Shown: positions 1 through 64,000 of the stretch, piece by piece | How positions within the stretch are numbered: the stretch's first letter is position 1 | Layout of the letters: each line of letters begins with the position of its first letter | Source of the DNA: Deltaproteobacteria bacterium HGW-Deltaproteobacteria-18 | GTDB lineage: Bacteria > Desulfobacterota > Desulfovibrionia > Desulfovibrionales > Desulfomicrobiaceae | Length of the DNA: 64,000 bases | Direction of reading: 5' to 3' | NCBI GenBank assembly: GCA_002841885.1 | Contig: PHBE01000003.1 | Location: 1 to 64,000, forward strand | The notes under the pieces: generated by a model | The model's database searches: none | Told to the model about the DNA's origin: nothing | The model's input: only the letters and a program-made list of their open reading frames with translations | Program-made: the position numbers and the translations under genes

Positions 1-228
1 GGGCGACTTGGCACCGACGGAGATGCGGCCGGAGTTGGCAGCATTGGTCGGGGCGAGCACGCCGGCCGCGAAAATCAGCTTGTTTTCGGCGGAAAGCGGG
101 TGACAGTTTGCCGGGACTTCCTTATTGACCACTCTTGAGGTCAGGGCGCGACCTCCCAGACCGGCCAACTCGCCGAGTTCCTCAAACTTGAAGCTCTTGG
201 TCCTGGTATTGATGCGTAGGATTTTCAT
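1..228 (-). CDS. Aldehyde:ferredoxin oxidoreductase, N-terminal part (cut by window edge)
   Basis: Only the first 76 codons lie in the window; the gene runs leftward off position 1. The start ATG (226-228, minus strand) follows a good AAGGAG ribosome site. The protein opens MKILRINTRT, has the glycine-rich GLGGRAL segment, and continues with a PLSAENKLIFAAGVL stretch and a PTNAANSGRISVGAKSP stretch. These match the N-terminal domain of the tungstopterin AOR family, which oxidises aldehydes to acids with ferredoxin as acceptor in the cytoplasm. The family call is from remembered family pattern; substrate class cannot be judged from the fragment. It is divergent from the unknown gene at 335. 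Confidence 0.8.
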   Translation of the reverse strand, partial: MKILRINTRTKSFKFEELGELAGLGGRALTSRVVNKEVPANCHPLSAENKLIFAAGVLAPTNAANSGRISVGAKSP

Positions 229-334
229 GAAGACTCCTTGAAGGTTGAGCGCATTTGCGCGTGTTGAACTTGCTTTTATAGGCATGATAGCAGACAGTCT
301 TCATGGAAAGTCAAGAAAAAAGGGGGTTTGTGTC

Positions 335-943
335 ATGGAAGGCATAACTTGTGCTGCATCGAATCGACTGGTTCTTACAATTCCTGAAACTTCCGCCAGG
401 ATCTGGCACGGCTTGCTGAGACGAGGTGTGGGCGTATTTCTGGAACAGGCGGTCAGTGTGCGTGATTTCATGACCGAGATTCTCGGCATGGATTTGCAGT
501 ATGCGACCAACAGCGTGCCGGGGCTTTTTCTGAACAACGCGCCCGTTGATGAATGGCGCGAGGAGCTTGTCGGCGACGGTGACGAATTGGGCATGAGCGG
601 GACCATGCCGGGCCTTTGCGGTATCGCCCTGCGCCGGTCGAGTCCCATCCGGGCCTTTCGCCCCGATCTGGTCAGCCGACATGACGATGAGAAAAGCAAG
701 GGTGGCGTGGCCGTGGTCAAGATGTTCAATTTCGTGGCGCTGGACTGCTTCAAGCCGGTCCTGAAGCGCGGGGTTGTGGTCTCTGCCCAGTCTGTGCTCC
801 AATACGTGGACGATCAGGAGATCGACCTTGGCGAGTGCAATTGCGAATGGAACGAATCCTCCGCCACTCCCTCCGAGGTTCGTGAAATTCTGGCCGGAGC
901 CTGCGAAGATATTACCCTTGTCGTAAGGATGAACGCTGAATGA
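335..943 (+). CDS. Uncharacterised 202-residue protein
   Basis: I do not recognise this family with confidence. The open frame extends further upstream, but the ATG at 335 is preceded by AGGGGG at a sensible distance and is preferred over an ATG at 284. No signal peptide or membrane segment is visible; the protein is mixed alpha/beta in character, with an interior MPGLCGIALRR stretch preceded by GLFLNNAPVDEW, and a C-terminal half containing a CNCEW cysteine pair. It is divergent from the aldehyde oxidoreductase, and its stop overlaps the rlpA start (ATGA), so it is probably co-translated with rlpA. The AOR neighbourhood hints at a cofactor or partner role, but that is only context. Confidence 0.6.
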   Translation: MEGITCAASNRLVLTIPETSARIWHGLLRRGVGVFLEQAVSVRDFMTEILGMDLQYATNSVPGLFLNNAPVDEWREELVGDGDELGMSGTMPGLCGIALRRSSPIRAFRPDLVSRHDDEKSKGGVAVVKMFNFVALDCFKPVLKRGVVVSAQSVLQYVDDQEIDLGECNCEWNESSATPSEVREILAGACEDITLVVRMNAE

Positions 944-1716
944 TCCCGGGTATGTTGAGGGGACACAGTATTTGCGGATGGCTGGGCGCGTTGCTGGTCA
1001 TCGCGCTATTGTGTGCAGGCCTGAGCGGATGCGGTTCGAAGTATGTCCCCGGAATCAGCATTCCCCCGGCCCCGTCAAAGAAGACCCCGCCACCCGCGTC
1101 CACGGGCAAGGGGGGAACATACAAGCCCTACACGGTGCTCGGGCAGACCTATTATCCGCTGGGATCCGCAGACGGATACTCCGAGACAGGGGTCGCCTCC
1201 TGGTACGGTTCGGATTTTCACGGCAAGAAAACCGCCAACGGCGAGCGCTACGACATGTACCAGATGACGGCCGCGCATCGTATCCTGCCCATGCATACGC
1301 GTCTGGTGGTCAGGAACCTGGACAACGGGCGCACGACCGAAGTGCGGGTAAACGACCGCGGGCCGTTCGTGGGCAACCGCATCATCGATCTGTCCTATGC
1401 GGCGGCGAGCGTGCTGGGCGTTGTCGGTCCGGGCACGGCGCGGGTCAGTTTGCAGACCATTGCCGGGCAGCGCATTCAGTACGTCGGGCCTTTTTATGTG
1501 CAGTATGGGGCGTTCGTGGTCGAGGAAAATGCGCGCAGACTCAAATCACGTCTTGTTTCCCGTGGTTATGCGGGCACCAGGGTTGCGAAAGGCGAGTTGC
1601 ACGGCACTACGTTCTGGCGGGTGCAGGTCGGGGCTTTCTCCAGCCTGGGCGAAGCGGAATCGATGCGGCTGCGCTTGACCAAAGAAAGCCCGGGGTGCTT
1701 TATTATTGCGGATTAA
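940..1716 (+). CDS. rlpA: RlpA-like septal lipoprotein (lytic transglycosylase family) with SPOR domain
   Basis: Residues 1-31 are a lipoprotein signal ending in LSGC (Cys31). After a proline-rich linker a double-psi beta-barrel domain spans about 84-171, with the GVASWYGSDFHGKKTANGE signature and VNDRGPF/RIIDLS segments typical of RlpA. A SPOR domain follows at about 183-256 (FYVQYGAF and WRVQVGAF repeats), which in this family binds denuded peptidoglycan at the division septum. Family members cleave glycan strands during cell separation. The start overlaps the previous stop (ATGA). Its 3' end overlaps the convergent IHF-like gene by 14 bp. Confidence 0.9.
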   Translation: MIPGMLRGHSICGWLGALLVIALLCAGLSGCGSKYVPGISIPPAPSKKTPPPASTGKGGTYKPYTVLGQTYYPLGSADGYSETGVASWYGSDFHGKKTANGERYDMYQMTAAHRILPMHTRLVVRNLDNGRTTEVRVNDRGPFVGNRIIDLSYAAASVLGVVGPGTARVSLQTIAGQRIQYVGPFYVQYGAFVVEENARRLKSRLVSRGYAGTRVAKGELHGTTFWRVQVGAFSSLGEAESMRLRLTKESPGCFIIAD

Positions 1717-1996
1717 GCTCGGCTCGCAGCTTGCGCGAAATGCGGAAGACGACAACCTTGCGCTCGGACAGGATTATGGATTCACTGGTCTGGGGGTTGC
1801 GGCCCTTGCGCGCATCTTTTTCGTAGGCTTCGAACTTGCCGAATCCGCTGATGAGAAGGGAGTGGTCTTTTTTGACCGCTTCCTTCATAATGTCGAGCAT
1901 GGTTTCAACCTGCGCCTTGACCTCGGCACGGTTTCGCTCCGACTTTTCGTAAATGTTGTCGACAATTTCTGCTTTTGTCAGCGTACTGTTGCTCAT
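1703..1996 (-). CDS. HU/IHF-family DNA-binding protein (IHF-alpha-like)
   Basis: 97 residues, the normal size of the DNABII family. It has the LTKAEIVDNIY N-terminus, GFGKF turn, the beta-arm tip with KGRNPQT, and VVVFRISRKLRAELN at the end. The tip motif and spacing are nearer to IHF alpha than HU. The chosen ATG at 1994-1996 has GGAGGACTG just upstream, whereas the frame itself stays open further back without any ribosome site. The family bends DNA and organises the nucleoid, and IHF assists sigma-54 promoters, one of which I propose at 39.47 kb. The stop lies inside the rlpA coding end. Confidence 0.88.
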   Translation of the reverse strand: MSNSTLTKAEIVDNIYEKSERNRAEVKAQVETMLDIMKEAVKKDHSLLISGFGKFEAYEKDARKGRNPQTSESIILSERKVVVFRISRKLRAELNPQ

Positions 1997-2137
1997 CAGT
2001 CCTCCTGGTCCGGGAAACTCCCGGATGACGGTATGTCTATCTTCCTGAAATAAAAGCGTTTTTTGGAAGAATGGTCGTAAGTTGCCGCTTGAAATGATTA
2101 TTCTTAAATGTGCAATATCCAACGTGGGTTTTTTTTT

Positions 2138-2162
2138 CAAGCCTAACAGCTTGTTTTTTTTT
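2138..2162 (+). terminator. Weak hairpin with T9 tract in leader of the radical SAM gene
   Basis: CAAGC (2138-2142) and GCTTG (2149-2153) can pair around a 6-nt loop and are followed by nine Ts. It lies about 14 bp before the proposed ATG at 2176 and another T9 tract sits just before it. It may stop read-through from rlpA or act as an attenuator; the stem is only 5 bp. Confidence 0.35.
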
Positions 2163-2175
2163 CTTTTTGGCCAAT

Positions 2176-3213
2176 ATGACAAAAATTTTGAGGCATCGTT
2201 TTTCCCACCCCGAACCGCTGCAAGAAAGGCTCAGGCTTCTCCCGGTTTTTCTGCCTTTTGCCGGTTGTCCCAGTCGTTGCGTTTTCTGCGATCAGCATGC
2301 CCAGACCGGACTTGAGAATATCCGCCTTGAAGATGCCCTGGGGGATTTGCGCGAGCGCCTGGCCCGGGAAGAGGGGCGCTCTTTCGGGCTGGGTTTTTTC
2401 GGAGGCACTTTCACGGGCCTTGGGCGTGTCTGGCAGGAACGTTTTCTGGGGCTCGCGGCGGATTTTACGGGACCTGGCGGTCTGGTCCATCTGCGCGTCT
2501 CCACGCGCCCCGACCGGGTGGACCCCGAATCCCTCAGATGGCTGCGAGCCAGCGGCGTGTCCATGATCGAGCTTGGCGTGCAGACGTTTTCCTCCTCAGT
2601 GCTGGAGGCGAGCGGGAGGGGCTATGACGGGGCTGTGGCCGAAAGGGCCTGCGCCATGGTCCGGGAGGCCGGCCTTGAGCTTGGCATTCAGCTCCTGCCC
2701 GGACTGCCGGGACATGACGCTCCCTTGTGGCGGGAGGATGTGCGCAAGGCCCTGGCCCTGGCTCCGGATGTGGTGCGCATCTATCCGTGCGTGGTGGTGC
2801 GGGGTACGGGCCTTGCGGACATGCTCCTTCGGGGTGAATACGCGCCCTGGCCGCTGGATGTGGCCGTGGAAGAGAGCGGCCGGGCCCTGCTGGAGTTCTG
2901 GAAGGCGGGAGTGCGGGTCATCCGCCTGGGCCTTGCCGGAGAACCTGGACTGCTCGAACGCCTCGTGGCCGGCCCCTGGCATCCGGCTTTTGGCAACATG
3001 GCACGCTCCCTGGCATTGAGGCTATTGCTGGAGGAAAGACTCGCCGGTCTGACCGGGCGGGTGACGAAGATTTTTCTGCCCTCACGCCTTGGCGGCGAGC
3101 TTTGGGGGCATGGCCGGGTCAATGCCGAGGCGCTGGCCCGGCTTGGCATCGTTAGGGAAAATGTAAATTTCTGGTCCGAGACGGACATTGCCCTGGAATT
3201 GGAGGAACAATGA
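2176..3213 (+). CDS. Radical SAM protein (Elp3/HemN-like superfamily), function unknown
   Basis: 345 residues from ATG 2176. The motif CPSRCVFCDQ gives the Cx3Cx2C ligand set of the radical SAM [4Fe-4S] cluster near residue 32. GFFGGTFTGL follows as the glycine-rich SAM-binding strand, and ELGVQTFSS plus GIQLLPGLPG are TIM-barrel strands seen in the Elp3/coproporphyrinogen-oxidase-like radical SAM group. The start has no evident Shine-Dalgarno and lies just after two T tracts; an upstream GTG at 2110 would translate low-complexity sequence and is rejected. The stop overlaps rimO (ATGA), so the two are translationally coupled. The substrate is unknown. Confidence 0.75.
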   Translation: MTKILRHRFSHPEPLQERLRLLPVFLPFAGCPSRCVFCDQHAQTGLENIRLEDALGDLRERLAREEGRSFGLGFFGGTFTGLGRVWQERFLGLAADFTGPGGLVHLRVSTRPDRVDPESLRWLRASGVSMIELGVQTFSSSVLEASGRGYDGAVAERACAMVREAGLELGIQLLPGLPGHDAPLWREDVRKALALAPDVVRIYPCVVVRGTGLADMLLRGEYAPWPLDVAVEESGRALLEFWKAGVRVIRLGLAGEPGLLERLVAGPWHPAFGNMARSLALRLLLEERLAGLTGRVTKIFLPSRLGGELWGHGRVNAEALARLGIVRENVNFWSETDIALELEEQ

Positions 3214-4535
3214 AACAAGTGCATATACATACCATCAGCCTGGGCTGCCCCAAGAATCAGGTGGACACGGAGTGGATGCTGGGCGGGTTCGGCTCGTCTT
3301 TCGTCAACGCCGCCGAGCCCGAGGGCGCGGACGTGGTGCTGATCAACACCTGCGGCTTCATCGAGCCCGCTGTCAGCGAGTCCCTTCAGGTTATTCTCGA
3401 CATGGCGCAGCGCCTGGCCGACCTCGATCCCCGGCCCAGCCTCGTGGTCACGGGTTGTCTGGTCTCTCGTTACGGGCAGGACCTGCGCGGCGAGTTGCCG
3501 GAAGTGGATCTTTTTTTGGAAATCGGTCGCCAAAGGGAACTTGGTCAGCGCTTGCGGGAGCTTGCGGCGCAGCGGGAGGACGTGCATCCGGGGCTTGAGT
3601 CCGCTCTTGGCGGATTCACGGCAGCGCGGCTTCTGACCACGCCCCAGAGCTTTGCCTACCTCAAGATCGCCGAAGGGTGCGACAACCGCTGTCGTTTCTG
3701 CACCATCCCCTCCATTCGTGGGCCGCTGGTCAGCCGCGACGAGGCGTTGATTCTCGACGATGCGCGGCGTTGCCTGGACCAGGGACGCAAGGAGCTGGTG
3801 CTCATCGCCCAGGACGTGACCGCCTATGGTCGGGACCGGGGGCAAAAGGCCTTGCGAGGCCTGCTTGAAAAGCTTGCGCCTCTGAAAGGGCTCGAGTGGA
3901 TGCGCCTCATGTATCTTTACCCGGCCGGGCTCGACGGCGAATTGCTGCGTTTTCTTTCCGAGCTGGGCAAGCCCTTCATTCCCTATTTCGACATTCCCCT
4001 GCAGCACGCCCATCCGGACATCCTGGCTTCCATGGGGCGTCCTTTTCAGCGCGATCCCCGGGCTGTTGTGGAGCAGGTCCGCGAATTTTTCCCCGAAGCG
4101 GCGCTGCGCACGACCTTCATAGTCGGCTACCCCGGAGAAACCGAGGAACGTTTTCTGGCGCTGGAGTCGTTTGTTCGCGAGGCGCGCTTCATGCACCTGG
4201 GAGTTTTTCCCTACTACGCCGAGGATGGGTCCGAAGCGGCGCTTCTGCCGGATCAGCTGCCCGACGAGGTCAAGGAAGAGCGCCGGGACCGCATCATGCA
4301 AATGCAGGTCGAAATCAGCGAGGACCTGCTCGCCGGATTCGAGGGCCAGGAGCTTGACGTACTGGTGGACCGGGCTCATGAAGAGTGGCCGGGACTTTAC
4401 GAAGGCCGGGCCTGGTTCCAGGCTCCCGAGGTGGACGGAATCACCTATGTCAGCGGCGAGATGGTTGCGCCCGGCAAGATGGTCCGGGCCGTAATTGAGG
4501 AGGTCAAGACGTATGATTTGGTGGCCCTGGCGTAA
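3210..4535 (+). CDS. rimO: Ribosomal protein S12 methylthiotransferase RimO
   Basis: 441 residues. The N-terminal methylthiotransferase domain has SLGCPKNQVDTE and INTCGFIEPA, carrying cysteines for the auxiliary [4Fe-4S] cluster. The radical SAM domain has EGCDNRCRFCTIPSIRG with Cx3Cx2C. The C-terminal part, from about residue 375, is a TRAM-type domain (GLYEGRAWFQAPEVDGITYV). The IPYFDIPLQHAHP segment separates RimO from tRNA-modifying MiaB in my reading. RimO adds a methylthio group to an aspartate of ribosomal protein S12 in the cytoplasm. It overlaps the preceding radical SAM gene by 4 bp, and rpsA lies downstream, a translation-related setting. Confidence 0.93.
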   Translation: MKQVHIHTISLGCPKNQVDTEWMLGGFGSSFVNAAEPEGADVVLINTCGFIEPAVSESLQVILDMAQRLADLDPRPSLVVTGCLVSRYGQDLRGELPEVDLFLEIGRQRELGQRLRELAAQREDVHPGLESALGGFTAARLLTTPQSFAYLKIAEGCDNRCRFCTIPSIRGPLVSRDEALILDDARRCLDQGRKELVLIAQDVTAYGRDRGQKALRGLLEKLAPLKGLEWMRLMYLYPAGLDGELLRFLSELGKPFIPYFDIPLQHAHPDILASMGRPFQRDPRAVVEQVREFFPEAALRTTFIVGYPGETEERFLALESFVREARFMHLGVFPYYAEDGSEAALLPDQLPDEVKEERRDRIMQMQVEISEDLLAGFEGQELDVLVDRAHEEWPGLYEGRAWFQAPEVDGITYVSGEMVAPGKMVRAVIEEVKTYDLVALA

Positions 4536-4633
4536 GTACCGGCAGGGGCATAAAGTGCATTTGCCGCCAAATTAATTTTTGATCTCGGTGTATTATGTGC
4601 AATAAAAGGATATTTTTCCGGAGATTATTCTGG

Positions 4634-4662
4634 TTGTCAAGGTAGATTCACTCTGCTAGGAC
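4634..4662 (+). promoter_or_regulatory. Possible sigma-70 promoter for rpsA
   Basis: TTGTCA (4634-4639), a 17-bp spacer and TAGGAC (4657-4662) stand 32 bp before the rpsA ATG, inside the 160-bp gap after rimO. The -35 is good and the -10 is imperfect. An AT-rich patch upstream (about 4570-4615) could hold an alternative. Confidence 0.35.
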
Positions 4663-4694
4663 TGCCCAAATTTATTTTGTTAGGGGGTAAACAT

Positions 4695-6476
4695 ATGAAC
4701 AACACTCAAACCACGCCAGAGTCCATGAATGATTTCGACATGGAGATGGATTTTGAGTCTCAACTCGAGAACTATCTCAACTCCGATTTCGGTGACATCG
4801 AAGAGGGAGTGATCGTTTCGGGCGAGGTCGTGAAGATTGATGACAGCTACATTCTCGTGGATGTCAATTTCAAGTCCGAGGGTCAGATTCCACTCGATGA
4901 GTTCATGGAAAACGGCCAGGTGACGGTAAAAGTTGGCGACACAGTCGACGTATATGTTGTCCGCAAAAATGAGCGTGAAGGCTCCATCGTCCTGTCCAGG
5001 GAAAAAGCCAAGCGCATGCAGGTCCTGGACGAACTGGAAAAACTGCTCGACTCCGGCGATGTCGTGGTCGGCCGCATCGTGCGCCGCATCAAGGGCGGTT
5101 ATGTTGTTGAAATCAAGGGAATCGAGGCCTTCCTGCCCGGCTCCCACGTCGATCTGCGTCCGGTTCCGGACATGGACGCGCTGGTCAACCAGGATTTCGA
5201 ATTTCGCGTGCTGAAGATCAATCGCCGCCGCAGCAACGTTATTGTTTCCCGTCGTGTGCTTCTTGAGGAAGATCGTGACCGCAAGCGCGGCGAATTGCTG
5301 ACCACCCTCGAAGAGGGCCAGTCCGTCAGCGGCGTGGTCAAGAACATCACCGAATACGGCGTGTTCATCGACCTCGGCGGTCTCGACGGCCTGCTGCACA
5401 TCACCGACATGTCCTGGAAGCGCATCAAGCATCCCAAGGAAATGGTCCAGCTGGGCGACGAGCTGACCCTGAAGGTTCTTTCCTTCGACAAGGACGAAAA
5501 GAAGGTTTCCCTTGGTCTGAAGCAGCTGGTCATGGACCCCTGGGCCAATATCTCCGAAAAATACCCCGAGGGCTACAAGCTCGCCGGCAAGGTCACCAAC
5601 CTGGTTGACTACGGTGCGTTCGTGGAGCTGGAAGCCGGCGTTGAGGGCCTTGTGCACATCTCCGAGATGTCCTGGACCCGCAAGCTGCGTCATCCCTCCC
5701 AGATGGTCCGCCCCGGCGACGAAGTGGATGTCATCATCCTCGGCGTCGACGTGGACCGCAAGCGCATCTCCCTCGGCATGAAGCAGGTCGCTCCCAATCC
5801 CTGGGATCTGGTGGCCGAGAAGTACCCCGAGGGCACCATCCTTGAAGCCAGCGTCAAGAACATCACCGAATTCGGTCTGTTCATCGGCATCGAGGACGGC
5901 ATCGACGGCCTCATTCACGTGTCCGACCTGTCCTGGACCAAGAAGATCCGTCACCCCAACGAACTCTACAAGGTGGGCGACGTTGTCCGGGCCAAGGTTC
6001 TGACCGTGGACAAGGAGAACGAGAAGTTCACCCTGGGTATCAAGCAGCTGGCCGACGATCCGTGGCTGGACGTGCCCAACCGCTACCCTGTGGGCACCAT
6101 GCTGACCGGAACCATCACTAACATCACGGATTTCGGTCTGTTTGTTGAGGTCGAGGAAGGCATCGAAGGTCTGGTTCACGTCAGCGAAATGAGCAAGAAG
6201 AAGATCAAGAGCCCCAAGGAAGCCTTCAACGAAGGCGACTCCATCGAGGCCAAGGTCATCCACGTCAGCGCCGACGAGCGCCGTCTGGGCCTGTCCCTCA
6301 AGGCTCAGGAGCCTGAGCGCAAGCGCACTGGCGGGGCCGGTGAATTCCGCACCACCCAGAGCGGTTCCATGACCGGCAGCAACCTCGGCGACATGATCCG
6401 TCAGAAGATGGAAGAGAATGCCGAAAACGGTGTCGAGACCGACGTCGAGACCGAAGCCGGGACCGAAGAAGAATAG
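4695..6476 (+). CDS. rpsA: 30S ribosomal protein S1
   Basis: 593 residues from the ATG at 4695, which has AGGGGG upstream. Six consecutive S1 RNA-binding repeats are visible, beginning near residues 33, 116, 203, 288, 375 and 462. Repeats three to six share the GLxHIxxxSW pattern (for example GLLHITDMSW and GLVHISEMSW). The tail is acidic (ETDVETEAGTEEE). S1 on the small subunit captures mRNAs, particularly those with weak Shine-Dalgarno sites. A TTG upstream in frame has no ribosome site. It is probably monocistronic, since a clear terminator follows. Confidence 0.96.
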   Translation: MNNTQTTPESMNDFDMEMDFESQLENYLNSDFGDIEEGVIVSGEVVKIDDSYILVDVNFKSEGQIPLDEFMENGQVTVKVGDTVDVYVVRKNEREGSIVLSREKAKRMQVLDELEKLLDSGDVVVGRIVRRIKGGYVVEIKGIEAFLPGSHVDLRPVPDMDALVNQDFEFRVLKINRRRSNVIVSRRVLLEEDRDRKRGELLTTLEEGQSVSGVVKNITEYGVFIDLGGLDGLLHITDMSWKRIKHPKEMVQLGDELTLKVLSFDKDEKKVSLGLKQLVMDPWANISEKYPEGYKLAGKVTNLVDYGAFVELEAGVEGLVHISEMSWTRKLRHPSQMVRPGDEVDVIILGVDVDRKRISLGMKQVAPNPWDLVAEKYPEGTILEASVKNITEFGLFIGIEDGIDGLIHVSDLSWTKKIRHPNELYKVGDVVRAKVLTVDKENEKFTLGIKQLADDPWLDVPNRYPVGTMLTGTITNITDFGLFVEVEEGIEGLVHVSEMSKKKIKSPKEAFNEGDSIEAKVIHVSADERRLGLSLKAQEPERKRTGGAGEFRTTQSGSMTGSNLGDMIRQKMEENAENGVETDVETEAGTEEE

Positions 6477-6514
6477 CCTGACGGCAGCTTCGTGCCCGTT
6501 ATCCCAGTATGACG

Positions 6515-6552
6515 CGAGGCTGCATCCGTAAGGGTGCGGCCTCGTTTTTTTT
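6515..6552 (+). terminator. Rho-independent terminator of rpsA
   Basis: CGAGGC (6515-6520) pairs with GCCTCG (6539-6544), extended by further GC pairs towards the loop, and eight Ts follow. It lies 38 bp after the S1 stop and immediately before mqnE. Confidence 0.85.
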
Positions 6553-6565
6553 AAGGACCCTGAAG

Positions 6566-7648
6566 ATGATTGAAAGCAGACTCGACAGTGCCGCCAAAAA
6601 GCGGCTGGCCACGTTGAAGGCAGGAGAGCGCATAGAGCCGGAGTTCGCCCTGGAGATTGCCCGCAATGCCTCGGTGCACGAGCTGGGCGAGGCGGCCCTG
6701 AAGCAGCGCCGGGCACGGCATGGCGACAAGGCCTATTACGTCTACAACCAGCACCTGAACTATACCAACGTGTGCCGCAATCAGTGCCGCTTCTGCGCAT
6801 TTTTCAAGAAGGCCGGGGAGGAAGGGGGATACACCTACTCGCTTGAAGAGGCCAGAAAGCGCCTCACGGACCGCCTCCATGAGCCCATCCGCGAGATCCA
6901 CATCACAGGCGGCCTGAATCCGGACCTGCCTTATCAGTACTACCTCGACCTTTTGGCCCTGTGCAAGGAAGTGCGGCCCCAGGCCGTGGTCAAGGCCTTC
7001 ACCGCCGTGGAGGTAGCCCACTTCGCCGACACCCTGGGCACGGACGAGGTCACCGTGCTTCGCGAGATGAAGGCCGTGGGTCTGGACGCCTTGCCCGGTG
7101 GTGGAGCCGAGGTCTTTTCTCCTGCCATGCGCGAGCAGTTGTGTCCGGAAAAGGTCACCGCCGATCGCTGGCTGTACATTCACGGGCTGGCCCACGATAT
7201 GGGCATGAAGACCAATTCCACCATGCTTTTCGGGCACATCGAATCATGGGAAGACCGCATCCATCACATGGAACGCCTGCGTGCCGCAGAGGACGAAAAG
7301 CCCGGTTTCATCGTCTTCATCCCCCTGGCCTATCAGCCGCAGAACAACGCTCTGAGTGCTGCTGGCCCCACGGGCGAGGAATACCTGCGCACCATTTCCG
7401 TGGCGCGTCTCTTTCTGGACAATATTCCGCACATCAAGGCCTACTGGGCGTTTTCCGGCATCAAGGCCGCACAGATGGCGCTGTGGGCCGGAGCTGATGA
7501 TTTCGACGGCACCATCGTGGAAGAGAAGATCGGGCATGCGGCTGGTGCCGACTCGCCCAAGGGCATGACCATCTCCGAACTGGTCGAGACCATCGCCGCC
7601 ACGGGCTTTACCCCGGTGGAGCGGGATACGTTCTTTCACGAACTATAG
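6566..7648 (+). CDS. mqnE: Aminofutalosine synthase (radical SAM, menaquinone futalosine pathway)
   Basis: 360 residues from ATG 6566, with AAGGACC upstream. NYTNVCRNQCRFCAFFK carries the Cx3Cx2C cluster site. Other MqnE/CofH-like marks are EIHITGGLNPDLP, LDALPGGGAEVFS and MKTNSTMLFGH. MqnE joins an enolpyruvyl-benzoate precursor to the deoxyadenosyl radical to give aminofutalosine, the first committed stage of menaquinone synthesis by the alternative route. The related MqnC and CofH share the fold, but the GGGAEV and GLNPD motifs fit MqnE best. A prenyltransferase of UbiA type lies at 53.9 kb in the same window. The gene appears to stand alone between two terminators. Confidence 0.88.
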   Translation: MIESRLDSAAKKRLATLKAGERIEPEFALEIARNASVHELGEAALKQRRARHGDKAYYVYNQHLNYTNVCRNQCRFCAFFKKAGEEGGYTYSLEEARKRLTDRLHEPIREIHITGGLNPDLPYQYYLDLLALCKEVRPQAVVKAFTAVEVAHFADTLGTDEVTVLREMKAVGLDALPGGGAEVFSPAMREQLCPEKVTADRWLYIHGLAHDMGMKTNSTMLFGHIESWEDRIHHMERLRAAEDEKPGFIVFIPLAYQPQNNALSAAGPTGEEYLRTISVARLFLDNIPHIKAYWAFSGIKAAQMALWAGADDFDGTIVEEKIGHAAGADSPKGMTISELVETIAATGFTPVERDTFFHEL

Positions 7649-7664
7649 GGTCCTGCCCGGTTGC

Positions 7665-7701
7665 CGCCGCTGACTGGGCCGGGAGCGTGAGCGGCGTTTT
7701 T
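7665..7701 (+). terminator. Terminator of mqnE
   Basis: CGCCGCT (7665-7671) pairs with AGCGGCG (7690-7696), followed by five Ts. The loop is long (18 nt) and partly GC-rich. Confidence 0.6.
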
Positions 7702-7702
7702 C

Positions 7703-7721
7703 CTTGACTTTTTTGGTCAAG
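7703..7721. promoter_or_regulatory. Palindrome upstream of the 47-residue membrane protein
   Basis: CTTGACTTTTTTGGTCAAG has 6-bp arms around a 7-nt centre, 58 bp before the small gene. It contains a TTGACT that could be a -35, but no good -10 sits 16-18 bp away. It may be an operator or a promoter element. Confidence 0.35.
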
Positions 7722-7779
7722 ATATGGTTGTGAAAAGTTCCACATACGAATTTCTGGGACACGTTACGAGGAGGGAGTC

Positions 7780-7923
7780 ATGCTGGGTGAGCTTTTTGGG
7801 AACATGCTGCACAGTACGGTGCAGGGCTTCATCGGGGTCATCGGGATTTTTACGTATCTTGCGGCCATAGTCATCGCCGCGATTTACCGCATCAAGGAAG
7901 GCATGAAGGAAGGCCATCATTAG
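7780..7923 (+). CDS. Small single-span membrane protein, 47 residues, unknown
   Basis: ATG at 7780 is preceded by GAGGAGGGAG, one of the best ribosome sites in the window; the stop TAG is at 7921-7923. The product begins MLGELFGNMLHSTVQGF, followed by one hydrophobic helix (about residues 18-36, ending AAIVIAAIY) and a short charged tail (RIKEGMKEGHH). The layout suggests an inner-membrane helix with a cytoplasmic basic end. It has its own upstream spacer and a strong terminator, so it looks like an independent transcription unit between mqnE and glgB. I do not recognise the family; small subunits of membrane complexes look like this, but nothing proves that. Confidence 0.7.
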   Translation: MLGELFGNMLHSTVQGFIGVIGIFTYLAAIVIAAIYRIKEGMKEGHH

Positions 7924-7948
7924 AATAGCTTCCTTGCTGGATTTTTTA

Positions 7949-7974
7949 AGCGCGGCTTTGACCGCGCTTTTTTT
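7949..7974 (+). terminator. Rho-independent terminator after the small membrane protein
   Basis: AGCGCGG (7949-7955) pairs with CCGCGCT (7962-7968) around a 6-nt loop and is followed by six Ts. An ATG at 7975 in the glgB frame lies at its very end and is therefore unlikely to be used. Confidence 0.88.
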
Positions 7975-8052
7975 ATGTCCAATCCCCATCCGCCCTTGCC
8001 AATAGACCTCTCTCTTCCCTATCGTGACATCCAGAATCATCGGAGGTTATTC

Positions 8053-9954
8053 ATGGATGCACGGCACAGTCTCGGCGATCTCGACACATATCTCTTCAAG
8101 CAGGGGCGGCATACCCGCCTTTATGAGCATTTTGGCGCACACCCCGAATCCTTGGGCCCGAAATCGGCGGGAACACGTTTCGTGGTCTGGGCACCCAATG
8201 CCTCTTTCGTCTCGGTAATCGGGGACTTCAATGCCTGGGACCGCGCTGCTGCGCCCATGAGCATGCGCGCGGACAGCTCCGGAGTGTGGGAATGCTTCGT
8301 GCCCGAGGCGCGGCATGGTCAACGTTACAAATACTATCTTTCCTGGCCCGGCGGAGAAGGGGAGCGGGCAGATCCCTTTGCCCTTTTTTGCGAGGAACCG
8401 CCGGCCACGGGTTCCATTATCTGGGATCTGGACTACGTCTGGGAGGACGGGGACTGGATGCAGACCAGGTTTGAACGCAACGCGCTTGACAGCCCATGGA
8501 GCATTTACGAGCTGCATCTTGGCTCCTGGCGGCGCGACGAGCACGGGAATTTCATCGGCTATCGCCGCATGGCTCACGATCTGGCGGCTTACGTCAAGGA
8601 TGCGGGTTTCACCCACGTGGAAATCATGCCCGTGGCGGAGCATCCCTTTTATGGCTCCTGGGGATATCAGAGCACGGGGTATTTTGCGCCCTCCAGCCGT
8701 TACGGCTGTCCGCAGGATTTTCGATACATGGTCGATGTCCTGCACCGCGAGGGGATCGGAGTCATCCTTGACTGGGTGCCTGGGCATTTCCCTACGGATG
8801 TTCACGGACTGGCCAACTTCGATGGGACGGCTCTGTTCGAGCACGCGGATCCGCGGCAGGGTTTTCACCCGGAATGGAAGAGCGCCATCTTCAACTACGG
8901 CCGCTACGAGGTGGCCGGATTTCTCATCTGCAACGCCATGTACTGGATTCGCGAATTCCACCTCGACGGATTGCGCGTCGATGGAGTGGCTTCGATGTTG
9001 TACCTGGATTATTCGCGCCCGCATGACGAATGGGTTCCCAACCGCTACGGAGGGCGCGAGAATCTGGCCGCCATCGAGCTACTGCAGGAACTCAACAAGG
9101 CCATCTACGAGGAATTCCCCGACGTGCAGACCATCGCCGAGGAATCCACCTCCTGGCCCATGGTGTCAAAGCCCGTCTATCTGGGCGGTCTGGGTTTCGG
9201 ACTCAAGTGGAACATGGGCTGGATGAACGACTCGCTGACGTACATGGAGCTTGATCCGATCTTCCGCAAATTCCACCACAACCTGCTCACCTTTGCCTTG
9301 TGGTACGCCTACTCCGAAAATTTTGTCCTGCCGCTTTCCCACGACGAGGTCGTCTACGGAAAGAAGTCGCTGCTGTCGAAGATGCCGGGGGATTACTGGC
9401 AGAAGATGGCCGGGCTGCGGGCCCTGTTCGGGTACATGTATGGGTTGCCGGGCAAAAAGCTGCTCTTCATGGGGGCGGAATTCGGCCAATGGCGGGAGTG
9501 GAACCATGATCTCTCTTTGGATTGGGATCTGCTGAATTTTCCAGCCCATGACGGAATCCGCGCCTGGGTCCGGGACCTGAACCGGGTTTATCGGGAATGC
9601 GGAGCCCTGCATGAGCTTGACTTCAGCCCGGAGGGGTTCGCCTGGGAGAACTGCAATGATTCCGACCAAAGCGTGCTGAGCTTTTTCCGCAAGGACAAGG
9701 AGGGGCGGGCGGTCCTGGTGGTCTGCAACTTTACCCCGGTGCCACGCGAGAACTATGCCGTGGGTGTGGACACGGGCGGCACATGGCGCGAGCTCCTCAA
9801 TTCCGACAGCAGCATCTACGGAGGCAGCGGGGCGGGCAACATGGGGCAGGTCCGGGCCGAGCCCATTCCCGTTCACGGTTTCGCCTACTCCGTGAATCTG
9901 CTCCTTCCCCCCTTGAGCGTGCTCTTTTTCCAGTCGGCGGAGGGTGGCGAATGA
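8053..9954 (+). CDS. glgB: 1,4-alpha-glucan branching enzyme
   Basis: 633 residues from ATG 8053, preceded by GGAGG; the in-frame ATG at 7975 sits in the previous terminator and is rejected. A CBM48/E-set domain covers about residues 20-120 (FVVWAPNASFVSVIGDFNAWD). The GH13 barrel follows, with DWVPGHFPTD, GLRVDGVASMLYLDYS (catalytic Asp), AEESTSWP (catalytic Glu) and LSHDEVVYGK. A beta-sandwich ends the protein. GlgB cuts an alpha-1,4 chain and reattaches it by an alpha-1,6 bond, making branched glycogen in the cytoplasm. Its stop overlaps malQ (ATGA). No glgA or glgC is seen here, so the glucan may come from elsewhere, for instance the amylosucrase at 55 kb. Confidence 0.95.
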   Translation: MDARHSLGDLDTYLFKQGRHTRLYEHFGAHPESLGPKSAGTRFVVWAPNASFVSVIGDFNAWDRAAAPMSMRADSSGVWECFVPEARHGQRYKYYLSWPGGEGERADPFALFCEEPPATGSIIWDLDYVWEDGDWMQTRFERNALDSPWSIYELHLGSWRRDEHGNFIGYRRMAHDLAAYVKDAGFTHVEIMPVAEHPFYGSWGYQSTGYFAPSSRYGCPQDFRYMVDVLHREGIGVILDWVPGHFPTDVHGLANFDGTALFEHADPRQGFHPEWKSAIFNYGRYEVAGFLICNAMYWIREFHLDGLRVDGVASMLYLDYSRPHDEWVPNRYGGRENLAAIELLQELNKAIYEEFPDVQTIAEESTSWPMVSKPVYLGGLGFGLKWNMGWMNDSLTYMELDPIFRKFHHNLLTFALWYAYSENFVLPLSHDEVVYGKKSLLSKMPGDYWQKMAGLRALFGYMYGLPGKKLLFMGAEFGQWREWNHDLSLDWDLLNFPAHDGIRAWVRDLNRVYRECGALHELDFSPEGFAWENCNDSDQSVLSFFRKDKEGRAVLVVCNFTPVPRENYAVGVDTGGTWRELLNSDSSIYGGSGAGNMGQVRAEPIPVHGFAYSVNLLLPPLSVLFFQSAEGGE

Positions 9955-11459
9955 ATCTTGCGCGAAGATGCGGGGTGTTGCTGCATGTCTCATCCCTGCC
10001 AAATCGGCACGGGGTTGGTGATTTTGGTCCCCGCGCTCATGAATTCATCGATTTCCTGGCCGACGGCGGACAGGCAGTGTGGCAGATGCTTCCCCTTGCG
10101 CCCATCAACGCCGGAGCGGGCAATTCTCCGTACAGCAGCTACTCGGCCTTTGCCGGGAACACGCTTTTCATAAGCCCCGAGCTGCTGGTGCGCCAGGGGC
10201 TTCTCCGGCCCAGGGACGTGGAATCGCCGCCCGTCTTTCCCCTGGATCGGGTGGACTACGGGGCGGCGGCAGCATGGCGGGAGAAAATCCTGGAGCAGGC
10301 CTTTGACAATGCGTTTCCCGGCTTGCGCGCGGACTCGGGCTTTGCCGCCTTCTGCCGCAAAGCGAACTTTTGGCTTGACGACTACTGCCTGTTCGCTGCT
10401 CTGAAGCGCGAGCACAGAGGGGCGCCATGGCTGAGCTGGCCGCGCGGACTGCGTCTGCGTGAGCCTGGCGCTCTGGAGCTGGCCCGCGAACGGCTGGGAT
10501 ACGACATCCTGCGGGAACGGTATTTTCAGTACCTGTTCAGCCTGCACTGGGAAAATCTGCGCGATTACGCCGACACGCGCGGGGTGTCCCTGCTTGGGGA
10601 TGTGCCCATCTATGTCAGCCTCGACAGCAGTGACGTCTGGGCTCACCGGGAGCTGTTCGAGCTCGACCGTGAAGGCCGGCCCATCTATTGTGCCGGCGCT
10701 CCTCCGGATTATTTTTCCGAGACCGGGCAGATGTGGGGCAACCCCGTCTATGACTGGGCTTTTCAGGAAAAGGACGGTTTTTCATGGTGGGCCAACCGGC
10801 TGCGGCACGAGAATGATCGCTTCAGCATGATCCGGCTCGATCATTTCCGGGGTTTTTGCGGATTCTGGCAGGTACCGGCCTGTGAGCCCACCGCGGAAAA
10901 CGGGCTCTGGATTCCCGGTCCGGGAGCCCGTTTTTTCAACGCAATGAAGGCGCGCGTGTCGGACTTGTCCATCCTGGCCGAGGACCTGGGCGTCATCACC
11001 GAAGACGTGGTTGAACTCATGAGCGAGTTCGGATTTCCGGGAATGAAGATTCTGCAATTCGCATTTTCGTCGGACATGGGGAAGAACGCCTACATTCCGC
11101 ACAACATCCCCGTGCAAAGCGCGGTCTACACCGGCACTCACGACAATAGCACCATTCGGGGCTGGTTTTCAGACGAGCTCGATGATGAGGGGCGGGACCG
11201 TTTTAGCGCCTACGCGGGACGTCATGTTCATGCGGACAACGCGGCGGATGCCTTGATCCGAATGGCGCTCGGTAGCGTGGCCGCCCTCTGCATCATTCCC
11301 ATGCAGGATTATCTGAATCTTGGTGCGGACGGACGGATGAACATGCCGGGAGTTGCGGGGGGCAATTGGGGATGGCGCCTGCGGCCGGATATGGTCACGA
11401 AGGGACTGGCTGAAAGAATGCAGTTTCTGGCTGGGATTTACGGGCGTACAGGAGGTTGA
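9951..11459 (+). CDS. malQ: 4-alpha-glucanotransferase (amylomaltase)
   Basis: 502 residues, GH77. It starts RRCGVLLHVSSLPNRHGVGDFG, the usual amylomaltase opening, and carries LLGDVPIYVSLDSSDVW, MIRLDHFRGFCGFW (catalytic Asp region), ILAEDLGVITEDV (catalytic Glu) and YTGTHDNSTIRGW. The enzyme transfers maltooligosaccharide segments between glucans and releases glucose. The start overlaps glgB by 4 bp, so the two enzymes are coupled and probably remodel the same polymer. A bidirectional terminator closes the operon. Confidence 0.95.
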   Translation: MNLARRCGVLLHVSSLPNRHGVGDFGPRAHEFIDFLADGGQAVWQMLPLAPINAGAGNSPYSSYSAFAGNTLFISPELLVRQGLLRPRDVESPPVFPLDRVDYGAAAAWREKILEQAFDNAFPGLRADSGFAAFCRKANFWLDDYCLFAALKREHRGAPWLSWPRGLRLREPGALELARERLGYDILRERYFQYLFSLHWENLRDYADTRGVSLLGDVPIYVSLDSSDVWAHRELFELDREGRPIYCAGAPPDYFSETGQMWGNPVYDWAFQEKDGFSWWANRLRHENDRFSMIRLDHFRGFCGFWQVPACEPTAENGLWIPGPGARFFNAMKARVSDLSILAEDLGVITEDVVELMSEFGFPGMKILQFAFSSDMGKNAYIPHNIPVQSAVYTGTHDNSTIRGWFSDELDDEGRDRFSAYAGRHVHADNAADALIRMALGSVAALCIIPMQDYLNLGADGRMNMPGVAGGNWGWRLRPDMVTKGLAERMQFLAGIYGRTGG

Positions 11460-11499
11460 TCCGTGCGTGTCGGACTCGCCAAGAAAAGCATAAAAAAAA

Positions 11500-11523
11500 C
11501 CCTGCGTGAGCAGGGCTTTTTTT
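11500..11523. terminator. Bidirectional terminator between malQ and dsrC
   Basis: CCCTGC (11500-11505) and GCAGGG (11510-11515) form a tight hairpin with a run of As on the left and seven Ts on the right, so it can end transcription of both convergent genes. Confidence 0.88.
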
Positions 11524-11538
11524 GGAAAAACAGCTGAA

Positions 11539-11856
11539 TTAAACGCAGCCGGTGGGCTTGGGCAGGCCGGCCATTTTGCAGGCGCCTTTGCCGGGGCCGG
11601 AGGGGAAAAGTTCGTAGATCTGCTTCAGCTTGTAGCCGGTGGACTTGGAAAGAATACGGACCATGGGGGCAATACCGTTCTTCTTGTAGTAGTCCTGCAG
11701 GAAGTCGAGGATCTGCTGGTGAGCTTCAGTGATTTCGGAAATGCCTTCGCTCTCCTTGACGTATTCAGCCCATTCCGGACCCCAGTCTTCAAACTTCAGC
11801 AGAAAACCGTCTTCATCGATCTCGAAACTTTTACCCTTGAATTCGATCATTGCCAT
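11539..11856 (-). CDS. dsrC: DsrC sulfur-carrier protein of dissimilatory sulfite reductase
   Basis: 105 residues from the ATG at 11854-11856, with AGGAGG eight bases upstream; an earlier in-frame TTG is rejected. The protein opens MAMIEFKGKSFEIDEDGFL and ends with two conserved cysteines spaced 11 apart, the second being the penultimate residue (TGCV). These two cysteines carry sulfite-derived sulfur as an internal trisulfide that is passed to the DsrMKJOP membrane complex. The protein is cytoplasmic. It stands away from any dsrAB genes, as is usual in Desulfovibrionales. It is the strongest indicator of sulfur respiration in the window. Confidence 0.97.
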   Translation of the reverse strand: MAMIEFKGKSFEIDEDGFLLKFEDWGPEWAEYVKESEGISEITEAHQQILDFLQDYYKKNGIAPMVRILSKSTGYKLKQIYELFPSGPGKGACKMAGLPKPTGCV

Positions 11857-11935
11857 GCTCAATTCCTCCTTAGATGTTGTTCCTCAAAATTTTTCCTTCC
11901 GGAAAAAGAGTTTGCAAAGACTCCCCCTATGGGGA

Positions 11936-11952
11936 AGGACTATTTTTGTCAA
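11936..11952 (-). promoter_or_regulatory. Candidate promoter element upstream of dsrC
   Basis: On the minus strand TTGACA (plus 11947-11952) stands about 90 bp before the dsrC start. The region 17 bp downstream (TAGGGG) is a poor -10 and overlaps a CCCC/GGGG inverted repeat. It is a weak call; dsrC is normally highly expressed, so a better start signal may exist. Confidence 0.25.
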
Positions 11953-12054
11953 TCAGAGTCGGCATCCTTCCCCGTCAAGTCAACACTAGCGGCCTCTTTA
12001 GCAGATAGGGGACTACACTTCAACAGGAAAGACGAAAGTACACCCGGCTGACGA

Positions 12055-12225
12055 CTACTTGAAATCCCGGATAATTATCTGTTCCTTGCGCATTCTGCAC
12101 CACGTGGGGCGCTCGTCTTCCTCGGCGATGGGACGCTGGCTTGGAGGACCGACATTGCAGACACGTTGACCTTCCACATAGCTCAGTAACGGACAATTCG
12201 CGCATTTGGTCACGACGAAAATCAT
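12055..12225 (-). CDS. Small cysteine-rich protein, 56 residues, unknown
   Basis: ATG at 12223-12225, stop at 12055-12057. The product starts MIFVVTKCANCPLLSY and has four cysteines (residues 8, 11, 23, 43), consistent with a small zinc- or iron-binding knuckle made by Cx2C plus two further cysteines. The C-terminal third is charged. The ribosome site is weak (ACGGAAAA). It lies 30 bp downstream of another small zinc-ribbon gene on the same strand, so the two may form a mini-operon. I do not recognise the family. Confidence 0.55.
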   Translation of the reverse strand: MIFVVTKCANCPLLSYVEGQRVCNVGPPSQRPIAEEDERPTWCRMRKEQIIIRDFK

Positions 12226-12255
12226 TTTTTTTCCGTGGTTTATGAAGTTTACGCC

Positions 12256-12474
12256 CTAGACGTCGGCGGGCAGGGGAATTTCATGACAGTACTCGTCCCA
12301 CTCCGCGCAGGCCAAGCCCACCGGCTGTTCAAAACTGGCCTGACAATGGGCGCACAGTATCTTGATGTTTGCATCGTTTCCGAACGCTTCCTGCATGGCC
12401 TCTTTTGTGTGCTGCGCCTCGGTGCGATGTCCGCACTCGGGACAGGTGGCGGATACGGTGAATTCCTTGTTCAC
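12256..12474 (-). CDS. Zinc-ribbon protein, 72 residues, unknown role
   Basis: GTG start at 12472-12474 preceded by GAGGAG seven bases away. The product has two Cx2C knuckles, CPECGH near residue 11 and CAHC near residue 41, typical of a zinc ribbon, followed by QASFEQPV and an acidic tail. Such mini-proteins often bind nucleic acid or a partner protein, but no function can be assigned. It precedes the 56-residue cysteine-rich gene. Confidence 0.65.
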   Translation of the reverse strand: MNKEFTVSATCPECGHRTEAQHTKEAMQEAFGNDANIKILCAHCQASFEQPVGLACAEWDEYCHEIPLPADV

Positions 12475-12610
12475 GGAGCTTCTCCTCTTGATTGTGAATC
12501 TTTATTGGGAATGGACTATCCATAAGTACTCGCGGCGTGCGCGTCAAAGTCAAATCCGGTCGCAGTCCAAAGGTCTGTCGCAAGGGGCGCGTCCACCATG
12601 CGTTGGCAGG

Positions 12611-14041
12611 CTAAAGATACGGGGAGAAGAGCCAGAAAAAGGCGTCCCGCAACCGCACTGGCAGTGAGCGTCCTCGGAGTTCCTGAAGGGTCACCGGACG
12701 GCTCCTGGCCATGATGGTGTCGAAATGCCGCGTCAGCTGGATGGCCAGGTGCTGGTCCAGGACCTCCAGGGTCAGCTCGAAATTGAGGCGCAGGCTGCGG
12801 CTGTCCAGGTTTGCTGAACCAAGGTGCACGTAACAGCCGTCCACGAGCATGAGCTTGGTGTGATCGAAGGGCGCGGGCTGCAAGGAGACGCTGATTCCGG
12901 CGCGCAGCAGCTCTGCGAGGATGTGGCTGCAGGCCCAGTGCACGAAGGGGATGTTGTTGCGGCCCGGCAGCAGGATTTCGACCGTGACTCCGCGATACCG
13001 GGCCGACTTCAGGGCGCTCAGGAACGTGCTCGGTGGGAGAAAGTACGGGGTCATGATCCTGATGCTCGACGTGGCCGCGGAGATGATCCCGGTGAGCAGT
13101 GTCTTCAGATAATCGTCTTCGAGATTGGGTCCGTCTACAACGGTGCGGCACAGGCAGTCGCCGGTCGGTTCGGTGAAGAGGACGGGCGGATGGATGCGTT
13201 CCTTGGTCGCGAAAAGCCAGTCATCGACAAAGGTGTCCTGCAACAGGTTGGCCACCGGCCCGTGCACGATGAAATGCAGATCCTTGACCGGCCAGGGCGG
13301 TTTTGCCTCGAGCACATGCTTCTGGCTTATGTTCATTCCGCCGGTAAACCCCAGGCTGCCGTCGATGACCAGGACCTTGCGGTGATTGCGCAGGTTGAAG
13401 TGCAGGTCGGGGGGAAAGAGGCGGGGCGGGATGAAGAGGGCGGTTGGCACGCCTTTTTTTGCGAGCAGCCGGGAGGCCAAGGGCCAGGAATACTTCTCGC
13501 CTACCCCGTCGATGAGTACCCGCACGTCCACCCCGCGATGCACGGCCCGGGCCAGGGCGTCGACGAACTTGAGGCCAAGGCTGTCGGTGTCGAGGATGTA
13601 GGTGGTCAGATAAATGCTGTGCCTGGCGTCTTCCATGGCCCGCAGCATGACCGGATAGGCTTCGTCTCCGTTGAACAGAGGCTCCACGCAGTTGCCCCCG
13701 ACCAGTTCCGTACCCAGAATGTTGTGCCCGACGCGCTCCAGGCGCTGGAATGCGTGGTGCAAAACCGTTGGGTTGATGGCCGCGCTCGGGTACGACGGGA
13801 CGTCCGGGGGGACGTTGTCGGACAGGGCGTCGACCTCCTTGCGCATGCGCGAGGCGCTGCGCCGGACCCGGTTCACGCCGAAGAGGATGTACAGGATGGG
13901 GCCGGCCAGGGGAAAAGTCAGGCATACGCCGATCCAGCCCAGAGCCGAGCGGGAGTCGCTTTTGCGCAGCAGCGCATGACCGGCCGCGCCCAGCGCCAGG
14001 GCGGCCAGGAGCAGCAGGCCGAGCCAGTTCAGGACGTGCAT
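12611..14041 (-). CDS. cls: Cardiolipin synthase (phospholipase D family)
   Basis: 476 residues. Two N-terminal membrane helices (about residues 5-24 and 34-56) precede two HKD motifs: HRKVLVIDGSLGFTGG near residue 218 and HTKLMLVDGCYVHLGSANLD near residue 397. This is the standard bacterial Cls layout. The enzyme joins two phosphatidylglycerol molecules to make cardiolipin and glycerol at the inner membrane. The PAS sensor gene ends 42 bp upstream, so co-transcription is possible. Confidence 0.93.
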   Translation of the reverse strand: MHVLNWLGLLLLAALALGAAGHALLRKSDSRSALGWIGVCLTFPLAGPILYILFGVNRVRRSASRMRKEVDALSDNVPPDVPSYPSAAINPTVLHHAFQRLERVGHNILGTELVGGNCVEPLFNGDEAYPVMLRAMEDARHSIYLTTYILDTDSLGLKFVDALARAVHRGVDVRVLIDGVGEKYSWPLASRLLAKKGVPTALFIPPRLFPPDLHFNLRNHRKVLVIDGSLGFTGGMNISQKHVLEAKPPWPVKDLHFIVHGPVANLLQDTFVDDWLFATKERIHPPVLFTEPTGDCLCRTVVDGPNLEDDYLKTLLTGIISAATSSIRIMTPYFLPPSTFLSALKSARYRGVTVEILLPGRNNIPFVHWACSHILAELLRAGISVSLQPAPFDHTKLMLVDGCYVHLGSANLDSRSLRLNFELTLEVLDQHLAIQLTRHFDTIMARSRPVTLQELRGRSLPVRLRDAFFWLFSPYL

Positions 14042-14083
14042 GCCCCGCTCACCAGTGGCGGCAGGGCAAGGCCGCCGCGTGCG

Positions 14084-15622
14084 TCATTCATGCGCATCCT
14101 CTTTTCTGGCCGGGAGTTTTGGCGCGGTGCACTCCAGCGGGTCCCCCAGGCAGGAATTGAAGATGTCCAGGATGGCCTTGTCCAGATAGGATTCCTCCTT
14201 GTAGGTCAGGAAGGCGGAGTTGAAGGCCTTGGTCACGGCCGTGATCTTGCGATAGGCAAGGTCGAGCCCTTCGCAGTAGGCGTGCAGGGAAGAGGCGGCG
14301 GCTGTCCATGTCTCCCTGGCGTTTTCGGGCAGGGCTCTTGCTGCCTCGTCCAGGCTTTCGATCTCTTCCCGGATGCCGTCCTTGGCGTTGACGATGTGCA
14401 TGAGGTGCGTGTTCAGATAGTGGCACATGCCCCCGGCGGCGTTTCTGAGCACCCGGTTGCGCTGGTCTTCCATGGCCTGGGTGATGTTGTGCGCGATGCC
14501 TTCGTAGTAGAGCAGGTATCCGGATTCATCGTTCTTGGCCCGGGCAGTGATGGCCACCTCGATGGATCTTCCGTCCTTGAGGCGGAAACGGACGTGCTTG
14601 TCCGTGACGAACCCCTCTTCATTGATCTGGGCCAGCAGATCGGCGCGTTCGGACAGGTTTTCGTAAAAATTCCTGAGGTTGCTGGCCAGGGCCTCTTCGC
14701 GGCTGGAAAAGCCCAGCATCTGGATGCCGGCCTCGTTGATGTCGATGAAGGTCCCGTCCGGAGTCACGGAGTAGGCCATGTCCTTGGTGCTCTGGAAAAA
14801 GTCGCGATATTTTTCCTCGCTGCGGGTCAGGGCGTCCAGCGCCTCCTTTTGCTCGGTGATGTCACGGATGACGTGATCGAGGCGGCGGATGGACCTGGTG
14901 GTGCAGTAGACCAGATGTCCTTCATCGTGGACCCACTTGATACGCCCGTTGCTGCTGATGATGCGGTACTGCATTTCCCCGAACTCGTCGTCCACCAGGG
15001 CGCGGTAGTATTTGCTCACAGCTTCCCGGTCTTCGGGGTGGACGAAATGCATGAGCTGCATTTCACCGGCGTTGAAGGCGCGCCTGGGGATTCCGTAGAG
15101 GGCCTCTGCCGCGGGGTTGATGGCCAGGATTGAATGGTCCGTGGGGGAGATGGACACGACCACGTCGTTCAGGGCGTGCAGGATGCTCTCCAGGCGGTCC
15201 TTCAGACGCTGCAGTTCGATGCGGGTTTTGCGGCGCTCGGTTATGTCCGTGATGGCGGCGAGAATGGCCGGCGCGCCTCCGCAATCGACCACGGTAAGCT
15301 TCATCTCCAGGATGGCGTCTTCCCCGGGCCTTGAGATGGAAAATTCGATCCGGTCCGAGAGATCGGAGGTGTAGAGCTTATCGACGCAGTGCCGAACGAC
15401 GCGATCCCGGTCGTCAGGAATGACGAAATCCGCAAACGGTCTGCCCAACAGTCCTTTCAGTTCGGCGCCGACGATTTCACAGAACGCCCCGTTGGTGAAG
15501 ATGATGTTGCCCTCGCGCAGAATGACCACACCGTCGTTGATGTGTCTGACAATGCCCTGGTAGTCGATGCTTTCCCGACAGACATTCAGCAAATTCGCTT
15601 CTTCGAAACAAGATCCGTTCAT
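14084..15622 (-). CDS. Triple-PAS sensor protein lacking a visible kinase ATPase domain
   Basis: 512 residues. Three PAS domains run about 20-130, 148-265 and 277-395, each closing with a PAC-like signature (ITDITERRKT, IRDITEQKEA, AHNITQAMED). The last 110 residues contain GGMCHYLNTHLMHIVNA, resembling the phospho-acceptor helix of a histidine kinase, but no HATPase motifs (N, G1, G2 boxes) follow before the stop. It has no membrane segments, so it senses a cytoplasmic signal, possibly redox or a small ligand. ATG 15620-15622 follows AGGAG. It could be a degenerate kinase or an adaptor. Confidence 0.75.
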   Translation of the reverse strand: MNGSCFEEANLLNVCRESIDYQGIVRHINDGVVILREGNIIFTNGAFCEIVGAELKGLLGRPFADFVIPDDRDRVVRHCVDKLYTSDLSDRIEFSISRPGEDAILEMKLTVVDCGGAPAILAAITDITERRKTRIELQRLKDRLESILHALNDVVVSISPTDHSILAINPAAEALYGIPRRAFNAGEMQLMHFVHPEDREAVSKYYRALVDDEFGEMQYRIISSNGRIKWVHDEGHLVYCTTRSIRRLDHVIRDITEQKEALDALTRSEEKYRDFFQSTKDMAYSVTPDGTFIDINEAGIQMLGFSSREEALASNLRNFYENLSERADLLAQINEEGFVTDKHVRFRLKDGRSIEVAITARAKNDESGYLLYYEGIAHNITQAMEDQRNRVLRNAAGGMCHYLNTHLMHIVNAKDGIREEIESLDEAARALPENARETWTAAASSLHAYCEGLDLAYRKITAVTKAFNSAFLTYKEESYLDKAILDIFNSCLGDPLECTAPKLPARKEDAHE

Positions 15623-15769
15623 ACCCCGTGCTCCTGATGCCCGGCGGGCGTATTATTTTAGGTTGCCGCCGTTGCTGTTACAATATGCATTTTGGCCTTG
15701 GGAGGGCCAGTGATTTTTTAAGGCGTCGTCGGATAACCGTGCCCGGCAATCCGGGGTGAAACCCCCTTG

Positions 15770-15823
15770 TTGACACGGAAATTTTTTATGCGGTATTGAC
15801 CAAAATACATGGGTGAGGTATTG
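15770..15823 (+). promoter_or_regulatory. Promoter and possible MarR operator for the sulfur operon
   Basis: TTGACA (15770-15775) and TATTGA (15794-15799) form a promoter with an 18-bp spacer. Overlapping the -10 is the inverted repeat GTATTGACCAAAATAC (15793-15808), and GGTATTG recurs as a direct repeat at 15792 and 15817. A repressor bound there would block the promoter, fitting autoregulation by the adjacent MarR protein. Confidence 0.45.
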
Positions 15824-15831
15824 TTCACAGT

Positions 15832-16326
15832 ATGAATGAAAAAAAACAGTCCTCTCTGGGTTTGTCTATAGAGATTGATAAATTTCAGTCTATTATGGAT
15901 GAATTGAATAGACGCTGCCATGAACGTTTTCGTGCGCAGTGCGAATTTTTCGGCGTTAGCGAGGCGGAGCTGCGCTGTCTGCGCAATTTCGAGAATCAGC
16001 GTTACATGACGTCCCGGGATCTGGCCGCGGCTCTGGGGGTGGTCAAAAGTCGGGTGACCAAGATCGTCGACGGCCTGGAGAAAAAAGGCTTTCTCCAGCG
16101 TACGCCCGACCCTGGGGATTCCCGGGTGATTCTCTTCAGCCTGACTCCGCTGGGAAAGGAGAAGTGGGACGCGGCCCGCGGGCATGTCCAGGCGGTCAAT
16201 GCCGCAATACTGGCGAGGCTTTCCGAGAGCCAGCGGATCGAAATGCTCTCCGCCCTGGCCATGCTGAAAGTGTCCATGGACGCGGTCTCTCCCTTGGGAG
16301 CGGAGTTTTCGTCCGGCAGTGAATGA
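15832..16326 (+). CDS. MarR-family transcriptional regulator
   Basis: 164 residues with a winged helix at about 45-110: MTSRDLAAALGVVKSRVTKIVDGLE is the helix-turn-helix and the RVILFSLTPLGKEKW strand-turn is the wing. Three cysteines (29, 37, 49) sit in and around the first helices, where thiol-sensing MarR proteins such as OhrR keep theirs; thiol sensing here is an inference. The gene is first in a run of six co-directional genes and lies 58 bp before the dsrE-like gene, so it most likely controls them. Start ATG 15832 lies just after the proposed operator. Confidence 0.85.
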   Translation: MNEKKQSSLGLSIEIDKFQSIMDELNRRCHERFRAQCEFFGVSEAELRCLRNFENQRYMTSRDLAAALGVVKSRVTKIVDGLEKKGFLQRTPDPGDSRVILFSLTPLGKEKWDAARGHVQAVNAAILARLSESQRIEMLSALAMLKVSMDAVSPLGAEFSSGSE

Positions 16327-16384
16327 AGCGGATTGTGTACGGGTTTTTAGTTCGTCCAACAGATAAGACATGGAGGATAACCGA

Positions 16385-16939
16385 ATGAGCGATATGCAGC
16401 AGCTGCAGGAGCAACTCGATGCTCTGCGCAAGGAATTTGCCGGGGTGAAACGCTCCGTCCAGGAAGACAAGCTTTCGATGGTCCTTTTCAGCGGCGATCT
16501 GGACAAGGCTCTGGCAGCCCTCATCATCGCCACGGGCTCGGTTGCCATGGGCATGGAGGCGGTCATTTTCCTGACCTTCTGGGGCACGCCCCTGTTCCGC
16601 AAGCCGGACAAGACCGTGACCGGCAAGGATCTGATGAGCTCCATGTTCGGCTGGATGCTCCCCAAGGGCGCTGGCAAGGCCACCCTGTCCAAGATGAACA
16701 TGGGGGGTATGGGAACGACCATGCTCAAGGATCTGATGAAAAAGAAGAACGTGGCCTCCCTGCCCGAGATGATCGACATGGCCGGCCAGCTGGGCGTGAA
16801 GGTCTACATATGCGAAATGTCCATGGATCTCATGGGATTCAAGCGCGAAGAGATGATCGACTACCCGGATCTGAAATACGCCGGAGTGGCCACGTTCCTG
16901 GCTGAAGCGAAGAACAGCAAGGTGCAACTGTTTCTGTAA
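16385..16939 (+). CDS. DsrE-family (DsrE2-like) sulfur-transfer protein
   Basis: 184 residues from ATG 16385, preceded by GGAGG. It has a coiled N-terminus, a KLSMVLFSGDLDKALAAL core, a membrane-like or buried glycine/alanine segment (about 47-65), and a single cysteine (Cys143) in YICEMSMDLMGF, the position of the persulfide-bearing cysteine in the DsrE2 group. DsrE2 proteins often occur beside TusA and rhodanese, passing sulfane sulfur between them. Here tusA starts 21 bp downstream. It is probably cytoplasmic or peripheral to the membrane. No DsrF/H partner is present, so it is not the DsrEFH complex of sulfur oxidisers. Confidence 0.82.
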   Translation: MSDMQQLQEQLDALRKEFAGVKRSVQEDKLSMVLFSGDLDKALAALIIATGSVAMGMEAVIFLTFWGTPLFRKPDKTVTGKDLMSSMFGWMLPKGAGKATLSKMNMGGMGTTMLKDLMKKKNVASLPEMIDMAGQLGVKVYICEMSMDLMGFKREEMIDYPDLKYAGVATFLAEAKNSKVQLFL

Positions 16940-16960
16940 TCATTCCAAAGGAGGATCAAG

Positions 16961-17200
16961 ATGAGTGATATCAAGGTTGAAAAGAAGATCGACCTGAGCG
17001 GGCTGCCCTGCCCCATGCCCGTGGTGAAGATCAGCAAGGAGATCAAGACCGTCGAGGTGGGGCAGATCATCGAAGCCAAGACCACGGATCCCGGTGCCCT
17101 GTCGGATTTTCCGGCCTGGGCCCAGTCGAGCGGCAACGAGATCGTCAAGGTCGAGGAAGGCGCGGACGGCGCGACCTTCTTCGTGAAGCGTACGGCCTAG
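16961..17200 (+). CDS. tusA: TusA/SirA-family sulfur carrier
   Basis: 79 residues, start with AAAGGAGGATCAAG upstream. The signature LPCPMPVVK (Cys17 in the CPxP motif) is the sulfur-accepting site of TusA proteins, which carry persulfide sulfur to other proteins. The rest keeps the family size and DPGALSDFPAWAQ helix region. Its neighbours are the DsrE-like protein upstream and the membrane redox pair downstream, so it is probably dedicated to this system rather than to tRNA thiolation; that is inference from context. Confidence 0.9.
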   Translation: MSDIKVEKKIDLSGLPCPMPVVKISKEIKTVEVGQIIEAKTTDPGALSDFPAWAQSSGNEIVKVEEGADGATFFVKRTA

Positions 17201-17209
17201 CGGAGACAA

Positions 17210-17235
17210 GGCCCGGGATACGCCCGGGCCTTTCG
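17210..17235 (+). terminator. Hairpin after tusA, possible partial terminator
   Basis: GGCCCGGG (17210-17217) and CCCGGGCC (17223-17230) pair perfectly around five bases and are followed by only three Ts. It may reduce read-through so that the two carrier proteins are made in excess over the membrane genes. Confidence 0.55.
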
Positions 17236-17277
17236 CGCATTCCGCGCGCCGGAGATCCGCGCGCAGGAGACTCTGTT

Positions 17278-17985
17278 ATGGAAACCCTGATCTATGTCGT
17301 TCTGGTGCCCATGGTTTATGTCGCGGCATTCGTTTTCATTCTGGGCACGATCTGGCGTATCTACGAGATCGTGCGCAGGCCCGCCTTTGCCCCGAGCTTG
17401 AAGATATTCCCCGCAAGAGAGCCCGCGTGGCTGTACGCCCTGACCGACGCGTTTTTCCTGCCCATGGTCCGCAGGCACAACCCCGTGCTGTGGTTTTTCC
17501 TCATCCTCCTGCATACCTGCATCATTCTGCTCGTTCTCGGGCATCTGGAACTGTTCGCGGAGATGCCGTGGCTGCAGGTCTGGCCGCACGAGGTCTTTCT
17601 CGGTGCGGGTTTCGTAGGTGTGCTGGGTTTTCTCTGTCTGCTTTTCCTGCTGTTCAGGCGTTTTGCGCCGCCGGCCAAGGACCTGTCGGTCCCGGAGGAC
17701 TATTTTCTCCTCGTCGTGCTTCTTCTGGCCGTGGTCTTCGGGTCTGAAATGCATCTGGCCAGGCGGCTATATGATTTCAGCTCCATTGGCGTGTCCGAAT
17801 ACCGCGAGTATCTCATGAGCCTGGTCCACTTCGAGCCGTCCGTCGACGCCGTGACGGGTTCGGGGCACAGCTTCATGCTGGCGCTGCATGTCTTTTTCGC
17901 CAATCTCTTTATTATGGTCTTTCCGTTTTCCAAAATGATGCACGCCGTGTTGAGCATCCCGGCCAACATGATGCGGCGGAGGTAG
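17278..17985 (+). CDS. Membrane cytochrome b, NarI/DsrM/TmcC-like
   Basis: 235 residues with five hydrophobic helices (about 3-25, 70-92, 107-127, 141-158, 198-218). Histidines suitable as heme b ligands occur in helices or at their ends (79, 89, 159, 204, 222). The last helix and FPFSKMMHA tail match the nitrate-reductase gamma-like family, which includes DsrM, HmcE and TmcC. Such subunits exchange electrons between menaquinol and a partner Fe-S protein. The partner is encoded two bases after its stop. Unlike nitrate reductase, no molybdenum subunit is present. Confidence 0.82.
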   Translation: METLIYVVLVPMVYVAAFVFILGTIWRIYEIVRRPAFAPSLKIFPAREPAWLYALTDAFFLPMVRRHNPVLWFFLILLHTCIILLVLGHLELFAEMPWLQVWPHEVFLGAGFVGVLGFLCLLFLLFRRFAPPAKDLSVPEDYFLLVVLLLAVVFGSEMHLARRLYDFSSIGVSEYREYLMSLVHFEPSVDAVTGSGHSFMLALHVFFANLFIMVFPFSKMMHAVLSIPANMMRRR

Positions 17986-17987
17986 CC

Positions 17988-19256
17988 ATGGACGAATCGA
18001 CCCGCTCGAAACTGCTTGCCCTTTTCGAGGGCAAGTTGACCCGTGCCATGGAGGTCTATCTCGAGACCTGCTCCCGCTGCGGCATATGCACACCGGCCTG
18101 CCACGCCTACGCCTCCCTGCCCCTGCACAGGTATTCCCCGGCCCATCGGGCCGAGGTGGTGCGTCGCATCTACAAGAAATACTTCAAAACCCAGGGCCGC
18201 CTGTTCCCCTGGTGGGGGCAGGCCAAAGTTCTGGACGACACGGCCATCGAGGAACTCAAGGAGGCCGCATACACCTGCACGGGCTGCCGCCGCTGCATGC
18301 TCTACTGCCCTTTCGGCATCGACACGCAACAGATCGTGTCCATCGCCAAGCTGCTGCTCATCGGTGCCGGTGCCGAGCCCGAGACCCTGACCATGCTGGC
18401 GGACATGTCCGTGACCAAGGGGCAGAACGTCGAGGCCTTCAAACCGCGCTTTCTGGACGGCATCAGGCGCCTGGAGACCAAGGTGCTTGAACGCTGGAGG
18501 AGCGAGTCCGGAAGCCCCATTCCGACGGAGGTCGAAGGGGCGGACGTACTCTACGTGGCCCTGGCCGGAGCCCACTCCATCGTCCCCGCGGCGGCGGTTT
18601 TCAACGCGGCCGGGGAGAGCTGGACGCTGAGTTTCTTCGAGGCCGTCAATTTCGGCGCCTTTGTCGGCGATCCGACCAAGACAAAGCTCATCCTGGACCG
18701 CATCGTGAACGAGGCCCTGCGCCTCAAGGTCAAGGAGGTCGTCATCTGCGAGTGCGGCACGGCCTACCGCGTCATGAAGCAACTCTCGGGGGATCATCCT
18801 TTTTCCGTGTTTTCCGTGACCGAATTGCATGCCAGATACATTCGAGACGGACGCATCAAGGTTCGTGAAAAGGCCATCGCCCGCCCGGTCATGTATCACG
18901 ATCCCTGCCAGATCGCGCGCAACGGCGGCGTTATGGATGAACCACGCTTCATTCTGGACCGCCTGTGCGCGGACTATCGTGAAATTTCCCCGCAGGCCAG
19001 CTACAACTGGTGCTGCGGCGGCGGTGGCGGCTTGGTTGCCATGGGTGAAGACACCCTGGATTTCAGAATGAAGTCGACGAAAATCAAGGCCGAGCAGATT
19101 GCAAAACTCGGGAAATGCGCGCCTTCAGACAACGCCATACTAGCCACTGCATGTGAAAACTGCCACACTCAGCTGGGAGATATAAACAGACACTACAAAC
19201 TTGGCCTGGAGATCCAGTTTTTGTCGTCCATGGTGGCCGACGCACTGGTGAAATAG
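17988..19256 (+). CDS. HdrD/DsrK-like iron-sulfur protein with CCG domain
   Basis: 422 residues. Two ferredoxin-type cluster sites occur near residues 26-36 (CSRCGICTPAC) and 92-104 (CTGCRRCMLYCP). A CCG domain follows: HDPCQ, 34 residues, NWCCGGGGG, then ACENC. In HdrB/HdrD and DsrK this domain holds a special 4Fe cluster that reduces disulfides or the DsrC trisulfide. No transmembrane span is seen, so it should sit on the cytoplasmic side bound to the cytochrome b encoded 2 bp upstream, a two-subunit DsrMK-like module. With TusA and DsrE upstream, its natural substrate may be a protein persulfide or trisulfide; this is inference. Confidence 0.85.
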   Translation: MDESTRSKLLALFEGKLTRAMEVYLETCSRCGICTPACHAYASLPLHRYSPAHRAEVVRRIYKKYFKTQGRLFPWWGQAKVLDDTAIEELKEAAYTCTGCRRCMLYCPFGIDTQQIVSIAKLLLIGAGAEPETLTMLADMSVTKGQNVEAFKPRFLDGIRRLETKVLERWRSESGSPIPTEVEGADVLYVALAGAHSIVPAAAVFNAAGESWTLSFFEAVNFGAFVGDPTKTKLILDRIVNEALRLKVKEVVICECGTAYRVMKQLSGDHPFSVFSVTELHARYIRDGRIKVREKAIARPVMYHDPCQIARNGGVMDEPRFILDRLCADYREISPQASYNWCCGGGGGLVAMGEDTLDFRMKSTKIKAEQIAKLGKCAPSDNAILATACENCHTQLGDINRHYKLGLEIQFLSSMVADALVK

Positions 19257-19289
19257 TTGAAATAACTGGAAGCGAAAGAAGGAGGGAGG

Positions 19290-20489
19290 ATGGGAAGCAG
19301 ATCTGGGTTGTTGCGGGGCGCGGTTGCGGCGGTCCTGCTGGTTCTGGCCTTGTCCGGGGTCGCCTTTGCCACTAACGGCATGCAGCTGATCGGTATTGGA
19401 CCCGTACAGCGGTCCATGGGCGGAGCGGGTTCGGCCCTGCCCCTGGATTCTTTCGTCATCACCCTCAATCCGGCGGCCATGAGTGAACTGCCGGCCATGA
19501 TCGATCTGGGCGTGACTCATTTTGATCCGTCTTCGGATTACGAGACGACGGATGCTTTCGTCGGAGATTCGGACAAGTCGAGCGGCTATCCGTCATCGAC
19601 CATCCCCTCGCTTGGCGTTGTTTACCCGCTTTCCGATCGGCTGAGCCTGGGCCTTGCAGCCTTTGGGTCGGCCGGGATGGGGGTCGATTACGGAGCGGGG
19701 CTGTATGGGTCGAAGGTCTACACCAGTTTCGAGATGATGAAAGTGGTGCCGGCCCTGTCCTACAAGATCAGCGACGGTTTCTCCGTGGGCGTGGCTCTCA
19801 ATCTCGACCGGGCGGTGATGGGTTACGAGGCGGGAGGTGGTCAGGAGCACGATCATGACGTCAGCTTCGGGTACGGGTTCCAGATCGGGGCGTACCTGCG
19901 TCCCTCGCAGCAGTGGTCCCTGTCGCTGGCCTACATCAGCCAGGAATGGTTCGAGGACTTCGAGTTTGAGACGGCCCTGGGCGAGGACAAGCTGGATCTG
20001 GGGCTGCCCCAGCAGGTTGTGTTCGGCCTTGGCTACCGCCCCACGGACCGCCTGCGTCTGGCCCTGGATCTGAAATGGATCAACTGGGCCCAGACCATGG
20101 GCGAGAACAAGCCGCGCATGCCCAAGCACGAGGCCACGCCGGACTACCAGCTCTTCAACATGAACTGGGATGACCAAGTGGTCTTCGCCATCGGCGCGGA
20201 GTACGACCTCGTCCCCGAGCGGTGGAAGATCCGCGTCGGCTACAATTACGGCAAGGCACCCCTGAACGAGGAGCAGGCCTTCGAGAACGTAGCCTTCCCG
20301 GCGCTGGTCGAACATCACTTCACGGCCGGCGTGGGCTGGTCGCCCATGGAGAAGCTGTGGCTCAACCTGGGCGGCATGTACGCGCCCGAGGTGACCATGT
20401 CCGGCTCGAATACGGGCCAGGCCATCACCGACTACGAGACGACGCTGTCGGAATACGCCATCGACTTCGGCATTTCCTACCGCTTCTAG
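19290..20489 (+). CDS. FadL/OmpP1-family outer-membrane transporter
   Basis: 399 residues. A signal peptide (about 1-27, ending GVAFA) precedes the mature N-terminus TNGMQLIGIGPVQRSMGGAG, typical of FadL-like proteins that plug the barrel. Alternating beta strands fill the rest, and the C-terminus ends in ISYRF with the terminal phenylalanine recognised by the BAM machinery. FadL channels admit hydrophobic compounds. It ends the sulfur operon (33 bp after the CCG protein), and a terminator follows. A hydrophobic sulfur compound or an aromatic would be a logical cargo but is not shown. The start has AGGAGGGAGG immediately upstream. Confidence 0.85.
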   Translation: MGSRSGLLRGAVAAVLLVLALSGVAFATNGMQLIGIGPVQRSMGGAGSALPLDSFVITLNPAAMSELPAMIDLGVTHFDPSSDYETTDAFVGDSDKSSGYPSSTIPSLGVVYPLSDRLSLGLAAFGSAGMGVDYGAGLYGSKVYTSFEMMKVVPALSYKISDGFSVGVALNLDRAVMGYEAGGGQEHDHDVSFGYGFQIGAYLRPSQQWSLSLAYISQEWFEDFEFETALGEDKLDLGLPQQVVFGLGYRPTDRLRLALDLKWINWAQTMGENKPRMPKHEATPDYQLFNMNWDDQVVFAIGAEYDLVPERWKIRVGYNYGKAPLNEEQAFENVAFPALVEHHFTAGVGWSPMEKLWLNLGGMYAPEVTMSGSNTGQAITDYETTLSEYAIDFGISYRF

Positions 20490-20517
20490 CCTTTTCCCCT
20501 TTGCCGGCAAATCGAAA

Positions 20518-20546
20518 GGGAGGACGGATCACCCCGTCCTCCCTTT
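20518..20546 (+). terminator. Terminator of the sulfur operon
   Basis: GGGAGGACGG (20518-20527) pairs perfectly with CCGTCCTCCC (20534-20543) and is followed by TTT. It closes the operon after the FadL gene. Confidence 0.8.
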
Positions 20547-20555
20547 ATTCATCCC

Positions 20556-20590
20556 CAAAAAGGCGAGCAGGGGCCGCGCCCCTCCTCGCC
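20556..20590 (-). terminator. Terminator of the rhodanese/MBL gene
   Basis: Read leftward, GGCGAG and CTCGCC (plus 20585-20590 and 20562-20567) enclose a second GC stem (GGGGC/GCCCC) and are followed by five Ts (AAAAA on the plus strand). Confidence 0.75.
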
Positions 20591-20601
20591 GGAGGCAATT
20601 C

Positions 20602-21750
20602 CTACGATGCCGCGGCCCTGGCGCTGGCGGCGCATTCGTTCTTGCCCAGGTCCAGGACCTCCTGCTGTTCGGGCGTCTCCTCGCGCAGGCCCGCGTTGAT
20701 CTCGCGGATGATGGCGTATTCGGGCGGTTGCGGGCGCATGTTGTCTTTGATGAACCCGTAGAAGTCCGCCGCGTTGTCCATGGCGAAGATGTCGAGGTTG
20801 CGCTTCATGACCCCGTCCAGGGAGGCGGCAAAGGCCAGGTCGGGTCTCGCCTCGCTCCAGTCCATCCAGTGGGCCGGCAGGATCTGCGTGGTGGGAGGGA
20901 GCTTTTTGATGACGTCATTCAAGGTGCGGAACAGGAATCTGGACCAGGCTTCGGCCTGGCCGCCCAGGTCGGGCCGGCCGATGGACTCGATGAAGACCGT
21001 GTCGCCGGAGACGAGGTATTTGCCGTCTATCAGGTAACAGGTGCTCCCGGGCGTATGGCCGGGGGTGTGCAGGGCCTTGATTTCGGGTCCCCCGCCGGTC
21101 AGGTGGAAAACGTCGCCGTCTTTGACCGGGGTGAAAGGGAAGGCTGCACCGCCGAAATCAGCCTCGTTGCCCAGCATCTCAATCCCGTGCTCCCTGGCCA
21201 GGGCGGGGCCGCCGGAGATGTAGTCGGCCTGCTTGTGAGTCTCGAAGGACTTGACGATGCGCGCGCCGTGGTCCGCCGCGAATTTCGTGTAGAACTCGAG
21301 GTTGCGGGACGGGTCGAAGACCGCCATCTCCCCATTGAAGATCAGCCCGTAGCTGCAGGAGGCCTTGCCGGGGCGGCGGAACTGGTAGAACTCGTACCCG
21401 TTGCCGTGGATCAGGACCGGGGTCAGCAGGTTGCCCCAGGCCTTGATGCCGCCCAGGAGGTGGCCAAGGTCCTCGTATCCCCGGGCTTCGAGAATCTCGG
21501 TCACGAATTTGGACGAGCCTTCCTTGGCGCATACGGCGCGGATGGGCTTGCCTTTAGGCACTTTGGCGACGGATTCGTCTTCGTGTTCGATGAAATCCAT
21601 GTACGGGACATTGATCATGTCTATGGGACTGGGCCCCTCGATCTTGAACCGTGCGAACTCGGCGGGGTTACGGACGTCCAGGAGCAGGAAGTCCCGGGCG
21701 TGGGTGACAAGATCGAAAAGTTCCTCAGCGGTGAATCCGTGAACGCTCAT
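20602..21750 (-). CDS. Rhodanese domain fused to a metallo-beta-lactamase (persulfide-dioxygenase-like) domain
   Basis: 382 residues. The rhodanese domain covers about 1-110, with DVRNPAEF and active-site Cys74 in VCAKEGSS. The MBL domain runs about 120-315. Its first metal motif is ETHKQADYISG (His172, then Gln174, Asp176, Tyr177) instead of the usual HxHxDH; later ligands HTPGHTPGS (His228, His232), SGDT (Asp250) and LPAHW (His294) are kept. The mono-iron site of ETHE1-type persulfide dioxygenases uses one His from the first motif, one later His and an Asp, and these are present. A small C-terminal tail follows. It faces the sulfur operon convergently and probably acts on sulfane sulfur in the cytoplasm. 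Oxygen-dependent chemistry would be odd in an anaerobe. Confidence 0.8.
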   Translation of the reverse strand: MSVHGFTAEELFDLVTHARDFLLLDVRNPAEFARFKIEGPSPIDMINVPYMDFIEHEDESVAKVPKGKPIRAVCAKEGSSKFVTEILEARGYEDLGHLLGGIKAWGNLLTPVLIHGNGYEFYQFRRPGKASCSYGLIFNGEMAVFDPSRNLEFYTKFAADHGARIVKSFETHKQADYISGGPALAREHGIEMLGNEADFGGAAFPFTPVKDGDVFHLTGGGPEIKALHTPGHTPGSTCYLIDGKYLVSGDTVFIESIGRPDLGGQAEAWSRFLFRTLNDVIKKLPPTTQILPAHWMDWSEARPDLAFAASLDGVMKRNLDIFAMDNAADFYGFIKDNMRPQPPEYAIIREINAGLREETPEQQEVLDLGKNECAASARAAAS

Positions 21751-21853
21751 ATGCGCACCTCGCGATTTGGGGATAGTGTGGGTGTTGCTGATTCGTTTCT
21801 GTAGAACAGGCCGGGGCCATGGTAAAGTCGGACGTGTTCCTCCGGGACAGGGC

Positions 21854-22366
21854 TCATGGGTGTTCGACGAAGATCAGCCCGTCCGTGTCGAAGCCCCGTT
21901 TCGCCGCGCGGTCCACGAGGTCTGCCTTCAGACTCTCGTCCATGAAAGGTTCGCGGGCCAGGATCCACAGATACGAGGTGTCCGGACCGCTGACCACGGC
22001 GTAGCGGTATCCCTCGTGGTCGAGTTCGAAGATGACGTAGGAGCCGTAGAACGGGCCAAAAAAGGAAACCTTGAGGTAGCCGGTCTGCGGATCCTGGACG
22101 AAGTAGCCCTTTCCCCGGGCCTGCTTCCACGCCCCCTTTTCGGCGGAATAGCCGCGATTGATGACTTGAACCCCGCCATCCTCACGCAGGCTGTATTCGG
22201 CGCTCACCCGGCTGAGGCCCCGCTCGAAGGGGTGGTCCAGGCGCGCGATTTCATACCATGTGCCAAGATAGCGCTCCAGTTGGAAATTGTCGACAGGTCT
22301 TACCGTGTCCGGCATGCCTACGCATCCTCCAAGCAGCAGCGCGAGAACCGCAACGAATGTCTTCAT
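21854..22366 (-). CDS. blc: Outer-membrane lipocalin (Blc-like lipoprotein)
   Basis: 170 residues from the ATG at 22364-22366, with GGAGGCGAC upstream; the open frame further upstream is untranslated. A lipobox LLGGC (Cys15) marks a lipoprotein. The lipocalin signature YLGTWYEIARLDHPFERGL follows, with the strand order of the Blc family (GYLKVSFFGPFYGSYVIFELD) and a closing TDGLIFVEHP. Blc binds lysophospholipids or fatty acids and is anchored in the outer membrane, supporting membrane repair. It is transcribed alone, leftward, 103 bp before the rhodanese/MBL gene. Confidence 0.88.
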   Translation of the reverse strand: MKTFVAVLALLLGGCVGMPDTVRPVDNFQLERYLGTWYEIARLDHPFERGLSRVSAEYSLREDGGVQVINRGYSAEKGAWKQARGKGYFVQDPQTGYLKVSFFGPFYGSYVIFELDHEGYRYAVVSGPDTSYLWILAREPFMDESLKADLVDRAAKRGFDTDGLIFVEHP

Positions 22367-22632
22367 GTCGCCTCCGGAAGTCCGTTTTTGTATGCGAAAT
22401 GGCGAAAGTCCTTTTGTCAACGTGGAGTACTTCCCCCGGCGTTGGGGTGATGTCAATTGTGACTTGCGTTTTGGATACGCATCGATCCGTATTTTTTTAA
22501 AACAAATTACGTTTAATCTGTACGAAGATTGCGATGCAGTTTGGGCGGGTTCTTTACGATGAGGGGGATTGAATGTAAGTGCCCTTATCAGCCGCACTGG
22601 GCGGGTCGCTTCAACTCAAGCCCCGGAATGTC

Positions 22633-23757
22633 ATGATCAAAAAAGTATTTTTCGCCATCTTGCTTGTGGCCGTCGTGGCCGGTGTCCTTGCCGGGATCAA
22701 GGCCATGCAGATCAGGGCCATGATCGCGCAGGGGGAGTCATTCTCCATGCCGCCGGCCGTGGTCTCCACCGTGGACGCCGATTCCGCCCTGTGGGATACG
22801 GTTTTCAGCGCCGTGGGTTCCGTCACCGCCGTGCAGGGCGTGACCATGACCGCCGAGACTCCGGGCAAGGTCGTACGCATCGACTTCGACTCCGGGGACC
22901 GGGTCAAGGCCGGGGATGTGCTTGTGCAGCTCGACATCTCCGAGGAAGCCGCCCGGCTCAGGGCCCTGGAGGCCACGGAGAATCTGGCCCGCCTCAACCT
23001 GCGGCGCATCGAATCCCTGGTGGCCCAGCGCTCCACGGCCAAGTCCGAATATGACGCGGCCCTGGCCGAACACCGTCAGATTCTGGCCCAGATGGATGCG
23101 CTTAAGGCCGTCATCGCCAAAAAGACCATCCGAGCGCCTTTTCAGGGAGTTCTCGGCATCCGTCATATCAACCTGGGGCAGAATCTCGGGGACTCGGACG
23201 TCATAGTTTCCCTGCAGCGCCTGGACCGGGTGAATATCGAATTTTCCCTGCCGCAGCAGCAGGTTGCAGCGGTTCTGCCCGGGGCCACGGTGCGTGTGAC
23301 CACCGACGCGCTTCCGGGACAAACTCTCGACGGGCGGCTTTCGGTCGTGGAGCCGCTGGCCGACAGCGCCACCCGCACTGTGCGCATGCAAGCCGAACTG
23401 GCCAACCCGGCAGAAGTCCTGCGGCCGGGCATGTTCGTCAATGTGGAGGTGGTCCTGCCGGAGAAGCGGGAACTGGTCCTGATTCCAGCCACTGCGGTGC
23501 TCTATGCCGCCTACAGCGATTCGGTCTTCATCGTCGAGCCGGCGCAGGGGAACGGCACGGAAGGCCTCGCGCTGCGGCAGCAGTTCGTGACCCTGGGCGA
23601 GCGGCGGGGAGATTTCGTGGCCGTGACCCGGGGACTTTCGACGGGTCAGACCGTGGTCAGCACCGGCGTCTTCAAGTACCGCAACGGTCAGTCCGTGGTC
23701 GTGGACAATACGCTGTCCCCGGAATTCAACATCTCCCCCACACCGGAAAATTCCTGA
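22633..23757 (+). CDS. RND efflux membrane-fusion (periplasmic adaptor) protein
   Basis: 374 residues from ATG 22633, where MIKKVFFAILLVAVVAGVLAG forms an N-terminal anchor or signal; an in-frame GTG at 22579 after GAGGGGG is the alternative start. A lipoyl/barrel-sandwich half (PGKVVRIDFDSGDRVKAGDVLVQLD) is followed by a short helical hairpin (about 95-150), the second lipoyl half (IRAPFQGVLGIRHINLGQ) and beta-barrel strands. HlyD/AcrA-type adaptors join the inner-membrane pump to a TolC channel. The pump gene starts 40 bp later. No TolC-like gene is in the window. Confidence 0.9.
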   Translation: MIKKVFFAILLVAVVAGVLAGIKAMQIRAMIAQGESFSMPPAVVSTVDADSALWDTVFSAVGSVTAVQGVTMTAETPGKVVRIDFDSGDRVKAGDVLVQLDISEEAARLRALEATENLARLNLRRIESLVAQRSTAKSEYDAALAEHRQILAQMDALKAVIAKKTIRAPFQGVLGIRHINLGQNLGDSDVIVSLQRLDRVNIEFSLPQQQVAAVLPGATVRVTTDALPGQTLDGRLSVVEPLADSATRTVRMQAELANPAEVLRPGMFVNVEVVLPEKRELVLIPATAVLYAAYSDSVFIVEPAQGNGTEGLALRQQFVTLGERRGDFVAVTRGLSTGQTVVSTGVFKYRNGQSVVVDNTLSPEFNISPTPENS

Positions 23758-23797
23758 TGCGGGCCGCCGGGAAAGAGCTCCGATACGGAACGTCCTC

Positions 23798-26700
23798 ATG
23801 AAATTCACCGACATATTCATACACCGTCCGGTCCTGGCCATTGTCGTCAGCCTGCTCATCATCATCGCCGGGCTGCAGGCGGTCTTCACCCTGACCGTCC
23901 GCCAGTACCCCCGCAGCGACAACGCCATGGTCACCGTGAGCACGACCTATGTCGGGGCCAGCGCCGAACTGATCCGCGGGTTCATCACCACCCCCCTGGA
24001 GCGGGCCATCGCCGCCGCCGACGGCATCGAATACATCCAGTCCGAGAGCGCTCAGAACCTCTCGACCATCAATGTGCGCCTCAAGCTCAATTACGATCCC
24101 ATCAAGGCCCTGTCCGAGATCAGCGCCAAGGTCGACCAGGTCCGCGGCGACCTGCCGCCCGAGGCCGAGGTGCCCATCATCAACGTGGAATCGGCCGACA
24201 GCCAGTTCGCCTCGGCCTATCTGAGCTTCACCTCGCCCGACCTGGACCAGAACCAGATCACGGACTACCTGACCCGCGTGGTCCAGCCACGCCTCTCGGC
24301 CCTGGACGGGGTGCAGCGGGCCGACATCCTGGGCGCGCGCACCTTTGCCATGCGCATCTGGCTCAAGCCCGACCGCATGGCCGCAATGAATGTCAGCCCC
24401 GCCGCCGTGCGCCAGGCCTTGGCCGCAAACAACTACCTTTCGGCCCTGGGGCAGACCAAGGGCCAGCTCATCCAGATCAACCTGACCGCCGATACGGACC
24501 TGCGCTCCGCCGAGGAGTTCCGGCAACTCGCCATCCGTTCCCAGAACGGCGCGGTGGTCCGGCTTGGAGACATTGCCGATGTTATCCTGGGCGCCGAGGA
24601 CTACGGGGCCGAGGTGCGCTTCACCGGGCAGACGGCCGTGTTCATCGGCGTCTGGCTCTTGCCCAACGCCAACTCCATCGAGGTACTGGAGCTGGTGCTG
24701 GCCGAGATGAAAGAGATCCAGAAGTCCCTGCCGACCGGCATGGAGGGCCGGGTCGGGTACGACGCCACGGAGTACATCAACAACGCATTGAAGGAGGTGC
24801 GCACCACGCTGGTCGAGACACTGGCCATCGTCGTGGTCATCATCTTCCTGTTCCTTGGTTCCGTGCGCTCCGTGCTCATCCCCATCGTGGCCATTCCCAT
24901 CTCCCTGGTCGGGGGAGTGTTTCTGATGCAGGTCTTCGGGTTTACCATCAACCTTTTGACCTTGCTCGCTTTCGTTCTCTCCGTGGGCGTGCTTGTGGAT
25001 GACGTCATCGTCATCGTCGAGAACGTCTCCAGACACCTGAGCGAGGGCAAGACGCCGCTGGAGGCGTCACTCATCGGCGCCCGCGAGCTGGTGCGGCCCA
25101 TCATCGCCATGAACGTGGTGCTCATCGCCGTATACGCGCCCATCGGGCTGCAGGGGGGGCTGACGGGGTCGCTCTTCCGGGAGTTCGCCTTCACCCTGGC
25201 CGGCACCGTGGCCATGTCCGGGGTGGTGGCCTTGACGCTCTCGCCGTTCATGGCCTCGCGCATCCTTGTCGCGGGCATTGAGGAGCGGGGTCTGGCCGGG
25301 CGCATCTCCCGCGGTTTCAATCGGCTCAAGAATTTCTACGGCCGCCTCCTGTCCGGGACGCTCAGATCCCGGCCGGCGGTCTATCTGGTCTGGGTCCTCA
25401 TCGGCGTGCTGACCGTGCCCATGTTCATGATGTCCTCCAAGGAACTCGCTCCGTCCGAGGACCAGGGCGTCATCTTCGGCATCCTCGATGCCTCGGCCGA
25501 TGCTTCCCTCGACCAGACGAGACAGTTCGCAGCGGCGGCCAACGATGTCTTCATGAGCACGCCCGAGGCCGAGTTTACATTCCAGATCACCTTTCCATCC
25601 AGCGGATTCGGCGGCCTGGTGGTCAAGCCCTGGGAGCAGCGTGAGCGGACCGTGGCGCAGATTCTGCCCGAGGTGCAGGCCGGCCTGGCCGCCATTCCGG
25701 GCATCCGGATGTTCCCGGTCACCCCGGCGGCCCTGCCGGGCGGCGGTGATTTCCCCGTGGAGTTCATCATCGCCTCCACGGCCGATCCGGAGCAGATCCT
25801 GGCCTTTGCCGAACAGATCCAGCGCAAGGCCGCGCAGAGCGGCATGTTCGCCTTTCCGCCGCTCATCGACGTGAAGATAGACAAGCCCCAGGCCGAACTG
25901 GTCATCGACCGCGACAAGGTCGCCGCCATGGGCCTGAGCCTGGCTTCCGTGGGCGGGGACGTGTCGGCCATGCTTGGCGGGGCCTATGTCAACCGCTTCA
26001 ATATCGATGGGCGCAGCTACAAGGTCATCCCCCAGGTCCAGCGCGTGGACCGCCTGAACCCCGAGCAGCTCGGGAATATCCATGTGACCGGCCCAAATGG
26101 CGAACTCGTACCCCTGTCGTCCATGGCGACTATCAAGAACACCACCGTGGCCCGCTCCCTGAACCGCTTCCAGCAGCTCAACGCCGTGAAGATCAGCGGT
26201 GTGGCGGTGCGTCCCCTGGACGAGGCCCTGCGCTTTCTTGAGGACGAGGCCGTGAAGATTCTGCCCCAGGGGTACGTTCTCGACTACACGGGCGACTCGC
26301 GTCAGCTACGTACCGAGGGCAACACCTTTCTCGTCTCCTTCGGCCTGGCCGTGGTGCTCATCTTTCTGACGCTCGCGGCACAGTTCAACAGCTTCCGCGA
26401 TCCCTTCATCATCCTGGCCGGGTCCGTGCCCCTGGGCATGTTCGGAGCCCTTATCTTCACCTTCCTGAAGATGCCCGACCCCAATGTCGCCTTCTGGACC
26501 GAGGGCTGGACCACAACCCTGAACATCTACTCCCAGGTCGGGCTGGTCACACTGGTCGGGCTGGTGGCCAAGAACGGCATCCTCATCGTCGAGTTCGCCA
26601 ATCAGCTGCAGCTCTCGGGCCTGCCCAAACTGCAGGCCGTGCACGAGGCGTCCATGACCCGTTTGCGCCCCATCCTCATGACCGCCGGTTCGACCATCGC

Positions 26701-26911
26701 CGGTTTCTTCCCGCTGGTGCTCATCTCCGGCGCCGGGGCCGCAGCGCGTAACTCCATCGGCCTTGTCCTGGTGGGCGGCATGACCACCGGCACGCTCTTC
26801 ACGCTTTTTGTCATCCCGTCCATCTATGTGCTGGTGGCCCGCGACCACTCCGTGGACAGGAAAAACGACGAGGTCTCCGTGCGCCTGCAGGACGGGGGAC
26901 AGGCGGGGTGA
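23798..26911 (+). CDS. RND (HAE1/AcrB-type) multidrug efflux pump
   Basis: 1037 residues, full length for the AcrB group. It has FTDIFIHRPVLAIVVSLLIII at the first helix, the STTYVGASAELIRGFITTPLE segment, and the proton-relay helix VLSVGVLVDDVIVIVENVSR with its paired aspartates (VDD). Two large periplasmic loops, a second set of helices ending in the GMTTGTLFTLFVIPSIYVL region, and 12 helices overall are as expected. It exports hydrophobic compounds driven by proton uptake, with the upstream adaptor. Its stop overlaps the GTG start of the next gene, linking the pump to a methyltransferase-like protein. Confidence 0.93.
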   Translation: MKFTDIFIHRPVLAIVVSLLIIIAGLQAVFTLTVRQYPRSDNAMVTVSTTYVGASAELIRGFITTPLERAIAAADGIEYIQSESAQNLSTINVRLKLNYDPIKALSEISAKVDQVRGDLPPEAEVPIINVESADSQFASAYLSFTSPDLDQNQITDYLTRVVQPRLSALDGVQRADILGARTFAMRIWLKPDRMAAMNVSPAAVRQALAANNYLSALGQTKGQLIQINLTADTDLRSAEEFRQLAIRSQNGAVVRLGDIADVILGAEDYGAEVRFTGQTAVFIGVWLLPNANSIEVLELVLAEMKEIQKSLPTGMEGRVGYDATEYINNALKEVRTTLVETLAIVVVIIFLFLGSVRSVLIPIVAIPISLVGGVFLMQVFGFTINLLTLLAFVLSVGVLVDDVIVIVENVSRHLSEGKTPLEASLIGARELVRPIIAMNVVLIAVYAPIGLQGGLTGSLFREFAFTLAGTVAMSGVVALTLSPFMASRILVAGIEERGLAGRISRGFNRLKNFYGRLLSGTLRSRPAVYLVWVLIGVLTVPMFMMSSKELAPSEDQGVIFGILDASADASLDQTRQFAAAANDVFMSTPEAEFTFQITFPSSGFGGLVVKPWEQRERTVAQILPEVQAGLAAIPGIRMFPVTPAALPGGGDFPVEFIIASTADPEQILAFAEQIQRKAAQSGMFAFPPLIDVKIDKPQAELVIDRDKVAAMGLSLASVGGDVSAMLGGAYVNRFNIDGRSYKVIPQVQRVDRLNPEQLGNIHVTGPNGELVPLSSMATIKNTTVARSLNRFQQLNAVKISGVAVRPLDEALRFLEDEAVKILPQGYVLDYTGDSRQLRTEGNTFLVSFGLAVVLIFLTLAAQFNSFRDPFIILAGSVPLGMFGALIFTFLKMPDPNVAFWTEGWTTTLNIYSQVGLVTLVGLVAKNGILIVEFANQLQLSGLPKLQAVHEASMTRLRPILMTAGSTIAGFFPLVLISGAGAAARNSIGLVLVGGMTTGTLFTLFVIPSIYVLVARDHSVDRKNDEVSVRLQDGGQAG

Positions 26912-27528
26912 CGCCGCTTGTCCTCCTCGCCCTGGGCTGGGCAGTGTGGGGGAGCCTGCACAGCCTGTTCATCAGTCAGTCCTGGATGCGGCTGGTCTCA
27001 AACCGCTTTCCCCGGCTTTGCCCGTGGTATCGGCTGGGCTACAACGTGCTGGCGGTCCTGACCATTCTTCCCCTCATGTATTTCAAGGGCGCGTTGGCCG
27101 GCGAGGCGATCCTGAGCTGGGGCGGCGCCCTGGTCTTGCCCCGATTTGTGCTGCTGGGCGCGGCCTTGTGGCTCTTCTGGGCCGGGGCCCGGGAATACGA
27201 CCTGAGCGTGGTCGGCGGTCTGGCGCAGCTGCGCTCAAGCTGCTCCTTCGCAGGCAGCCCGTATGCATCGGAACTGCACACCTCGGGCATCCTCGGGCGG
27301 GTGCGTCACCCCTGGTATGGAGGGGCGCTTCTTTTGCTCTGGACCCGCACCGGAACCTTCGATGCGGCGGAGCTGGTCACGAGCCTGGTCCTGACCGGAT
27401 ACGTGCTTGTCGGCACCTGGCTCGAGGAGCGCAAACTTGTCCACGTTCATGGCGACGCCTACCGGAACTATCAGCACCGCACTCCCAAGTTCTTTCCCTG
27501 GCCGGGTCGCGGGGAGCGCGCGCGATGA
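26908..27528 (+). CDS. Isoprenylcysteine carboxyl methyltransferase (ICMT)-like membrane protein
   Basis: 206 residues, GTG start overlapping the RND stop. About five hydrophobic helices (starting near residues 2, 44, 77, 130, 152). The C-terminal part has GRVRHPWYGGALLLL and EERKLVHVHGDAYRNYQHRTPKFFP, matching the ICMT/PEMT-like family (RHPxY, Glu-Glu, GxxYxxY, P-x-F-P), which binds S-adenosylmethionine at the membrane face. The acceptor substrate in bacteria is usually unknown. Its stop overlaps the glycosyltransferase start, so pump, methyltransferase and glycosyltransferase are translationally chained. Confidence 0.7.
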   Translation: MTPLVLLALGWAVWGSLHSLFISQSWMRLVSNRFPRLCPWYRLGYNVLAVLTILPLMYFKGALAGEAILSWGGALVLPRFVLLGAALWLFWAGAREYDLSVVGGLAQLRSSCSFAGSPYASELHTSGILGRVRHPWYGGALLLLWTRTGTFDAAELVTSLVLTGYVLVGTWLEERKLVHVHGDAYRNYQHRTPKFFPWPGRGERAR

Positions 27529-28553
27529 AGCGCGTCTGGTGGTACCTCTCGGACTACATCAGCCATCGCCGGGCCGGTGAGGCCTACAGGCGTTGCCTGG
27601 CTATGGCCGGATTCGAGGCCGTGGACCGGCCCGAGGACGCGGATCTGGCCGTGCTGCATGAAGATCCCGTTTTCTGGCCACGAATATTCACGGAATATCC
27701 CGTGCTGCGCGAGAGACAGGTGGTCGGTTACGCGGTATGGGAAGGAAGCACCCTGCCAGAGATATACAGGCCCGGACTTGGGCTTGTGCATGCTGTGTGG
27801 ACGGCCTCTTCGTTTTCTGCGCAGGTTCTGGGCCAGGGGCATCCGGTGGTGCAGGTGCTGCCTCATATTGTCGAGACAGTTGTCCCGACAGCTGAAGACT
27901 TTGTTTGGGCGAGAGAATGGTTGGGGGGGGGGCGTTATTTTTTTTCCATTGTTGACGCAGTCAACCCGCGCAAGAATCTTGAAGCACTGCTGCGGGTTTT
28001 TGTTCGCGTCAGGGCCACGGCCGGTGCGGATGTCCGTCTGGTCGTCAAGCAATATCGCACGGACGTGCCCCTTTCTGGATTGGCAGGCGTGCTCAGCCTG
28101 GCCTCGGACTTGACCGAGGGACGCATGGCCGCCCTGCACGCCGGAGCGCTGGCCTACGTCAGCCCCCACCGGGGCGAAGCCTGGGGGCTGGGACTTGGCG
28201 AGGCCATGAGCCATGGGGTGCCTGTGCTGGCTACGGGTTGGTCCGGAAACATGGAGTTCATGGACGAACGCAACTCCGTGCCCTTGCGTTTCGAACTGGA
28301 GCCGGTGGGGGAGCGCATGTCGAGGATGCTGCCCCATTTTCGGGCCGAGATGCTGTGGGCCAGGGTCGATGAGGAGCACATGCTGCGGGAGATGCTGCGC
28401 CTGGTACGGCGTGGTCAGGATCCGGGGATGTGCGAACGGGCCCGTGCCGTGACCGAGCGCTTTTCGCCTCGGCGCGTGTCCAGGATTCTGGCCGGACTTA
28501 TCCGCGACTTTGCAGCCCAGGCAGTTACCGCTTCGACCAGACCTTCCATTTGA
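27525..28553 (+). CDS. Glycosyltransferase (GT-B, family 4-like) with an internal G10 tract
   Basis: 342 residues. The C-terminal Rossmann half has FSIVDAVNPRKNLEALLRVF, AYVSPHRGEAWGLGLGEAMSHGVPVLATGWSGNMEFM, the GT4-type donor-binding pattern with EAWGLGLGEA in place of the usual E-x7-E. The N-terminal half is short. At 27924-27933 the gene has ten consecutive Gs encoding Leu-Gly-Gly-Gly, and five bases later eight Ts; the frame is open in this sequence. Such tracts slip during replication, so expression could switch on and off. The start overlaps the upstream gene (ATGA), and the 3' end overlaps the convergent Fe-S gene by 29 bp. Confidence 0.8.
   Translation: MKRVWWYLSDYISHRRAGEAYRRCLAMAGFEAVDRPEDADLAVLHEDPVFWPRIFTEYPVLRERQVVGYAVWEGSTLPEIYRPGLGLVHAVWTASSFSAQVLGQGHPVVQVLPHIVETVVPTAEDFVWAREWLGGGRYFFSIVDAVNPRKNLEALLRVFVRVRATAGADVRLVVKQYRTDVPLSGLAGVLSLASDLTEGRMAALHAGALAYVSPHRGEAWGLGLGEAMSHGVPVLATGWSGNMEFMDERNSVPLRFELEPVGERMSRMLPHFRAEMLWARVDEEHMLREMLRLVRRGQDPGMCERARAVTERFSPRRVSRILAGLIRDFAAQAVTASTRPSI
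27924..27946 (+). repeat. G10 tract followed by T8 tract inside the glycosyltransferase gene
   Basis: Ten Gs at 27924-27933, then CGTTA, then eight Ts at 27939-27946. It is the longest G run I see in the window. A gain or loss of one base would move translation into another frame; one alternative frame stops at 28113, about 145 codons before the normal end. Confidence 0.85.
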
Positions 28554-29622
28554 AAAGCAGCCGTTGCAGATAGCCGGCGAGACCCCGGGGCCTGGGCAGG
28601 GTTCCGTGCAGCGCCGCCTGGGGGAAAAAGACCAGATCCAGCAGGTGGATGGTACGGGTGCGATCCGATAGGGTTTGGACACACCCTGCGCAGGAGGTCA
28701 GCACGATTCGTCCCTGCGCCCGCGCCTTTACGTCTTCGGTCCAAGTGTCCGCGAAATCCGGACGTAATGCGGTGACGGCCCCGCCTGCTCCGCAGCACGG
28801 CGCAAGAGCTCCATCCTGTCTTGTCTTCTCAACGTCGAGGCCCGATTCGAGGGCAAGCCCCAGAACGCTGTCCTGCACCTTTTTTTCAAACCGCAAAGGG
28901 CACGGCGTGTGCACCACGGCCGTGCCGCGCAGCCGCGGCCGGTCGGCAGGGGGATTTTCGGCCAGCGTTTCGAGCACGCTGCGCACGGCAAGTCCATCTC
29001 CATATTGGTCGAATATCTTGAAACAGTTGGGGCAGGCCGTGAGCACCGTGCGCACTCCGCGCTCAAGGAGGTTTGCGCGCAGCGCCCCAAAGCGCCGTTC
29101 AAAGAATTCCTCGCGTCCCAGGTCGTGCGAGGGCTTGAAGCAGCATCCCAGAACCAGACCAAGGGCCGGATTGTTTGTACGCAGGTGGCGATACAGGGCC
29201 AAGGCTGTCTCGGGGTGGGCGCCGGGAAAGGCACAGCCGGGAAAAAAGACGGTGTGCGCCCCTTGCGGCAGCTTGAAAAGGCGGAACAGGGCGGATGCAC
29301 CCACCGCTTCGTAGCTCAGTACCGATCGGTATGGAGTCAGGCTGGCCAGTCCACTCTTGAGCGCGGCCTGGCGCATGGCCAGAAAGAAATCCGGCAGGGG
29401 CAGACTAAGGGGGCAGGTGGCCTGGCACAGTCCGCACATGCTGCATTCAAAGGCGCGAGCCAGGCCGGCGCCGCTTGCGAGCAGTCGTTTGGCCAGTGTC
29501 CCTGGTGTGTCGTGCTCCCTGAGAAAAGCGCAGCGTATCTGGCAGATCCGGCACTGCGTGCATTCGGTGGAAATGCTTCGGGCCAGCGTGATCAGTTCCG
29601 AGGGCCGCTTTGGGATCTTCAT
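28525..29622 (-). CDS. Iron-sulfur protein with two CCG domains (GlpC/HdrD-like)
   Basis: 365 residues from ATG 29620-29622. Two ferredoxin motifs (CTQCRICQIRCA near residue 21 and CSMCGLCQATCP near residue 58) are followed by two complete CCG domains: FFPGCAFPG...GCCFKPS...CPNC, and HTPCPLR...PCCGAGG...CAGC. This is the HdrD/GlpC/LutA-type arrangement for electron transfer to or from thiols, or from a dehydrogenase. No membrane span. It overlaps the convergent glycosyltransferase by 29 bp and is followed upstream by marC with a 4-bp gap. No flavoprotein or cytochrome partner lies beside it, so its partner is unknown. Confidence 0.82.
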   Translation of the reverse strand: MKIPKRPSELITLARSISTECTQCRICQIRCAFLREHDTPGTLAKRLLASGAGLARAFECSMCGLCQATCPLSLPLPDFFLAMRQAALKSGLASLTPYRSVLSYEAVGASALFRLFKLPQGAHTVFFPGCAFPGAHPETALALYRHLRTNNPALGLVLGCCFKPSHDLGREEFFERRFGALRANLLERGVRTVLTACPNCFKIFDQYGDGLAVRSVLETLAENPPADRPRLRGTAVVHTPCPLRFEKKVQDSVLGLALESGLDVEKTRQDGALAPCCGAGGAVTALRPDFADTWTEDVKARAQGRIVLTSCAGCVQTLSDRTRTIHLLDLVFFPQAALHGTLPRPRGLAGYLQRLLFKWKVWSKR

Positions 29623-29626
29623 GGAC

Positions 29627-30220
29627 CTAGTGCAGGAAGTTCCTGATCCCGGTGAATACGATCTGCGCGGCCATGGCCGAGAGAACAAGACCCGTGATCT
29701 TGGTCATGACCGACAGGCCCACGGAGCCGAGCAGCCTTTTCAGGGGCCGCGCCGAACGTAGCAGCACTCCCACGGCCAGACAGGAGCAGATCAGTGCCCC
29801 CGCGCCCACGGCCCGCTCCGTGGCTCCGCCGAGTTCCGCGCCGAGGATGAGCAGCGTGCCGATGGTGGCCGGTCCCACGGTGATGGGGATGGCCAGGGGC
29901 ACCACGGCGAAATCCACGTCCGGAGCCGCCTCCTGGCTTGAGCGCTTGCCCGAGACCAGGGACACGGCCGAGAGGAAAAGCAGGCTCCCCGCACCGATGC
30001 GGAAACCGTCCAGGGTGATGCCCAGGGTGGAGAAGATGGGGTTGCCCGCGAAATAGAGGATGAGGCTTATGATCATGACGGCCATGGTGGTGCGGATGGC
30101 AACCTGGCGTTGCTCGGCCTTGGTCATGTGCTCAGTCATGGACAGGAACACGGTCAGTACGAAGAAGGGTGTGAGCAGGAAGAAGAGTTTCATGCTCAGG
30201 CTGATGAAAAGGGTGATCAT
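29627..30220 (-). CDS. MarC-family integral membrane protein
   Basis: 197 residues from ATG 30218-30220; a GTG four codons earlier is the alternative. Six hydrophobic helices are seen, with FFVLTVFLSMTEHMTKAEQ near the start and DFAVVPLAIPITVGPATIGTLLIL in the centre, the latter being the conserved loop of the MarC/YchE family (PLAxPxxxGPxxI). The family was once linked to antibiotic resistance but its function remains unsettled. The Fe-S gene begins 4 bp downstream, suggesting one transcript. Confidence 0.85.
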   Translation of the reverse strand: MITLFISLSMKLFFLLTPFFVLTVFLSMTEHMTKAEQRQVAIRTTMAVMIISLILYFAGNPIFSTLGITLDGFRIGAGSLLFLSAVSLVSGKRSSQEAAPDVDFAVVPLAIPITVGPATIGTLLILGAELGGATERAVGAGALICSCLAVGVLLRSARPLKRLLGSVGLSVMTKITGLVLSAMAAQIVFTGIRNFLH

Positions 30221-30341
30221 TTCGATTTCCACGCGGGCAATACGTCCCGTTGCTTGATGTCGGGGCCGGCCGGATGCCGGTCCGAGCCGTCTTTAGGGCC
30301 GGCGTCGGGGAAAGGCAAGAGGTGGCGTGACCGTAAGGCCT

Positions 30342-31238
30342 TTATCCCCGCGTGGCCAGCAGAATCCCGCCGAGGATGCAGCCAGCGCTCGTCAGATGGA
30401 TGAGTCCCATGGGTTCCCCAAGCAGGACAAAGGCCGAAAATCCGCTGAAAAGCGGCAGACTGTAATAGATGAGCCCGGCCAGGGACGGGCCGATGGTGGT
30501 CATGGCGTTGTTCCACATTGCGTAGGCGGCCAGGGACGCGCCAAGGCCGATGTAGAGGATGGCGCCTGCCGTGCCGGGAGTGATTGCCGGAAGCCCGCGA
30601 GTGAACACCTCCCACCCGGCCCAGGGGATCAGAAAGACGATGCCCGTAGCGAAAAGCGTAAGCAGGAACACGGATTGACTCAGACCGCCCTTAAATCGGC
30701 GCACCAGAATGCTGTAGGCCGCAAAAATCACGGCGGCGAAGCTCATCCAGAGATCCCCGATGGAAAATTCCAAACTGGCCAGGCGGCCTGGATCACCGCC
30801 GGTAATGAGCAGCAGCACCCCTGCGAGGGCAACGGACAGACCGGTCATTTTTCGGACGGTCAGTCTTTCGTGCAGGAAGATGCGGGCCAGGATAATGATG
30901 AACACCGGCGTTGAAGTTGCGATGAGTGACAGATTCAGGGCCGAGGTGGTGTGAGCCGCCTTGTAGAGCATGGCGTTGAAGGTCGTGACGCCGAGCAGCG
31001 CCATGGGGATCATGGCAGGCATGCTCTTTTTGATGGCCTCGCGCTGCAGCCATGCCGCGCGTCCGGCAAAAGGCAGCAGGCCCAGAAAGGCAGTGGCCCA
31101 GCGCAAAAGTGAGAGGGTGGCGGGTTCGATGCTCTGGTTCAAGCTGCGGGCCACGATGAAGTTGCCGGACCAGATGACGGTCGCGCCGAGGGCGAAGAGG
31201 ATTCCCTGCAGGGATTTCGGGGATGTCTGGTTTTTCAT
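30342..31238 (-). CDS. EamA/DMT-superfamily permease
   Basis: 298 residues from ATG 31236-31238. Two EamA repeats: the first starts GILFALGATVIWSGNFIVAR, the second SIGDLWMSFAAVIFAAYSILVRR; ten helices in all, ending GEPMGLIHLTSAGCILGGILL. The family exports or imports amino acids, purines or other metabolites across the inner membrane; the substrate cannot be read from sequence. The start overlaps the stop of the MFS gene (ATGA), so both are coupled. Confidence 0.88.
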   Translation of the reverse strand: MKNQTSPKSLQGILFALGATVIWSGNFIVARSLNQSIEPATLSLLRWATAFLGLLPFAGRAAWLQREAIKKSMPAMIPMALLGVTTFNAMLYKAAHTTSALNLSLIATSTPVFIIILARIFLHERLTVRKMTGLSVALAGVLLLITGGDPGRLASLEFSIGDLWMSFAAVIFAAYSILVRRFKGGLSQSVFLLTLFATGIVFLIPWAGWEVFTRGLPAITPGTAGAILYIGLGASLAAYAMWNNAMTTIGPSLAGLIYYSLPLFSGFSAFVLLGEPMGLIHLTSAGCILGGILLATRG

Positions 31239-32374
31239 GCGTCTTGTGTTGGGCGGATGCACTGTACAAAGGCCAGGGACACGAGGCTCAGCACCGCGCC
31301 GCTTACGAAGGGGATGCGGTAATCCACCATCCAGAGCAGGCCGCCCGCGATGGGGATGATCACGGCCGCGATGTGATTGATGGTGAAGCCCACGGCCATG
31401 CTCGGGGCGATGTCGCGCGGGTCTGCGATCTTCTGGAAAAAGGAGCGGATGGCCATGGCGAAATTGTAGAAGATGTGGTCCAGAATGTAGAGGACGGCCA
31501 CCAGGAGCTTGCTGTCGGTCAAGGCGTAGCCGAGAAAGACGAAGAACAGGGCAGAGTACTCAAGGGACAGCACCTTGCGTTCACCGAAGCGGTTTACGGC
31601 CCGGCCGATCATGGGACTCAGGAAATAATTCACGGCGTTGTTGAGCATGAACAGCAGCGTGATTTCGGTGACCGTATAGCCGAACTTCGAGACCATCAGG
31701 AACACGGCGAAAGCCACGAAAATCTGCCGCCGGGAGCCGGACAGAAAAGTCAGCACGTAAAAAAGCCAGTAGCGGCGGCGCATGACCATGTTCTTGCGCT
31801 GCAGCGGCAGGTCCTTTCGTGTTGGCTTGGCCAGCAGGAAGAAGCTGGCCGCCCCCACGATGAAGATGCCGAGCAGTACATACAGGGTCTGGTAGGTGGC
31901 GTGGTTCACGGCCACCAGAAAGATAAGCCCGATGACGAGATTGCCTGCCGAGCCCATTGCGCGCAGCCGGCCCATGACCACCGGACTCTGGGTGACGCTG
32001 AAGTACTGCAGGGTCAGGGATTGGCTCAAGGTCTCGTAGTAGTGGAACCCGAAGGACATAATCAGGGTGGTCAGGACAAGACCGCCGAAGCTTGGCATCA
32101 TTCCTGTCAGCATCACCCCCATCCCCATGACCATCAGTGAAAGCACGGCCAGGCGATGCTCGCGCACGAAGATGAGCAGGTAGACCACCAGCAGCGCCAG
32201 AAAACCCGGCACTTCGCGCAGTCCCTGGATGACGCCCATCTGCTGGCCGGTCACTTGTGCGATTTCCACCGCGTAGTTGTTGAAAAGCGTGCGCCAGCCT
32301 TGAAAACCCAGGGCGCTCAATATGGCGAGGCCGATGAGGAAGAGATACATGGGCCGGTTCTGCGGAGTATTCAT
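31235..32374 (-). CDS. Major facilitator superfamily transporter
   Basis: 379 residues from ATG 32372-32374. About 12 hydrophobic helices; the loop between helices 2 and 3 region and SVTQSPVVMGRLRAMGSAGN and AVNRFGERKVLSLEY segments fit the MFS fold with its charged inter-helix loops. The substrate is unknown. An upstream in-frame extension of 50 residues is charged, low in hydrophobic residues and lacks a ribosome site. It is divergent from the GrlR-like gene with a 212-bp gap that should hold both promoters. Confidence 0.82.
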   Translation of the reverse strand: MNTPQNRPMYLFLIGLAILSALGFQGWRTLFNNYAVEIAQVTGQQMGVIQGLREVPGFLALLVVYLLIFVREHRLAVLSLMVMGMGVMLTGMMPSFGGLVLTTLIMSFGFHYYETLSQSLTLQYFSVTQSPVVMGRLRAMGSAGNLVIGLIFLVAVNHATYQTLYVLLGIFIVGAASFFLLAKPTRKDLPLQRKNMVMRRRYWLFYVLTFLSGSRRQIFVAFAVFLMVSKFGYTVTEITLLFMLNNAVNYFLSPMIGRAVNRFGERKVLSLEYSALFFVFLGYALTDSKLLVAVLYILDHIFYNFAMAIRSFFQKIADPRDIAPSMAVGFTINHIAAVIIPIAGGLLWMVDYRIPFVSGAVLSLVSLAFVQCIRPTQDA

Positions 32375-32586
32375 GGGTGATTCCCGATGCGCCGTCAGGC
32401 GCTTGTGTATGGCTGAGAAAGACGACGGCAGGGCGAACGGCCGACGAAAGGGCATGAGACGGTTGGCGGCGGGTGTCAAGTTCAGGTTGGGAGGAATTTT
32501 CTCGCCGGTTTGCCTTTGTCCCATTCATGCGCCACAATACCAAGTCTAGTTGGCACGCAAGCCAACCGGGAAAACAACGGAGATTC

Positions 32587-32937
32587 ATGATGCAGGACGG
32601 GCTGTACTGGCTGCGCCTCATGGCTTACGACAAGGCTGAAGAAGGCGTGGCGGTAGTCAGGCAGGGACTGGTGAACGGAGGCGGGCCGAATTATGTCTGG
32701 CAGGGCCGTCTGGCCGCGGAGGACGGGGCCGTGCGTGGAAATCTGCTGGTTCGAAAATGGAATACGCAGACGCCGCCGGACCTTGGCATGTTCAAGACGG
32801 CCAACCTGGGCATTGAAGGCATCCTCGATGATTCGGCTCGTTCTCTTGAAATCGAGGGCCACGCGCACGGGCACCATGTGGTGCATCTGCACATCAGCGG
32901 GCATTGGCTCGGGGAATTGGCGGACGACGGCCAGTAA
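32587..32937 (+). CDS. GrlR-like small protein
   Basis: 116 residues from ATG 32587 (a second ATG follows at 32590), with CGGAG upstream. The pattern QDGLYWLRLM, EEGVAVVRQGLVNGGGPNYVWQG, then VRKWNTQTP resembles GrlR, a small beta-barrel lipocalin-like regulator best known as a repressor of type III secretion in enteropathogenic E. coli, with the order DGxY, GxG, GGD/P-x-Y-x-x-x-G, and a basic R/K-W/Y-N strand. No type III secretion gene is in this window. The C-terminus is histidine-rich (HAHGHHVVHLHISGH), which might bind metal. Family call from remembered pattern. Confidence 0.6.
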   Translation: MMQDGLYWLRLMAYDKAEEGVAVVRQGLVNGGGPNYVWQGRLAAEDGAVRGNLLVRKWNTQTPPDLGMFKTANLGIEGILDDSARSLEIEGHAHGHHVVHLHISGHWLGELADDGQ

Positions 32938-32954
32938 CGGACGCCAAGCCCCCG

Positions 32955-34223
32955 TTACGTGAAATCCACCAGCTCCTCGCCCTTGCCAAGATCCACGCTC
33001 GATATCACTTCCGGAGTGCGGCTTACGACCTTGCCCCGGCGGATGACCCACAGCCGCGCCGGGCGCAGGCGCAGGGCTTCGAGCTCGTTGGCGGCCTGCA
33101 GGATGACCATGTCCGCGTTACAGCCGGGTTCAAGTCCGTAACCGCTCAGGCCCAGAGTCCTGGCGCCGTTTGTGGTCACTGCCGCGAACATTTTTCCGAG
33201 CCCGTCCGTTCCCGTCATGTGCAGGGCGTGGGCGCCCATGTGCGCCACTTCGAGCATGTCGTGGCTGCCCATGGGATACCAAGGGTCCATGACGTCATCG
33301 TGGCCGAAGGACACGTTGATGCCCATGTTCATCAGTTCCGGCACGCGCATCAGCCCCCTTCTCTTGGGATATGTGTCGTGGCGGCCCTGCAGGTTCATGT
33401 TCACCAGCGGATTGCACACGCAGTGCAGCCCCGCCTCGGCCATGAGCGGCAACAGCTTCGAGACATAATAATTGTCCATGGAATGCATGCTGGTCAGGTG
33501 CGACCCCGTGACCCGGCCCTGCAGGCCGAGCCGCTGCGTTTCATAAGCCAGACTCTCCACATGCCTTGAGAGCGGATCGTCGGACTCGTCGCAGTGCATG
33601 TCGACCATGAGTCCGCGTTTTTCGGCTATTTCACACAGCACGCGAACCGACTCCCGGCCCTGATCCATCGTACGCTCGAAATGCGGGATGCCGCCGACCA
33701 CATCCACGCCCTTGTCCAGCGCCCGCTCCAGCAGTTCCACCCCGCCCGGCGAACGCAGCACTCCGTCCTGGGGAAAGGCCACAAGCTGGATGTCCACAAA
33801 ATCCTTCATCTCCTCGCGCACTTCGAGCAGCACTTCCACAGCCATCAGACTCGGGTCCGTGGTGTCCACATGAGTACGGATGGCCAGGTTTCCCTTGGCC
33901 ACCGACCAGTGCAGCAGCTTCATGGCCCGATCTTTTATCGCTTCGGCCGTAAGGTCGGGCCTCAGTTCGCCCCAGATGCGGATGCCTTCCAGCAGCGTGC
34001 CGGTCTCGTTCCTGCGCGGCAGCCCCGCGGACAAGGTCGCATCCATGTGAAAATGGCTGTCCACGAAGGGCGCGGTGACCAGATATCCCTTGGCGTCTAT
34101 GACCTTGGCAGCCTCGGTCTTGATACTCGGTTCGACCGCGACAATCCGGCCATCCTTGCAGCCGATCTCGGTCAGTGAATCCTGCCCGGGCAGGGCGGCG
34201 TTGATGATAAGCAGATCCAGCAT
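32955..34223 (-). CDS. codA: Cytosine deaminase
   Basis: 422 residues from ATG 34221-34223 (GAGGTGA ribosome site; the upstream GTG is rejected). Metal and catalytic motifs match CodA of the amidohydrolase family: VDSHFHMDATL (HxH), THVDTTDP, VDMHCDESDDPLSRH, GSHLTSMHSM and SFGHDDVMDPWYPMGS with the catalytic Asp. It converts cytosine to uracil and ammonia in the cytoplasm. It lies last in the leftward BMP-type transport operon, 129 bp after the final permease, with a multi-hairpin repeat between, so imported nucleobases are its probable substrate. Confidence 0.88.
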   Translation of the reverse strand: MLDLLIINAALPGQDSLTEIGCKDGRIVAVEPSIKTEAAKVIDAKGYLVTAPFVDSHFHMDATLSAGLPRRNETGTLLEGIRIWGELRPDLTAEAIKDRAMKLLHWSVAKGNLAIRTHVDTTDPSLMAVEVLLEVREEMKDFVDIQLVAFPQDGVLRSPGGVELLERALDKGVDVVGGIPHFERTMDQGRESVRVLCEIAEKRGLMVDMHCDESDDPLSRHVESLAYETQRLGLQGRVTGSHLTSMHSMDNYYVSKLLPLMAEAGLHCVCNPLVNMNLQGRHDTYPKRRGLMRVPELMNMGINVSFGHDDVMDPWYPMGSHDMLEVAHMGAHALHMTGTDGLGKMFAAVTTNGARTLGLSGYGLEPGCNADMVILQAANELEALRLRPARLWVIRRGKVVSRTPEVISSVDLGKGEELVDFT

Positions 34224-34257
34224 GTCGATCACCTCGTATTAAGAATGCCTCCGGCGG

Positions 34258-34332
34258 GCAGGGGATGATCCCCTGCACCCCATAATCGGGTCAAGGGACT
34301 CGTCCCTTGCGGGGTGTGGGGCGGAGCCCCGC
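34258..34332. repeat. Intergenic element of three consecutive hairpins
   Basis: GCAGGGGATGATCCCCTGC (34258-34276) is a perfect palindrome around one base; CAAGGGACTCGTCCCTTG (34292-34309) follows; then GGGGC/GCCCC (34318-34322 and 34326-34330). The three are evenly packed between the permease and codA genes. The arrangement resembles dispersed REP-like intergenic elements; no other copy was found in this window by eye. Confidence 0.7.
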
Positions 34333-34351
34333 GTCTCTTCTCCTCCCCTCT

Positions 34352-35293
34352 CTACCTCTCGCCCTTGCGGAAGGGAATAAGCAACGCCTTGGGGTAGGCG
34401 GCTTTTCGGGACATGGTGATGAGGGCGAGGATGGAGCAGAGGTAGGGCAGCATCAGGTAGAACTGGTATGGGATGGCGGAGATGGATTGCTGTTGCACGC
34501 GCATCTGGATGGCGTCGAAGGCGGCGAAGAGGAGCGCGCCGAGGAGCGCCTTGCCCGGTTTCCAGGAGGAGAAGACGACAAGGGCGATGCAGATCCAGCC
34601 GCGTCCGTTGACCATGCCGATGTAGTAGGCGTCGAAGGCGGCCAGCGTCAGAAAGGCTCCGCCCACGGCCATGAAGGCCGAGCCGACCATGACCGCGCCG
34701 GTGCGAAGGCCAAGGACCGAGAGGCCCTGGGCTTCGGCGGCCAGCGGGTTTTCGCCGACCATGCGCAGTGCCAGGCCGAGGGGGGTGCGCAGCAGCACGT
34801 AGGCTGTGACGCCGACCAGGATGAAGGCCAGGAGCGTCAGCGCGGTCTGGCTGAAGAGAACCGGGCCGATGAAGGGCAGTGTGGAGAGCACGGGGATGTC
34901 GAGCGGAGCGAAGGGGATGATCTTGGGCGGGGTGGTGACCTGAGGCAGGACCATGCGGAAGACGAAGGAGCTGAGGCTTGCGCCGAGCATGGTGATGCCG
35001 AGGCCCGTGACGTGCTGGGAGAGGCCCAGATGCACGGTGAAGGCGGCGTGCAGGAGGCCCAGGGCCGCGCCGACGCAGGCGGCGAAAAGCACGCCGCCCC
35101 AGAGGGTGCCGCCGAGGAAAACCCAGGTCCAGCCGGACATGCAGCCTGCGGCCATGATGCCTTCGATGCCCAGATTCAGGACTCCGGCCCGTTCGCAGAT
35201 CAGTTCGCCCATGGTGCCGAATATGAGCGGGGTGGCCATGCGTACGGTGGCCAGCCAGAATCCGGTTTCGAGAAAAAGGGAGAGGATATCCAT
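34352..35293 (-). CDS. ABC transporter permease, nucleoside/BMP type (second permease)
   Basis: 313 residues, about eight to nine hydrophobic helices. MATPLIFGTMGELICERAGVLNLGIEGIMAAG is the conserved N-terminal block of the simple-sugar/nucleoside permease group (YufQ/NupQ-like), and GWICIALVVFSSWKPGKALLGALLFAAFDAIQ the conserved C-terminal block. It pairs with the upstream permease in the inner membrane. One base separates it from the previous stop, and codA follows. Confidence 0.9.
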   Translation of the reverse strand: MDILSLFLETGFWLATVRMATPLIFGTMGELICERAGVLNLGIEGIMAAGCMSGWTWVFLGGTLWGGVLFAACVGAALGLLHAAFTVHLGLSQHVTGLGITMLGASLSSFVFRMVLPQVTTPPKIIPFAPLDIPVLSTLPFIGPVLFSQTALTLLAFILVGVTAYVLLRTPLGLALRMVGENPLAAEAQGLSVLGLRTGAVMVGSAFMAVGGAFLTLAAFDAYYIGMVNGRGWICIALVVFSSWKPGKALLGALLFAAFDAIQMRVQQQSISAIPYQFYLMLPYLCSILALITMSRKAAYPKALLIPFRKGER

Positions 35294-35294
35294 T

Positions 35295-36344
35295 TTACTT
35301 CCAGCGGATGCGGTAGCGGGTCAGGAACATGGCCAGGAGCACCATGAGCAGGCTCACCGCCGTGGTCACGTCCGCGATGTAGTTTGAAATGTTGATGGCG
35401 CGGCTCATGGAATCGGCCCCGATGTAGATGACGGCGATGAAAACAGCCGAGAGCACCACTCCGAGGGGATGCAGGGCGGCCAGCATGGCCACGACGATGC
35501 CAGAATAGCCGAATCCCGGGGACAGATCGAGGGTCAGGTAGCCCTTCACGCCGCACAGTTCGCTGACTCCGGCCATGGCCGCCAGTCCGCCGCTCAAGAG
35601 CGCGGTGCGTACGATGGTGGCCTGGACAGGCATGCCGGCGAAGGTGCTGGCTTTCAGGCTCGCGCCGACCGCCCGGATCTCGAAGCCCCAGATGGTGAAA
35701 CGCATCATCCACCAGACGGCCAAAGCGCAGGCCAGGGCCAGGATGAACCCGAGATGCAGGCTAGATTTGGGGACAAGGATGGGCAGCATGGCCTGGTCGA
35801 TGACGGGGGCGGCCTGGGGCCAGCCCATGGCCATTGGGTCTTTCCAGGGGCCGAAGACCAGCCAGTTGACGACCAGCAGGACCACGAAATTGAGCAACAG
35901 GGTGGTGACCACCTCGTCGGCCTTGAGGTGTGTCTTGAGCCAGGTCGGGATGAGCAGGAACAGGCCGCCTGCCAGGGCGCCGGACAGGAACAGAAAGGGG
36001 ATCATGAGCCAGGCGGGCAGGGTGATCATGCCCGTGCCGAGCCAGGTGGCCATGCAGGCCCCGACGTAAAACTGCCCTTCGGCGCCGATGTTCCAGAGCT
36101 TGGCCTTGAAGGCCACGGCCGCGGCCAGTCCGGTGAAGATGAGCGGGGTGGCGCGGGTCAGGGTCTCGGTCAGGGCGAAGGTTGAGCCCATGGCTCCCTT
36201 GAGGAGGAGTCGCCAGGCGTTCAAGGGCTCCGCTCCGGCCCAGATGATGAGCCCGGAGCAGAGCAGCATGGACCCAAGCACGGCCAGGAGCGGTGCGCCG
36301 ATATGCCAGCCGAGGGACACTGATTCGCGGGGTTCCAGTCTCAT
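35295..36344 (-). CDS. ABC transporter permease, nucleoside/BMP type (first permease)
   Basis: 349 residues, eight or more hydrophobic helices, with a TLTRATPLIFTGLAAAVAFKAKLWNIGAEGQF block typical of YufP/NupP-like permeases, and GVKGYLTLDLSPGFGYSGIVVAMLAALHPLG near the end. It starts 4 bp within the ATPase stop, so the ATPase and permease are translationally coupled. It forms the membrane channel with the second permease. Confidence 0.9.
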   Translation of the reverse strand: MRLEPRESVSLGWHIGAPLLAVLGSMLLCSGLIIWAGAEPLNAWRLLLKGAMGSTFALTETLTRATPLIFTGLAAAVAFKAKLWNIGAEGQFYVGACMATWLGTGMITLPAWLMIPFLFLSGALAGGLFLLIPTWLKTHLKADEVVTTLLLNFVVLLVVNWLVFGPWKDPMAMGWPQAAPVIDQAMLPILVPKSSLHLGFILALACALAVWWMMRFTIWGFEIRAVGASLKASTFAGMPVQATIVRTALLSGGLAAMAGVSELCGVKGYLTLDLSPGFGYSGIVVAMLAALHPLGVVLSAVFIAVIYIGADSMSRAINISNYIADVTTAVSLLMVLLAMFLTRYRIRWK

Positions 36345-37870
36345 GCGGCGCCCCGGTTTTCAAAGGTCTGTCCGCTCATCATGAGCCCCAGTCTGGCACG
36401 GTTCACGGTGGCCGTGTTTTCCGGGGCGGACAGCCTGCCCTGGTACATGACCTGGATGCGGTCCGTGAGTTGGAAGAGTTCGTCCAGGTCTTCGGAGATG
36501 AGGACCACTCCGGCTCCGCGTCGGGCGGCGTCAAGCAGGTGCTGATGCACGGCGGCGGTGGCCCCGACATCAAGGCCCCAGGTCGGCTGGTTGGCCAGGA
36601 TGAGGTGCGGGCCCTGCGACAGGACCCGGGCCAGGATGAGTTTCTGCATGTTTCCGCCGGAAAGTTTGCGTACTGGGGCGTCCTTGCCCGTGCAGCGGAT
36701 GTCGAAGACGTCCATGAGCTGCGCGGCCCGTGACGACAGGGCCTTGAAATTGAGCATGCCGCGTCTGGAAAAACCGGGCAGGCGGTAGATCTCCGTGGAC
36801 AGGTTCTCCATGACCGTCATGTCCGCCACCAGGCCCGTCCCGGTGCGGTCGTCGGGCACTCGGCCAACGCCTGCGCGGATCATGGCCCCGGGGGTGGGGC
36901 GGCTCACGGTCTGTCCGCGAAGCACCACGCTGCCTTCGGTCGGGGCGACAAGGCCGGACAGGAGGTCCGCGAGCAATGCCTGCCCGTTGCCGGAGACGCC
37001 GGCGATGCCGAGGACTTCGTGGGACCGCACGGAAAGGCACAGTTCGCTCAGGTTTGGTCCGCGATCCGGGGCGCTTGCATGGACACGGTCCAGAAAGAGG
37101 ACCTCGTCTCCGGGCGTGAGCGTGGTGCGTGTGGCCTGGGGGATGTTGGCTCCGACCATGGCCTTGGCCAGCTCCTCGGCGCAGGTTTGTCTGGTGGAGG
37201 TCTCAAGCACCACGCGGCCATGGCGCAGCACCACGCAGCGGTCGCTGGCGGCCATGACCTCGCGTAGTTTGTGGGTGATGAAGATGACGCTCAGCCCTTG
37301 CGCAACGAGGCCGCGCAGGGTGGTGAAGAGATGGTCGCTTTCCTGCGGAGTGAGCACGGCAGTTGGTTCGTCGAGGATGAGGATGCGTGCATCCCGGTAC
37401 ATGACCTTCAGGATTTCGACCCGCTGCCGTTCGCCCACGGACAGGCTGCGCACCATGGCGTGCGGGTTCACGTGCAGCCGGAAGCGGTCCATGAGCCAGC
37501 CCAGCTTGGCCAGGGCGCGGGCCGAGCCCCGGCGGAATCCCCACAGAGATTCGGTGCCGAGCATGATGTTTTCGAGCACGGTCATGTTGCCGGCCAGGGT
37601 GAAGTGCTGATGGACCATGCCCACGCCCGCTTCGAGCGCGGCCCTGGGGGAACCGGGAGGCAGGGGTTTGCCGAGCACTTCCACGCTGCCGGTGTCGGCC
37701 ACGTAGTGCCCGAAGAGAATGGACATGAGGGTGGTCTTGCCTGCGCCGTTTTCTCCAAGCAGGGCCAGCATCTCTCCTTCGGCCAGGGTCAGGGAGATGT
37801 CGTCGTTGGCTTTCAGCGGCCCGAAATTTTTGGTGATGCCGGAAAGTCGCAGCAAAGGTGTGATGGACAT
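36341..37870 (-). CDS. ABC transporter ATP-binding protein with two ATPase domains (nucleoside/BMP type)
   Basis: 509 residues from ATG 37868-37870. First domain: Walker A GENGAGKTT, signature LSVGERQRVEI, Walker B ILILDEPTAVL. Second domain: GVSGNGQAL in place of a full Walker A, signature LSGGNMQKLI, and LILANQPTWGLDVGA. One intact and one altered site is the usual state in the RbsA/NupA-like double ATPases, not damage. It powers uptake by the two permeases. The binding-protein gene ends 47 bp upstream with a hairpin between. Confidence 0.92.
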   Translation of the reverse strand: MSITPLLRLSGITKNFGPLKANDDISLTLAEGEMLALLGENGAGKTTLMSILFGHYVADTGSVEVLGKPLPPGSPRAALEAGVGMVHQHFTLAGNMTVLENIMLGTESLWGFRRGSARALAKLGWLMDRFRLHVNPHAMVRSLSVGERQRVEILKVMYRDARILILDEPTAVLTPQESDHLFTTLRGLVAQGLSVIFITHKLREVMAASDRCVVLRHGRVVLETSTRQTCAEELAKAMVGANIPQATRTTLTPGDEVLFLDRVHASAPDRGPNLSELCLSVRSHEVLGIAGVSGNGQALLADLLSGLVAPTEGSVVLRGQTVSRPTPGAMIRAGVGRVPDDRTGTGLVADMTVMENLSTEIYRLPGFSRRGMLNFKALSSRAAQLMDVFDIRCTGKDAPVRKLSGGNMQKLILARVLSQGPHLILANQPTWGLDVGATAAVHQHLLDAARRGAGVVLISEDLDELFQLTDRIQVMYQGRLSAPENTATVNRARLGLMMSGQTFENRGAA

Positions 37871-37879
37871 GGTTGACCG

Positions 37880-37912
37880 AAAAAAGGGGGCCGGGTGGTT
37901 TCGGCCCCCTTT
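37880..37912 (-). terminator. Intercistronic terminator/attenuator after the BMP gene
   Basis: Read leftward, GGGGGCCG and CGGCCCCC pair around a short loop and are followed by six Ts. It lies 5 bp after the binding-protein stop and 10 bp before the ATPase start, so it should let some transcripts end, giving excess binding protein. Confidence 0.78.
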
Positions 37913-37916
37913 GGGA

Positions 37917-38900
37917 TCAGAAGGTGGATTTGGGTTCGTCGTCGTTGATTTCGATGACCAGGGTTCCGGCCTTGATGGCGGCTTCGGTCTCGGCAACCTT
38001 GGCTTTCACGTCGGCGGGGATTTTGTCCTCGAACTCGTAGAAGGGGGACAGGGAGGCGCCGCCTTTGGCCATCATGGTCCATTCACGGTAGTCCTCGGCG
38101 GCGAAGGTGCCGGCCTTGACCCGCTCGATGGCGTGGTTCAGGGCCGCTTCCATGTGCCACAGGGCCGAGGCCACGACCACGTTCTCGCCGTTCTCTTCCT
38201 TGTTCATGTCGTTGACGTTGCCGAAGGCGATGATGCCCTTTTCGCGGGCGGCATCGACCACTCCGGAGCGTTCGGCATAGAGTACGTCAACGCCGGCCTC
38301 GACCTGGGCGTAGGCGAATTCCTTGGCCTTGGGCGGATCATACCAGGAACCGATGAAGGAGACCTTGAATTCCACCGCCGGATTGACGGACTTGGCGCCG
38401 GCCATGAAGGCGTTAAAGAGGCGGTTGACTTCGCCGATGGGGTAGCCGCCGACCATGCCTATCTTGTTCGTTTTGGTCATGGAACCGGCGACCATGCCCA
38501 TGAGATAGCAGGGCTCGTGGATGTAGTTGTCGAAAACGGACAGGTTGTCGCCGTCAGGGCCGAAGGTGTCGCCCATGAGATAGGCCACGTTCGGGTAATC
38601 CTTGGCCACCTTGCGCACGTCGCGGGAGATGCCGAAGGCTTCGCCGACGATGAGCTGTACGCCGGCTTCGGAGTATTCGCGCAGCACGCGTATGTAATCT
38701 GTGTTCGAAACTTTTTCGCTCCAGACATATTCGATTTCGCCCGCCGCCTCGGCCTTCAAAAGGGCCTTGTGCAGTGTAGCGTCCCATTTCTGCTGAATGG
38801 GCTGGGTGTAGATGCCTGCGACCTTGATTTTTTCGGCCATGGCCGTGGTGCCCATGAACAATGCCAGGCTGAGCGCGACCAGGAACAGCGTACGTTTCAT
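37917..38900 (-). CDS. BMP-family (nucleoside/purine) ABC substrate-binding protein
   Basis: 327 residues. A signal peptide (1-22, ending AMA) is followed by KIKVAGIYTQPIQQKWDATLHKAL, GEAFGISRDVRKVAKDYPNVAYLMGD and YLMGMVAGSMTKTNKIGMVGGYP, the BMP/PnrA fold. No lipobox cysteine is present, so it should be a free periplasmic protein. Ligands of the family are nucleosides, purines or thiamine-like compounds; together with codA in the same run a nucleobase or nucleoside is likely. The gene is first in the operon and is followed by an attenuating hairpin. Confidence 0.88.
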   Translation of the reverse strand: MKRTLFLVALSLALFMGTTAMAEKIKVAGIYTQPIQQKWDATLHKALLKAEAAGEIEYVWSEKVSNTDYIRVLREYSEAGVQLIVGEAFGISRDVRKVAKDYPNVAYLMGDTFGPDGDNLSVFDNYIHEPCYLMGMVAGSMTKTNKIGMVGGYPIGEVNRLFNAFMAGAKSVNPAVEFKVSFIGSWYDPPKAKEFAYAQVEAGVDVLYAERSGVVDAAREKGIIAFGNVNDMNKEENGENVVVASALWHMEAALNHAIERVKAGTFAAEDYREWTMMAKGGASLSPFYEFEDKIPADVKAKVAETEAAIKAGTLVIEINDDEPKSTF

Positions 38901-39612
38901 TTGTGTCCTCGTGTTTCAAAGTTGTGTGGAGAAGGGCCAGACCGGCATAAGCACTATGCATGCCAGAGGGCTCAGGCAGGCATGCCGCGGTTTGCATTCG
39001 ACCCGCACCCGGTCCGCAAGGCTGAAAGACCGGACTTTGTGTCATACGGCTGATGCCCAATGGCGCAACTTTTGTCCATGAAAAAAGGCTGGAGGTTGCG
39101 CGAGCCAGATCGATGTGGAGGGTTTCGGGCATGACCGTGGCGCAGCCTTGGGTGACGACTTGTTACAAAAATGGATAATATTTGAGCGTAAACGAAAATA
39201 ATGCGCATTTTCGAAAGAAAAAAGTTCTTAAAGTCAACAGTGGGTGTTTTTGCGCCTACTTTCAACCCACATCAAGCCAGCCATGGGCTTTTCATGTTTG
39301 AGCTGAGGGGAGTGTATGACAGTTTTGTTCAATATTGTAAAATAGCCATTAAAAATGTGACTCATTTGCGCAAATAAAGAGGTCTTGCTCCTGAAAATTC
39401 GATTTTTTAACAGTCCTAATATATCTTATATTTTGAAATAGTTCATTAAATTCAAAATTGGAAAGTGTTGGCCGGGTTATTGCTTTTTGTGGTTTGTCGG
39501 CAAGTTTGTTTGCTGACGCACGCGTCATGAGAATGGAACGCCATTCATGGAGCACCAAAAAAGCGATAATTTTTTGGTTTTATACAGAAACGGTCAACAC
39601 GGAGCTGGACTC
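38901..39612. other. Gene-free region between the BMP and TRAP operons
   Basis: About 710 bp with no credible gene. The left half (to about 39150) is GC-normal and should be the leader of the leftward BMP operon; I find no purine riboswitch core. From about 39160 to 39560 it is clearly AT-rich, with a TATTAT on the minus strand near 39180 and the sigma-54-like promoter at 39468 for the TRAP operon. The AT-rich part could also hold IHF or activator sites. Confidence 0.6.
39468..39484 (+). promoter_or_regulatory. Sigma-54-type promoter for the TRAP operon
   Basis: TTGGCCGGGTTATTGCT fits the -24/-12 consensus: TTGGC at -24 and TTGCT at -12, with exactly 10 bases between the GG and GC pairs. Only two bases of the 12 conserved positions differ. 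It is 129 bp before the dctP start and lies in AT-rich DNA as expected for an IHF/activator-dependent promoter. Confidence 0.55.
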
Positions 39613-40668
39613 ATGAAAAGAAGAGAATTCGTCAAAATGGCAGGACTTGGGGCCACGGCCGCAGCGGCATCGACCGTGGTCAACGCGCCTTTTGTGCACG
39701 CTTCCAAAAAAACGCCCATCCGCTGGCGTCTGCAGACATACGCAGGGCCTGCCCTGGCCGAGCATGTCATCAAACCGCAGATCGATGCCTTCAACAAGAT
39801 CGCAAGCGGTGACATGGTCATCGAGCTTTATAACGCGGATCAGCTCGTGCCCACTCCCGAACTGTTTCGCGCCATGCAGCGCGGAACCATCGACGCCGTG
39901 CAGAGTGATGACGACTCCATCGCCGCCCCTGTCGACGTGGCCGTCTTCGCCGCCTACTTTCCCTTCGCCACGCGTTACTCCCTTGATGTGCCGACCCTCT
40001 TCAACCATTACGGGCTGAACGAAATCTGGCAGGAGGCTTACAGTGAAATCAAGGGCGTGACCTGGCTTGGCGCGGGCGCATGGGATCCGTGCAATTTTGC
40101 CACCAAGGAGCCCATCCGTTCTCTTGCCGACCTGAAAGGCAAGCGCGTCTTCACTTTTCCCACTGGCGGCAAGTTCATGCAGCGTTTTGGCGTGGTGCCC
40201 GTGACCCTGCCCTGGGAAGACGTCGAGGTGGCCCTGCAGACCGGAGAGCTGGACGGCATCGCCTGGTCGGGCATCACCGAGGATTACACCGTGGGCTGGG
40301 CCGATGTGACGAAATACTATCTGACCAACAACATAAGCGGTGCCTGGGTAGGCTCCTACTTTGCCAATTCCGATAAATGGGAACAGGTTCCCGAGCATCT
40401 GAAGACTCTCTTCAAGGTCACCATGGACAGCTCCAACTACTATCGCCAGCACTGGTACTGGTGGGGGGAGGCGCACTACCGCACCAAGGGCGGAAAGCTT
40501 GAACTGACCACCATTCCCGAGGAGGAATGGGCCCAGGTTGAGGCGGAAGCGGTCAAGTACTGGGACGAGATCGGGGCCACCAGCCCCCGGTGCGCCAAGG
40601 TTGTCCAGATTTTGAAAGACTACAGCGAGACCATGAAGAAGGCAGGCAAGCCTTACCGTTACGCCTAG
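39613..40668 (+). CDS. dctP: TRAP transporter substrate-binding protein (DctP family)
   Basis: 351 residues from ATG 39613. The N-terminus KRREFVKMAGLGATAAAASTVV is a twin-arginine-type signal, cleaved near HASKK. The body has IRWRLQTYAGPALAEH, the mid-domain PIRSLADLKGKRVFTFPTGG and QTGELDGIAWSGITEDY, matching DctP/TAXI-like extracytoplasmic solute receptors of the YiaO group for organic acids or related ligands. A two-hairpin spacer separates it from dctQ. The ligand is unknown. Confidence 0.9.
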   Translation: MKRREFVKMAGLGATAAAASTVVNAPFVHASKKTPIRWRLQTYAGPALAEHVIKPQIDAFNKIASGDMVIELYNADQLVPTPELFRAMQRGTIDAVQSDDDSIAAPVDVAVFAAYFPFATRYSLDVPTLFNHYGLNEIWQEAYSEIKGVTWLGAGAWDPCNFATKEPIRSLADLKGKRVFTFPTGGKFMQRFGVVPVTLPWEDVEVALQTGELDGIAWSGITEDYTVGWADVTKYYLTNNISGAWVGSYFANSDKWEQVPEHLKTLFKVTMDSSNYYRQHWYWWGEAHYRTKGGKLELTTIPEEEWAQVEAEAVKYWDEIGATSPRCAKVVQILKDYSETMKKAGKPYRYA

Positions 40669-40704
40669 CGCGAACAGCAAACCATCTGATTTGAAAATGA
40701 ACCC

Positions 40705-40756
40705 GCCCGGCTCCCGATGGAGCCGGGCCTTTCCCGCTCCCCGGAATCGGGGAGCG
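40705..40756 (+). terminator. Tandem intercistronic hairpins between dctP and dctQ
   Basis: GCCCGGCTCC (40705-40714) pairs with GGAGCCGGGC (40719-40728); then CGCTCCCCG (40735-40743) pairs with CGGGGAGCG (40748-40756). Few Ts follow, so they more likely stabilise the dctP mRNA end and reduce read-through than terminate fully. Confidence 0.65.
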
Positions 40757-40822
40757 ATTCCCCCGGTGCGCCCGAAAAGGCGGCCATTCAGGGATCAGCC
40801 ATAATTTTTTGCGAGGTGCCCT

Positions 40823-41359
40823 GTGTTCAAAGCATTGGTGACATATACGAAATACGTGGACGCCTTGAACCGGCTGGTCGGCAAGTTCGCCATGTATCTG
40901 ATGTTCTTGATGATGTTTATTCTGCTATATGCCTCTGTTTCACGAAGCCTGCTCAATTCCCCCGTGGTCTGGGCCGTGGAGATGGCGCAGTTCACCATGG
41001 CTGCCTACTATCTTCTCGGCGGCGGATATTCGGTCATCCTGCGCGGACATGTGCGCATGGACGTGCTCTACAGCACCTGGACCCCGAGAACCCGGGCCAT
41101 CATCGATGCGCTGACGTCCTTCTTCCTGCTCTTTTATCTCGGCATGCTTCTCTACGGGGGCATATCGAGCACCGCCTATTCCCTTGAGTACGGGCAGAAG
41201 AACTACTCCGCCTGGGCTCCGCCGCTCTCGCCGATCAAGATCATCATGGTCGTCGGCATCGTGCTCATGGTGTTGCAGTGCGTGTCCCGCCTGATCAAGG
41301 ATATCTCGAAAGCCATGGGCGTGGACATGCTCAAAACCTACGGAGACGTGATGCCATGA
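40823..41359 (+). CDS. dctQ: TRAP transporter small permease (DctQ)
   Basis: 178 residues, GTG start with AGG upstream. Four hydrophobic helices and the WAVEMAQFTMAAYYLLGGGYSVILRGHVRMDVLY block (conserved E and RGHVRMD) identify the small membrane subunit of a TRAP transporter. Its stop overlaps the dctM start (ATGA). Confidence 0.9.
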   Translation: MFKALVTYTKYVDALNRLVGKFAMYLMFLMMFILLYASVSRSLLNSPVVWAVEMAQFTMAAYYLLGGGYSVILRGHVRMDVLYSTWTPRTRAIIDALTSFFLLFYLGMLLYGGISSTAYSLEYGQKNYSAWAPPLSPIKIIMVVGIVLMVLQCVSRLIKDISKAMGVDMLKTYGDVMP

Positions 41360-42681
41360 GTTACGAAATGATCGCTCTTTTGATGTGCACGACCCTCATG
41401 GTGCTGCTTTTGACCGGCCAGAGGGTTTTCGGTGCGGTGGGTTTCGTCGGTGCGGCCGCTTCGCTTCTGCTCTGGGGCGACGGCGGTTCGGAAATGCCTT
41501 TCAACGCGAGCATGGTGCTGCTGAACTGGTTTCCGCTCCTGACCCTGCCGCTTTTCATTTTCATGGGCTACATGCTCAGCGAATCGGGCATCGCCAATGA
41601 CCTCTACAAGATGTTCCATGTCTGGATGGGGCCCCTGAACGGCGGCCTGGCCATCGGCACGGTTGTGCTCATGGTCGCCATCTCGGCCATGAACGGACTC
41701 TCCGTTGCGGGCATGGCCATCGGCACGAGCATCGCCCTGCCGGAGATGCTCAAGCGCGGCTACGACAAGAAGATGATCACCGGCGTGATCCAGGCCGGAA
41801 GTTCCCTTGGCATCATGGTTCCGCCAAGCATCGTGTTGGTTCTCTACGGCATGATCGCCCGTCAGCCGGTCAGTCAGCTCTGGCTGGCCGGGGTGTTCCC
41901 AGGGCTTTTGCTGGCGCTGCTGTTCGTGGGCTACATCGTGGTCCGCTGCAAGCTCAACCCGGCGCTGGGGCCGTCGCTTTCGTTCGAGGAACGGTCCAGC
42001 ATTTCCAGCCGGGAGAAGATCGCACTTTTGCGTGCGGGCATTGTCCCCATCGCCATCGTCTTCATGGTCACGGGCCTTTTCATGCTGGGCGTGACCAGCC
42101 TGGTCGAAAGCTCCGCCGTGGGCGCGGCCGCAGCCATGATCGCGGCAATGGCCAAGGGACGGCTGAACCGCTCGGTGCTCGATACGTCGTTGCACAAGAC
42201 CCTGTCCGTGAGCTGCATGTTCATGTGGATCATTCTGGCTGCCCTTTGTTACGGCGCGGTGTTCGACGGACTCGGCGCGGTGCACGCCATCGAGATCCTG
42301 TTTCTCGAGAAGTGGGGCCTGTCCCCGTGGGGCGTGCTGATCATGATGCAGGTCTCCTACATCATCATGGGCATGTTTCTGGACGACACGGCCATGCTGG
42401 TCATCGTCGCTCCACTTTACATCCCGCTCATCATCGCTCTTGGCTTCAACCCCATCTGGTACGGAGTGCTCTACACCGTGACCTGCCAGATCGCGTACAT
42501 GACACCACCCTTCGGCTACAACCTCTTCCTGATGAAGGCCATGGCGCCCAAAGAGGTCACCCTGGTCGACATCTATGGATCCATCGTGCCCTTCGTGGCC
42601 CTGATGGTGCTCGGCCTCGGCCTGATCATCACCTTTCCGCAGATCGCCCTCTACTTGCCGGAGCTGTACTTTCCCAAGTAA
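41356..42681 (+). CDS. dctM: TRAP transporter large permease (DctM)
   Basis: 441 residues with about 12 helices. Typical DctM segments are WFPLLTLPLFIFMGYMLSESGIANDLYKM, GTSIALPEMLKRGYDKKMITGVIQAGSSLGIMVPPSI and MTPPFGYNLFLMKA near the end. It carries the sodium-driven substrate transport in the inner membrane with DctQ and the periplasmic DctP. A GC-rich hairpin follows the stop, before the GH3 gene. Confidence 0.92.
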   Translation: MSYEMIALLMCTTLMVLLLTGQRVFGAVGFVGAAASLLLWGDGGSEMPFNASMVLLNWFPLLTLPLFIFMGYMLSESGIANDLYKMFHVWMGPLNGGLAIGTVVLMVAISAMNGLSVAGMAIGTSIALPEMLKRGYDKKMITGVIQAGSSLGIMVPPSIVLVLYGMIARQPVSQLWLAGVFPGLLLALLFVGYIVVRCKLNPALGPSLSFEERSSISSREKIALLRAGIVPIAIVFMVTGLFMLGVTSLVESSAVGAAAAMIAAMAKGRLNRSVLDTSLHKTLSVSCMFMWIILAALCYGAVFDGLGAVHAIEILFLEKWGLSPWGVLIMMQVSYIIMGMFLDDTAMLVIVAPLYIPLIIALGFNPIWYGVLYTVTCQIAYMTPPFGYNLFLMKAMAPKEVTLVDIYGSIVPFVALMVLGLGLIITFPQIALYLPELYFPK

Positions 42682-42696
42682 CACCTGCGTGAACAC

Positions 42697-42719
42697 GGCC
42701 GGGAGGCTTCCTCCCGGCC
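42697..42719 (+). terminator. Hairpin after dctM
   Basis: GGCCGGGAGG (42697-42706) pairs perfectly with CCTCCCGGCC (42710-42719). No T run follows, so termination may be partial and the GH3/eutBC genes could be transcribed from the same promoter. Confidence 0.55.
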
Positions 42720-42740
42720 ATCAGCACAAAGGGGAACGAC

Positions 42741-43982
42741 ATGACGCGAGGGATGATTGGGATGTTGGGGAGGTCCGTGGCAGCAGGGCTTGTCGCTGGA
42801 GCGCGGCAGACAACGCTTGACGGTGTTTTTCATGACGGGAAATTGTCCGGCGGGATGCTTTTATTCCTGGCAGCGATCATGTGCCTGATTCCGGTCGCGC
42901 CAGGGCATGCCATGGATACGGACTCACTGCGAGCCATGGCCGGGCAGATGCTGCTGGTGGGTTTTCGCGGGACTGCGGTGAATAACGAGTCTCCCATCCT
43001 GCGCGACATCCGTGAACATAATCTGGGAGGCGTGATCCTCTTTGATCGTGACGTGCAACTGCAAAGCCCGGAACGCAACATTCAGAGCCCCGGGCAGGTT
43101 CAGGCCTTGACCGCGACCCTGCAGGCAAATGCCGGAACCCCGCTCTTTGTCGCTGTGGATCAGGAAGGCGGACGGGTGCGGCGCTTCCGCGAGGACCGGG
43201 GCTTTGCTCCGAGTCCCTCGGCGAAGGCAATGGGGCAGGGCAGCCCGGAGCAGACCAGACTTGAAGGCGAGCGGACCGGAAGGCTGCTGGCGGGCCTTGG
43301 CGTGAACCTGAACTTCGCGCCAGTGGCGGACGTGGACGTCAATCCGCAGAGTCCGGCCATCGGAGCCCTGGAACGAAGTTTTTCCGCAGATCCGGATCTG
43401 GTTGCGCTCCATGCCCATTCGTTCAGCCGGGGCCTCATGGCGCAGGGCGTCCTGCCCTGTCTCAAGCATTTTCCCGGACATGGCAGCGCAACGGCGGATT
43501 CGCATCTTGGACTGACCGACATCAGCAAAACCTGGACCCCGACGGAGCTGCGGCCCTATGAGTTGCTGATTCCGCTGAAGGCCAGCCCCCTGATCATGAC
43601 GGGGCATCTCTTTTTGCGCCAGTTCGACGATGCACACCCGTGCACCCTCTCAAAGACAGTGCTGACGGGACTTTTGAGGCAGCGCCTGGGATTTGATGGC
43701 GTGATTGTCTCCGATGACATGCAGATGCGGGCCATTGCCGGACATTATGGTCTGGACGAAGCGATCCTTCTGGCTGTCGAAGCCGGAGTGGATATTCTGG
43801 TTTTCGGCAACAACCTGGACTACGATCCGGACATCGTGCCCAGAGCCATTGATATTCTGGTCAAGGCCGTAGAGGAGGGACGCCTCTCCGCAGAACGGAT
43901 CGCGGCCTCGCATCGGCGCATTCAGGCCGTCAAGCAGCAGCTGCGCATCAGCCTTGCCTTGGGCCCGCAGGAAAGGCCATGA
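42741..43982 (+). CDS. GH3 beta-N-acetylglucosaminidase-like protein (NagZ family), exported form
   Basis: 413 residues from ATG 42741 (GGGGAA upstream). Unlike cytoplasmic NagZ, it has a hydrophobic segment (about 38-57, LLFLAAIMCLIPVAPGHA) ending in a signal-peptidase-like AxA/GHA site; a start further in (near 42855) would give a more normal signal peptide. The catalytic domain has FVAVDQEGGRVRRF, KHFPGHGSATADSHLGL (the acid/base His-Asp loop) and VIVSDDMQMRAI with the nucleophile Asp. It should remove N-acetylglucosamine from peptidoglycan fragments or glycans. A gap of 59 bp after dctM and the run into eutB suggest loose operon membership. Confidence 0.82.
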   Translation: MTRGMIGMLGRSVAAGLVAGARQTTLDGVFHDGKLSGGMLLFLAAIMCLIPVAPGHAMDTDSLRAMAGQMLLVGFRGTAVNNESPILRDIREHNLGGVILFDRDVQLQSPERNIQSPGQVQALTATLQANAGTPLFVAVDQEGGRVRRFREDRGFAPSPSAKAMGQGSPEQTRLEGERTGRLLAGLGVNLNFAPVADVDVNPQSPAIGALERSFSADPDLVALHAHSFSRGLMAQGVLPCLKHFPGHGSATADSHLGLTDISKTWTPTELRPYELLIPLKASPLIMTGHLFLRQFDDAHPCTLSKTVLTGLLRQRLGFDGVIVSDDMQMRAIAGHYGLDEAILLAVEAGVDILVFGNNLDYDPDIVPRAIDILVKAVEEGRLSAERIAASHRRIQAVKQQLRISLALGPQERP

Positions 43983-44053
43983 ATTCGTGCCGCGATTTGC
44001 GGTGGCGAAAAAAACAATGGCGAAAATCTTCACCATGCCAGGCAGGACATGAG

Positions 44054-45412
44054 ATGAAACGAACTTTGAAGGAATTGCTGGCCAAGGCCTCGCCGCTACG
44101 TTCGGGCGATGTCCTGGCGGGCGTGGCCGCGGTCACGGAGGAGGAACGGGTCCTGGCCCAGATGGAGCTGGCCGGTGTGCCGCTGACCCGCTTTCTGGAG
44201 GAGCACGTCATTCCCTACGAGGAAGACGAGGTCACACGGCTGATTATCGACACGCACGACCAGGAGGCCTTCGCGCTCATCCGTGGCTTCACCGTGGGCG
44301 AGTTCCGCGACTGGCTCCTGACCGACGAGGCCGACAGCGCGGTCCTGGCCCGTCTGGCTCCGGGGGTGACCCCGGAAATGGCCGCGGCCGTGTCCAAGCT
44401 CATGCGTCTGCAGGACCTGGTTCTGGTCGGCTCCAAGTGCCGGGTCACGACCCGCTTCCGCAACACCATCGGCCTGCCGGGGACGTTTTCGGTCCGCCTG
44501 CAGCCCAACCATCCCACCGATGACTTGAAGGGCATCGCGGCCTCGACCCTGGACGGTCTGTGTTACGGCTGCGGGGACGCGGTCATCGGCGTCAACCCGG
44601 CCACGGACAGTCTGGACAACATCTGCCGCATCTCGGACATGCTCGGCGGGCTGGTCTCGCGCTACGCCATCCCGACCCAGACCTGCGTGCTGACCCACGT
44701 GACCACGACCATGGAGGCCATCGAACGCGGCGCGTCCGTGGACCTGTGCTTCCAGTCCATCGCCGGGACCGAGGCCGCCAACGCGAGCTTCGGCGTGACG
44801 CTCTCCCTGCTGCAGGAGGCGCTGGAGGCCACGCGGTCCCTTGCGCGCGGTACCGTGGGCGACAATGTCATGTATTTCGAGACCGGTCAGGGCAGCGCCC
44901 TCTCGGCCGGAGCTCATCACGGCGTGGACCAGCAGACCGTGGAATGCCGCGCCTACGCCGTGGCCCGCCGGTTCGAGCCGCTGCTGGTCAACACGGTGGT
45001 CGGGTTCATCGGGCCCGAGTACCTGCTGAACGGCAAACAGATCATCCGCGCCGGGCTCGAAGACCATTTCTGCGGCAAGCTCCTGGGCCTGCCCATGGGC
45101 GTGGACGTCTGCTACACCAACCACGCTGAGGCCGACCAGGATGACATGGACGCCCTCTTGACCCTGCTGGGCGCGGCGGGCTGCACCTTTGTCATGGGCG
45201 TGCCCGGGGCCGACGACATCATGCTCAACTACCAGTCCACGTCCTTCCACGACGCGGCCTACCTGCGAAAGCTACTGGACCGCAAACCAGCGCCGGAGTT
45301 CGCGGCCTGGCTGGAGTCTTCGGGCGTGATGGACAGGGACGGGCGGCTCGTGCCCATTGAAAAAGGCAACCGCCTGCTGGGCCTGCCGGGCGCCATACGG
45401 GAGGAATCATGA
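44054..45412 (+). CDS. eutB: Ethanolamine ammonia-lyase large subunit EutB
   Basis: 452 residues from ATG 44054 (AGGACATGAG upstream), equal to the usual EutB length. Diagnostic stretches include LQPNHPTDDLKGIAAST, DAVIGVNPATDSLDNICRI, HVTTTMEAIERGASVDLCFQS, FETGQGSALSAGAHHGVDQQT and GVDVCYTNHAEADQDDMD. It is the barrel subunit that binds ethanolamine and, with EutC, adenosylcobalamin, and produces acetaldehyde and ammonia. The stop overlaps eutC. No EutA reactivase, EutD/E/G or microcompartment shell gene is visible in the window. Confidence 0.95.
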   Translation: MKRTLKELLAKASPLRSGDVLAGVAAVTEEERVLAQMELAGVPLTRFLEEHVIPYEEDEVTRLIIDTHDQEAFALIRGFTVGEFRDWLLTDEADSAVLARLAPGVTPEMAAAVSKLMRLQDLVLVGSKCRVTTRFRNTIGLPGTFSVRLQPNHPTDDLKGIAASTLDGLCYGCGDAVIGVNPATDSLDNICRISDMLGGLVSRYAIPTQTCVLTHVTTTMEAIERGASVDLCFQSIAGTEAANASFGVTLSLLQEALEATRSLARGTVGDNVMYFETGQGSALSAGAHHGVDQQTVECRAYAVARRFEPLLVNTVVGFIGPEYLLNGKQIIRAGLEDHFCGKLLGLPMGVDVCYTNHAEADQDDMDALLTLLGAAGCTFVMGVPGADDIMLNYQSTSFHDAAYLRKLLDRKPAPEFAAWLESSGVMDRDGRLVPIEKGNRLLGLPGAIREES

Positions 45413-46224
45413 GCGATCGGATCACGGCGGCCGTTACGGTCAGCGAAGACCCCTGGGCGGAACTCAGGCGATTTACAGCGGCCCGCATCGCCGTCGGACG
45501 GAGCGGGTCGAGCCTGCCCCTGGCCGAGAGCCTGTCCTTCAGGCTCGATCACGCCCGGGCCCGCGATGCCGTGCACACGCCGTTCCGTCGGATGGAACTG
45601 GCTGAGAGCCTGCGCACGGCGGGCATCGCCTGCGTCGAGCTTGAGTCGGGAGTGGGCGGACGGGAAGAATATCTGACCCGGCCCGACAAGGGCAGGCGTT
45701 TGAGCGAACGATCGGTTGCGGTCCTGCAGGGGCTGGACAAGGGCTTCGACATCAGCCTGGCGGTGGGCGACGGCCTCTCGTCCCGGGCCATCCACGAGAA
45801 TGCCCCGGACTTCGTGCCGGCCTGCGTACGCATGTTCGGGCAGGCCGGCTTAAGCGTGGCCCCGGTCTGCCTGGTGGAAAACGCGCGAGTGGCCGTGGCC
45901 GACGAGATCGGGGAAATCCTTCAGGCCCGCCTGTCCGTCATCCTCATCGGCGAACGCCCGGGCCTGTCCTCGCCCAACTCCATGGGCGTCTACCTGACCA
46001 TGGCACCCCGCGTTGGCACCACGGACGAGGCCCGCAACTGCATCTCCAACGTGCGCGAGGGTGGTTTGAGCCTGGCGGAGGGCGTGCGCAAGCTGGGGTA
46101 TCTTGTGGAGCAGGCGCTGATGCTCGGGCTGAGCGGCGTTGGGCTCAAGGACAGGATGGCCGCCGGCTACCTGCCCTTCGGCCTTCCGGAGTCGGCAATT
46201 ACGGGCGGGATGCCGAACGGCTGA
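45409..46224 (+). CDS. eutC: Ethanolamine ammonia-lyase small subunit EutC
   Basis: 271 residues; start overlaps the eutB stop by 4 bp. Hallmarks: TAARIAVGRSGSSLPLAE, FRLDHARARDAVHTPF, VGDGLSSRAIHENA, LIGERPGLSSPNSMGVYLTM and RNCISNVREGGLSLAEGV. These line the cobalamin-binding face of the enzyme. It is slightly shorter at the N-terminus than the enterobacterial protein, which has an extra targeting tail for microcompartments; lack of such a tail fits a cytosolic enzyme. It converges with higA across 15 bp. Confidence 0.95.
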   Translation: MSDRITAAVTVSEDPWAELRRFTAARIAVGRSGSSLPLAESLSFRLDHARARDAVHTPFRRMELAESLRTAGIACVELESGVGGREEYLTRPDKGRRLSERSVAVLQGLDKGFDISLAVGDGLSSRAIHENAPDFVPACVRMFGQAGLSVAPVCLVENARVAVADEIGEILQARLSVILIGERPGLSSPNSMGVYLTMAPRVGTTDEARNCISNVREGGLSLAEGVRKLGYLVEQALMLGLSGVGLKDRMAAGYLPFGLPESAITGGMPNG

Positions 46225-46239
46225 GTGGAGAGGGCTGGG

Positions 46240-46539
46240 TCAGGCTGCGGCCCCTGACCAGGGTTTGATTCTCCGCAGTTCGGTTTCAAGCGTGCGTTCG
46301 GCGACCTCCGTGTCGTGGGCGGCCTGGGCGCGGAGCCAGTAGCCTTTGGACAGGCCGAAGAAGCGGCACAGCCGAAGGTCCGTGTCCGCGGTGACGGCAC
46401 GCCGCCCGGCCACGATCTCACTGATGCGCTGCGCGGGCACGTTGATTTCCTTGGCCAGCCTGTACTGGCTGATGCCCATGGGCTTCAGGAACTCTTCCAG
46501 AAGAATTTCGCCGGGTGTGATTGGTGCGAGTTCGGTCAT
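46240..46539 (-). CDS. higA: HigA-family antitoxin (XRE helix-turn-helix)
   Basis: 99 residues from ATG 46537-46539 with GGGAGGAAAT upstream. ITPGEILLEEFLKPMGISQYRLAKEINVPAQRISEIVAGRRAVTADTDLRL is the HigA/VapI HTH signature, followed by FFGLSKGYWLRAQAAHD and a short C-terminus. HigA neutralises the HigB toxin and represses the operon. It starts 16 bp after higB, in the usual toxin-first order. Confidence 0.92.
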   Translation of the reverse strand: MTELAPITPGEILLEEFLKPMGISQYRLAKEINVPAQRISEIVAGRRAVTADTDLRLCRFFGLSKGYWLRAQAAHDTEVAERTLETELRRIKPWSGAAA

Positions 46540-46555
46540 ATTTCCTCCCTTCCCC

Positions 46556-46834
46556 CTAATGGTAATCGACAATCTCCACATCTTCGGCCCCGGCTTCGGT
46601 CCAGCGAAAACAGACACGAAATTGGTCGTTGATGCGGATGCTGTGCTGTCCGGCCCGGTCTCCCTTGAGTGCTTCGAGCCTGTTGCCGGGCGGGATGCGA
46701 AGATCATCCAGCCTGCCGGCGATCTCCAACTGCCGGAGCTTGCGGCGGGCGACTGCGGCGATGTTGGCGTAGCGCCGGCAATTGGCCCCTTTGGAAAGCC
46801 GTTCCGTGAGTTCGCACTTGAAGGAGATGATCAC
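46556..46834 (-). CDS. higB: HigB/RelE-family mRNA endonuclease toxin
   Basis: 92 residues, GTG start at 46832-46834. RRYANIAAVARRKLRQLEIAGRLDDLRIPPGNRLEALKGDR and HSIRINDQFRVCFRW mark the HigB branch of the RelE superfamily, which cleaves mRNA at the ribosome. The start lacks a Shine-Dalgarno, and a good promoter lies so close that the transcript would begin at the GTG itself, suggesting a leaderless message. Expression is expected to be repressed by HigA. Confidence 0.9.
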   Translation of the reverse strand: MIISFKCELTERLSKGANCRRYANIAAVARRKLRQLEIAGRLDDLRIPPGNRLEALKGDRAGQHSIRINDQFRVCFRWTEAGAEDVEIVDYH

Positions 46835-46840
46835 GGCCGC

Positions 46841-46876
46841 ATAATGACGCGATGCGTGATTAACGTCAAGCGTGAT
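46841..46876 (-). promoter_or_regulatory. higBA promoter with flanking direct repeats
   Basis: On the minus strand TTGACG (plus 46864-46869), a 17-bp spacer and CATTAT (plus 46841-46846) form a strong promoter whose expected start is at or next to the higB GTG. GCGTGAT occurs at 46854-46860 and again at 46870-46876 within it, a possible HigA operator. Confidence 0.6.
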
Positions 46877-46941
46877 GGGAGGGCGGTTTCGTATCCCGTG
46901 CGATGGGGGCGATTCATCAGAGGCTGAACCTCAAATAAGAC

Positions 46942-46985
46942 TGCCCGTTATTTTACGTTCTCGGGTTATCGTAAAATAACGGGCA
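46942..46985. repeat. Perfect 16-bp inverted repeat beside higBA
   Basis: TGCCCGTTATTTTACG (46942-46957) and CGTAAAATAACGGGCA (46970-46985) are exact inverse copies separated by 12 bp. On the plus strand five As follow; on the minus strand it is 56 bp after the end of the dppA peptidase region (the dppA stop is at 47041). It is AT-rich, unlike the GC-rich terminators elsewhere here, and could be a recombination or mobile-repeat site, or a terminator for the dpp operon. Confidence 0.75.
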
Positions 46986-47040
46986 AAAAGGGTGGGCGAG
47001 ATCTCATGACATCATTGCCGTCCCTGATCGGAAGAGTTCC

Positions 47041-47865
47041 TCAGATGAACGGCACCAGCTCCACCAGGCAGCTCATGGTGTTGAAGGCCTGGAAGGCCTC
47101 GACCACGTCGGAGCCCGTGTAGCTGACCGTGAGGTCGTCCAGGCGCTTCGTGCGCGGGATCATGCCCGCGCGGTCGGCGCCCGAGGCCGTGGTGCAGCGC
47201 ACGGTCAGCTCCACATCGCCGTCGAACACGAAGGGTTTCACCTTGGGCGGGTTTTGCAGGGCCTCCTTGGCCGCGGCTTCGATGGCCCGGCAGGTTCTGG
47301 CCGGGTGTTCGCAGATGGCGGCGTAGGCGCCGACGGCCTCCTTGACGGCCAGGGTGCGCACGCCCGGCAGCAGCGCCTCGGCCTCACGGCAGGCGGCCAG
47401 GTCGCCGGCCACGAAGGTCACGGGTACGCCGAAGTGTCCGGCCAGGGCGGCGTTCAGCCCGATCTCCCCGACCTTGATCCCGTTCAGACGCACTTCCTGC
47501 AGGCGGCCCGTGAAGGTGTGCACGATGCTCGCGTTCATGGTCCCGCCCATGGCGTGGTAGCCCACGAACATGGCTGCTGCGAAGGATTCGTCGATGCCGT
47601 GCATCATGGACAGGGGGCGCGGCGAGCCCATGACCAGGCGGGCGCGCTCGTCGAGTTCCTCGGGCAGGAGGTTCAGGCCCACGTTGTGGGAGTCGGACAC
47701 GGTCACGCCCAAAGCGCCGGCTTCGAAGACGCCGCGGATGGCGGCGTTGACCTCGTTCGTCATGAGACGCCGGGCCAGGGGGTATTCACGGCCGTCCACG
47801 CGGGAGTGCTCGTGGCGGGCCACGCCGCCCACGCCTTCGATGTCTGCGCTGATATAGATCTTCAT
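47041..47865 (-). CDS. dppA: M55-family D-aminopeptidase (DppA)
   Basis: 274 residues from ATG 47863-47865 with AGAGGAA upstream. It begins MKIYISADIEGVGGVARHEH (zinc-binding D8/E10), then VSDSHNVGLNLLPEELD, GYHAMGG, TFTGRLQEVRLNGIKVGEIGLNAA, all characteristic of DppA. The enzyme is a decameric zinc peptidase that releases D-amino acids from short peptides. It ends the dpp operon and overlaps the ATPase stop by 4 bp, so imported peptides, possibly from peptidoglycan, would be cleaved in the cytoplasm. Confidence 0.92.
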   Translation of the reverse strand: MKIYISADIEGVGGVARHEHSRVDGREYPLARRLMTNEVNAAIRGVFEAGALGVTVSDSHNVGLNLLPEELDERARLVMGSPRPLSMMHGIDESFAAAMFVGYHAMGGTMNASIVHTFTGRLQEVRLNGIKVGEIGLNAALAGHFGVPVTFVAGDLAACREAEALLPGVRTLAVKEAVGAYAAICEHPARTCRAIEAAAKEALQNPPKVKPFVFDGDVELTVRCTTASGADRAGMIPRTKRLDDLTVSYTGSDVVEAFQAFNTMSCLVELVPFI

Positions 47866-48845
47866 GGTGTGTTCCTCTGGTTGTGGAGATGACAGACGGC
47901 CACGTGCCCGGGCGAGAGCTCGACGCTTGGCGGCTCGACGCTTGCGCAGCATGGCATGGCCTCGGGGCAGCGCGGGTGGAAGCGGCAGCCCGGCGGCAGG
48001 TCCACGGGGCTCGGCACGTCGCCGGTCAGGCGGGCCAGGTTGCGGCGCTGCGCCGGGTCGGGCACGGGGACCGAGGCCAGCAGGGCCCGCGTGTAAGGGT
48101 GTCCCGGGGTCTCGAAAAGTTTTTCCGTGGGCGCGGTCTCGACGATGGCGCCCAGGTACATGACCGCGATGCGCCGGCTGACGTGCCGGACCACGGTCAG
48201 GTCGTGGGAGATGAACAGGTAGGCGTGGCCGCGTCTGGCCTGCAGGTCGCCCATGAGGTTCAGGATCTGGGCCTGCACCGAGACGTCGAGGGCGCTGGTG
48301 GGCTCGTCCATGACCACGAAGGCCGGGTCGGCCACCAGGGCGCGGGCCAGGCCGATGCGCTGGCGCTGGCCGCCGGAGAATTCGTGGGGGTAGCGGTCCA
48401 GGCACTCGGGCCCCAGGCCGACTTCGGCCAGGCTGGCGGCGGCGCGTTCGCGCAGTTCGCCCCCCTTGGCCAGCCCGAGGATTTTGAGCGGCAGGGAGAC
48501 GATGTTGCCCACGGTCATGCGCGGGTCCAGGGAACTCTGCGGATCCTGGAAGACGACCTGCATTCGGGCTCTGGCCCGGGTCAGCTCCGCGCCCGAGAGC
48601 CGTGTCACGTCCACCCCTTCGAAGCGCACGGAGCCGCTGTCGGCGTCCAGCAGGCGCAGGATGAGGTTGCCGACGGTGCTCTTGCCGCTGCCCGACTCGC
48701 CCACCAGGCCCAGGGTTTCGCCTTTTTCCAGGTGCAGGGAAACCCGGTCCACGGCCTTGAGCCAGCGTTTTTTCCCCTCCAGAAAGCCGCCGCCGAGGGG
48801 GAAGGCCTTGCACAGGTTCTCCACGCGAAGCAGTTCGTCGCTCAT
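47862..48845 (-). CDS. dppF: Peptide ABC transporter ATP-binding protein (DppF/OppF type)
   Basis: 327 residues from ATG 48843-48845. Walker A GESGSGKST, signature FSGGQRQRIGLARAL, Walker B FVVMDEPTSALD, and the C-terminal oligopeptide-transporter extension GCRFHPRCPEAMPCC with its cysteines. KRWLKAVDRVSLHLEKGETLGLVGESG is typical of the second ATPase of Dpp/Opp systems. It overlaps dppA downstream and dppD upstream by 4 bp each. Confidence 0.93.
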   Translation of the reverse strand: MSDELLRVENLCKAFPLGGGFLEGKKRWLKAVDRVSLHLEKGETLGLVGESGSGKSTVGNLILRLLDADSGSVRFEGVDVTRLSGAELTRARARMQVVFQDPQSSLDPRMTVGNIVSLPLKILGLAKGGELRERAAASLAEVGLGPECLDRYPHEFSGGQRQRIGLARALVADPAFVVMDEPTSALDVSVQAQILNLMGDLQARRGHAYLFISHDLTVVRHVSRRIAVMYLGAIVETAPTEKLFETPGHPYTRALLASVPVPDPAQRRNLARLTGDVPSPVDLPPGCRFHPRCPEAMPCCASVEPPSVELSPGHVAVCHLHNQRNTP

Positions 48846-49825
48846 GACAGGCCGTCCTGGTTGAAAAGATGGCAGGCCACGCTGTGATCCGGGGCGACCC
48901 TGATCATCTCCGGGGCGATTCCGCCGCACTCGCTGCTCGCGGCGTGGGGGCAGCGGGGGCGGAAGCGGCAGCCCGGCGGCGGATCGATGGGGCTCGGGAC
49001 GCTGCCGGGAATGGCGTAGAGCTCCCCGCCCGAGGACCGCCCCGGGATGGAGGCGATGAGGCCACGGGTGTACGGGTGCGCCGGCCGGGCGAAGATGCTC
49101 TGCACGTCGGCCACCTCGACCACCTGGCCGGCGTACATGACGGCCACGCGGTTGCAGAGCTGGGCGACCACCCCCATGTCGTGGGTCACGAAGAGGATGG
49201 ACAGCCCCTGGCGCTCGGCCAGTTCGGCCAGGATGGCCAGGATCTGGCCCTGCACGGTCACGTCCAGGGCCGTGGTCGGCTCGTCGGCCAGGAGCAGGGA
49301 CGGGTTGCAGATCAGCGCCATGGCGATCATGACCCGCTGGCGCATGCCGCCCGAAAGTTCGTGAGGGTAGGCCCGGAGCACGGATGCGGGCTCCGGCAGG
49401 CGCACGGCCGCGAGCATCTCCAGACACGCGTCCGTGGCCTCGGCCCGGCTCGCGCTGCGGTGGGCGCGGACCACCTCGCGCATCTGGTTGCCCACGGTGA
49501 AGACGGGATTGAGGCTGTTCATGGGTTCCTGGAAGATCATGGAGATGCGTTCGCCGCGCAGCCTGCGCATGTCCGTGCGCGGCAGCTTCAGCAGGTCCCG
49601 TCCCTCGAAGAGGATTTCGCCGGCGTCGATGCTGCCGGGCGGGGAGGGGATGATGCGCAGCACGGCGCGCGAGAGCACGGACTTGCCGCAGCCCGTCTCG
49701 CCCACCAGGCCCATGACCTCGCCCTGGTTCACGGTCAGGGACGCTCTGTCCAGCACGTGCGCCCGGCCCTGGTAGGTGCCGAAGCTGATCGAGAGGCCGC
49801 GGATGTCGAGCAGGGGGGCGCTCAT
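48842..49825 (-). CDS. dppD: Peptide ABC transporter ATP-binding protein (DppD/OppD type)
   Basis: 327 residues from ATG 49823-49825. Walker [10 protein letters not shown], signature [15 protein letters not shown], Walker [13 protein letters not shown], and the C-terminal [18 protein letters not shown] extension found in this family. The [16 protein letters not shown] region is standard for DppD. It pairs with the DppF protein at the cytoplasmic face. Overlaps both neighbours by 4 bp. Confidence 0.93.
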
Positions 49826-50679
49826 CGCCTGATCCTCGGATCCAGGACGTCGCGCAGGGCGTCGCCGAAGATGTTGAAGCCGATGACCGTGAAAAGAATG
49901 AACAGGCCCGGGAAGGTCGCGTACCACCACTGGTCCATGAGGAATTTGCGTCCCGAGGCGATCATGGCCCCCCATTCCGGGGTCGGCGGTTGGGCGCCCA
50001 GGCCGATGAAGGACAGGGACGCGGCGATGAGGATGGCGTCGCCGAGCGTCAGGGTGGCCAGGACGATGGCGGAATTGAGGCAGTTGGGCAGGATGTGGCG
50101 GCGGATGATGAAGCCGTGCCCGGCCCCGGCCACCCGGCTGGCGGCCACGTAAGGCATCTCGCGCACTACCAGGGCCTCGCCGCGCACGAGTCGCGCGAAT
50201 TTCGGGATCATGACGAAGGCTGTGGCCAGGATGGCGTTCACCAGGCTCGGCCCCATGGCTGCGGCCAGGGCCAGGGCCAGGATCAGCGACGGAAAGGACA
50301 GGATGACGTCCATGAGGCGCATGATGACGTTGTCGATTTTCCCGCCGAAATACCCGGACGTCGCCCCGATGAGGGCGCCCGTCACACCGGCCACGGTGAT
50401 GACCAGCAGGCCGATGGAGAGGGAGATGCGCGCGCCGTAGAGCACGCGTGAAAAGATGTCGCGGCCGAGTTCGTCGGTACCGAAGTAGTGGGCCGCGCCG
50501 GGCGGCATGAGTCGGTCGGCGAGGGACAGCTTCACCGGGTCGAAGGGCGCCAGGAGCGGCGCGCCGATGGCCAGCAGGACCATGACGGCGATGACCACGC
50601 CGCCGATGACGGCTGAGGGGTTGCGCGAGAGGATGCGCAGGGTGAGCTTCAGTTCGCGGAAGATCGGGTGTGCGGCCAC
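49822..50679 (-). CDS. dppC: Peptide ABC transporter permease (DppC type)
   Basis: 285 residues, GTG start at 50677-50679 with AGGGGACG upstream. About six helices, N-terminal RNPSAVIGGVVIAVMVLLAIGAPLLAPFDP, then HYFGTDELGRDIFSRVLYGARISLSIG and the cytoplasmic coupling loop PYVAASRVAGAGHGFIIRRHILPNCL. The EAA-like loop contacts the ATPases. It is 8 bp after dppB. Confidence 0.93.
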   Translation of the reverse strand: MAAHPIFRELKLTLRILSRNPSAVIGGVVIAVMVLLAIGAPLLAPFDPVKLSLADRLMPPGAAHYFGTDELGRDIFSRVLYGARISLSIGLLVITVAGVTGALIGATSGYFGGKIDNVIMRLMDVILSFPSLILALALAAAMGPSLVNAILATAFVMIPKFARLVRGEALVVREMPYVAASRVAGAGHGFIIRRHILPNCLNSAIVLATLTLGDAILIAASLSFIGLGAQPPTPEWGAMIASGRKFLMDQWWYATFPGLFILFTVIGFNIFGDALRDVLDPRIRR

Positions 50680-50687
50680 GTCGTCCC

Positions 50688-51698
50688 CTAGTAGCGGATG
50701 CGCGGGTTGAGGAAGGCGTAGAGCACGTCCACCGCGAGGTTGATGACCACGTAGGCCGTGCTGGCCAGCAGGGTGAAGCCCATGATGGCCGGAAAATCGA
50801 GCGAGTTGATGGAGTCCACCACGTACTTGCCCATGCCCGGCCAGGCGAAGATGGTTTCCGTCAGGATGGCCCCGCCGAGGAGTTCACCCAGGGACAGGCC
50901 GGCGATGGTCACGGTGGGGATGAGCGAGTTCTTGAAGGCGTGCTTGAAAATGACCCGGGCCGTGGACAGGCCGTTGGCCTTGGCCGTGGTGATGTAGTCC
51001 TGCCCCAGGACCGCGATCATGGACGAGCGCACGATGCGCGTGATGACCGCCAGGTAAACGTACGACAGGCAGAAGGCCGGCAGGATGAGGTGGCTCAGCA
51101 CTTCTTTGAGCAGGGCCCAGTCCCGGGCCAGGATGGCGTCGATGACGTAGAGGCCCGTCACGGCCGCCGGCGGCGAGCTGGTGATGTCCAGGCGCCCCGA
51201 GCCCGGGAGCCAGCCGAGGTTGCGGTAGAAGAGCAGGAGCAGCATGAGCCCCAGCCAGAAGACCGGGGTGGACACGCCGATGACCGAGAAGACCCGGGCG
51301 ACGTGGTCGGCCAGGCGGTTGCGCCGCACGGCGGCCAGGATGCCGAGCGGGATGCCCACGGTCAGGCAGAGGACGAGGCTGGCCATGGTCAGTTCGAGCG
51401 TGGCCGGGAAGAAGTCGGCCAGGTCCTTGGTCACGGGTCGGTGGTTGCGGATGGACTGGCCCAGGTCGCCCTGCACGAGGCCCTTCATGTAGCGCACGTA
51501 CTGCACGGGCAGGGGCCTGTCCAAGCCATGCTCCCTGCGGATGGACTCCACGGCCTCCTTGCTGGCCTTGGGCCCGACGATGATGCGGGCCGGGTCGCCG
51601 GGGATGGCGTGGGAGATGATGAACGTCAGGATGCTCACCCCGATGAGCACCGGGATGGCGGCCAGGACGCGCTTGATGATGTAGGCGAGTATCCGCAT
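50688..51698 (-). CDS. dppB: Peptide ABC transporter permease (DppB type)
   Basis: 336 residues from ATG 51696-51698; an upstream TTG is rejected. It starts LAYIIKRVLAAIPVLIGVSILTFIISHAIPGDPA, the standard DppB opening, and has GLDRPLPVQYVRYMKGLVQGDLGQS and DYITTAKANGLSTARVIFKHAFKNSLIP as coupling loop. About six helices. The binding-protein gene ends 54 bp upstream with a strong hairpin between. Confidence 0.93.
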   Translation of the reverse strand: MRILAYIIKRVLAAIPVLIGVSILTFIISHAIPGDPARIIVGPKASKEAVESIRREHGLDRPLPVQYVRYMKGLVQGDLGQSIRNHRPVTKDLADFFPATLELTMASLVLCLTVGIPLGILAAVRRNRLADHVARVFSVIGVSTPVFWLGLMLLLLFYRNLGWLPGSGRLDITSSPPAAVTGLYVIDAILARDWALLKEVLSHLILPAFCLSYVYLAVITRIVRSSMIAVLGQDYITTAKANGLSTARVIFKHAFKNSLIPTVTIAGLSLGELLGGAILTETIFAWPGMGKYVVDSINSLDFPAIMGFTLLASTAYVVINLAVDVLYAFLNPRIRY

Positions 51699-51710
51699 TC
51701 GGTCCAAGGG

Positions 51711-51741
51711 GTCCCGGCCGGAAGGTGTTTCCGGCCGGGAC
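51711..51741 (-). terminator. Intercistronic hairpin after the peptide-binding protein gene
   Basis: GTCCCGGCCGGAA (51711-51723) and TTCCGGCCGGGAC (51729-51741) pair over 13 bp. No T run is present, so mRNA stabilisation and partial attenuation are likely. It separates the binding-protein gene from dppB. Confidence 0.65.
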
Positions 51742-51752
51742 GCGATGTCGGG

Positions 51753-53294
51753 TTATTTCTTCGAGATGGACTCGAAATTGTACATGGATTCGAGCATGGG
51801 GTTGAACACGTAGCCCTCAACGTTGGCCCGCAGGGGCACGATGGTCTGGATCTGGTACAGGAAGATGTAGGGGGCGTCCTGCATGATGATGTCCTGGGCC
51901 TCGCTGTAGAGCTTCTTGCGTTCTTCCACGTCGGAGAGGGTTTCGGCCTTGCGGACGAGTTCGTCAACCTTTTCGTTCTTGTAGAAGCTGCGGTTGCCGG
52001 GCAGGCCCTGCTTGGCCGAGTCGAACCAGAAGTTCATGAACATGTAGGGGTCGGCGAAGTCCGGGCTCCAGGCGCCCAGGCACAGCTCGAAGTCGCCCTT
52101 GTCGATCTTGTCGCGCAGGGTCGGGTTGGCCATGAGTTCCAGGTTCAGCTTCACGCCGATGTCGGCCAGGTTGGCCTGCATGACGAGTGCGATCTGCTCC
52201 CAGGTGGCGCGGCGTTCGGAGTAGATGAGGGTCAGCTCCAGGTTCTCGGCGCCGGCGGACTTGAGCAGCTCCTTGGCCTTGGCGACATCGAGCTTGTACT
52301 GGAAGACATCCCCCCGGTGTCCCCACATGCCGTCGGGGATGGGCCCGCGCATCTGCACGCCGTTGCCCTGCAGGACGTGGTCGATGATGCCTTTGTAATC
52401 CACGGCGTAGGACAGAGCCTGGCGCACGGCGGGGTTCTTGAGCTTCTCGTTCTGGCAGTTGACGTAGACGTACTCGACCATCTGCGAGGGGAAGCGGTTG
52501 ACCACGATGTCCTTGTTCTTCTCCAGGGCCGGGATCTGGTCGATGAGGATGTTTTCGGCGATGTCCACGTCGCCCTGCTCAAGCGCCATGCGGCGGTCGG
52601 CGGACTCGGACATGAAGCGGATGATGACCTTCTTGAGTTTCGGCTTGTCGCCCCAGTAGTTTTCCTTGGCCTCGAGCACGCAGCGCTGCCCGCGGGTCCA
52701 CTCGGCGATGCGGAAGGGGCCGCTGCCGTCCACGTTTTCGGCCAGGAAGGCCTGGGCCTTGTCGTCGCCGACGGCCTTGGCCGCGACCTTGGGATTGACG
52801 ATGGACGCGCCGTCGGTGGCCAGGGTCTGCAGGAACGGGCCGTAGGGGTTTTTCAGCGTGATTTCGAGGGTGTATTCGTCAAGGGCGGTCATGGAGGCGA
52901 TGGCGCTGATGTTGTCGGCCGGCCCTTTGCCGATGGCTATGGTGCGGTCCAGGGAGAAGCGCACTGCTTCGGCGTTGAGCGGCGTGCCGTCGTCGAAGGC
53001 GATGCCCTTGCGGATCTTGAAGGTCCATTTCAGGCCGTCGTCGGACACGGTCCAGGACTCGGCGACCATGGGCTCCACCTCGGTCAGGCCGACGCCGTTC
53101 TCGACCTTGTACTTCACCAGGCGGTCGTAGCAGGGGTAGATCTGCCGCCAGTCGTAGTTGTCGCTCGACACGCCCGGATCCAGGCTATGGATGTCCGAGG
53201 AAACGGCGACGACAAGGGTGTCCTTGTCCGCGGCAAAGGCCGCGGGGGCCATGGAACCGATCAAGAGGAGAAGACAAAGTGTCCAGATGCGCAT
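51753..53294 (-). CDS. Peptide ABC transporter substrate-binding protein (DppA/OppA family SBP)
   Basis: 513 residues. Signal peptide about 1-21 (ending AFA), no lipobox. The mature part has SSDIHSLDPGVSSDNYDW, EPMVAESWTVSDDGLKWTFKIRKGIAFDDGTPLNAEAV and NPAVRQALSYAVDYKGI, the SBP_bac_5 pattern of periplasmic dipeptide/oligopeptide receptors. It is the first gene of the leftward operon, with upstream space of 216 bp for the promoter. The gene is kept unnamed because the M55 peptidase at the end of the operon is also called DppA. Confidence 0.93.
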   Translation of the reverse strand: MRIWTLCLLLLIGSMAPAAFAADKDTLVVAVSSDIHSLDPGVSSDNYDWRQIYPCYDRLVKYKVENGVGLTEVEPMVAESWTVSDDGLKWTFKIRKGIAFDDGTPLNAEAVRFSLDRTIAIGKGPADNISAIASMTALDEYTLEITLKNPYGPFLQTLATDGASIVNPKVAAKAVGDDKAQAFLAENVDGSGPFRIAEWTRGQRCVLEAKENYWGDKPKLKKVIIRFMSESADRRMALEQGDVDIAENILIDQIPALEKNKDIVVNRFPSQMVEYVYVNCQNEKLKNPAVRQALSYAVDYKGIIDHVLQGNGVQMRGPIPDGMWGHRGDVFQYKLDVAKAKELLKSAGAENLELTLIYSERRATWEQIALVMQANLADIGVKLNLELMANPTLRDKIDKGDFELCLGAWSPDFADPYMFMNFWFDSAKQGLPGNRSFYKNEKVDELVRKAETLSDVEERKKLYSEAQDIIMQDAPYIFLYQIQTIVPLRANVEGYVFNPMLESMYNFESISKK

Positions 53295-53510
53295 GCTCCC
53301 TTACCTCCGTAAGTGATTGGAGAAAATATGACGCCACGGACTGCGACTAGCACCTGAGGACATTGGCTGTAAAGGGTTCTTCTTTTTATGCTTATTGGGA
53401 ATCAAAAGTTACAGACACATTTGTATAGTTCTTCAGCTGCCGCTACAGTCTGCTCCGCCCGTGGCACGGCGGAACTTGCCGTGCCTGGCCGACTTCCGTA
53501 GCGTGAAAGC

Positions 53511-53933
53511 ATGAAACACTTCAAGCTCCACCCCACCCTGGCCGCGGATTGCCACGATCTTGGAGTCTGGCGCGATCTGCGCCTTCTCCTGCACAGGGAC
53601 GCCCATGTGCCCTGGATCATCCTCGTTCCCGAGACATCGATCACCGAGTGGCACGAGCTGCCCGGCGACCTGCACCGGCAGCTTCTGGCCGCATCCACGC
53701 TCCTGGCCCGCATGCTCAAGACGGACTTTGCCTGCGACAAGGTCAATGTCGCGGCCATCGGCAATATGGTGCCGCAGTTCCACTACCATGTCATCGGCCG
53801 CTGGAGGACGGATCCCTACTGGCCCGGCGTGGTCTGGGGCCGCGTTGAACCGGGGCGCGTCTACGGCGAGAGCGAGGTCAAGGACATGCGCATCCGTTCT
53901 CAGGCCTGCATGGCCGACTCCGGGGAGAGCTGA
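53511..53933 (+). CDS. HIT-family hydrolase
   Basis: 140 residues. The HIT region reads MVPQFHYHVIGR, with glutamine in the first histidine position of the triad, as found in a known HIT subgroup (PQxHxHV). Upstream segments WIILVPETSITEWHELP and DKVNVAAIGN fit the nucleotide-binding fold. Such proteins hydrolyse dinucleoside polyphosphates or adenylated compounds. The stop abuts the ATG of the prenyltransferase gene, so the two are probably co-translated; the functional link is unclear. Confidence 0.87.
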   Translation: MKHFKLHPTLAADCHDLGVWRDLRLLLHRDAHVPWIILVPETSITEWHELPGDLHRQLLAASTLLARMLKTDFACDKVNVAAIGNMVPQFHYHVIGRWRTDPYWPGVVWGRVEPGRVYGESEVKDMRIRSQACMADSGES

Positions 53934-54860
53934 ATGCCGAAGCCTGCCGCTCCGACACCTGGCCACGGGCCCGCCTGGCGGGCGTGGGTGCAGGCCGCGC
54001 GTCTGCCGTCGCAGATGTACATATTCTGGCCCCTGCTCCTGGGCCAGTCCCTGGCCATGGGCGAAGGCTTCTCCAGGGAGGTTGTCCTGGCCTGCCATTT
54101 CTACGGCCTGGTCAGCCAGTTCTACATCGTCTTTGCCAACGATGTGGCCGACATGGCCACGGACCGCAGAAATCTTACGTTCACGCTGTTCTCGGGAGGG
54201 TCCAGGGTCCTTGCGGATGGGCTACTGACAAGGCGGCAACTGGGCAAGGCGGCCGTGCTGTGCGCCGGACTCTCGGCATTGACAGGGGTATTTCTGGGAG
54301 TCCGTCACGGCGTCTGGCTGCCCCTGCCGCTCATCCTGTTCGGGCTGGCGCTGCTGTGGGCGTACAGCTATCCTCCCTTGCGCCTGTCCTACCGCGGCGG
54401 CGGGGAGTACCTACAGATGGTCGGGGTCGGGCTCGTGCTGCCCATGATCGGTTTCAGCGCTCACGCCGGAACTCTGGCCGGGCTGCCCTGGACGGTCATG
54501 CCGCTCATGCTCGCCCTGTCACTGTCCTGCGCCCTGGCCACGGCCCTGCCCGATGAGCCGTCCGACCGGGCCGACGGCAAGCGAACGCATGCCGTGAGGT
54601 TCGGCATTGCGGCCACCCAGCGCTCCATCCTGCGGCTGAACGCTCTGGCCCTGGCCTGGTTCCTGCTCGTTCCGCTTCAGGGGGCGTCGCTGGCCGCGAG
54701 AATCCTGCTGGTTCTGCCGTGTCTGGCGCTCTGGCTGGTCTGCCGGCGACTGACCGACGTGCGCCCCGGGGAGCGGGGCATGCTCCTCTTCGTCACCGCG
54801 CAGGTGGTCTTTACCCTGACGCCCATGATCGGCCTGGCCATTCTGTTCCTGGTTTCCTGA
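53934..54860 (+). CDS. UbiA-family prenyltransferase (MenA-like)
   Basis: 308 residues with about eight to nine helices. The first aspartate-rich motif is FANDVADMATDRR (NDxxDxxxD), followed by FSGGSRVLADGLLTRRQLGKAA, similar to MenA; the second, DEPSDRADGKRTHAVRFG, is the second prenyl-diphosphate-magnesium site. It transfers a polyprenyl chain to an aromatic acceptor in the inner membrane. Given mqnE at 6.6 kb, a menaquinone-pathway role is likely (MqnP or MenA equivalent), but the distance and family do not prove it. It begins directly at the HIT stop. Confidence 0.85.
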   Translation: MPKPAAPTPGHGPAWRAWVQAARLPSQMYIFWPLLLGQSLAMGEGFSREVVLACHFYGLVSQFYIVFANDVADMATDRRNLTFTLFSGGSRVLADGLLTRRQLGKAAVLCAGLSALTGVFLGVRHGVWLPLPLILFGLALLWAYSYPPLRLSYRGGGEYLQMVGVGLVLPMIGFSAHAGTLAGLPWTVMPLMLALSLSCALATALPDEPSDRADGKRTHAVRFGIAATQRSILRLNALALAWFLLVPLQGASLAARILLVLPCLALWLVCRRLTDVRPGERGMLLFVTAQVVFTLTPMIGLAILFLVS

Positions 54861-55007
54861 TTCTTGCCTGCATCCATGGGGCCCCGGCACTTGATCGCGT
54901 CAGCAGTGACATACGGGGGCCCCCGGCGATCACGCTTCGTCTACTACGGCATCATCGTGTCCGGCGTGACGCTCTTCAATGGGAAGCTTTGAGGCTTTCT
55001 TCGGCCT

Positions 55008-56960
55008 TCAATCCTTGAGCCAGTAAAAAGAAAGAGGCGGAATCAGGAGCTGTCCATCCTCGACGGGTACGCGTTCGCCGGAGCACAGGTCCGTCATGCT
55101 CTGGTTTGTGAAGAACCCGTGCGGAGCCAGTGTTTCCACGGGAAGCGGCTGCGCTTCGACGTTGAAGTTGTTTATGACGAGCACCCGGCTGCGGCAGTTT
55201 TCCGGATCCGTACGGTAGAAAACCAGCAGGTTCGGGTTCTCGACCAGCAGCAGGTGACGATTGTCGAAATCCGCAAAGGCCGGAAGTTCCTTGCGCAAGG
55301 CGATCATTTTTTTGAGCGAGGAGAAGATGCGCTGTTCGACCGTGCCGCTTTGATGGCGTTTTTCGGCCTTGTCCCAGTCGAAGCGGGATCGGTGCACCCA
55401 GCGCGAGTCGTGCTGGGTGGCCGGATCGGACAGGAATTCCAGATTATTCAGGGTTCCGATGGCGTCGCCGTAATACATGAGCGGCAGGCCGCCGAAGGAG
55501 AGAATGACGCTGTGCAGCAGCGTGATGCTCTTGATGGCGGCGCTTATGGCACCTTCGTCCTTGGATTCCAGCGCCGACTCCAGGCCGACCAGCGAGGCCA
55601 GCGAGCCGGAGATGCGGGCGTCGCCGGTCTTCAGATTCGTGCCGAACGGCATGCCTCTGGCCGGTGATTCCGGGAACCTGCCCGTGAAATAGTCGACCAG
55701 AAAGGACCGGTGCAGGGTCGGGTCGTATCCTGCCTGCACCACATCGCTGTCATCGAAGCCAAGTCCGATGTCGTCGTGGCAGCGCACGTAGTTGAGCCAG
55801 GTCGCCCGCTCCAGTTTATTCGGCAGGTTTTTCACGCCCAGGTTGAGCAGATTTGCGTTTTTGGTGGCTACGGCGTCCCAGAGCAGGGCCATGAGCGAGG
55901 CGTTGTACGCGATTTCGCATTCCTTGGAATAGATGGCGTCCTCGCCGAAATATTTGGAGATTTCACCGGGCGCGACAATGGCCTCGGCGATGAACAGCAC
56001 GCCGGGCGCCGTTACCTGACAGCAGTCCTTCATGAGCCGCAGCAGCAGATGGGCTTCGCGTTCGTTCTGGCAGGTGCTGCCGATCTTCTTCCAAAGAAAG
56101 GCCACGGCATCGAGGCGCAGGATATCGGCGCCCTTGTTGGCCCAGAAAAGGATAATGTCGAGCATTTCAATGAGCACCGCCGGATTGCGGTAGTTCAAAT
56201 CCCACTGATAATTGTTGAAAACCGTCATGACCCATTTGTCCATGGTTTCGTCCCAGGTGAAGTTTCCGGGAGCTGTGGCCGGAAAGATTTCGGGCATGCC
56301 TTCCTCGTAGGCGTCGGGTGTTTCGCGGTCGTCGAAGACATAGTAGTAGTCCTGATATTTTTTTTCGCCCTGGCGTGCCCGCGTCGCCCATTCGTGCTCG
56401 TCGGAGGTGTGGTTGACCACGACATCGAGGACCAGGAGGATTTCACGGCTCTTGAGCGTAGCCGCCAGCGCCTCGACATCCTCGAGATTGCCGTAGCGTG
56501 CGTCGATCTTGCGGAAATCGCGCACCGCATAGCCGCCGTCATTGTTTTCCGGCGGGCAGTCCAGGATGGGCATGACGTGCAGCATGTTGACCCCCAACTC
56601 CTGGAAATAGGGGAGCCTTTCGCGCAGGCCTTGCAGATTGTCCGCGAAGCGGTCGCAGTACAGGGTCATGGCCACCCACTTCTGGCTCAGAAACCAGTTG
56701 TAGTGCACTTCGCGCGCCAGATCGGATTTGCGCAGTGCGGGGGTGCGTTCCATGTAGCGCAGGGCAAGAGTCTCGACCAAACGGACCATCTGTTGCTTGA
56801 AGTCGGGCCGGTCGCCGTAGAGCAGCTTGAAGAGGGAATATATGGCGTAAAAATTCGCGCCCAGGCGGGTATAGAAATGGCGCAGCCGGAATTTGCCGAT
56901 TTCGGGCCGAAGTCCGGCCAGGATTTCATTCAGCAGGGCATGGGAAGCTTGTTCGTACAT
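55008..56960 (-). CDS. Amylosucrase-like GH13 enzyme
   Basis: 650 residues, the size of amylosucrases. The N-terminal helical domain (about 1-100, with KWVAMTLYCDRFADNL) is typical of amylosucrase. Catalytic segments: VLDVVVNHTSDEHEWA, ILRLDAVAFLWK (nucleophile Asp), FIAEAIVAPGEI (acid/base Glu) and YVRCHDDIGLGF (third Asp). The enzyme turns sucrose into an alpha-1,4 glucan and fructose without nucleotide sugars. It is 11 bp downstream of the sucrose-phosphatase gene and is the last gene of the sucrose operon, so made sucrose can be converted to polymer, and fructose re-used by the fructokinase in the same operon. Confidence 0.88.
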   Translation of the reverse strand: MYEQASHALLNEILAGLRPEIGKFRLRHFYTRLGANFYAIYSLFKLLYGDRPDFKQQMVRLVETLALRYMERTPALRKSDLAREVHYNWFLSQKWVAMTLYCDRFADNLQGLRERLPYFQELGVNMLHVMPILDCPPENNDGGYAVRDFRKIDARYGNLEDVEALAATLKSREILLVLDVVVNHTSDEHEWATRARQGEKKYQDYYYVFDDRETPDAYEEGMPEIFPATAPGNFTWDETMDKWVMTVFNNYQWDLNYRNPAVLIEMLDIILFWANKGADILRLDAVAFLWKKIGSTCQNEREAHLLLRLMKDCCQVTAPGVLFIAEAIVAPGEISKYFGEDAIYSKECEIAYNASLMALLWDAVATKNANLLNLGVKNLPNKLERATWLNYVRCHDDIGLGFDDSDVVQAGYDPTLHRSFLVDYFTGRFPESPARGMPFGTNLKTGDARISGSLASLVGLESALESKDEGAISAAIKSITLLHSVILSFGGLPLMYYGDAIGTLNNLEFLSDPATQHDSRWVHRSRFDWDKAEKRHQSGTVEQRIFSSLKKMIALRKELPAFADFDNRHLLLVENPNLLVFYRTDPENCRSRVLVINNFNVEAQPLPVETLAPHGFFTNQSMTDLCSGERVPVEDGQLLIPPLSFYWLKD

Positions 56961-56971
56961 GTACTCATCCT

Positions 56972-57805
56972 TTATGATTCAGTTTCTTGCAGCCACGCCG
57001 CGGCTTCGGGCCAGAAATGCGCCACGCCTTCCAGAATTCCGGCGCTGTAGTTCCCGTTCATGCCGAGGTATTCGCCTGTGGCGATGTACAGCGCTTCGGG
57101 TCCTGTTGCCGCCACCCTCGATTTTATTTCGGGGTCGGCATTGGCCACCAGTACCGCCGGGATGTCGCTCAGGAGCACATCCAGGTCGTTGCCGCTATCG
57201 CCCGCAAAGAGCGTGTTCTGCAGGGAAAAGTGTTGCCGTTCCATCATGAAGCGGATGGCGTGCAGTTTTCCGGCGCTTTCGGGCAGGACATCGAGCAGCC
57301 CGATATGCGCCAGTTCGTCGATACTCCAGATCAGGTTGGCGCGGATACCCTCGTGTTGCAGATGCTCCTGCATCCGGGCGATGAGCGTGCGGAAGTCCAC
57401 ATCCAGGGCGACATAATAGCTCAGTTTGAAGGGGGCCTGTTTTTCGTGTTCCTGCGCCTGCAATTCTGCGAAGCCGCGCAGCAGGCCGGCAAGATCGGCG
57501 GCGCGCATGCCGCGCCAATCCGGGGCGATGTGTCGCTCCCACTGATTCCAGGGCTGCCAGTCGTCCGTGCCGACCTGGTAGATGCTCGCGCCGACGTCGG
57601 CAATGGCAAAATCGGGAGTCGGCAGATTGAATTCCGAGATGGCGTCTTCGATCAGGGCGCGGTGGCGTCCGGTCACGTAGGCCAGACAAATTTCCTCGCG
57701 CGCCGCCAGTTTTCCAAAAAGCGCCTTGGCCGAAGGCCACGGGGGATTTGGGCCGTTGGGGATCAGGGTCCGGTCGAGGTCGGTACAGAGCAGGAAACGA
57801 CTCAT
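56972..57805 (-). CDS. spp: Sucrose-phosphatase-like HAD hydrolase
   Basis: 277 residues. HAD motif I LLCTDLDRTLIPN, motif II VTGRHRAL, C2-cap region, then FAGDSGNDLDVLL (motif IV). This is the SPP family pattern that cleaves sucrose-6-phosphate to sucrose. The start overlaps the synthase stop by 4 bp, so the two act as a pair, and the synthase itself ends with a related HAD domain. Confidence 0.88.
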   Translation of the reverse strand: MSRFLLCTDLDRTLIPNGPNPPWPSAKALFGKLAAREEICLAYVTGRHRALIEDAISEFNLPTPDFAIADVGASIYQVGTDDWQPWNQWERHIAPDWRGMRAADLAGLLRGFAELQAQEHEKQAPFKLSYYVALDVDFRTLIARMQEHLQHEGIRANLIWSIDELAHIGLLDVLPESAGKLHAIRFMMERQHFSLQNTLFAGDSGNDLDVLLSDIPAVLVANADPEIKSRVAATGPEALYIATGEYLGMNGNYSAGILEGVAHFWPEAAAWLQETES

Positions 57806-59958
57806 GCCGTGCCTTCCTCCTTGGCGGGAAATCCATAATGGGCCATGGCGTCAAGAATCCCCGCTGCGAAGGATGCCTCCGAAAAATGGATACCCTCGAT
57901 GTTGGCCAGGTCCGACAGCTCTGAGGTGTGTCGGTTGTCCACCACCGTGCCCAGCGTGTTGCCGCGCAGCATGTCGGCGTCGGCCCCGGTGACACCGGCG
58001 ACAAGAGTGTTTTCCAGAGGGAAGTCCAGCTGTTCGGAGCACCAGCGCAGGGCCAGACCCTTGGAGGCACGAAGTGGCAAAACGTCGAGGAATTGGCCGA
58101 AGGAAACGAGCACGTTCACGGCCTGCTCGTTGTGTTGGAGCAGTTGCCTGACCTGCTGTCCGGTGATCATGGATGTATCGATATAATAGCTGATCTTGAA
58201 CGCGTTCTGGTGTTTCTTGGGCTGCAAGGACAGCCCCGGGATTTCCCGCAGGGTTTCGCGCACGGCCCGGGGATCCCACAAGTGGTTGATGTGACGTTCC
58301 CAGATCGTGTCCTGGGTGAGGTTGGGGGCGTAATGGATCTCCGTACCCTGTCCGGAGATCAGCACGTCGGGCTGCGGGATCTTGTGCTTGCGCAGCGTGG
58401 CCAGGGCGTGATCCAGACGTCGCCCGGTGACGATGCCGAAGAGGACGGTCTTGCGGTGGGCGTGCAGGGTCTGCAAGAGCGCCGCAAGCGAAAAGTCTTC
58501 GCCGATGAGGCTCAGGTCCAGCTCCGCGAAGAGCGCCTGTTTGCGGGAGATGCTTCTTCGTCTGATGGGCGCCATGCGGATCAGCGGCTCGGTTTTTTCC
58601 ACCAGGGGGCGGACAACATCCAGATATTTTTCCACGTGCGCCTGCCATGAATAGTGGCGACGTACGCCGGACAGTCCATTATTGGCAAAGCTGCGCCATT
58701 CCTTTTTGTCGACCAGGGTCCGCAGGATTGTTTCCGCCATGGCCTCCTTGTCGAGGGGATCGACGAGATGACCGTTGCGGCAGTTCCTGATGATATCGAT
58801 GGGGCCTCCGTCCTCCGTGGCCACGATGGGCAATCCGCAGGCCGCGGCTTCGAGCAGGGTCAGGCCGAAGGGCTCGGTCAGCGCCGGATTCACGAAAACT
58901 CCTCGTGATGCGGCGGCCAGGCGGAAAAGGGTGGCGACGTCCTCGGGTCTGTGATGCTTTGGGTAGGCGATCTTGCCGTAAAGGTCGTGGCGGTCGACGG
59001 CGAGCAGGATGTCATTCAGGACGCCCCGTGCTCCTTCATCCATGTCATGGATGTCGTCGCGGTTGCCGGCAACGATGACCAGGTTGGCGGCCTCCTGCAG
59101 GTGTGGGGATTCTCCATAGGCATCAATGAGGGTCACGATGTTTTTTTTCGGATCCGGCCGCGAGAGCGCAAGCACCAACGGTTTGGAGGAGCGTTGCAGG
59201 AATCGCTTCAGTTCAAAGGCGATGGGGCTGCTCTTTTCGCTTTCGCGGGGCGGGTAGAAATGGCTGAGATCCGTGCCTGGGGGGATCACGCGCATCCGTT
59301 CGGGCTGGTAGAAATCGTAGAGGCCGTATTGCTCCTCGATCTCCTGCCCGGTGCTGGTGATGATGCGCTCGGCCGCGCTCAGAGTGGTCTCCTCTGCCTC
59401 GATGCGGCGCGACATCCTGTACGTGTCCTCGATCTGGCCCCGTGAAATGCCGCTGGCCAACAGCCGCAGCCGCTTGCTGCGGCCCAGGGAGTGCCCGGTA
59501 TGAACGAGCGGTATGCCAAGCTGGTGCGAGAGCCTGGCTCCGACATAGCCCGCGTCGGCGTAATGACTGTGCAGAAGGTCGGGAATGCGCTCCTGGCTCT
59601 TGAGAAAGGTGATCACGTTGTCGGAAAAATTGTCCAGCGAATCCCACAAGAGTTCCTTGCGCAGGTATTTTTCCTCTCCGCACTCGATGCGCACGATGCT
59701 GGCCTTGTCGGACAGTCGTTCGGTCACCTGTGCGTAGTCGGGACTGACGGCGTCGTCGACGACCCTGCGGGTCAGCAGAATGGCCTTTTCCACATCCGGG
59801 CGTTCGCCAAGGGCACTGGCCAGTTCGACCACATACTTGACCTGTCCGCCTGTGTCCGCGTCGCGGCCCAGCTCCATGTCATGTCCGCGCACCAGGCCGT
59901 GGATGCTGATCAGCACGATGAACAGCGGTTTTTTGACGGGCTTTTCGCGTGTCTTCAC
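57802..59958 (-). CDS. sps: Sucrose-phosphate synthase with C-terminal HAD domain
   Basis: 718 residues, GTG start at 59956-59958 with AAGGAG upstream; an upstream in-frame extension is rejected. GT4 marks: RDADTGGQVKYVVELASAL, HSHYADAGYVGARLS, LVHTGHSLGRSKRLRLL, ALSRPDPKKNIVTLIDAY and NPALTEPFGLTLLEAAACGLPIVATEDGGP. From about residue 470 a SPP-like HAD domain follows (FGIVTGRRLDHALATL, VLVAGVTGADADML), where the first catalytic aspartates are changed (AELDLSLIG), so it may be inactive. Makes sucrose-6-phosphate from UDP-glucose and fructose-6-phosphate. Start overlaps the fructokinase stop (GTGA). Confidence 0.93.
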   Translation of the reverse strand: MKTREKPVKKPLFIVLISIHGLVRGHDMELGRDADTGGQVKYVVELASALGERPDVEKAILLTRRVVDDAVSPDYAQVTERLSDKASIVRIECGEEKYLRKELLWDSLDNFSDNVITFLKSQERIPDLLHSHYADAGYVGARLSHQLGIPLVHTGHSLGRSKRLRLLASGISRGQIEDTYRMSRRIEAEETTLSAAERIITSTGQEIEEQYGLYDFYQPERMRVIPPGTDLSHFYPPRESEKSSPIAFELKRFLQRSSKPLVLALSRPDPKKNIVTLIDAYGESPHLQEAANLVIVAGNRDDIHDMDEGARGVLNDILLAVDRHDLYGKIAYPKHHRPEDVATLFRLAAASRGVFVNPALTEPFGLTLLEAAACGLPIVATEDGGPIDIIRNCRNGHLVDPLDKEAMAETILRTLVDKKEWRSFANNGLSGVRRHYSWQAHVEKYLDVVRPLVEKTEPLIRMAPIRRRSISRKQALFAELDLSLIGEDFSLAALLQTLHAHRKTVLFGIVTGRRLDHALATLRKHKIPQPDVLISGQGTEIHYAPNLTQDTIWERHINHLWDPRAVRETLREIPGLSLQPKKHQNAFKISYYIDTSMITGQQVRQLLQHNEQAVNVLVSFGQFLDVLPLRASKGLALRWCSEQLDFPLENTLVAGVTGADADMLRGNTLGTVVDNRHTSELSDLANIEGIHFSEASFAAGILDAMAHYGFPAKEEGTA

Positions 59959-60917
59959 AGGTTCCACTCCTTGAAAAAAGGCTGGTAGAATTCCAGTTCC
60001 TCGGGGACCGCCCCCCGGATTTCGCAGATGGAAGCGGCAAAGTCGTCTGCGCGCTTGAGCGCGGTGCTTTCCGGCCAGCACAAGAGCGTGCCCAGAATGC
60101 ATGCGGCGGAAAAAGCGTCGCCAGCGCCTACCGTGTCCACGATGCGCGAGGATTCCTTGCCGGGGGGAACGATACAGAGGTCATCGTTCCTGTCCAGCTG
60201 CCAGGCACCGTCTTTTCCGCAGGTCACGATCAGGCGATCGATGTCGAACATGCGCTTCAGTTCGGCTCCTCGGGCCTGCGCCAGTCCTGAGCCCGCCTTG
60301 AACATGTCGGCGAGGATACGCAATTCCTCATCGTTGAGTTTGACGATGCTTGCATTTTGCAGCGAAAACCGCGCGGTGTCCTCGTCATACCAGGGCTCGC
60401 GCAGATTGACGTCCAGAAATCGGGGAGCAGCGGCGATTTGCAGTATTTCCGACAACGCCTGCCGGGAAACTTGATGGCGCTGGCTCAGGGTTCCGAAATA
60501 GACAAGCCCGGGAGAGGCGGCTTTAGTCGCAGCAACGGCTCCGGCAGGGTCGATGAAGTCGTAGGCCTGCCGGGGCAGGATCTCGAAATGGTGCCCCGCG
60601 TTCCCGATATGAACCTGCACCTGGCCCGTGGGCAGGTCTCTGTCGATCTGGACTCCCGAGACATCCATGCCCCGTTCCTCCATGCCGGCAAGAACCCTGG
60701 CGCCAAGGTCGTCGTCTCCCAGCCGGGATATCATGACCGGTTTTTGTCCGAAGGCCGCCAGATGCCGGGCGGCATTGAAGGGTGCGCCGCCCAGAACCGC
60801 GCGATCAGGAAAGACATCAGCCAGAATTTCCCCAAAGAGAACGATGGGTGGATTCTGGCCATCGCGGGCGGGGCCTTGACGCGTGAAGGATTGCTGCGAA
60901 CCTGTCTTGTGTTTCAT
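59955..60917 (-). CDS. Fructokinase (PfkB family)
   Basis: 320 residues. GEILADVFPDRAVLGGAPFNAARHLAAFG and DTVGAGDAFSAACILGTLL are PfkB signatures, with the catalytic Asp in GAGDAF. It phosphorylates fructose to fructose-6-phosphate, the acceptor for the synthase. It is first in the four-gene sucrose operon, and its stop overlaps the synthase start. The order fructokinase, synthase, phosphatase, amylosucrase recalls sucrose clusters of methanotrophs. The N-terminus (about 20 residues) is longer than the family core. Confidence 0.87.
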   Translation of the reverse strand: MKHKTGSQQSFTRQGPARDGQNPPIVLFGEILADVFPDRAVLGGAPFNAARHLAAFGQKPVMISRLGDDDLGARVLAGMEERGMDVSGVQIDRDLPTGQVQVHIGNAGHHFEILPRQAYDFIDPAGAVAATKAASPGLVYFGTLSQRHQVSRQALSEILQIAAAPRFLDVNLREPWYDEDTARFSLQNASIVKLNDEELRILADMFKAGSGLAQARGAELKRMFDIDRLIVTCGKDGAWQLDRNDDLCIVPPGKESSRIVDTVGAGDAFSAACILGTLLCWPESTALKRADDFAASICEIRGAVPEELEFYQPFFKEWNL

Positions 60918-61548
60918 ATGGCGGAAGTCTCGTCATTATGTCGAATTTACAGGATGTTTATGTGTTTCATGCCTTATTGATGAATCATTACAGTCCGTAT
61001 TTATTGTTGAATTGTCATATCCAGTGGAGCAGTTGGATAGTTGAATGACGTTTTATCATTCCGATGAATTTGAGATATTTTTTACGGGATGTGTAATGTG
61101 CGGATCAATAAAAATAGCGATATAAATTTTTTTGTTACATTTTTAATGTGATTGATGTCAATAAAAGCAGGAATTGTTCATTTTGCGTGTAACAGATCCA
61201 GTCGGCAAATCAGGCTGCGCTCCGGCAAACGATGCCCGGTTCAGTCAGGCAGCCGGCGTGCCTCAAGATCACGACGACAACGGGCCTTGAGGGGGTATTT
61301 GTGGAGCTCACGTCTGCGGGAGACGGAGTCACCCTGAGGTGCTAAGGCTGAGCCCTGTTACGTGCTATGAGTTTGATCAAGAAAATCGACGAGTCGGAGT
61401 GCCTGTTCGAAAGGGGACGGTGAGGCCTGATCATTACGGGGCAATGACATGTTGCATGAAGCTGAGATCTTTGATCTGCAAGTGCTGGAGATGGAACGAA
61501 AAAAGGGAGCCGTAAGCTCCCTTTTTTTGTGTCATGTGCGTGAAGAGG
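60918..61548. other. Gene-free region between the sucrose operon and cstA
   Basis: About 630 bp. The first 270 bp (60918-61190) are strongly AT-rich with many T/A runs; they should contain the leftward promoter of the sucrose operon, though no single promoter stands out. From about 61200 to 61500 the GC content is normal and several short inverted repeats occur, but no credible open frame is seen. It ends at a bidirectional terminator, so a small RNA on the plus strand is possible. Confidence 0.5.
61505..61528. terminator. Bidirectional terminator after cstA
   Basis: GGGAGC (61505-61510) and GCTCCC (61516-61521), flanked by four As (preceded by more As) on the left and seven Ts on the right. 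It ends the leftward cstA transcript; the symmetry also allows termination of a rightward transcript. Confidence 0.88.
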
Positions 61549-63009
61549 TCAGCCGATGACCCCGGGGGAATCGACGGGGTCCACTTCCACCGGAGTGTTG
61601 CGCGCCGTGAGCATGAACCAGACGAAGCAGGCTGCGGCCACGGCGATGCCGATGGGGTAGCCGATTTCCTGGCTCAGGTGGAACGGGAACTCGGGGGCCA
61701 CGCAGAGGTAGGTGGCGCAGACCGCGGTCATGAAGGTCGCGGGCACGGAAGCGATCCAGTGCAGCTTGCCGTGGCGGACCAGGTACATGGCGGAAGCCCA
61801 CAGCACGATGGTGGCCAGGGTCTGGTTGGAGAAGCCGAAGTAGCGCCAGATGACGTTGAAGTCGGTCTTGGTGATCAGGAAACCGATGACGAACAGCGGG
61901 ACGGCGATCATGAGCCGCTTGGGAATGGACTTCTGTTCGATCTTGCTGAAGTCGGCGACGATCAGGCGGGCGGCGCGAAAGGCGGTGTCGCCCGAGGAGA
62001 TAGGCAGGATGATGACGCCGATGATGGCCAGGAAGCCGCCTATGGGGCCCATCAGGGTCGTGGCGACCTGGTCGACGACTGCGGCAGGGCCGCCGCTGGC
62101 CAGGGTGGCCTGCAGGGCTTCGGGGGTCTGGTAGAAGGTCATGCCGAGTGTTGCCCAGACCAGCGCGATGATGCCCTCGCCGATCATGGCGCCGTAGAAG
62201 ATCGGGCGTCCGCATTTTTCATCCGGGATGCAGCGCGCCATCATGGGCGACTGCGTGGCGTGGAAGCCGGAGATGGCGCCGCAGGCGATGGTGATGAACA
62301 TCAGCGGCCACATGGGCAGGCCTTTGGGATGCACGTTGGCCAGGCCGACTCCGTTGGGGAAGAAGGTGTAGCCGTCGACGATGAGCATGGTCGAGAGGCC
62401 GAAGGCCATGATCAGCAGACATGCCGTGAAGAGCGGGTAGAGGCGGCCGATGATCTTGTCCACGGGCAGGATGGTGGCCAGGAAGTAGTAGGCGAAGATG
62501 ATGCCGGTCCAGATGACCACGGCCGTGTTTTTGTCCACGTCGAAGCCAATCTTGTTGGCCAGGAGCTTGGCGGGTCCGAGAATGAAGACCACGCCGACCA
62601 GCAGCAGGAGCACGATGGAGAAGACATTCATGAACTGCTTGGCGAACTTGCCGAGGTTGTAGCCCACGGCGTCGGGGATGGACTTGCCGTCATAGCGGAC
62701 GGACATCATGCCCGAGAAGTAGTCGTGCACCGCGCCGGCGAAGATGCTGCCAAGAACGATCCAGACCAGTGCCGCCGGGCCGTAAAGGGCGCCGAGAATG
62801 GGGCCGAAGATGGGGCCGAGGCCCGCGATGTTCAGCAGCTGCACCATGTAGATGGTCTTGGGGTTCATCTTGACGTAGTCGACGCCGTCCTCCAGACGGC
62901 AGGCCGGGGTGGCCCGACAGGTGTCGACGCCGAAACTGGATTCGACGATCTTGCCGTAAACGAAATAGCCGGTAATGAGTGCCGCGACGGCAAAAAAGAA
63001 GTAAAACAA
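61549..63009 (-). CDS. cstA: CstA-family carbon-starvation/pyruvate transporter
   Basis: 486 residues, start TTG at 63007-63009 preceded by AAGGAGG. CstA features: GLGPIFGPILGALYGPAALVWIVLGSIFAGAVHDY, FATGISFHATQ-like block (GAISGFHATQSPMMARC), and ISSGDTAFRAARLIVADF. About 13 helices. Members such as BtsT/YjiY import pyruvate, CstA imports peptides or pyruvate. This is a shorter form than the E. coli protein of roughly 700 residues. A LytS-type kinase gene lies just upstream on the same strand, paralleling the BtsS-BtsT pairing. Confidence 0.92.
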   Translation of the reverse strand: MFYFFFAVAALITGYFVYGKIVESSFGVDTCRATPACRLEDGVDYVKMNPKTIYMVQLLNIAGLGPIFGPILGALYGPAALVWIVLGSIFAGAVHDYFSGMMSVRYDGKSIPDAVGYNLGKFAKQFMNVFSIVLLLLVGVVFILGPAKLLANKIGFDVDKNTAVVIWTGIIFAYYFLATILPVDKIIGRLYPLFTACLLIMAFGLSTMLIVDGYTFFPNGVGLANVHPKGLPMWPLMFITIACGAISGFHATQSPMMARCIPDEKCGRPIFYGAMIGEGIIALVWATLGMTFYQTPEALQATLASGGPAAVVDQVATTLMGPIGGFLAIIGVIILPISSGDTAFRAARLIVADFSKIEQKSIPKRLMIAVPLFVIGFLITKTDFNVIWRYFGFSNQTLATIVLWASAMYLVRHGKLHWIASVPATFMTAVCATYLCVAPEFPFHLSQEIGYPIGIAVAAACFVWFMLTARNTPVEVDPVDSPGVIG

Positions 63010-63149
63010 GTCTCCCTCCTTGGAAAAAAGTTGGTTGCGCCAAATCTCTTCAAATCAACGTCTGGTCATGCTGTCATGACCGGGACGGCTTGCCGGGTCG
63101 AACTCGGCGGATATTTCGCGCTTTAGGACAAGACAGGGGAGGGGACAAC

Positions 63150-63161
63150 GAAACATGTTTC
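63150..63161. promoter_or_regulatory. 12-bp palindrome in the cstA upstream region
   Basis: GAAACATGTTTC is perfectly symmetric, 140 bp before the cstA start, in the 244-bp gap to the kinase. It could be a regulator site; LytTR regulators normally bind direct repeats, so a different factor is possible. Confidence 0.4.
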
Positions 63162-63253
63162 AAATGTCTTTTTGAGCGCCTGAATTGCGCGAGAGGAGAG
63201 CCGAAACGTCTGGCGAGCGATGGGACTCAGAGGGGCCTGCGAAGAACAGGGGG

Positions 63254-64000
63254 CTAGACCCGGGCCGGCATGGGCAGCATGAAGTCGATGCAGGTGCCCT
63301 GGCCGGGCGCGCTGATGACCTGCGGGAGATAGGACGGGCCAAAGATCTGCTCCAGTCGCTGGAAGCAGTTGCGCACGCCGATCCCGCCGGAACGGGAATC
63401 AAGTCTGGTTTTGGCGAAGAGCCGGTCCACCTGGGTCTGGTTCATGCCGACCCCGTCATCCTTGACCTCAACATGCAGGCATGGGCCTTCCTTGCGCACC
63501 TGCACGCGGATCTCGCCGCCGTTTTCATGGGCCAGAATGCCGTGGCGCACGCTGTTTTCGACCAGGGGCTGGATGATCAGCGGCGGAATGGGCCAGGATT
63601 CGCATCCTTCCTGCACGTCGAAGTCGACCCGGATGCGTTCACCGAAGCGGGCCTGTTCGATGGCCAGATAACAGCGGATCTGATCCAGCTCTTCGGACAG
63701 GGGCACGAACCCCCGGCTCGCCTCCAGGCTTTTGCGCAGATAGCTGGAGAGGTCCTGCAGCAGGCTGCGGGCCTTTTCGGGACTGGTGCGGCAAAAGGAG
63801 GTGATGGTGTTCAGGGAGTTGAACAGGAAGTGCGGGTTGATCTGGGCCTGCAGGCGCCGGATCTCGGCATGGGCGAGCATGCGCTCGGTGATCTGGATGT
63901 TTTCAAGTTCGAGCTGTGTGGAAAAGAGGTTGCCAAGCCCCTTGCCGAGTTCGAAGAGCAGCAGGTCGAGGGATTTGTTGGCAGTGCCGTAGAACTTGAG
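63254..64000 (-). CDS. LytS/BtsS-type sensor histidine kinase, C-terminal part (cut by window edge)
   Basis: The gene enters from beyond position 64000 and ends at 63254; 248 codons are visible. The phospho-acceptor block RRLQAQINPHFLFNSLNTITSF and the HATPase motifs LIIQPLVENSVRHGI, VKDDGVGM and SGGIGVRNCFQRLEQIFG mark the His_kinase/LytS family, whose N-terminal membrane part lies outside the window. In E. coli BtsS senses pyruvate and controls the CstA-like BtsT; the same pairing here with cstA suggests a carbon-source sensor. Its response regulator must lie beyond the edge. Confidence 0.88.
   Translation of the reverse strand, partial: LKFYGTANKSLDLLLFELGKGLGNLFSTQLELENIQITERMLAHAEIRRLQAQINPHFLFNSLNTITSFCRTSPEKARSLLQDLSSYLRKSLEASRGFVPLSEELDQIRCYLAIEQARFGERIRVDFDVQEGCESWPIPPLIIQPLVENSVRHGILAHENGGEIRVQVRKEGPCLHVEVKDDGVGMNQTQVDRLFAKTRLDSRSGGIGVRNCFQRLEQIFGPSYLPQVISAPGQGTCIDFMLPMPARV

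Follow-up and report, generated by a model that had tools for sequence, protein, structure and literature searches.

A conserved gene cluster pairing TusA and DsrE2-like sulfur carriers with a DsrMK-like membrane module: a possible DsrC-independent reductase for sulfane sulfur

A regulator gene followed by dsrE2, tusA, a narI-like cytochrome b gene and a gene for a DsrK/HdrD-like CCG protein forms a conserved unit in the 64,000-nucleotide stretch of DNA analysed here (the window) and elsewhere. The order dsrE2-tusA-narI-CCG was found in 71 loci, with titles including Desulfobacterota, Eisenbacteria and Spirochaetes, and a chance arrangement is therefore rejected. The probable role of the cluster is to let anaerobes cope with reactive sulfur chains. 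Our preferred, if tentative, reading is that the four core genes encode an inducible, DsrC-independent membrane reductase for sulfane sulfur bound to TusA and DsrE2. With slightly less confidence still, TusA and DsrE2 feeding an HdrD-type CCG/cytochrome b pair may be viewed as an oxidoreductase for sulfane sulfur that stands alone, needs no DsrC and occurs in three phyla or more; MarR and ArsR would be interchangeable as its sulfane-sulfur repressors, and some hosts perhaps run it with no known quinone. No description of the operon was found in open-licence PubMed Central full text.

Composition and distribution of the operon

The six genes marR, dsrE2-like, tusA, narI-like, CCG and fadL lie on the plus strand at 15832–20489 (Table 1), with two bases between the end of the narI-like gene (17985) and the start of the CCG gene (17988), and all six products score above their Pfam cut-offs. 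The genes, order and strand proposed in an earlier, sequence-only reading are borne out by the open reading frames and Pfam families; its view of a single operon with one local regulator is also supported. The start given in that reading, 15770, includes the promoter region.

Table 1. Positions of the operon features and of neighbouring genes in the window
Feature	Position	Strand	Remarks
dsrC	11542–11844		Within the window
Predicted sigma-70-type promoter, TTGACC-N17-TATTGT	15796–15824	+	Consensus match
Operator-like 15-bp near-palindrome, GTTCACAGTATGAAT	15823–15837	+	Overlaps the −10 element and the marR start codon
MarR-family regulator, 164 aa	15832–16326	+	Pfam MarR, 52.7 bits; invariant C29 and C49
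DsrE2-like sulfur carrier, one conserved Cys (Cys143)	16385–16939	+	Pfam DrsE_2, 173.8 bits over 25
TusA sulfur carrier, CPMP motif, Cys17	16961–17200	+	Pfam TusA (PF01206), 78.3 bits over 28.6
NarI/DsrM/TmcC-like membrane cytochrome b, 235 aa	17278–17985	+	Pfam Nitrate_red_gam, 50.8 bits
DsrK/HdrD-like iron–sulfur (CCG) protein	17988–19256	+	Pfam Fer4_8, 43.3 bits; CCG, 32.1 bits
FadL/TodX-type outer-membrane channel, accessory	19290–20489	+	Pfam Toluene_X, 105.2 bits
Rhodanese + metallo-beta-lactamase fusion, convergent	20602–21750	−	First metal motif looks degraded

The predicted conservation of gene order was found. The system extends beyond Desulfovibrionales and is sparse within the family of the window's host (2 of 22 genomes with a match at E ≤ 1e-60); in a sample of the phylum, 19 of 395 genomes carried a match at ≥49% identity, at most four candidates being scored per genome. 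Among loci with enough flanking sequence, TusA is present in 56/57 and DsrE2 in 50/53. The narI-like gene occurs in 49 of 50 main-group loci (47 in a distance-limited count, in which L051 and L056 fall beyond the limit, both carrying the gene). A divergent group of 13 loci was delimited by hand from identity and tree.

FadL is less constant, being found in 26/50 main-group loci and in none of 11 divergent ones, with no common replacement among the neighbours scanned in loci that lack it, and the window protein scores far below the cut-off of the NCBIfam FadL equivalog (29.6 versus 585 bits). Because FadL is accessory, the conserved unit is the regulator plus four genes, and the earlier proposal that the channel lets in a hydrophobic sulfur species finds little backing, given how many loci, the divergent ones included, do without the channel.

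In the neighbourhood, Pfam was run on the genes of the window and on a selection of 30 neighbour ORFs. Homologues of the rhodanese fusion follow the operon on the same strand in L067 and L085, and lie within 3 kb on either strand in 3/50 main-group loci. Four further neighbour clusters, each represented in at least five loci, were scanned: one is an ABC transporter, one a TPR protein, and two are small ORFs that match no Pfam family. Since dsrC in other DsrC-bearing hosts lies on contigs other than the operon's, or 3 Mb away (G421), its closeness to the operon in the window is treated as coincidence.

The single cysteine of the DsrE2-like protein is invariant (54/54). It is residue 143, as first read, when counted from the start at 16385, which is preceded by a Shine–Dalgarno-like GGAGGAT, but residue 148 from the longest-ORF start at 16370. 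Relatives in the PDB are 3pnx and, second, 2qs7, the latter being DsrE2B (PMC4175335). The NCBIfam DsrE2 model (NF047629) gives 71.9 bits against a cut-off of 210; the protein, although well over the Pfam DrsE_2 threshold, is thus DsrE2-like rather than an NF047629 equivalog. Cys17 of TusA is conserved in 60/60 sequences.

Regulators and operator

The three cysteines noted earlier in MarR are present in the window protein, but only C29 and C49 (each 42/42) are conserved, C37 occurring in 10/42. An AlphaFold model (pLDDT 92) has MarR-family proteins as its structural neighbours. The predicted −10 element ends 7 bases ahead of the marR ATG, a spacing at which the transcript could lack a leader; the first ATG or GTG likewise lies 7–10 bases past the best-pick −10 element in 38/42 MarR loci, bare consensus matches of this kind being weak evidence for a promoter.

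The near-palindrome at the marR start is repeated ahead of dsrE2 in 26/40 loci (shuffles, mean 0.7); the window has no second copy there (best score −6.1). Its start codon is usable in frame in 40/41 loci, all but L040. That the palindrome reflects nothing more than coding constraint is rejected, since it has the repeat before dsrE2 and since L040 keeps it even though translation from its ATG would hit a stop, leaving that codon useless as a gene start. In the window's own genome, the exact degenerate pattern GTTMAYANNRTKAAY occurs once on the forward strand and not on the reverse (control, one per strand); a wide MarR regulon is unsupported by this exact-pattern scan, which weaker sites would escape.

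In nine MarR-less divergent loci, an ArsR protein takes the place of MarR. For all four upstream ArsRs tested, BigR is the best specific model, with only the general ArsR/SmtB model ahead, at scores (47–64 bits) below the BigR cut-off of 155. A helix cysteine is present in 6/9 and a C-terminal CxxxC in 7/9, the Eisenbacteria ArsRs of L086 and L089 lacking cysteines at both sensor positions. Two-cysteine ArsR proteins of the BigR kind sense sulfane sulfur (PMC10451225). Traits of thiol sensors appear in regulators of two families, in MarR through C29 and C49 and in ArsR through the BigR matches and, in most, the C-terminal CxxxC.

The membrane pair and its hosts

The proposed DsrMK-type membrane pair is supported, in that a NarI-like cytochrome b adjoins a CCG protein with two predicted ferredoxin clusters. 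In NCBIfam, the cytochrome reaches the cut-off of none of the TmcC, DsrM and NarI models, and it aligns weakly with solved NarI; the conserved His79, His89, His204 and His222 are likely ligands of two b hemes. In the CCG protein, conserved cluster cysteines make up two ferredoxin motifs (CxxCxxCxxxC) and one full CCG motif (C307, C342, C343, C389 and C392; spacing C-X34-CCG-X44-CXXC), the first CCG half being degenerate, with only C254 and C256 left. C392 is present in 64/64 operon CCG proteins, and the window protein ends its motif in CENC, whereas CxxD replaces CxxC in all 11 fetched host DsrKs that score over the cut-off.

Against the DsrK model (NF045796), the window CCG protein reaches 243 bits versus a cut-off of 400, and the host's true DsrK 695. 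In a tree built from 64 operon CCG proteins (63 of the 71 loci plus the window, after exclusion of partial sequences) and DsrK rows from 10 of 12 loci (L121 and L123 left out; L128 under the DsrK cut-off), the operon proteins form their own clade (100/99) with the DsrK rows apart (99/90), under a long-branch warning from the tool. The description of this protein as DsrK/HdrD-like holds as kinship, but it is not DsrK itself, given its separate clade and complete CCG motif. That the gene serves as the host's DsrK was also considered and rejected, on the grounds of the separate true DsrK in that host, the distinct clade and CxxC versus CxxD.

Residues 185–422 in a structure model of the CCG protein (pLDDT 90) match Hdr chain B with Z 17–18 over ~223 residues, against a racemase background of Z near 7. 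EtfD (Z 22.8) and LutA-LutB (Z 18.9) give matches as good or better, and the fold by itself is thus not specific to Hdr; DsrK is not in the list of structures compared, and its absence there carries no weight.

The hosts tested are a chosen set of 22: the window's and those of 21 of the 71 loci, including 10 of the 13 divergent ones. The window's host also carries true DsrK, DsrA and DsrC. By contrast with that host, dsrA, DsrK over cut-off and DsrC were all not found in 7/22 (G425, G426, G429 and G431–G434), among which Rectinema subterraneum is a named strain. These absences rest on the agreement of several genomes, MAG completeness not being given for locus-derived hosts. The hosts without detectable DsrC, DsrA or true DsrK back the earlier suggestion of dedicated sulfur carriers in place of DsrC, and the absence of DsrJOP from the cluster is likewise supported. 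In 8/22 hosts, the sole match to the DsrK model (E ≤ 1e-40) is one below-cut-off protein and dsrA was not found; a DsrK-like match alone is hence unsafe as a sign of sulfate or sulfite respiration.

In ten hosts without full-score DsrA or DsrK, searches at E ≤ 1e-20 found neither menD over its cut-off nor mqnC, and in five of these (G429 and G431–G434) no UbiE near its cut-off either. The UbiA-family search was not discriminating (present in 13/13 hosts and all 14 controls). PF02621 was also not found in G421, a true-DsrK host, so absence of the futalosine route means little by itself.

Possible function and relation to known systems

In the reductase that we favour, sulfur drawn from polysulfide or elemental sulfur would be carried as persulfide on the cysteines of DsrE2 and TusA. 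TusA-SSH, or a mixed di- or trisulfide, would dock at a non-cubane iron–sulfur cluster of the CCG protein, on the model of HdrB/HdrD and DsrK with their disulfides, and cleavage of the S–S bond would release sulfide. Supplied by the membrane pool, which in the window's host means menaquinol, the diheme cytochrome b would pass electrons through the two ferredoxin clusters to the CCG site. MarR, or ArsR in divergent hosts, would bridge two cysteines upon meeting sulfane sulfur and leave the operator, and FadL, where present, may pass hydrophobic sulfur across the outer membrane. This reading is supported by the gene order shared across phyla, the lone invariant cysteine of each carrier, the conserved histidines and cluster cysteines of the membrane pair, the fold and full motif of the CCG protein, its clade distinct from DsrK, the hosts without detectable DsrC, the traits of the two regulators and the rhodanese fusion neighbours. 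Substrate, TusA docking, regulator ligand and FadL cargo are what we infer, as is the direction of electron flow, namely reduction and not oxidation of the bound sulfur. Action on the DsrC trisulfide would seem to be disfavoured in hosts without detectable DsrC; if the genomes of G425, G426, G429 and G431–G434 are complete, the carrier there cannot be DsrC, as none was found. Menaquinol (about −74 mV) is poorly suited to reducing persulfide (about −250 mV), which speaks against this reading unless the reaction is coupled or the true substrate has a higher potential; the ten hosts with no menD or mqnC match and the Eisenbacteria ArsRs without sensor cysteines also count against it. In M. cuprina, as reported in PMC4175335, DsrE2B proved unreactive towards every sulfur compound tried, and for TusA tetrathionate was a reaction partner where polysulfide was not; other DsrE2-TusA pairs accompany oxidative Hdr-like systems (PMC4175335).

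The same parts could run in the opposite direction, as a minimal membrane analogue of the sulfur-oxidizing sHdr system: the CCG protein would oxidize persulfide delivered by DsrE2 and TusA to sulfite or a higher sulfide, and cytochrome b would hand the electrons on to membrane quinones. To judge by the potentials, electrons would run downhill from persulfide to menaquinone, which favours this direction, as does L067, where the rhodanese fusion and an ATP sulfurylase come after the operon. Type II DsrEFH carriers of sulfate reducers have, moreover, been proposed to serve sulfur oxidation (PMC13293266). We nevertheless regard oxidation as unlikely: neither an HdrA-type flavoprotein nor a lipoate-binding protein was seen by Pfam among the window genes and 30 neighbour ORFs, and the dsrA-less hosts, several without a detected quinone pathway, show no evident use for the electrons or sulfite.

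In a form of polythionate handling, a protein-bound Cys-S-thiosulfonate, formed with thiosulfate from tetrathionate on TusA or DsrE2, might instead be reduced by the membrane pair to thiosulfate or to sulfite plus sulfide. To judge by their potentials, tetrathionate-like adducts are good acceptors of menaquinol electrons, which would suit such a route. Of the M. cuprina proteins, DsrE3A and TusA are reactive towards tetrathionate but towards neither polysulfide nor thiosulfate, and thiosulfate is handed from DsrE3A to TusA (PMC4175335). The reactive partner there is, however, DsrE3A and not DsrE2B, while the window protein groups with DsrE2, and the BigR-like ArsR and two-cysteine MarR point towards sulfane sulfur, making this route improbable. 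A house-keeping persulfide relay, with DsrE2 and TusA as sulfur donors to biosynthesis or tRNA thiolation and a redox pair that serves only to keep them reduced, recalls TusA-family roles in tRNA modification and molybdenum cofactor synthesis (PMC4175335), but is the least probable of all, as sporadic distribution and an own repressor with operator suit an inducible accessory system and no biosynthesis genes were recognized among the scanned neighbours.

If the reading as a stand-alone oxidoreductase is true, it would add a further coupling of zero-valent sulfur to membrane electron transfer, beyond polysulfide reductase, Dsr and sHdr. How anaerobes, sulfate reducers among them, take up elemental sulfur or polysulfide and reduce it in the cytoplasm is poorly understood, and proposed markers of sulfur disproportionation are ambiguous (PMC12998232). 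With its repressor and operator as an inbuilt reporter, the operon provides one testable enzyme, both in hosts that have the Dsr pathway and in hosts that do not.

With DsrMK(JOP) of sulfate reducers, the operon has in common a NarI-like cytochrome b and a partner protein in which two ferredoxin clusters are followed by a CCG domain at the C terminus; for this partner, DsrK is the best NCBIfam match. It differs in having its own carriers and its own MarR or ArsR, without DsrJOP or dsrC, and it also occurs without detectable dsrA or DsrC; a basal dsrMK-only clade in Deltaproteobacteria and Clostridia has been published (PMC10504309). With HdrDE/HdrB, it shares the Hdr chain B fold and one complete CCG motif, but every operon host examined is a bacterium, and sulfur-carrier genes lie alongside. 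TmcBC, HmcEF and the NarI–CCG pairs of L110–L113 have a CCG protein of the same kind (27–37% identity), the TmcB and HmcF of the window's own genome scoring over their NCBIfam cut-offs, yet all fall outside the operon clade in the tree; the window's DsrE2 and TusA were unmatched in the stretches fetched around these pairs. The L110–L113 pairs adjoin kinase/response-regulator genes.

The Rhd-TusA-DsrE2 and sHdr arrangements resemble the operon in that TusA adjoins a DsrE2-type carrier and is tied to an Hdr-like redox enzyme (PMC4175335). By contrast with sHdr, the operon has one cytochrome b/CCG pair instead of hdrC1B1AhyphdrC2B2, and lipoate proteins are missing from the neighbours scanned. 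The YTD cluster and type II DsrEFH likewise combine TusA with a protein of the DsrE family, the hosts being sulfate reducers and disproportionators, and, as printed, include the YedE transporter and DsrEFH-type subunits (PMC13293266, PMC12998232), the main text of neither paper mentioning NarI or FadL. The present operon differs from these in joining a DsrE2-like protein to a cytochrome b/CCG pair.

Occurrence and gene order

With the CCG protein (the DsrK/HdrD-like iron–sulfur protein encoded by the operon) as query, 84,980 species genomes yielded 71 loci (L numbers), which were sorted manually into a main group of 58 and a divergent group of 13 (L086, L087, L089–L098 and L104). Among those with enough flanking DNA, TusA lies upstream in 46/47 main and 10/10 divergent loci and DsrE2 in 42/45 and 8/8, and the NarI-like gene is present in 49/50 (the script's own limit on gene spacing gives 47/50, as the gaps are wider in L051 and L056) and 11/11. 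MarR lies upstream in 35/38 main loci versus 1/8 divergent ones, and FadL is found in 26/50 versus 0/11. Of the dsrE2-tusA-narI-like-CCG-fadL order that the sequence-only reading had proposed as a search, the first four genes recur across the 71 loci, whereas fadL is not constant. In L087 the order is altered, with the NarI-like gene preceding tusA and the DsrE2 matches split in two pieces.

The loci include many from Desulfobacterota, as well as Candidatus Eisenbacteria (L086, L089) and Spirochaetes (L096–L098, including the named strain Rectinema subterraneum). The distribution is sporadic: relatives of the CCG protein occur in 2/22 genomes from the window's own family (E ≤ 1e-60) and in 19/395 phylum genomes (≥49% identity). 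Two of these 19 (L115, L116) carry the NarI-like/CCG pair without DsrE2 or TusA matches; a TauE/SafE permease gene lies near the pair in L116.

Features in the window
Feature	Position	Strand	Remark
MqnC-like gene	6626-7642	+	radical SAM
dsrC	11542-11844	-	about 4 kb upstream of operon
promoter/operator stretch	15796-15837		predicted
marR	15832-16326	+	Pfam over cut-off
dsrE2-like gene	16385-16939	+	Pfam over cut-off; alternative longest-ORF start 16370
tusA	16961-17200	+	Pfam over cut-off
narI-like gene	17278-17985	+	Pfam over cut-off
CCG gene	17988-19256	+	Pfam over cut-off
fadL-type gene	19290-20489	+	Pfam over cut-off
rhodanese/metallo-beta-lactamase fusion	20602-21750	-	convergent to operon; Pfam

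The tabulated dsrE2 start has GGAGGAT ahead of it and is better than the alternative; counted from there, the sequence-only reading had correctly placed Cys143, the single conserved cysteine.

The CCG protein and its cytochrome b partner

The identity of the CCG protein as DsrK is ruled out by score, tree position and motif residues. It reaches 243–244 bits against the DsrK model (cut-off 400); the window's host encodes a full-score DsrK (695 bits) and DsrA, both on another contig. In a tree of 82 rows, which came with a software warning about the joining of long branches, the operon CCG proteins form one clade (support 100/99), with L115 and L116 nested within, and the DsrK rows a separate group (99/90). 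C307, C342-C343 and C389-x-x-C392 are invariant in 64/64 operon CCG proteins; these end in CxxC, whereas the motif ends CxxD in all 11 DsrK proteins over the cut-off. TmcB and HmcF of the host genome retain CxxC. The DsrK proteins of L121 and L123 have CCA where CCG is expected.

For the predicted structure (pLDDT 90), the matches are Mycobacterium smegmatis EtfD (Z 22.8 over 379 residues), LutA-LutB (Z 18.9) and Hdr chain B entries (Z 17.2–18.4 over ~223 residues), with racemases forming the background near Z 7. A dsrMK-only basal clade has been reported from Deltaproteobacteria and Clostridia, some members of which lack DsrAB (PMC10504309); some of its sequences could belong to the present family. 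In L110–L113, from several families, a different CCG protein and its putative membrane partner stand amid response-regulator/kinase-like genes (PAS/histidine-kinase, response-regulator and HEAT-repeat genes confirmed in L110), a possible redox-signalling variant.

In the NarI-like protein, His79, His89, His204 and His222 are each conserved in 59 or 60 of 60 sequences. They appear to fall near the four heme ligands of NarI (56, 66, 187 and 205), judging by a weak alignment with the E. coli protein (E 0.01–0.05, query residues 77–234) and a Pfam match covering 76–234. His104 and His197 are also conserved (59/60).

Dsr genes in the hosts and redox direction

As to INDEPENDENCE from Dsr, full-score DsrA occurs in 11, full-score DsrK in 11 and DsrC in 15 of 22 hosts. 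Seven (G425, G426, G429, G431–G434) have no DsrA match, DsrK over the cut-off or DsrC; G434, whose truncated locus holds only part of the CCG gene, has no DsrK-model match at E ≤ 1e-40. A single absence is weak because completeness of the host genomes is not given; seven agreeing absences, one in a named strain, are stronger. The window's dsrC lies near the operon; in other tested hosts with DsrC it is on other contigs or 3 Mb distant.

Carriers with one reactive cysteine each, a cytochrome b that is probably diheme and a CCG domain resembling that of Hdr would together connect the membrane pool with sulfur bound to protein. Reduction of this sulfur to sulfide is favoured, because neither an oxidative Hdr flavoprotein nor a lipoate protein was found among the scanned neighbours and because DsrA, DsrK and DsrC all went undetected in some hosts. 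Against reduction count the low potential of persulfides and the quinone genes of the ten hosts lacking full-score DsrA or DsrK (G425–G427, G429–G435): menD exceeds its cut-off in 0/10 (one weak match, 74.9 bits, G434) and mqnC is found in 0/10 at E ≤ 1e-20. UbiE is over its cut-off in G425, G426, G430 and G435, just under in G427 (148 bits, cut-off 158), and does not approach it in G429 and G431–G434; PF02621 gives weak matches in G432 and G434 only. MqnC is present in the window's host (476.8 bits), and the second, MqnC-like gene inside the window (341.6 bits to MqnC) is perhaps MqnE of the futalosine pathway.

Regulation, accessory genes and known systems

A 15-bp near-palindrome, GTTCACACTATGAAC, lies at the marR start region in 42/42 genes including the window's, with 11 to 15 positions matching, and most have a TTGACA-like hexamer ahead of it. 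The first ATG/GTG follows the best -10 pick by 7–10 bases in 38/42, and a leaderless marR message is therefore predicted. Translation could begin in frame at a start codon within the palindrome in 40/41 loci (exception L040). In the window and 41 related loci, the marR start codon sits inside the repressor's own putative operator and a short way past the -10 box; AAC/AAT in that operator encodes Asn, the second residue, which is nearly invariant. A second copy (score ≥8) lies between marR and dsrE2 in 26/40 loci (against a mean of 0.71 and at most 3 in 200 dinucleotide shuffles), the window having none there. The degenerate site has one match in the host genome, at this operon, which is not significant by itself because the reversed control gave one per strand.

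C29 and C49 of MarR are invariant. In the nine MarR-less divergent loci with upstream DNA, a gene from one sequence cluster sits in MarR's place (L087 has MarR; three more MarR-less loci end before this region). The L090 member is ArsR by Pfam, and four proteins tested by NCBIfam are ArsR/SmtB, with BigR the best specific model, below cut-off. A C-terminal CxxxC is present in seven of these nine proteins and a helix cysteine in six; both are missing, at the positions concerned, from the two proteins of Eisenbacteria. Two cysteines are common to SoxR, SqrR and BigR, and SoxR detects polysulfide via inter-cysteine sulfur bridges (PMC10451225). That two unrelated regulator families with features of thiol sensors accompany the same four genes points to sulfane sulfur as the probable signal.

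FadL, an optional member, is plausible as a putative port for hydrophobic sulfur. Downstream of the operon, the rhodanese fusion is co-oriented with it in L067 and L085; in L039, as in the window, the two converge. The fusion retains the rhodanese cysteine, and its first metal motif looks degraded, being THKQADY or THRQADY (window, L067 and L085 homologues). As this differs from the HxHxDH of ETHE1 proteins, we do not call it a dioxygenase; it is perhaps a sulfurtransferase whose dioxygenase activity has been lost.

The accessible parts of open-licence papers in PubMed Central gave no account of this operon; related systems met there are the YTD cluster, DsrEFH type II, sHdr and the dsrMK-only clade. 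As far as we have seen, neither the combination of parts nor the CCG subfamily or its regulator has been described; the kinds of parts are known.
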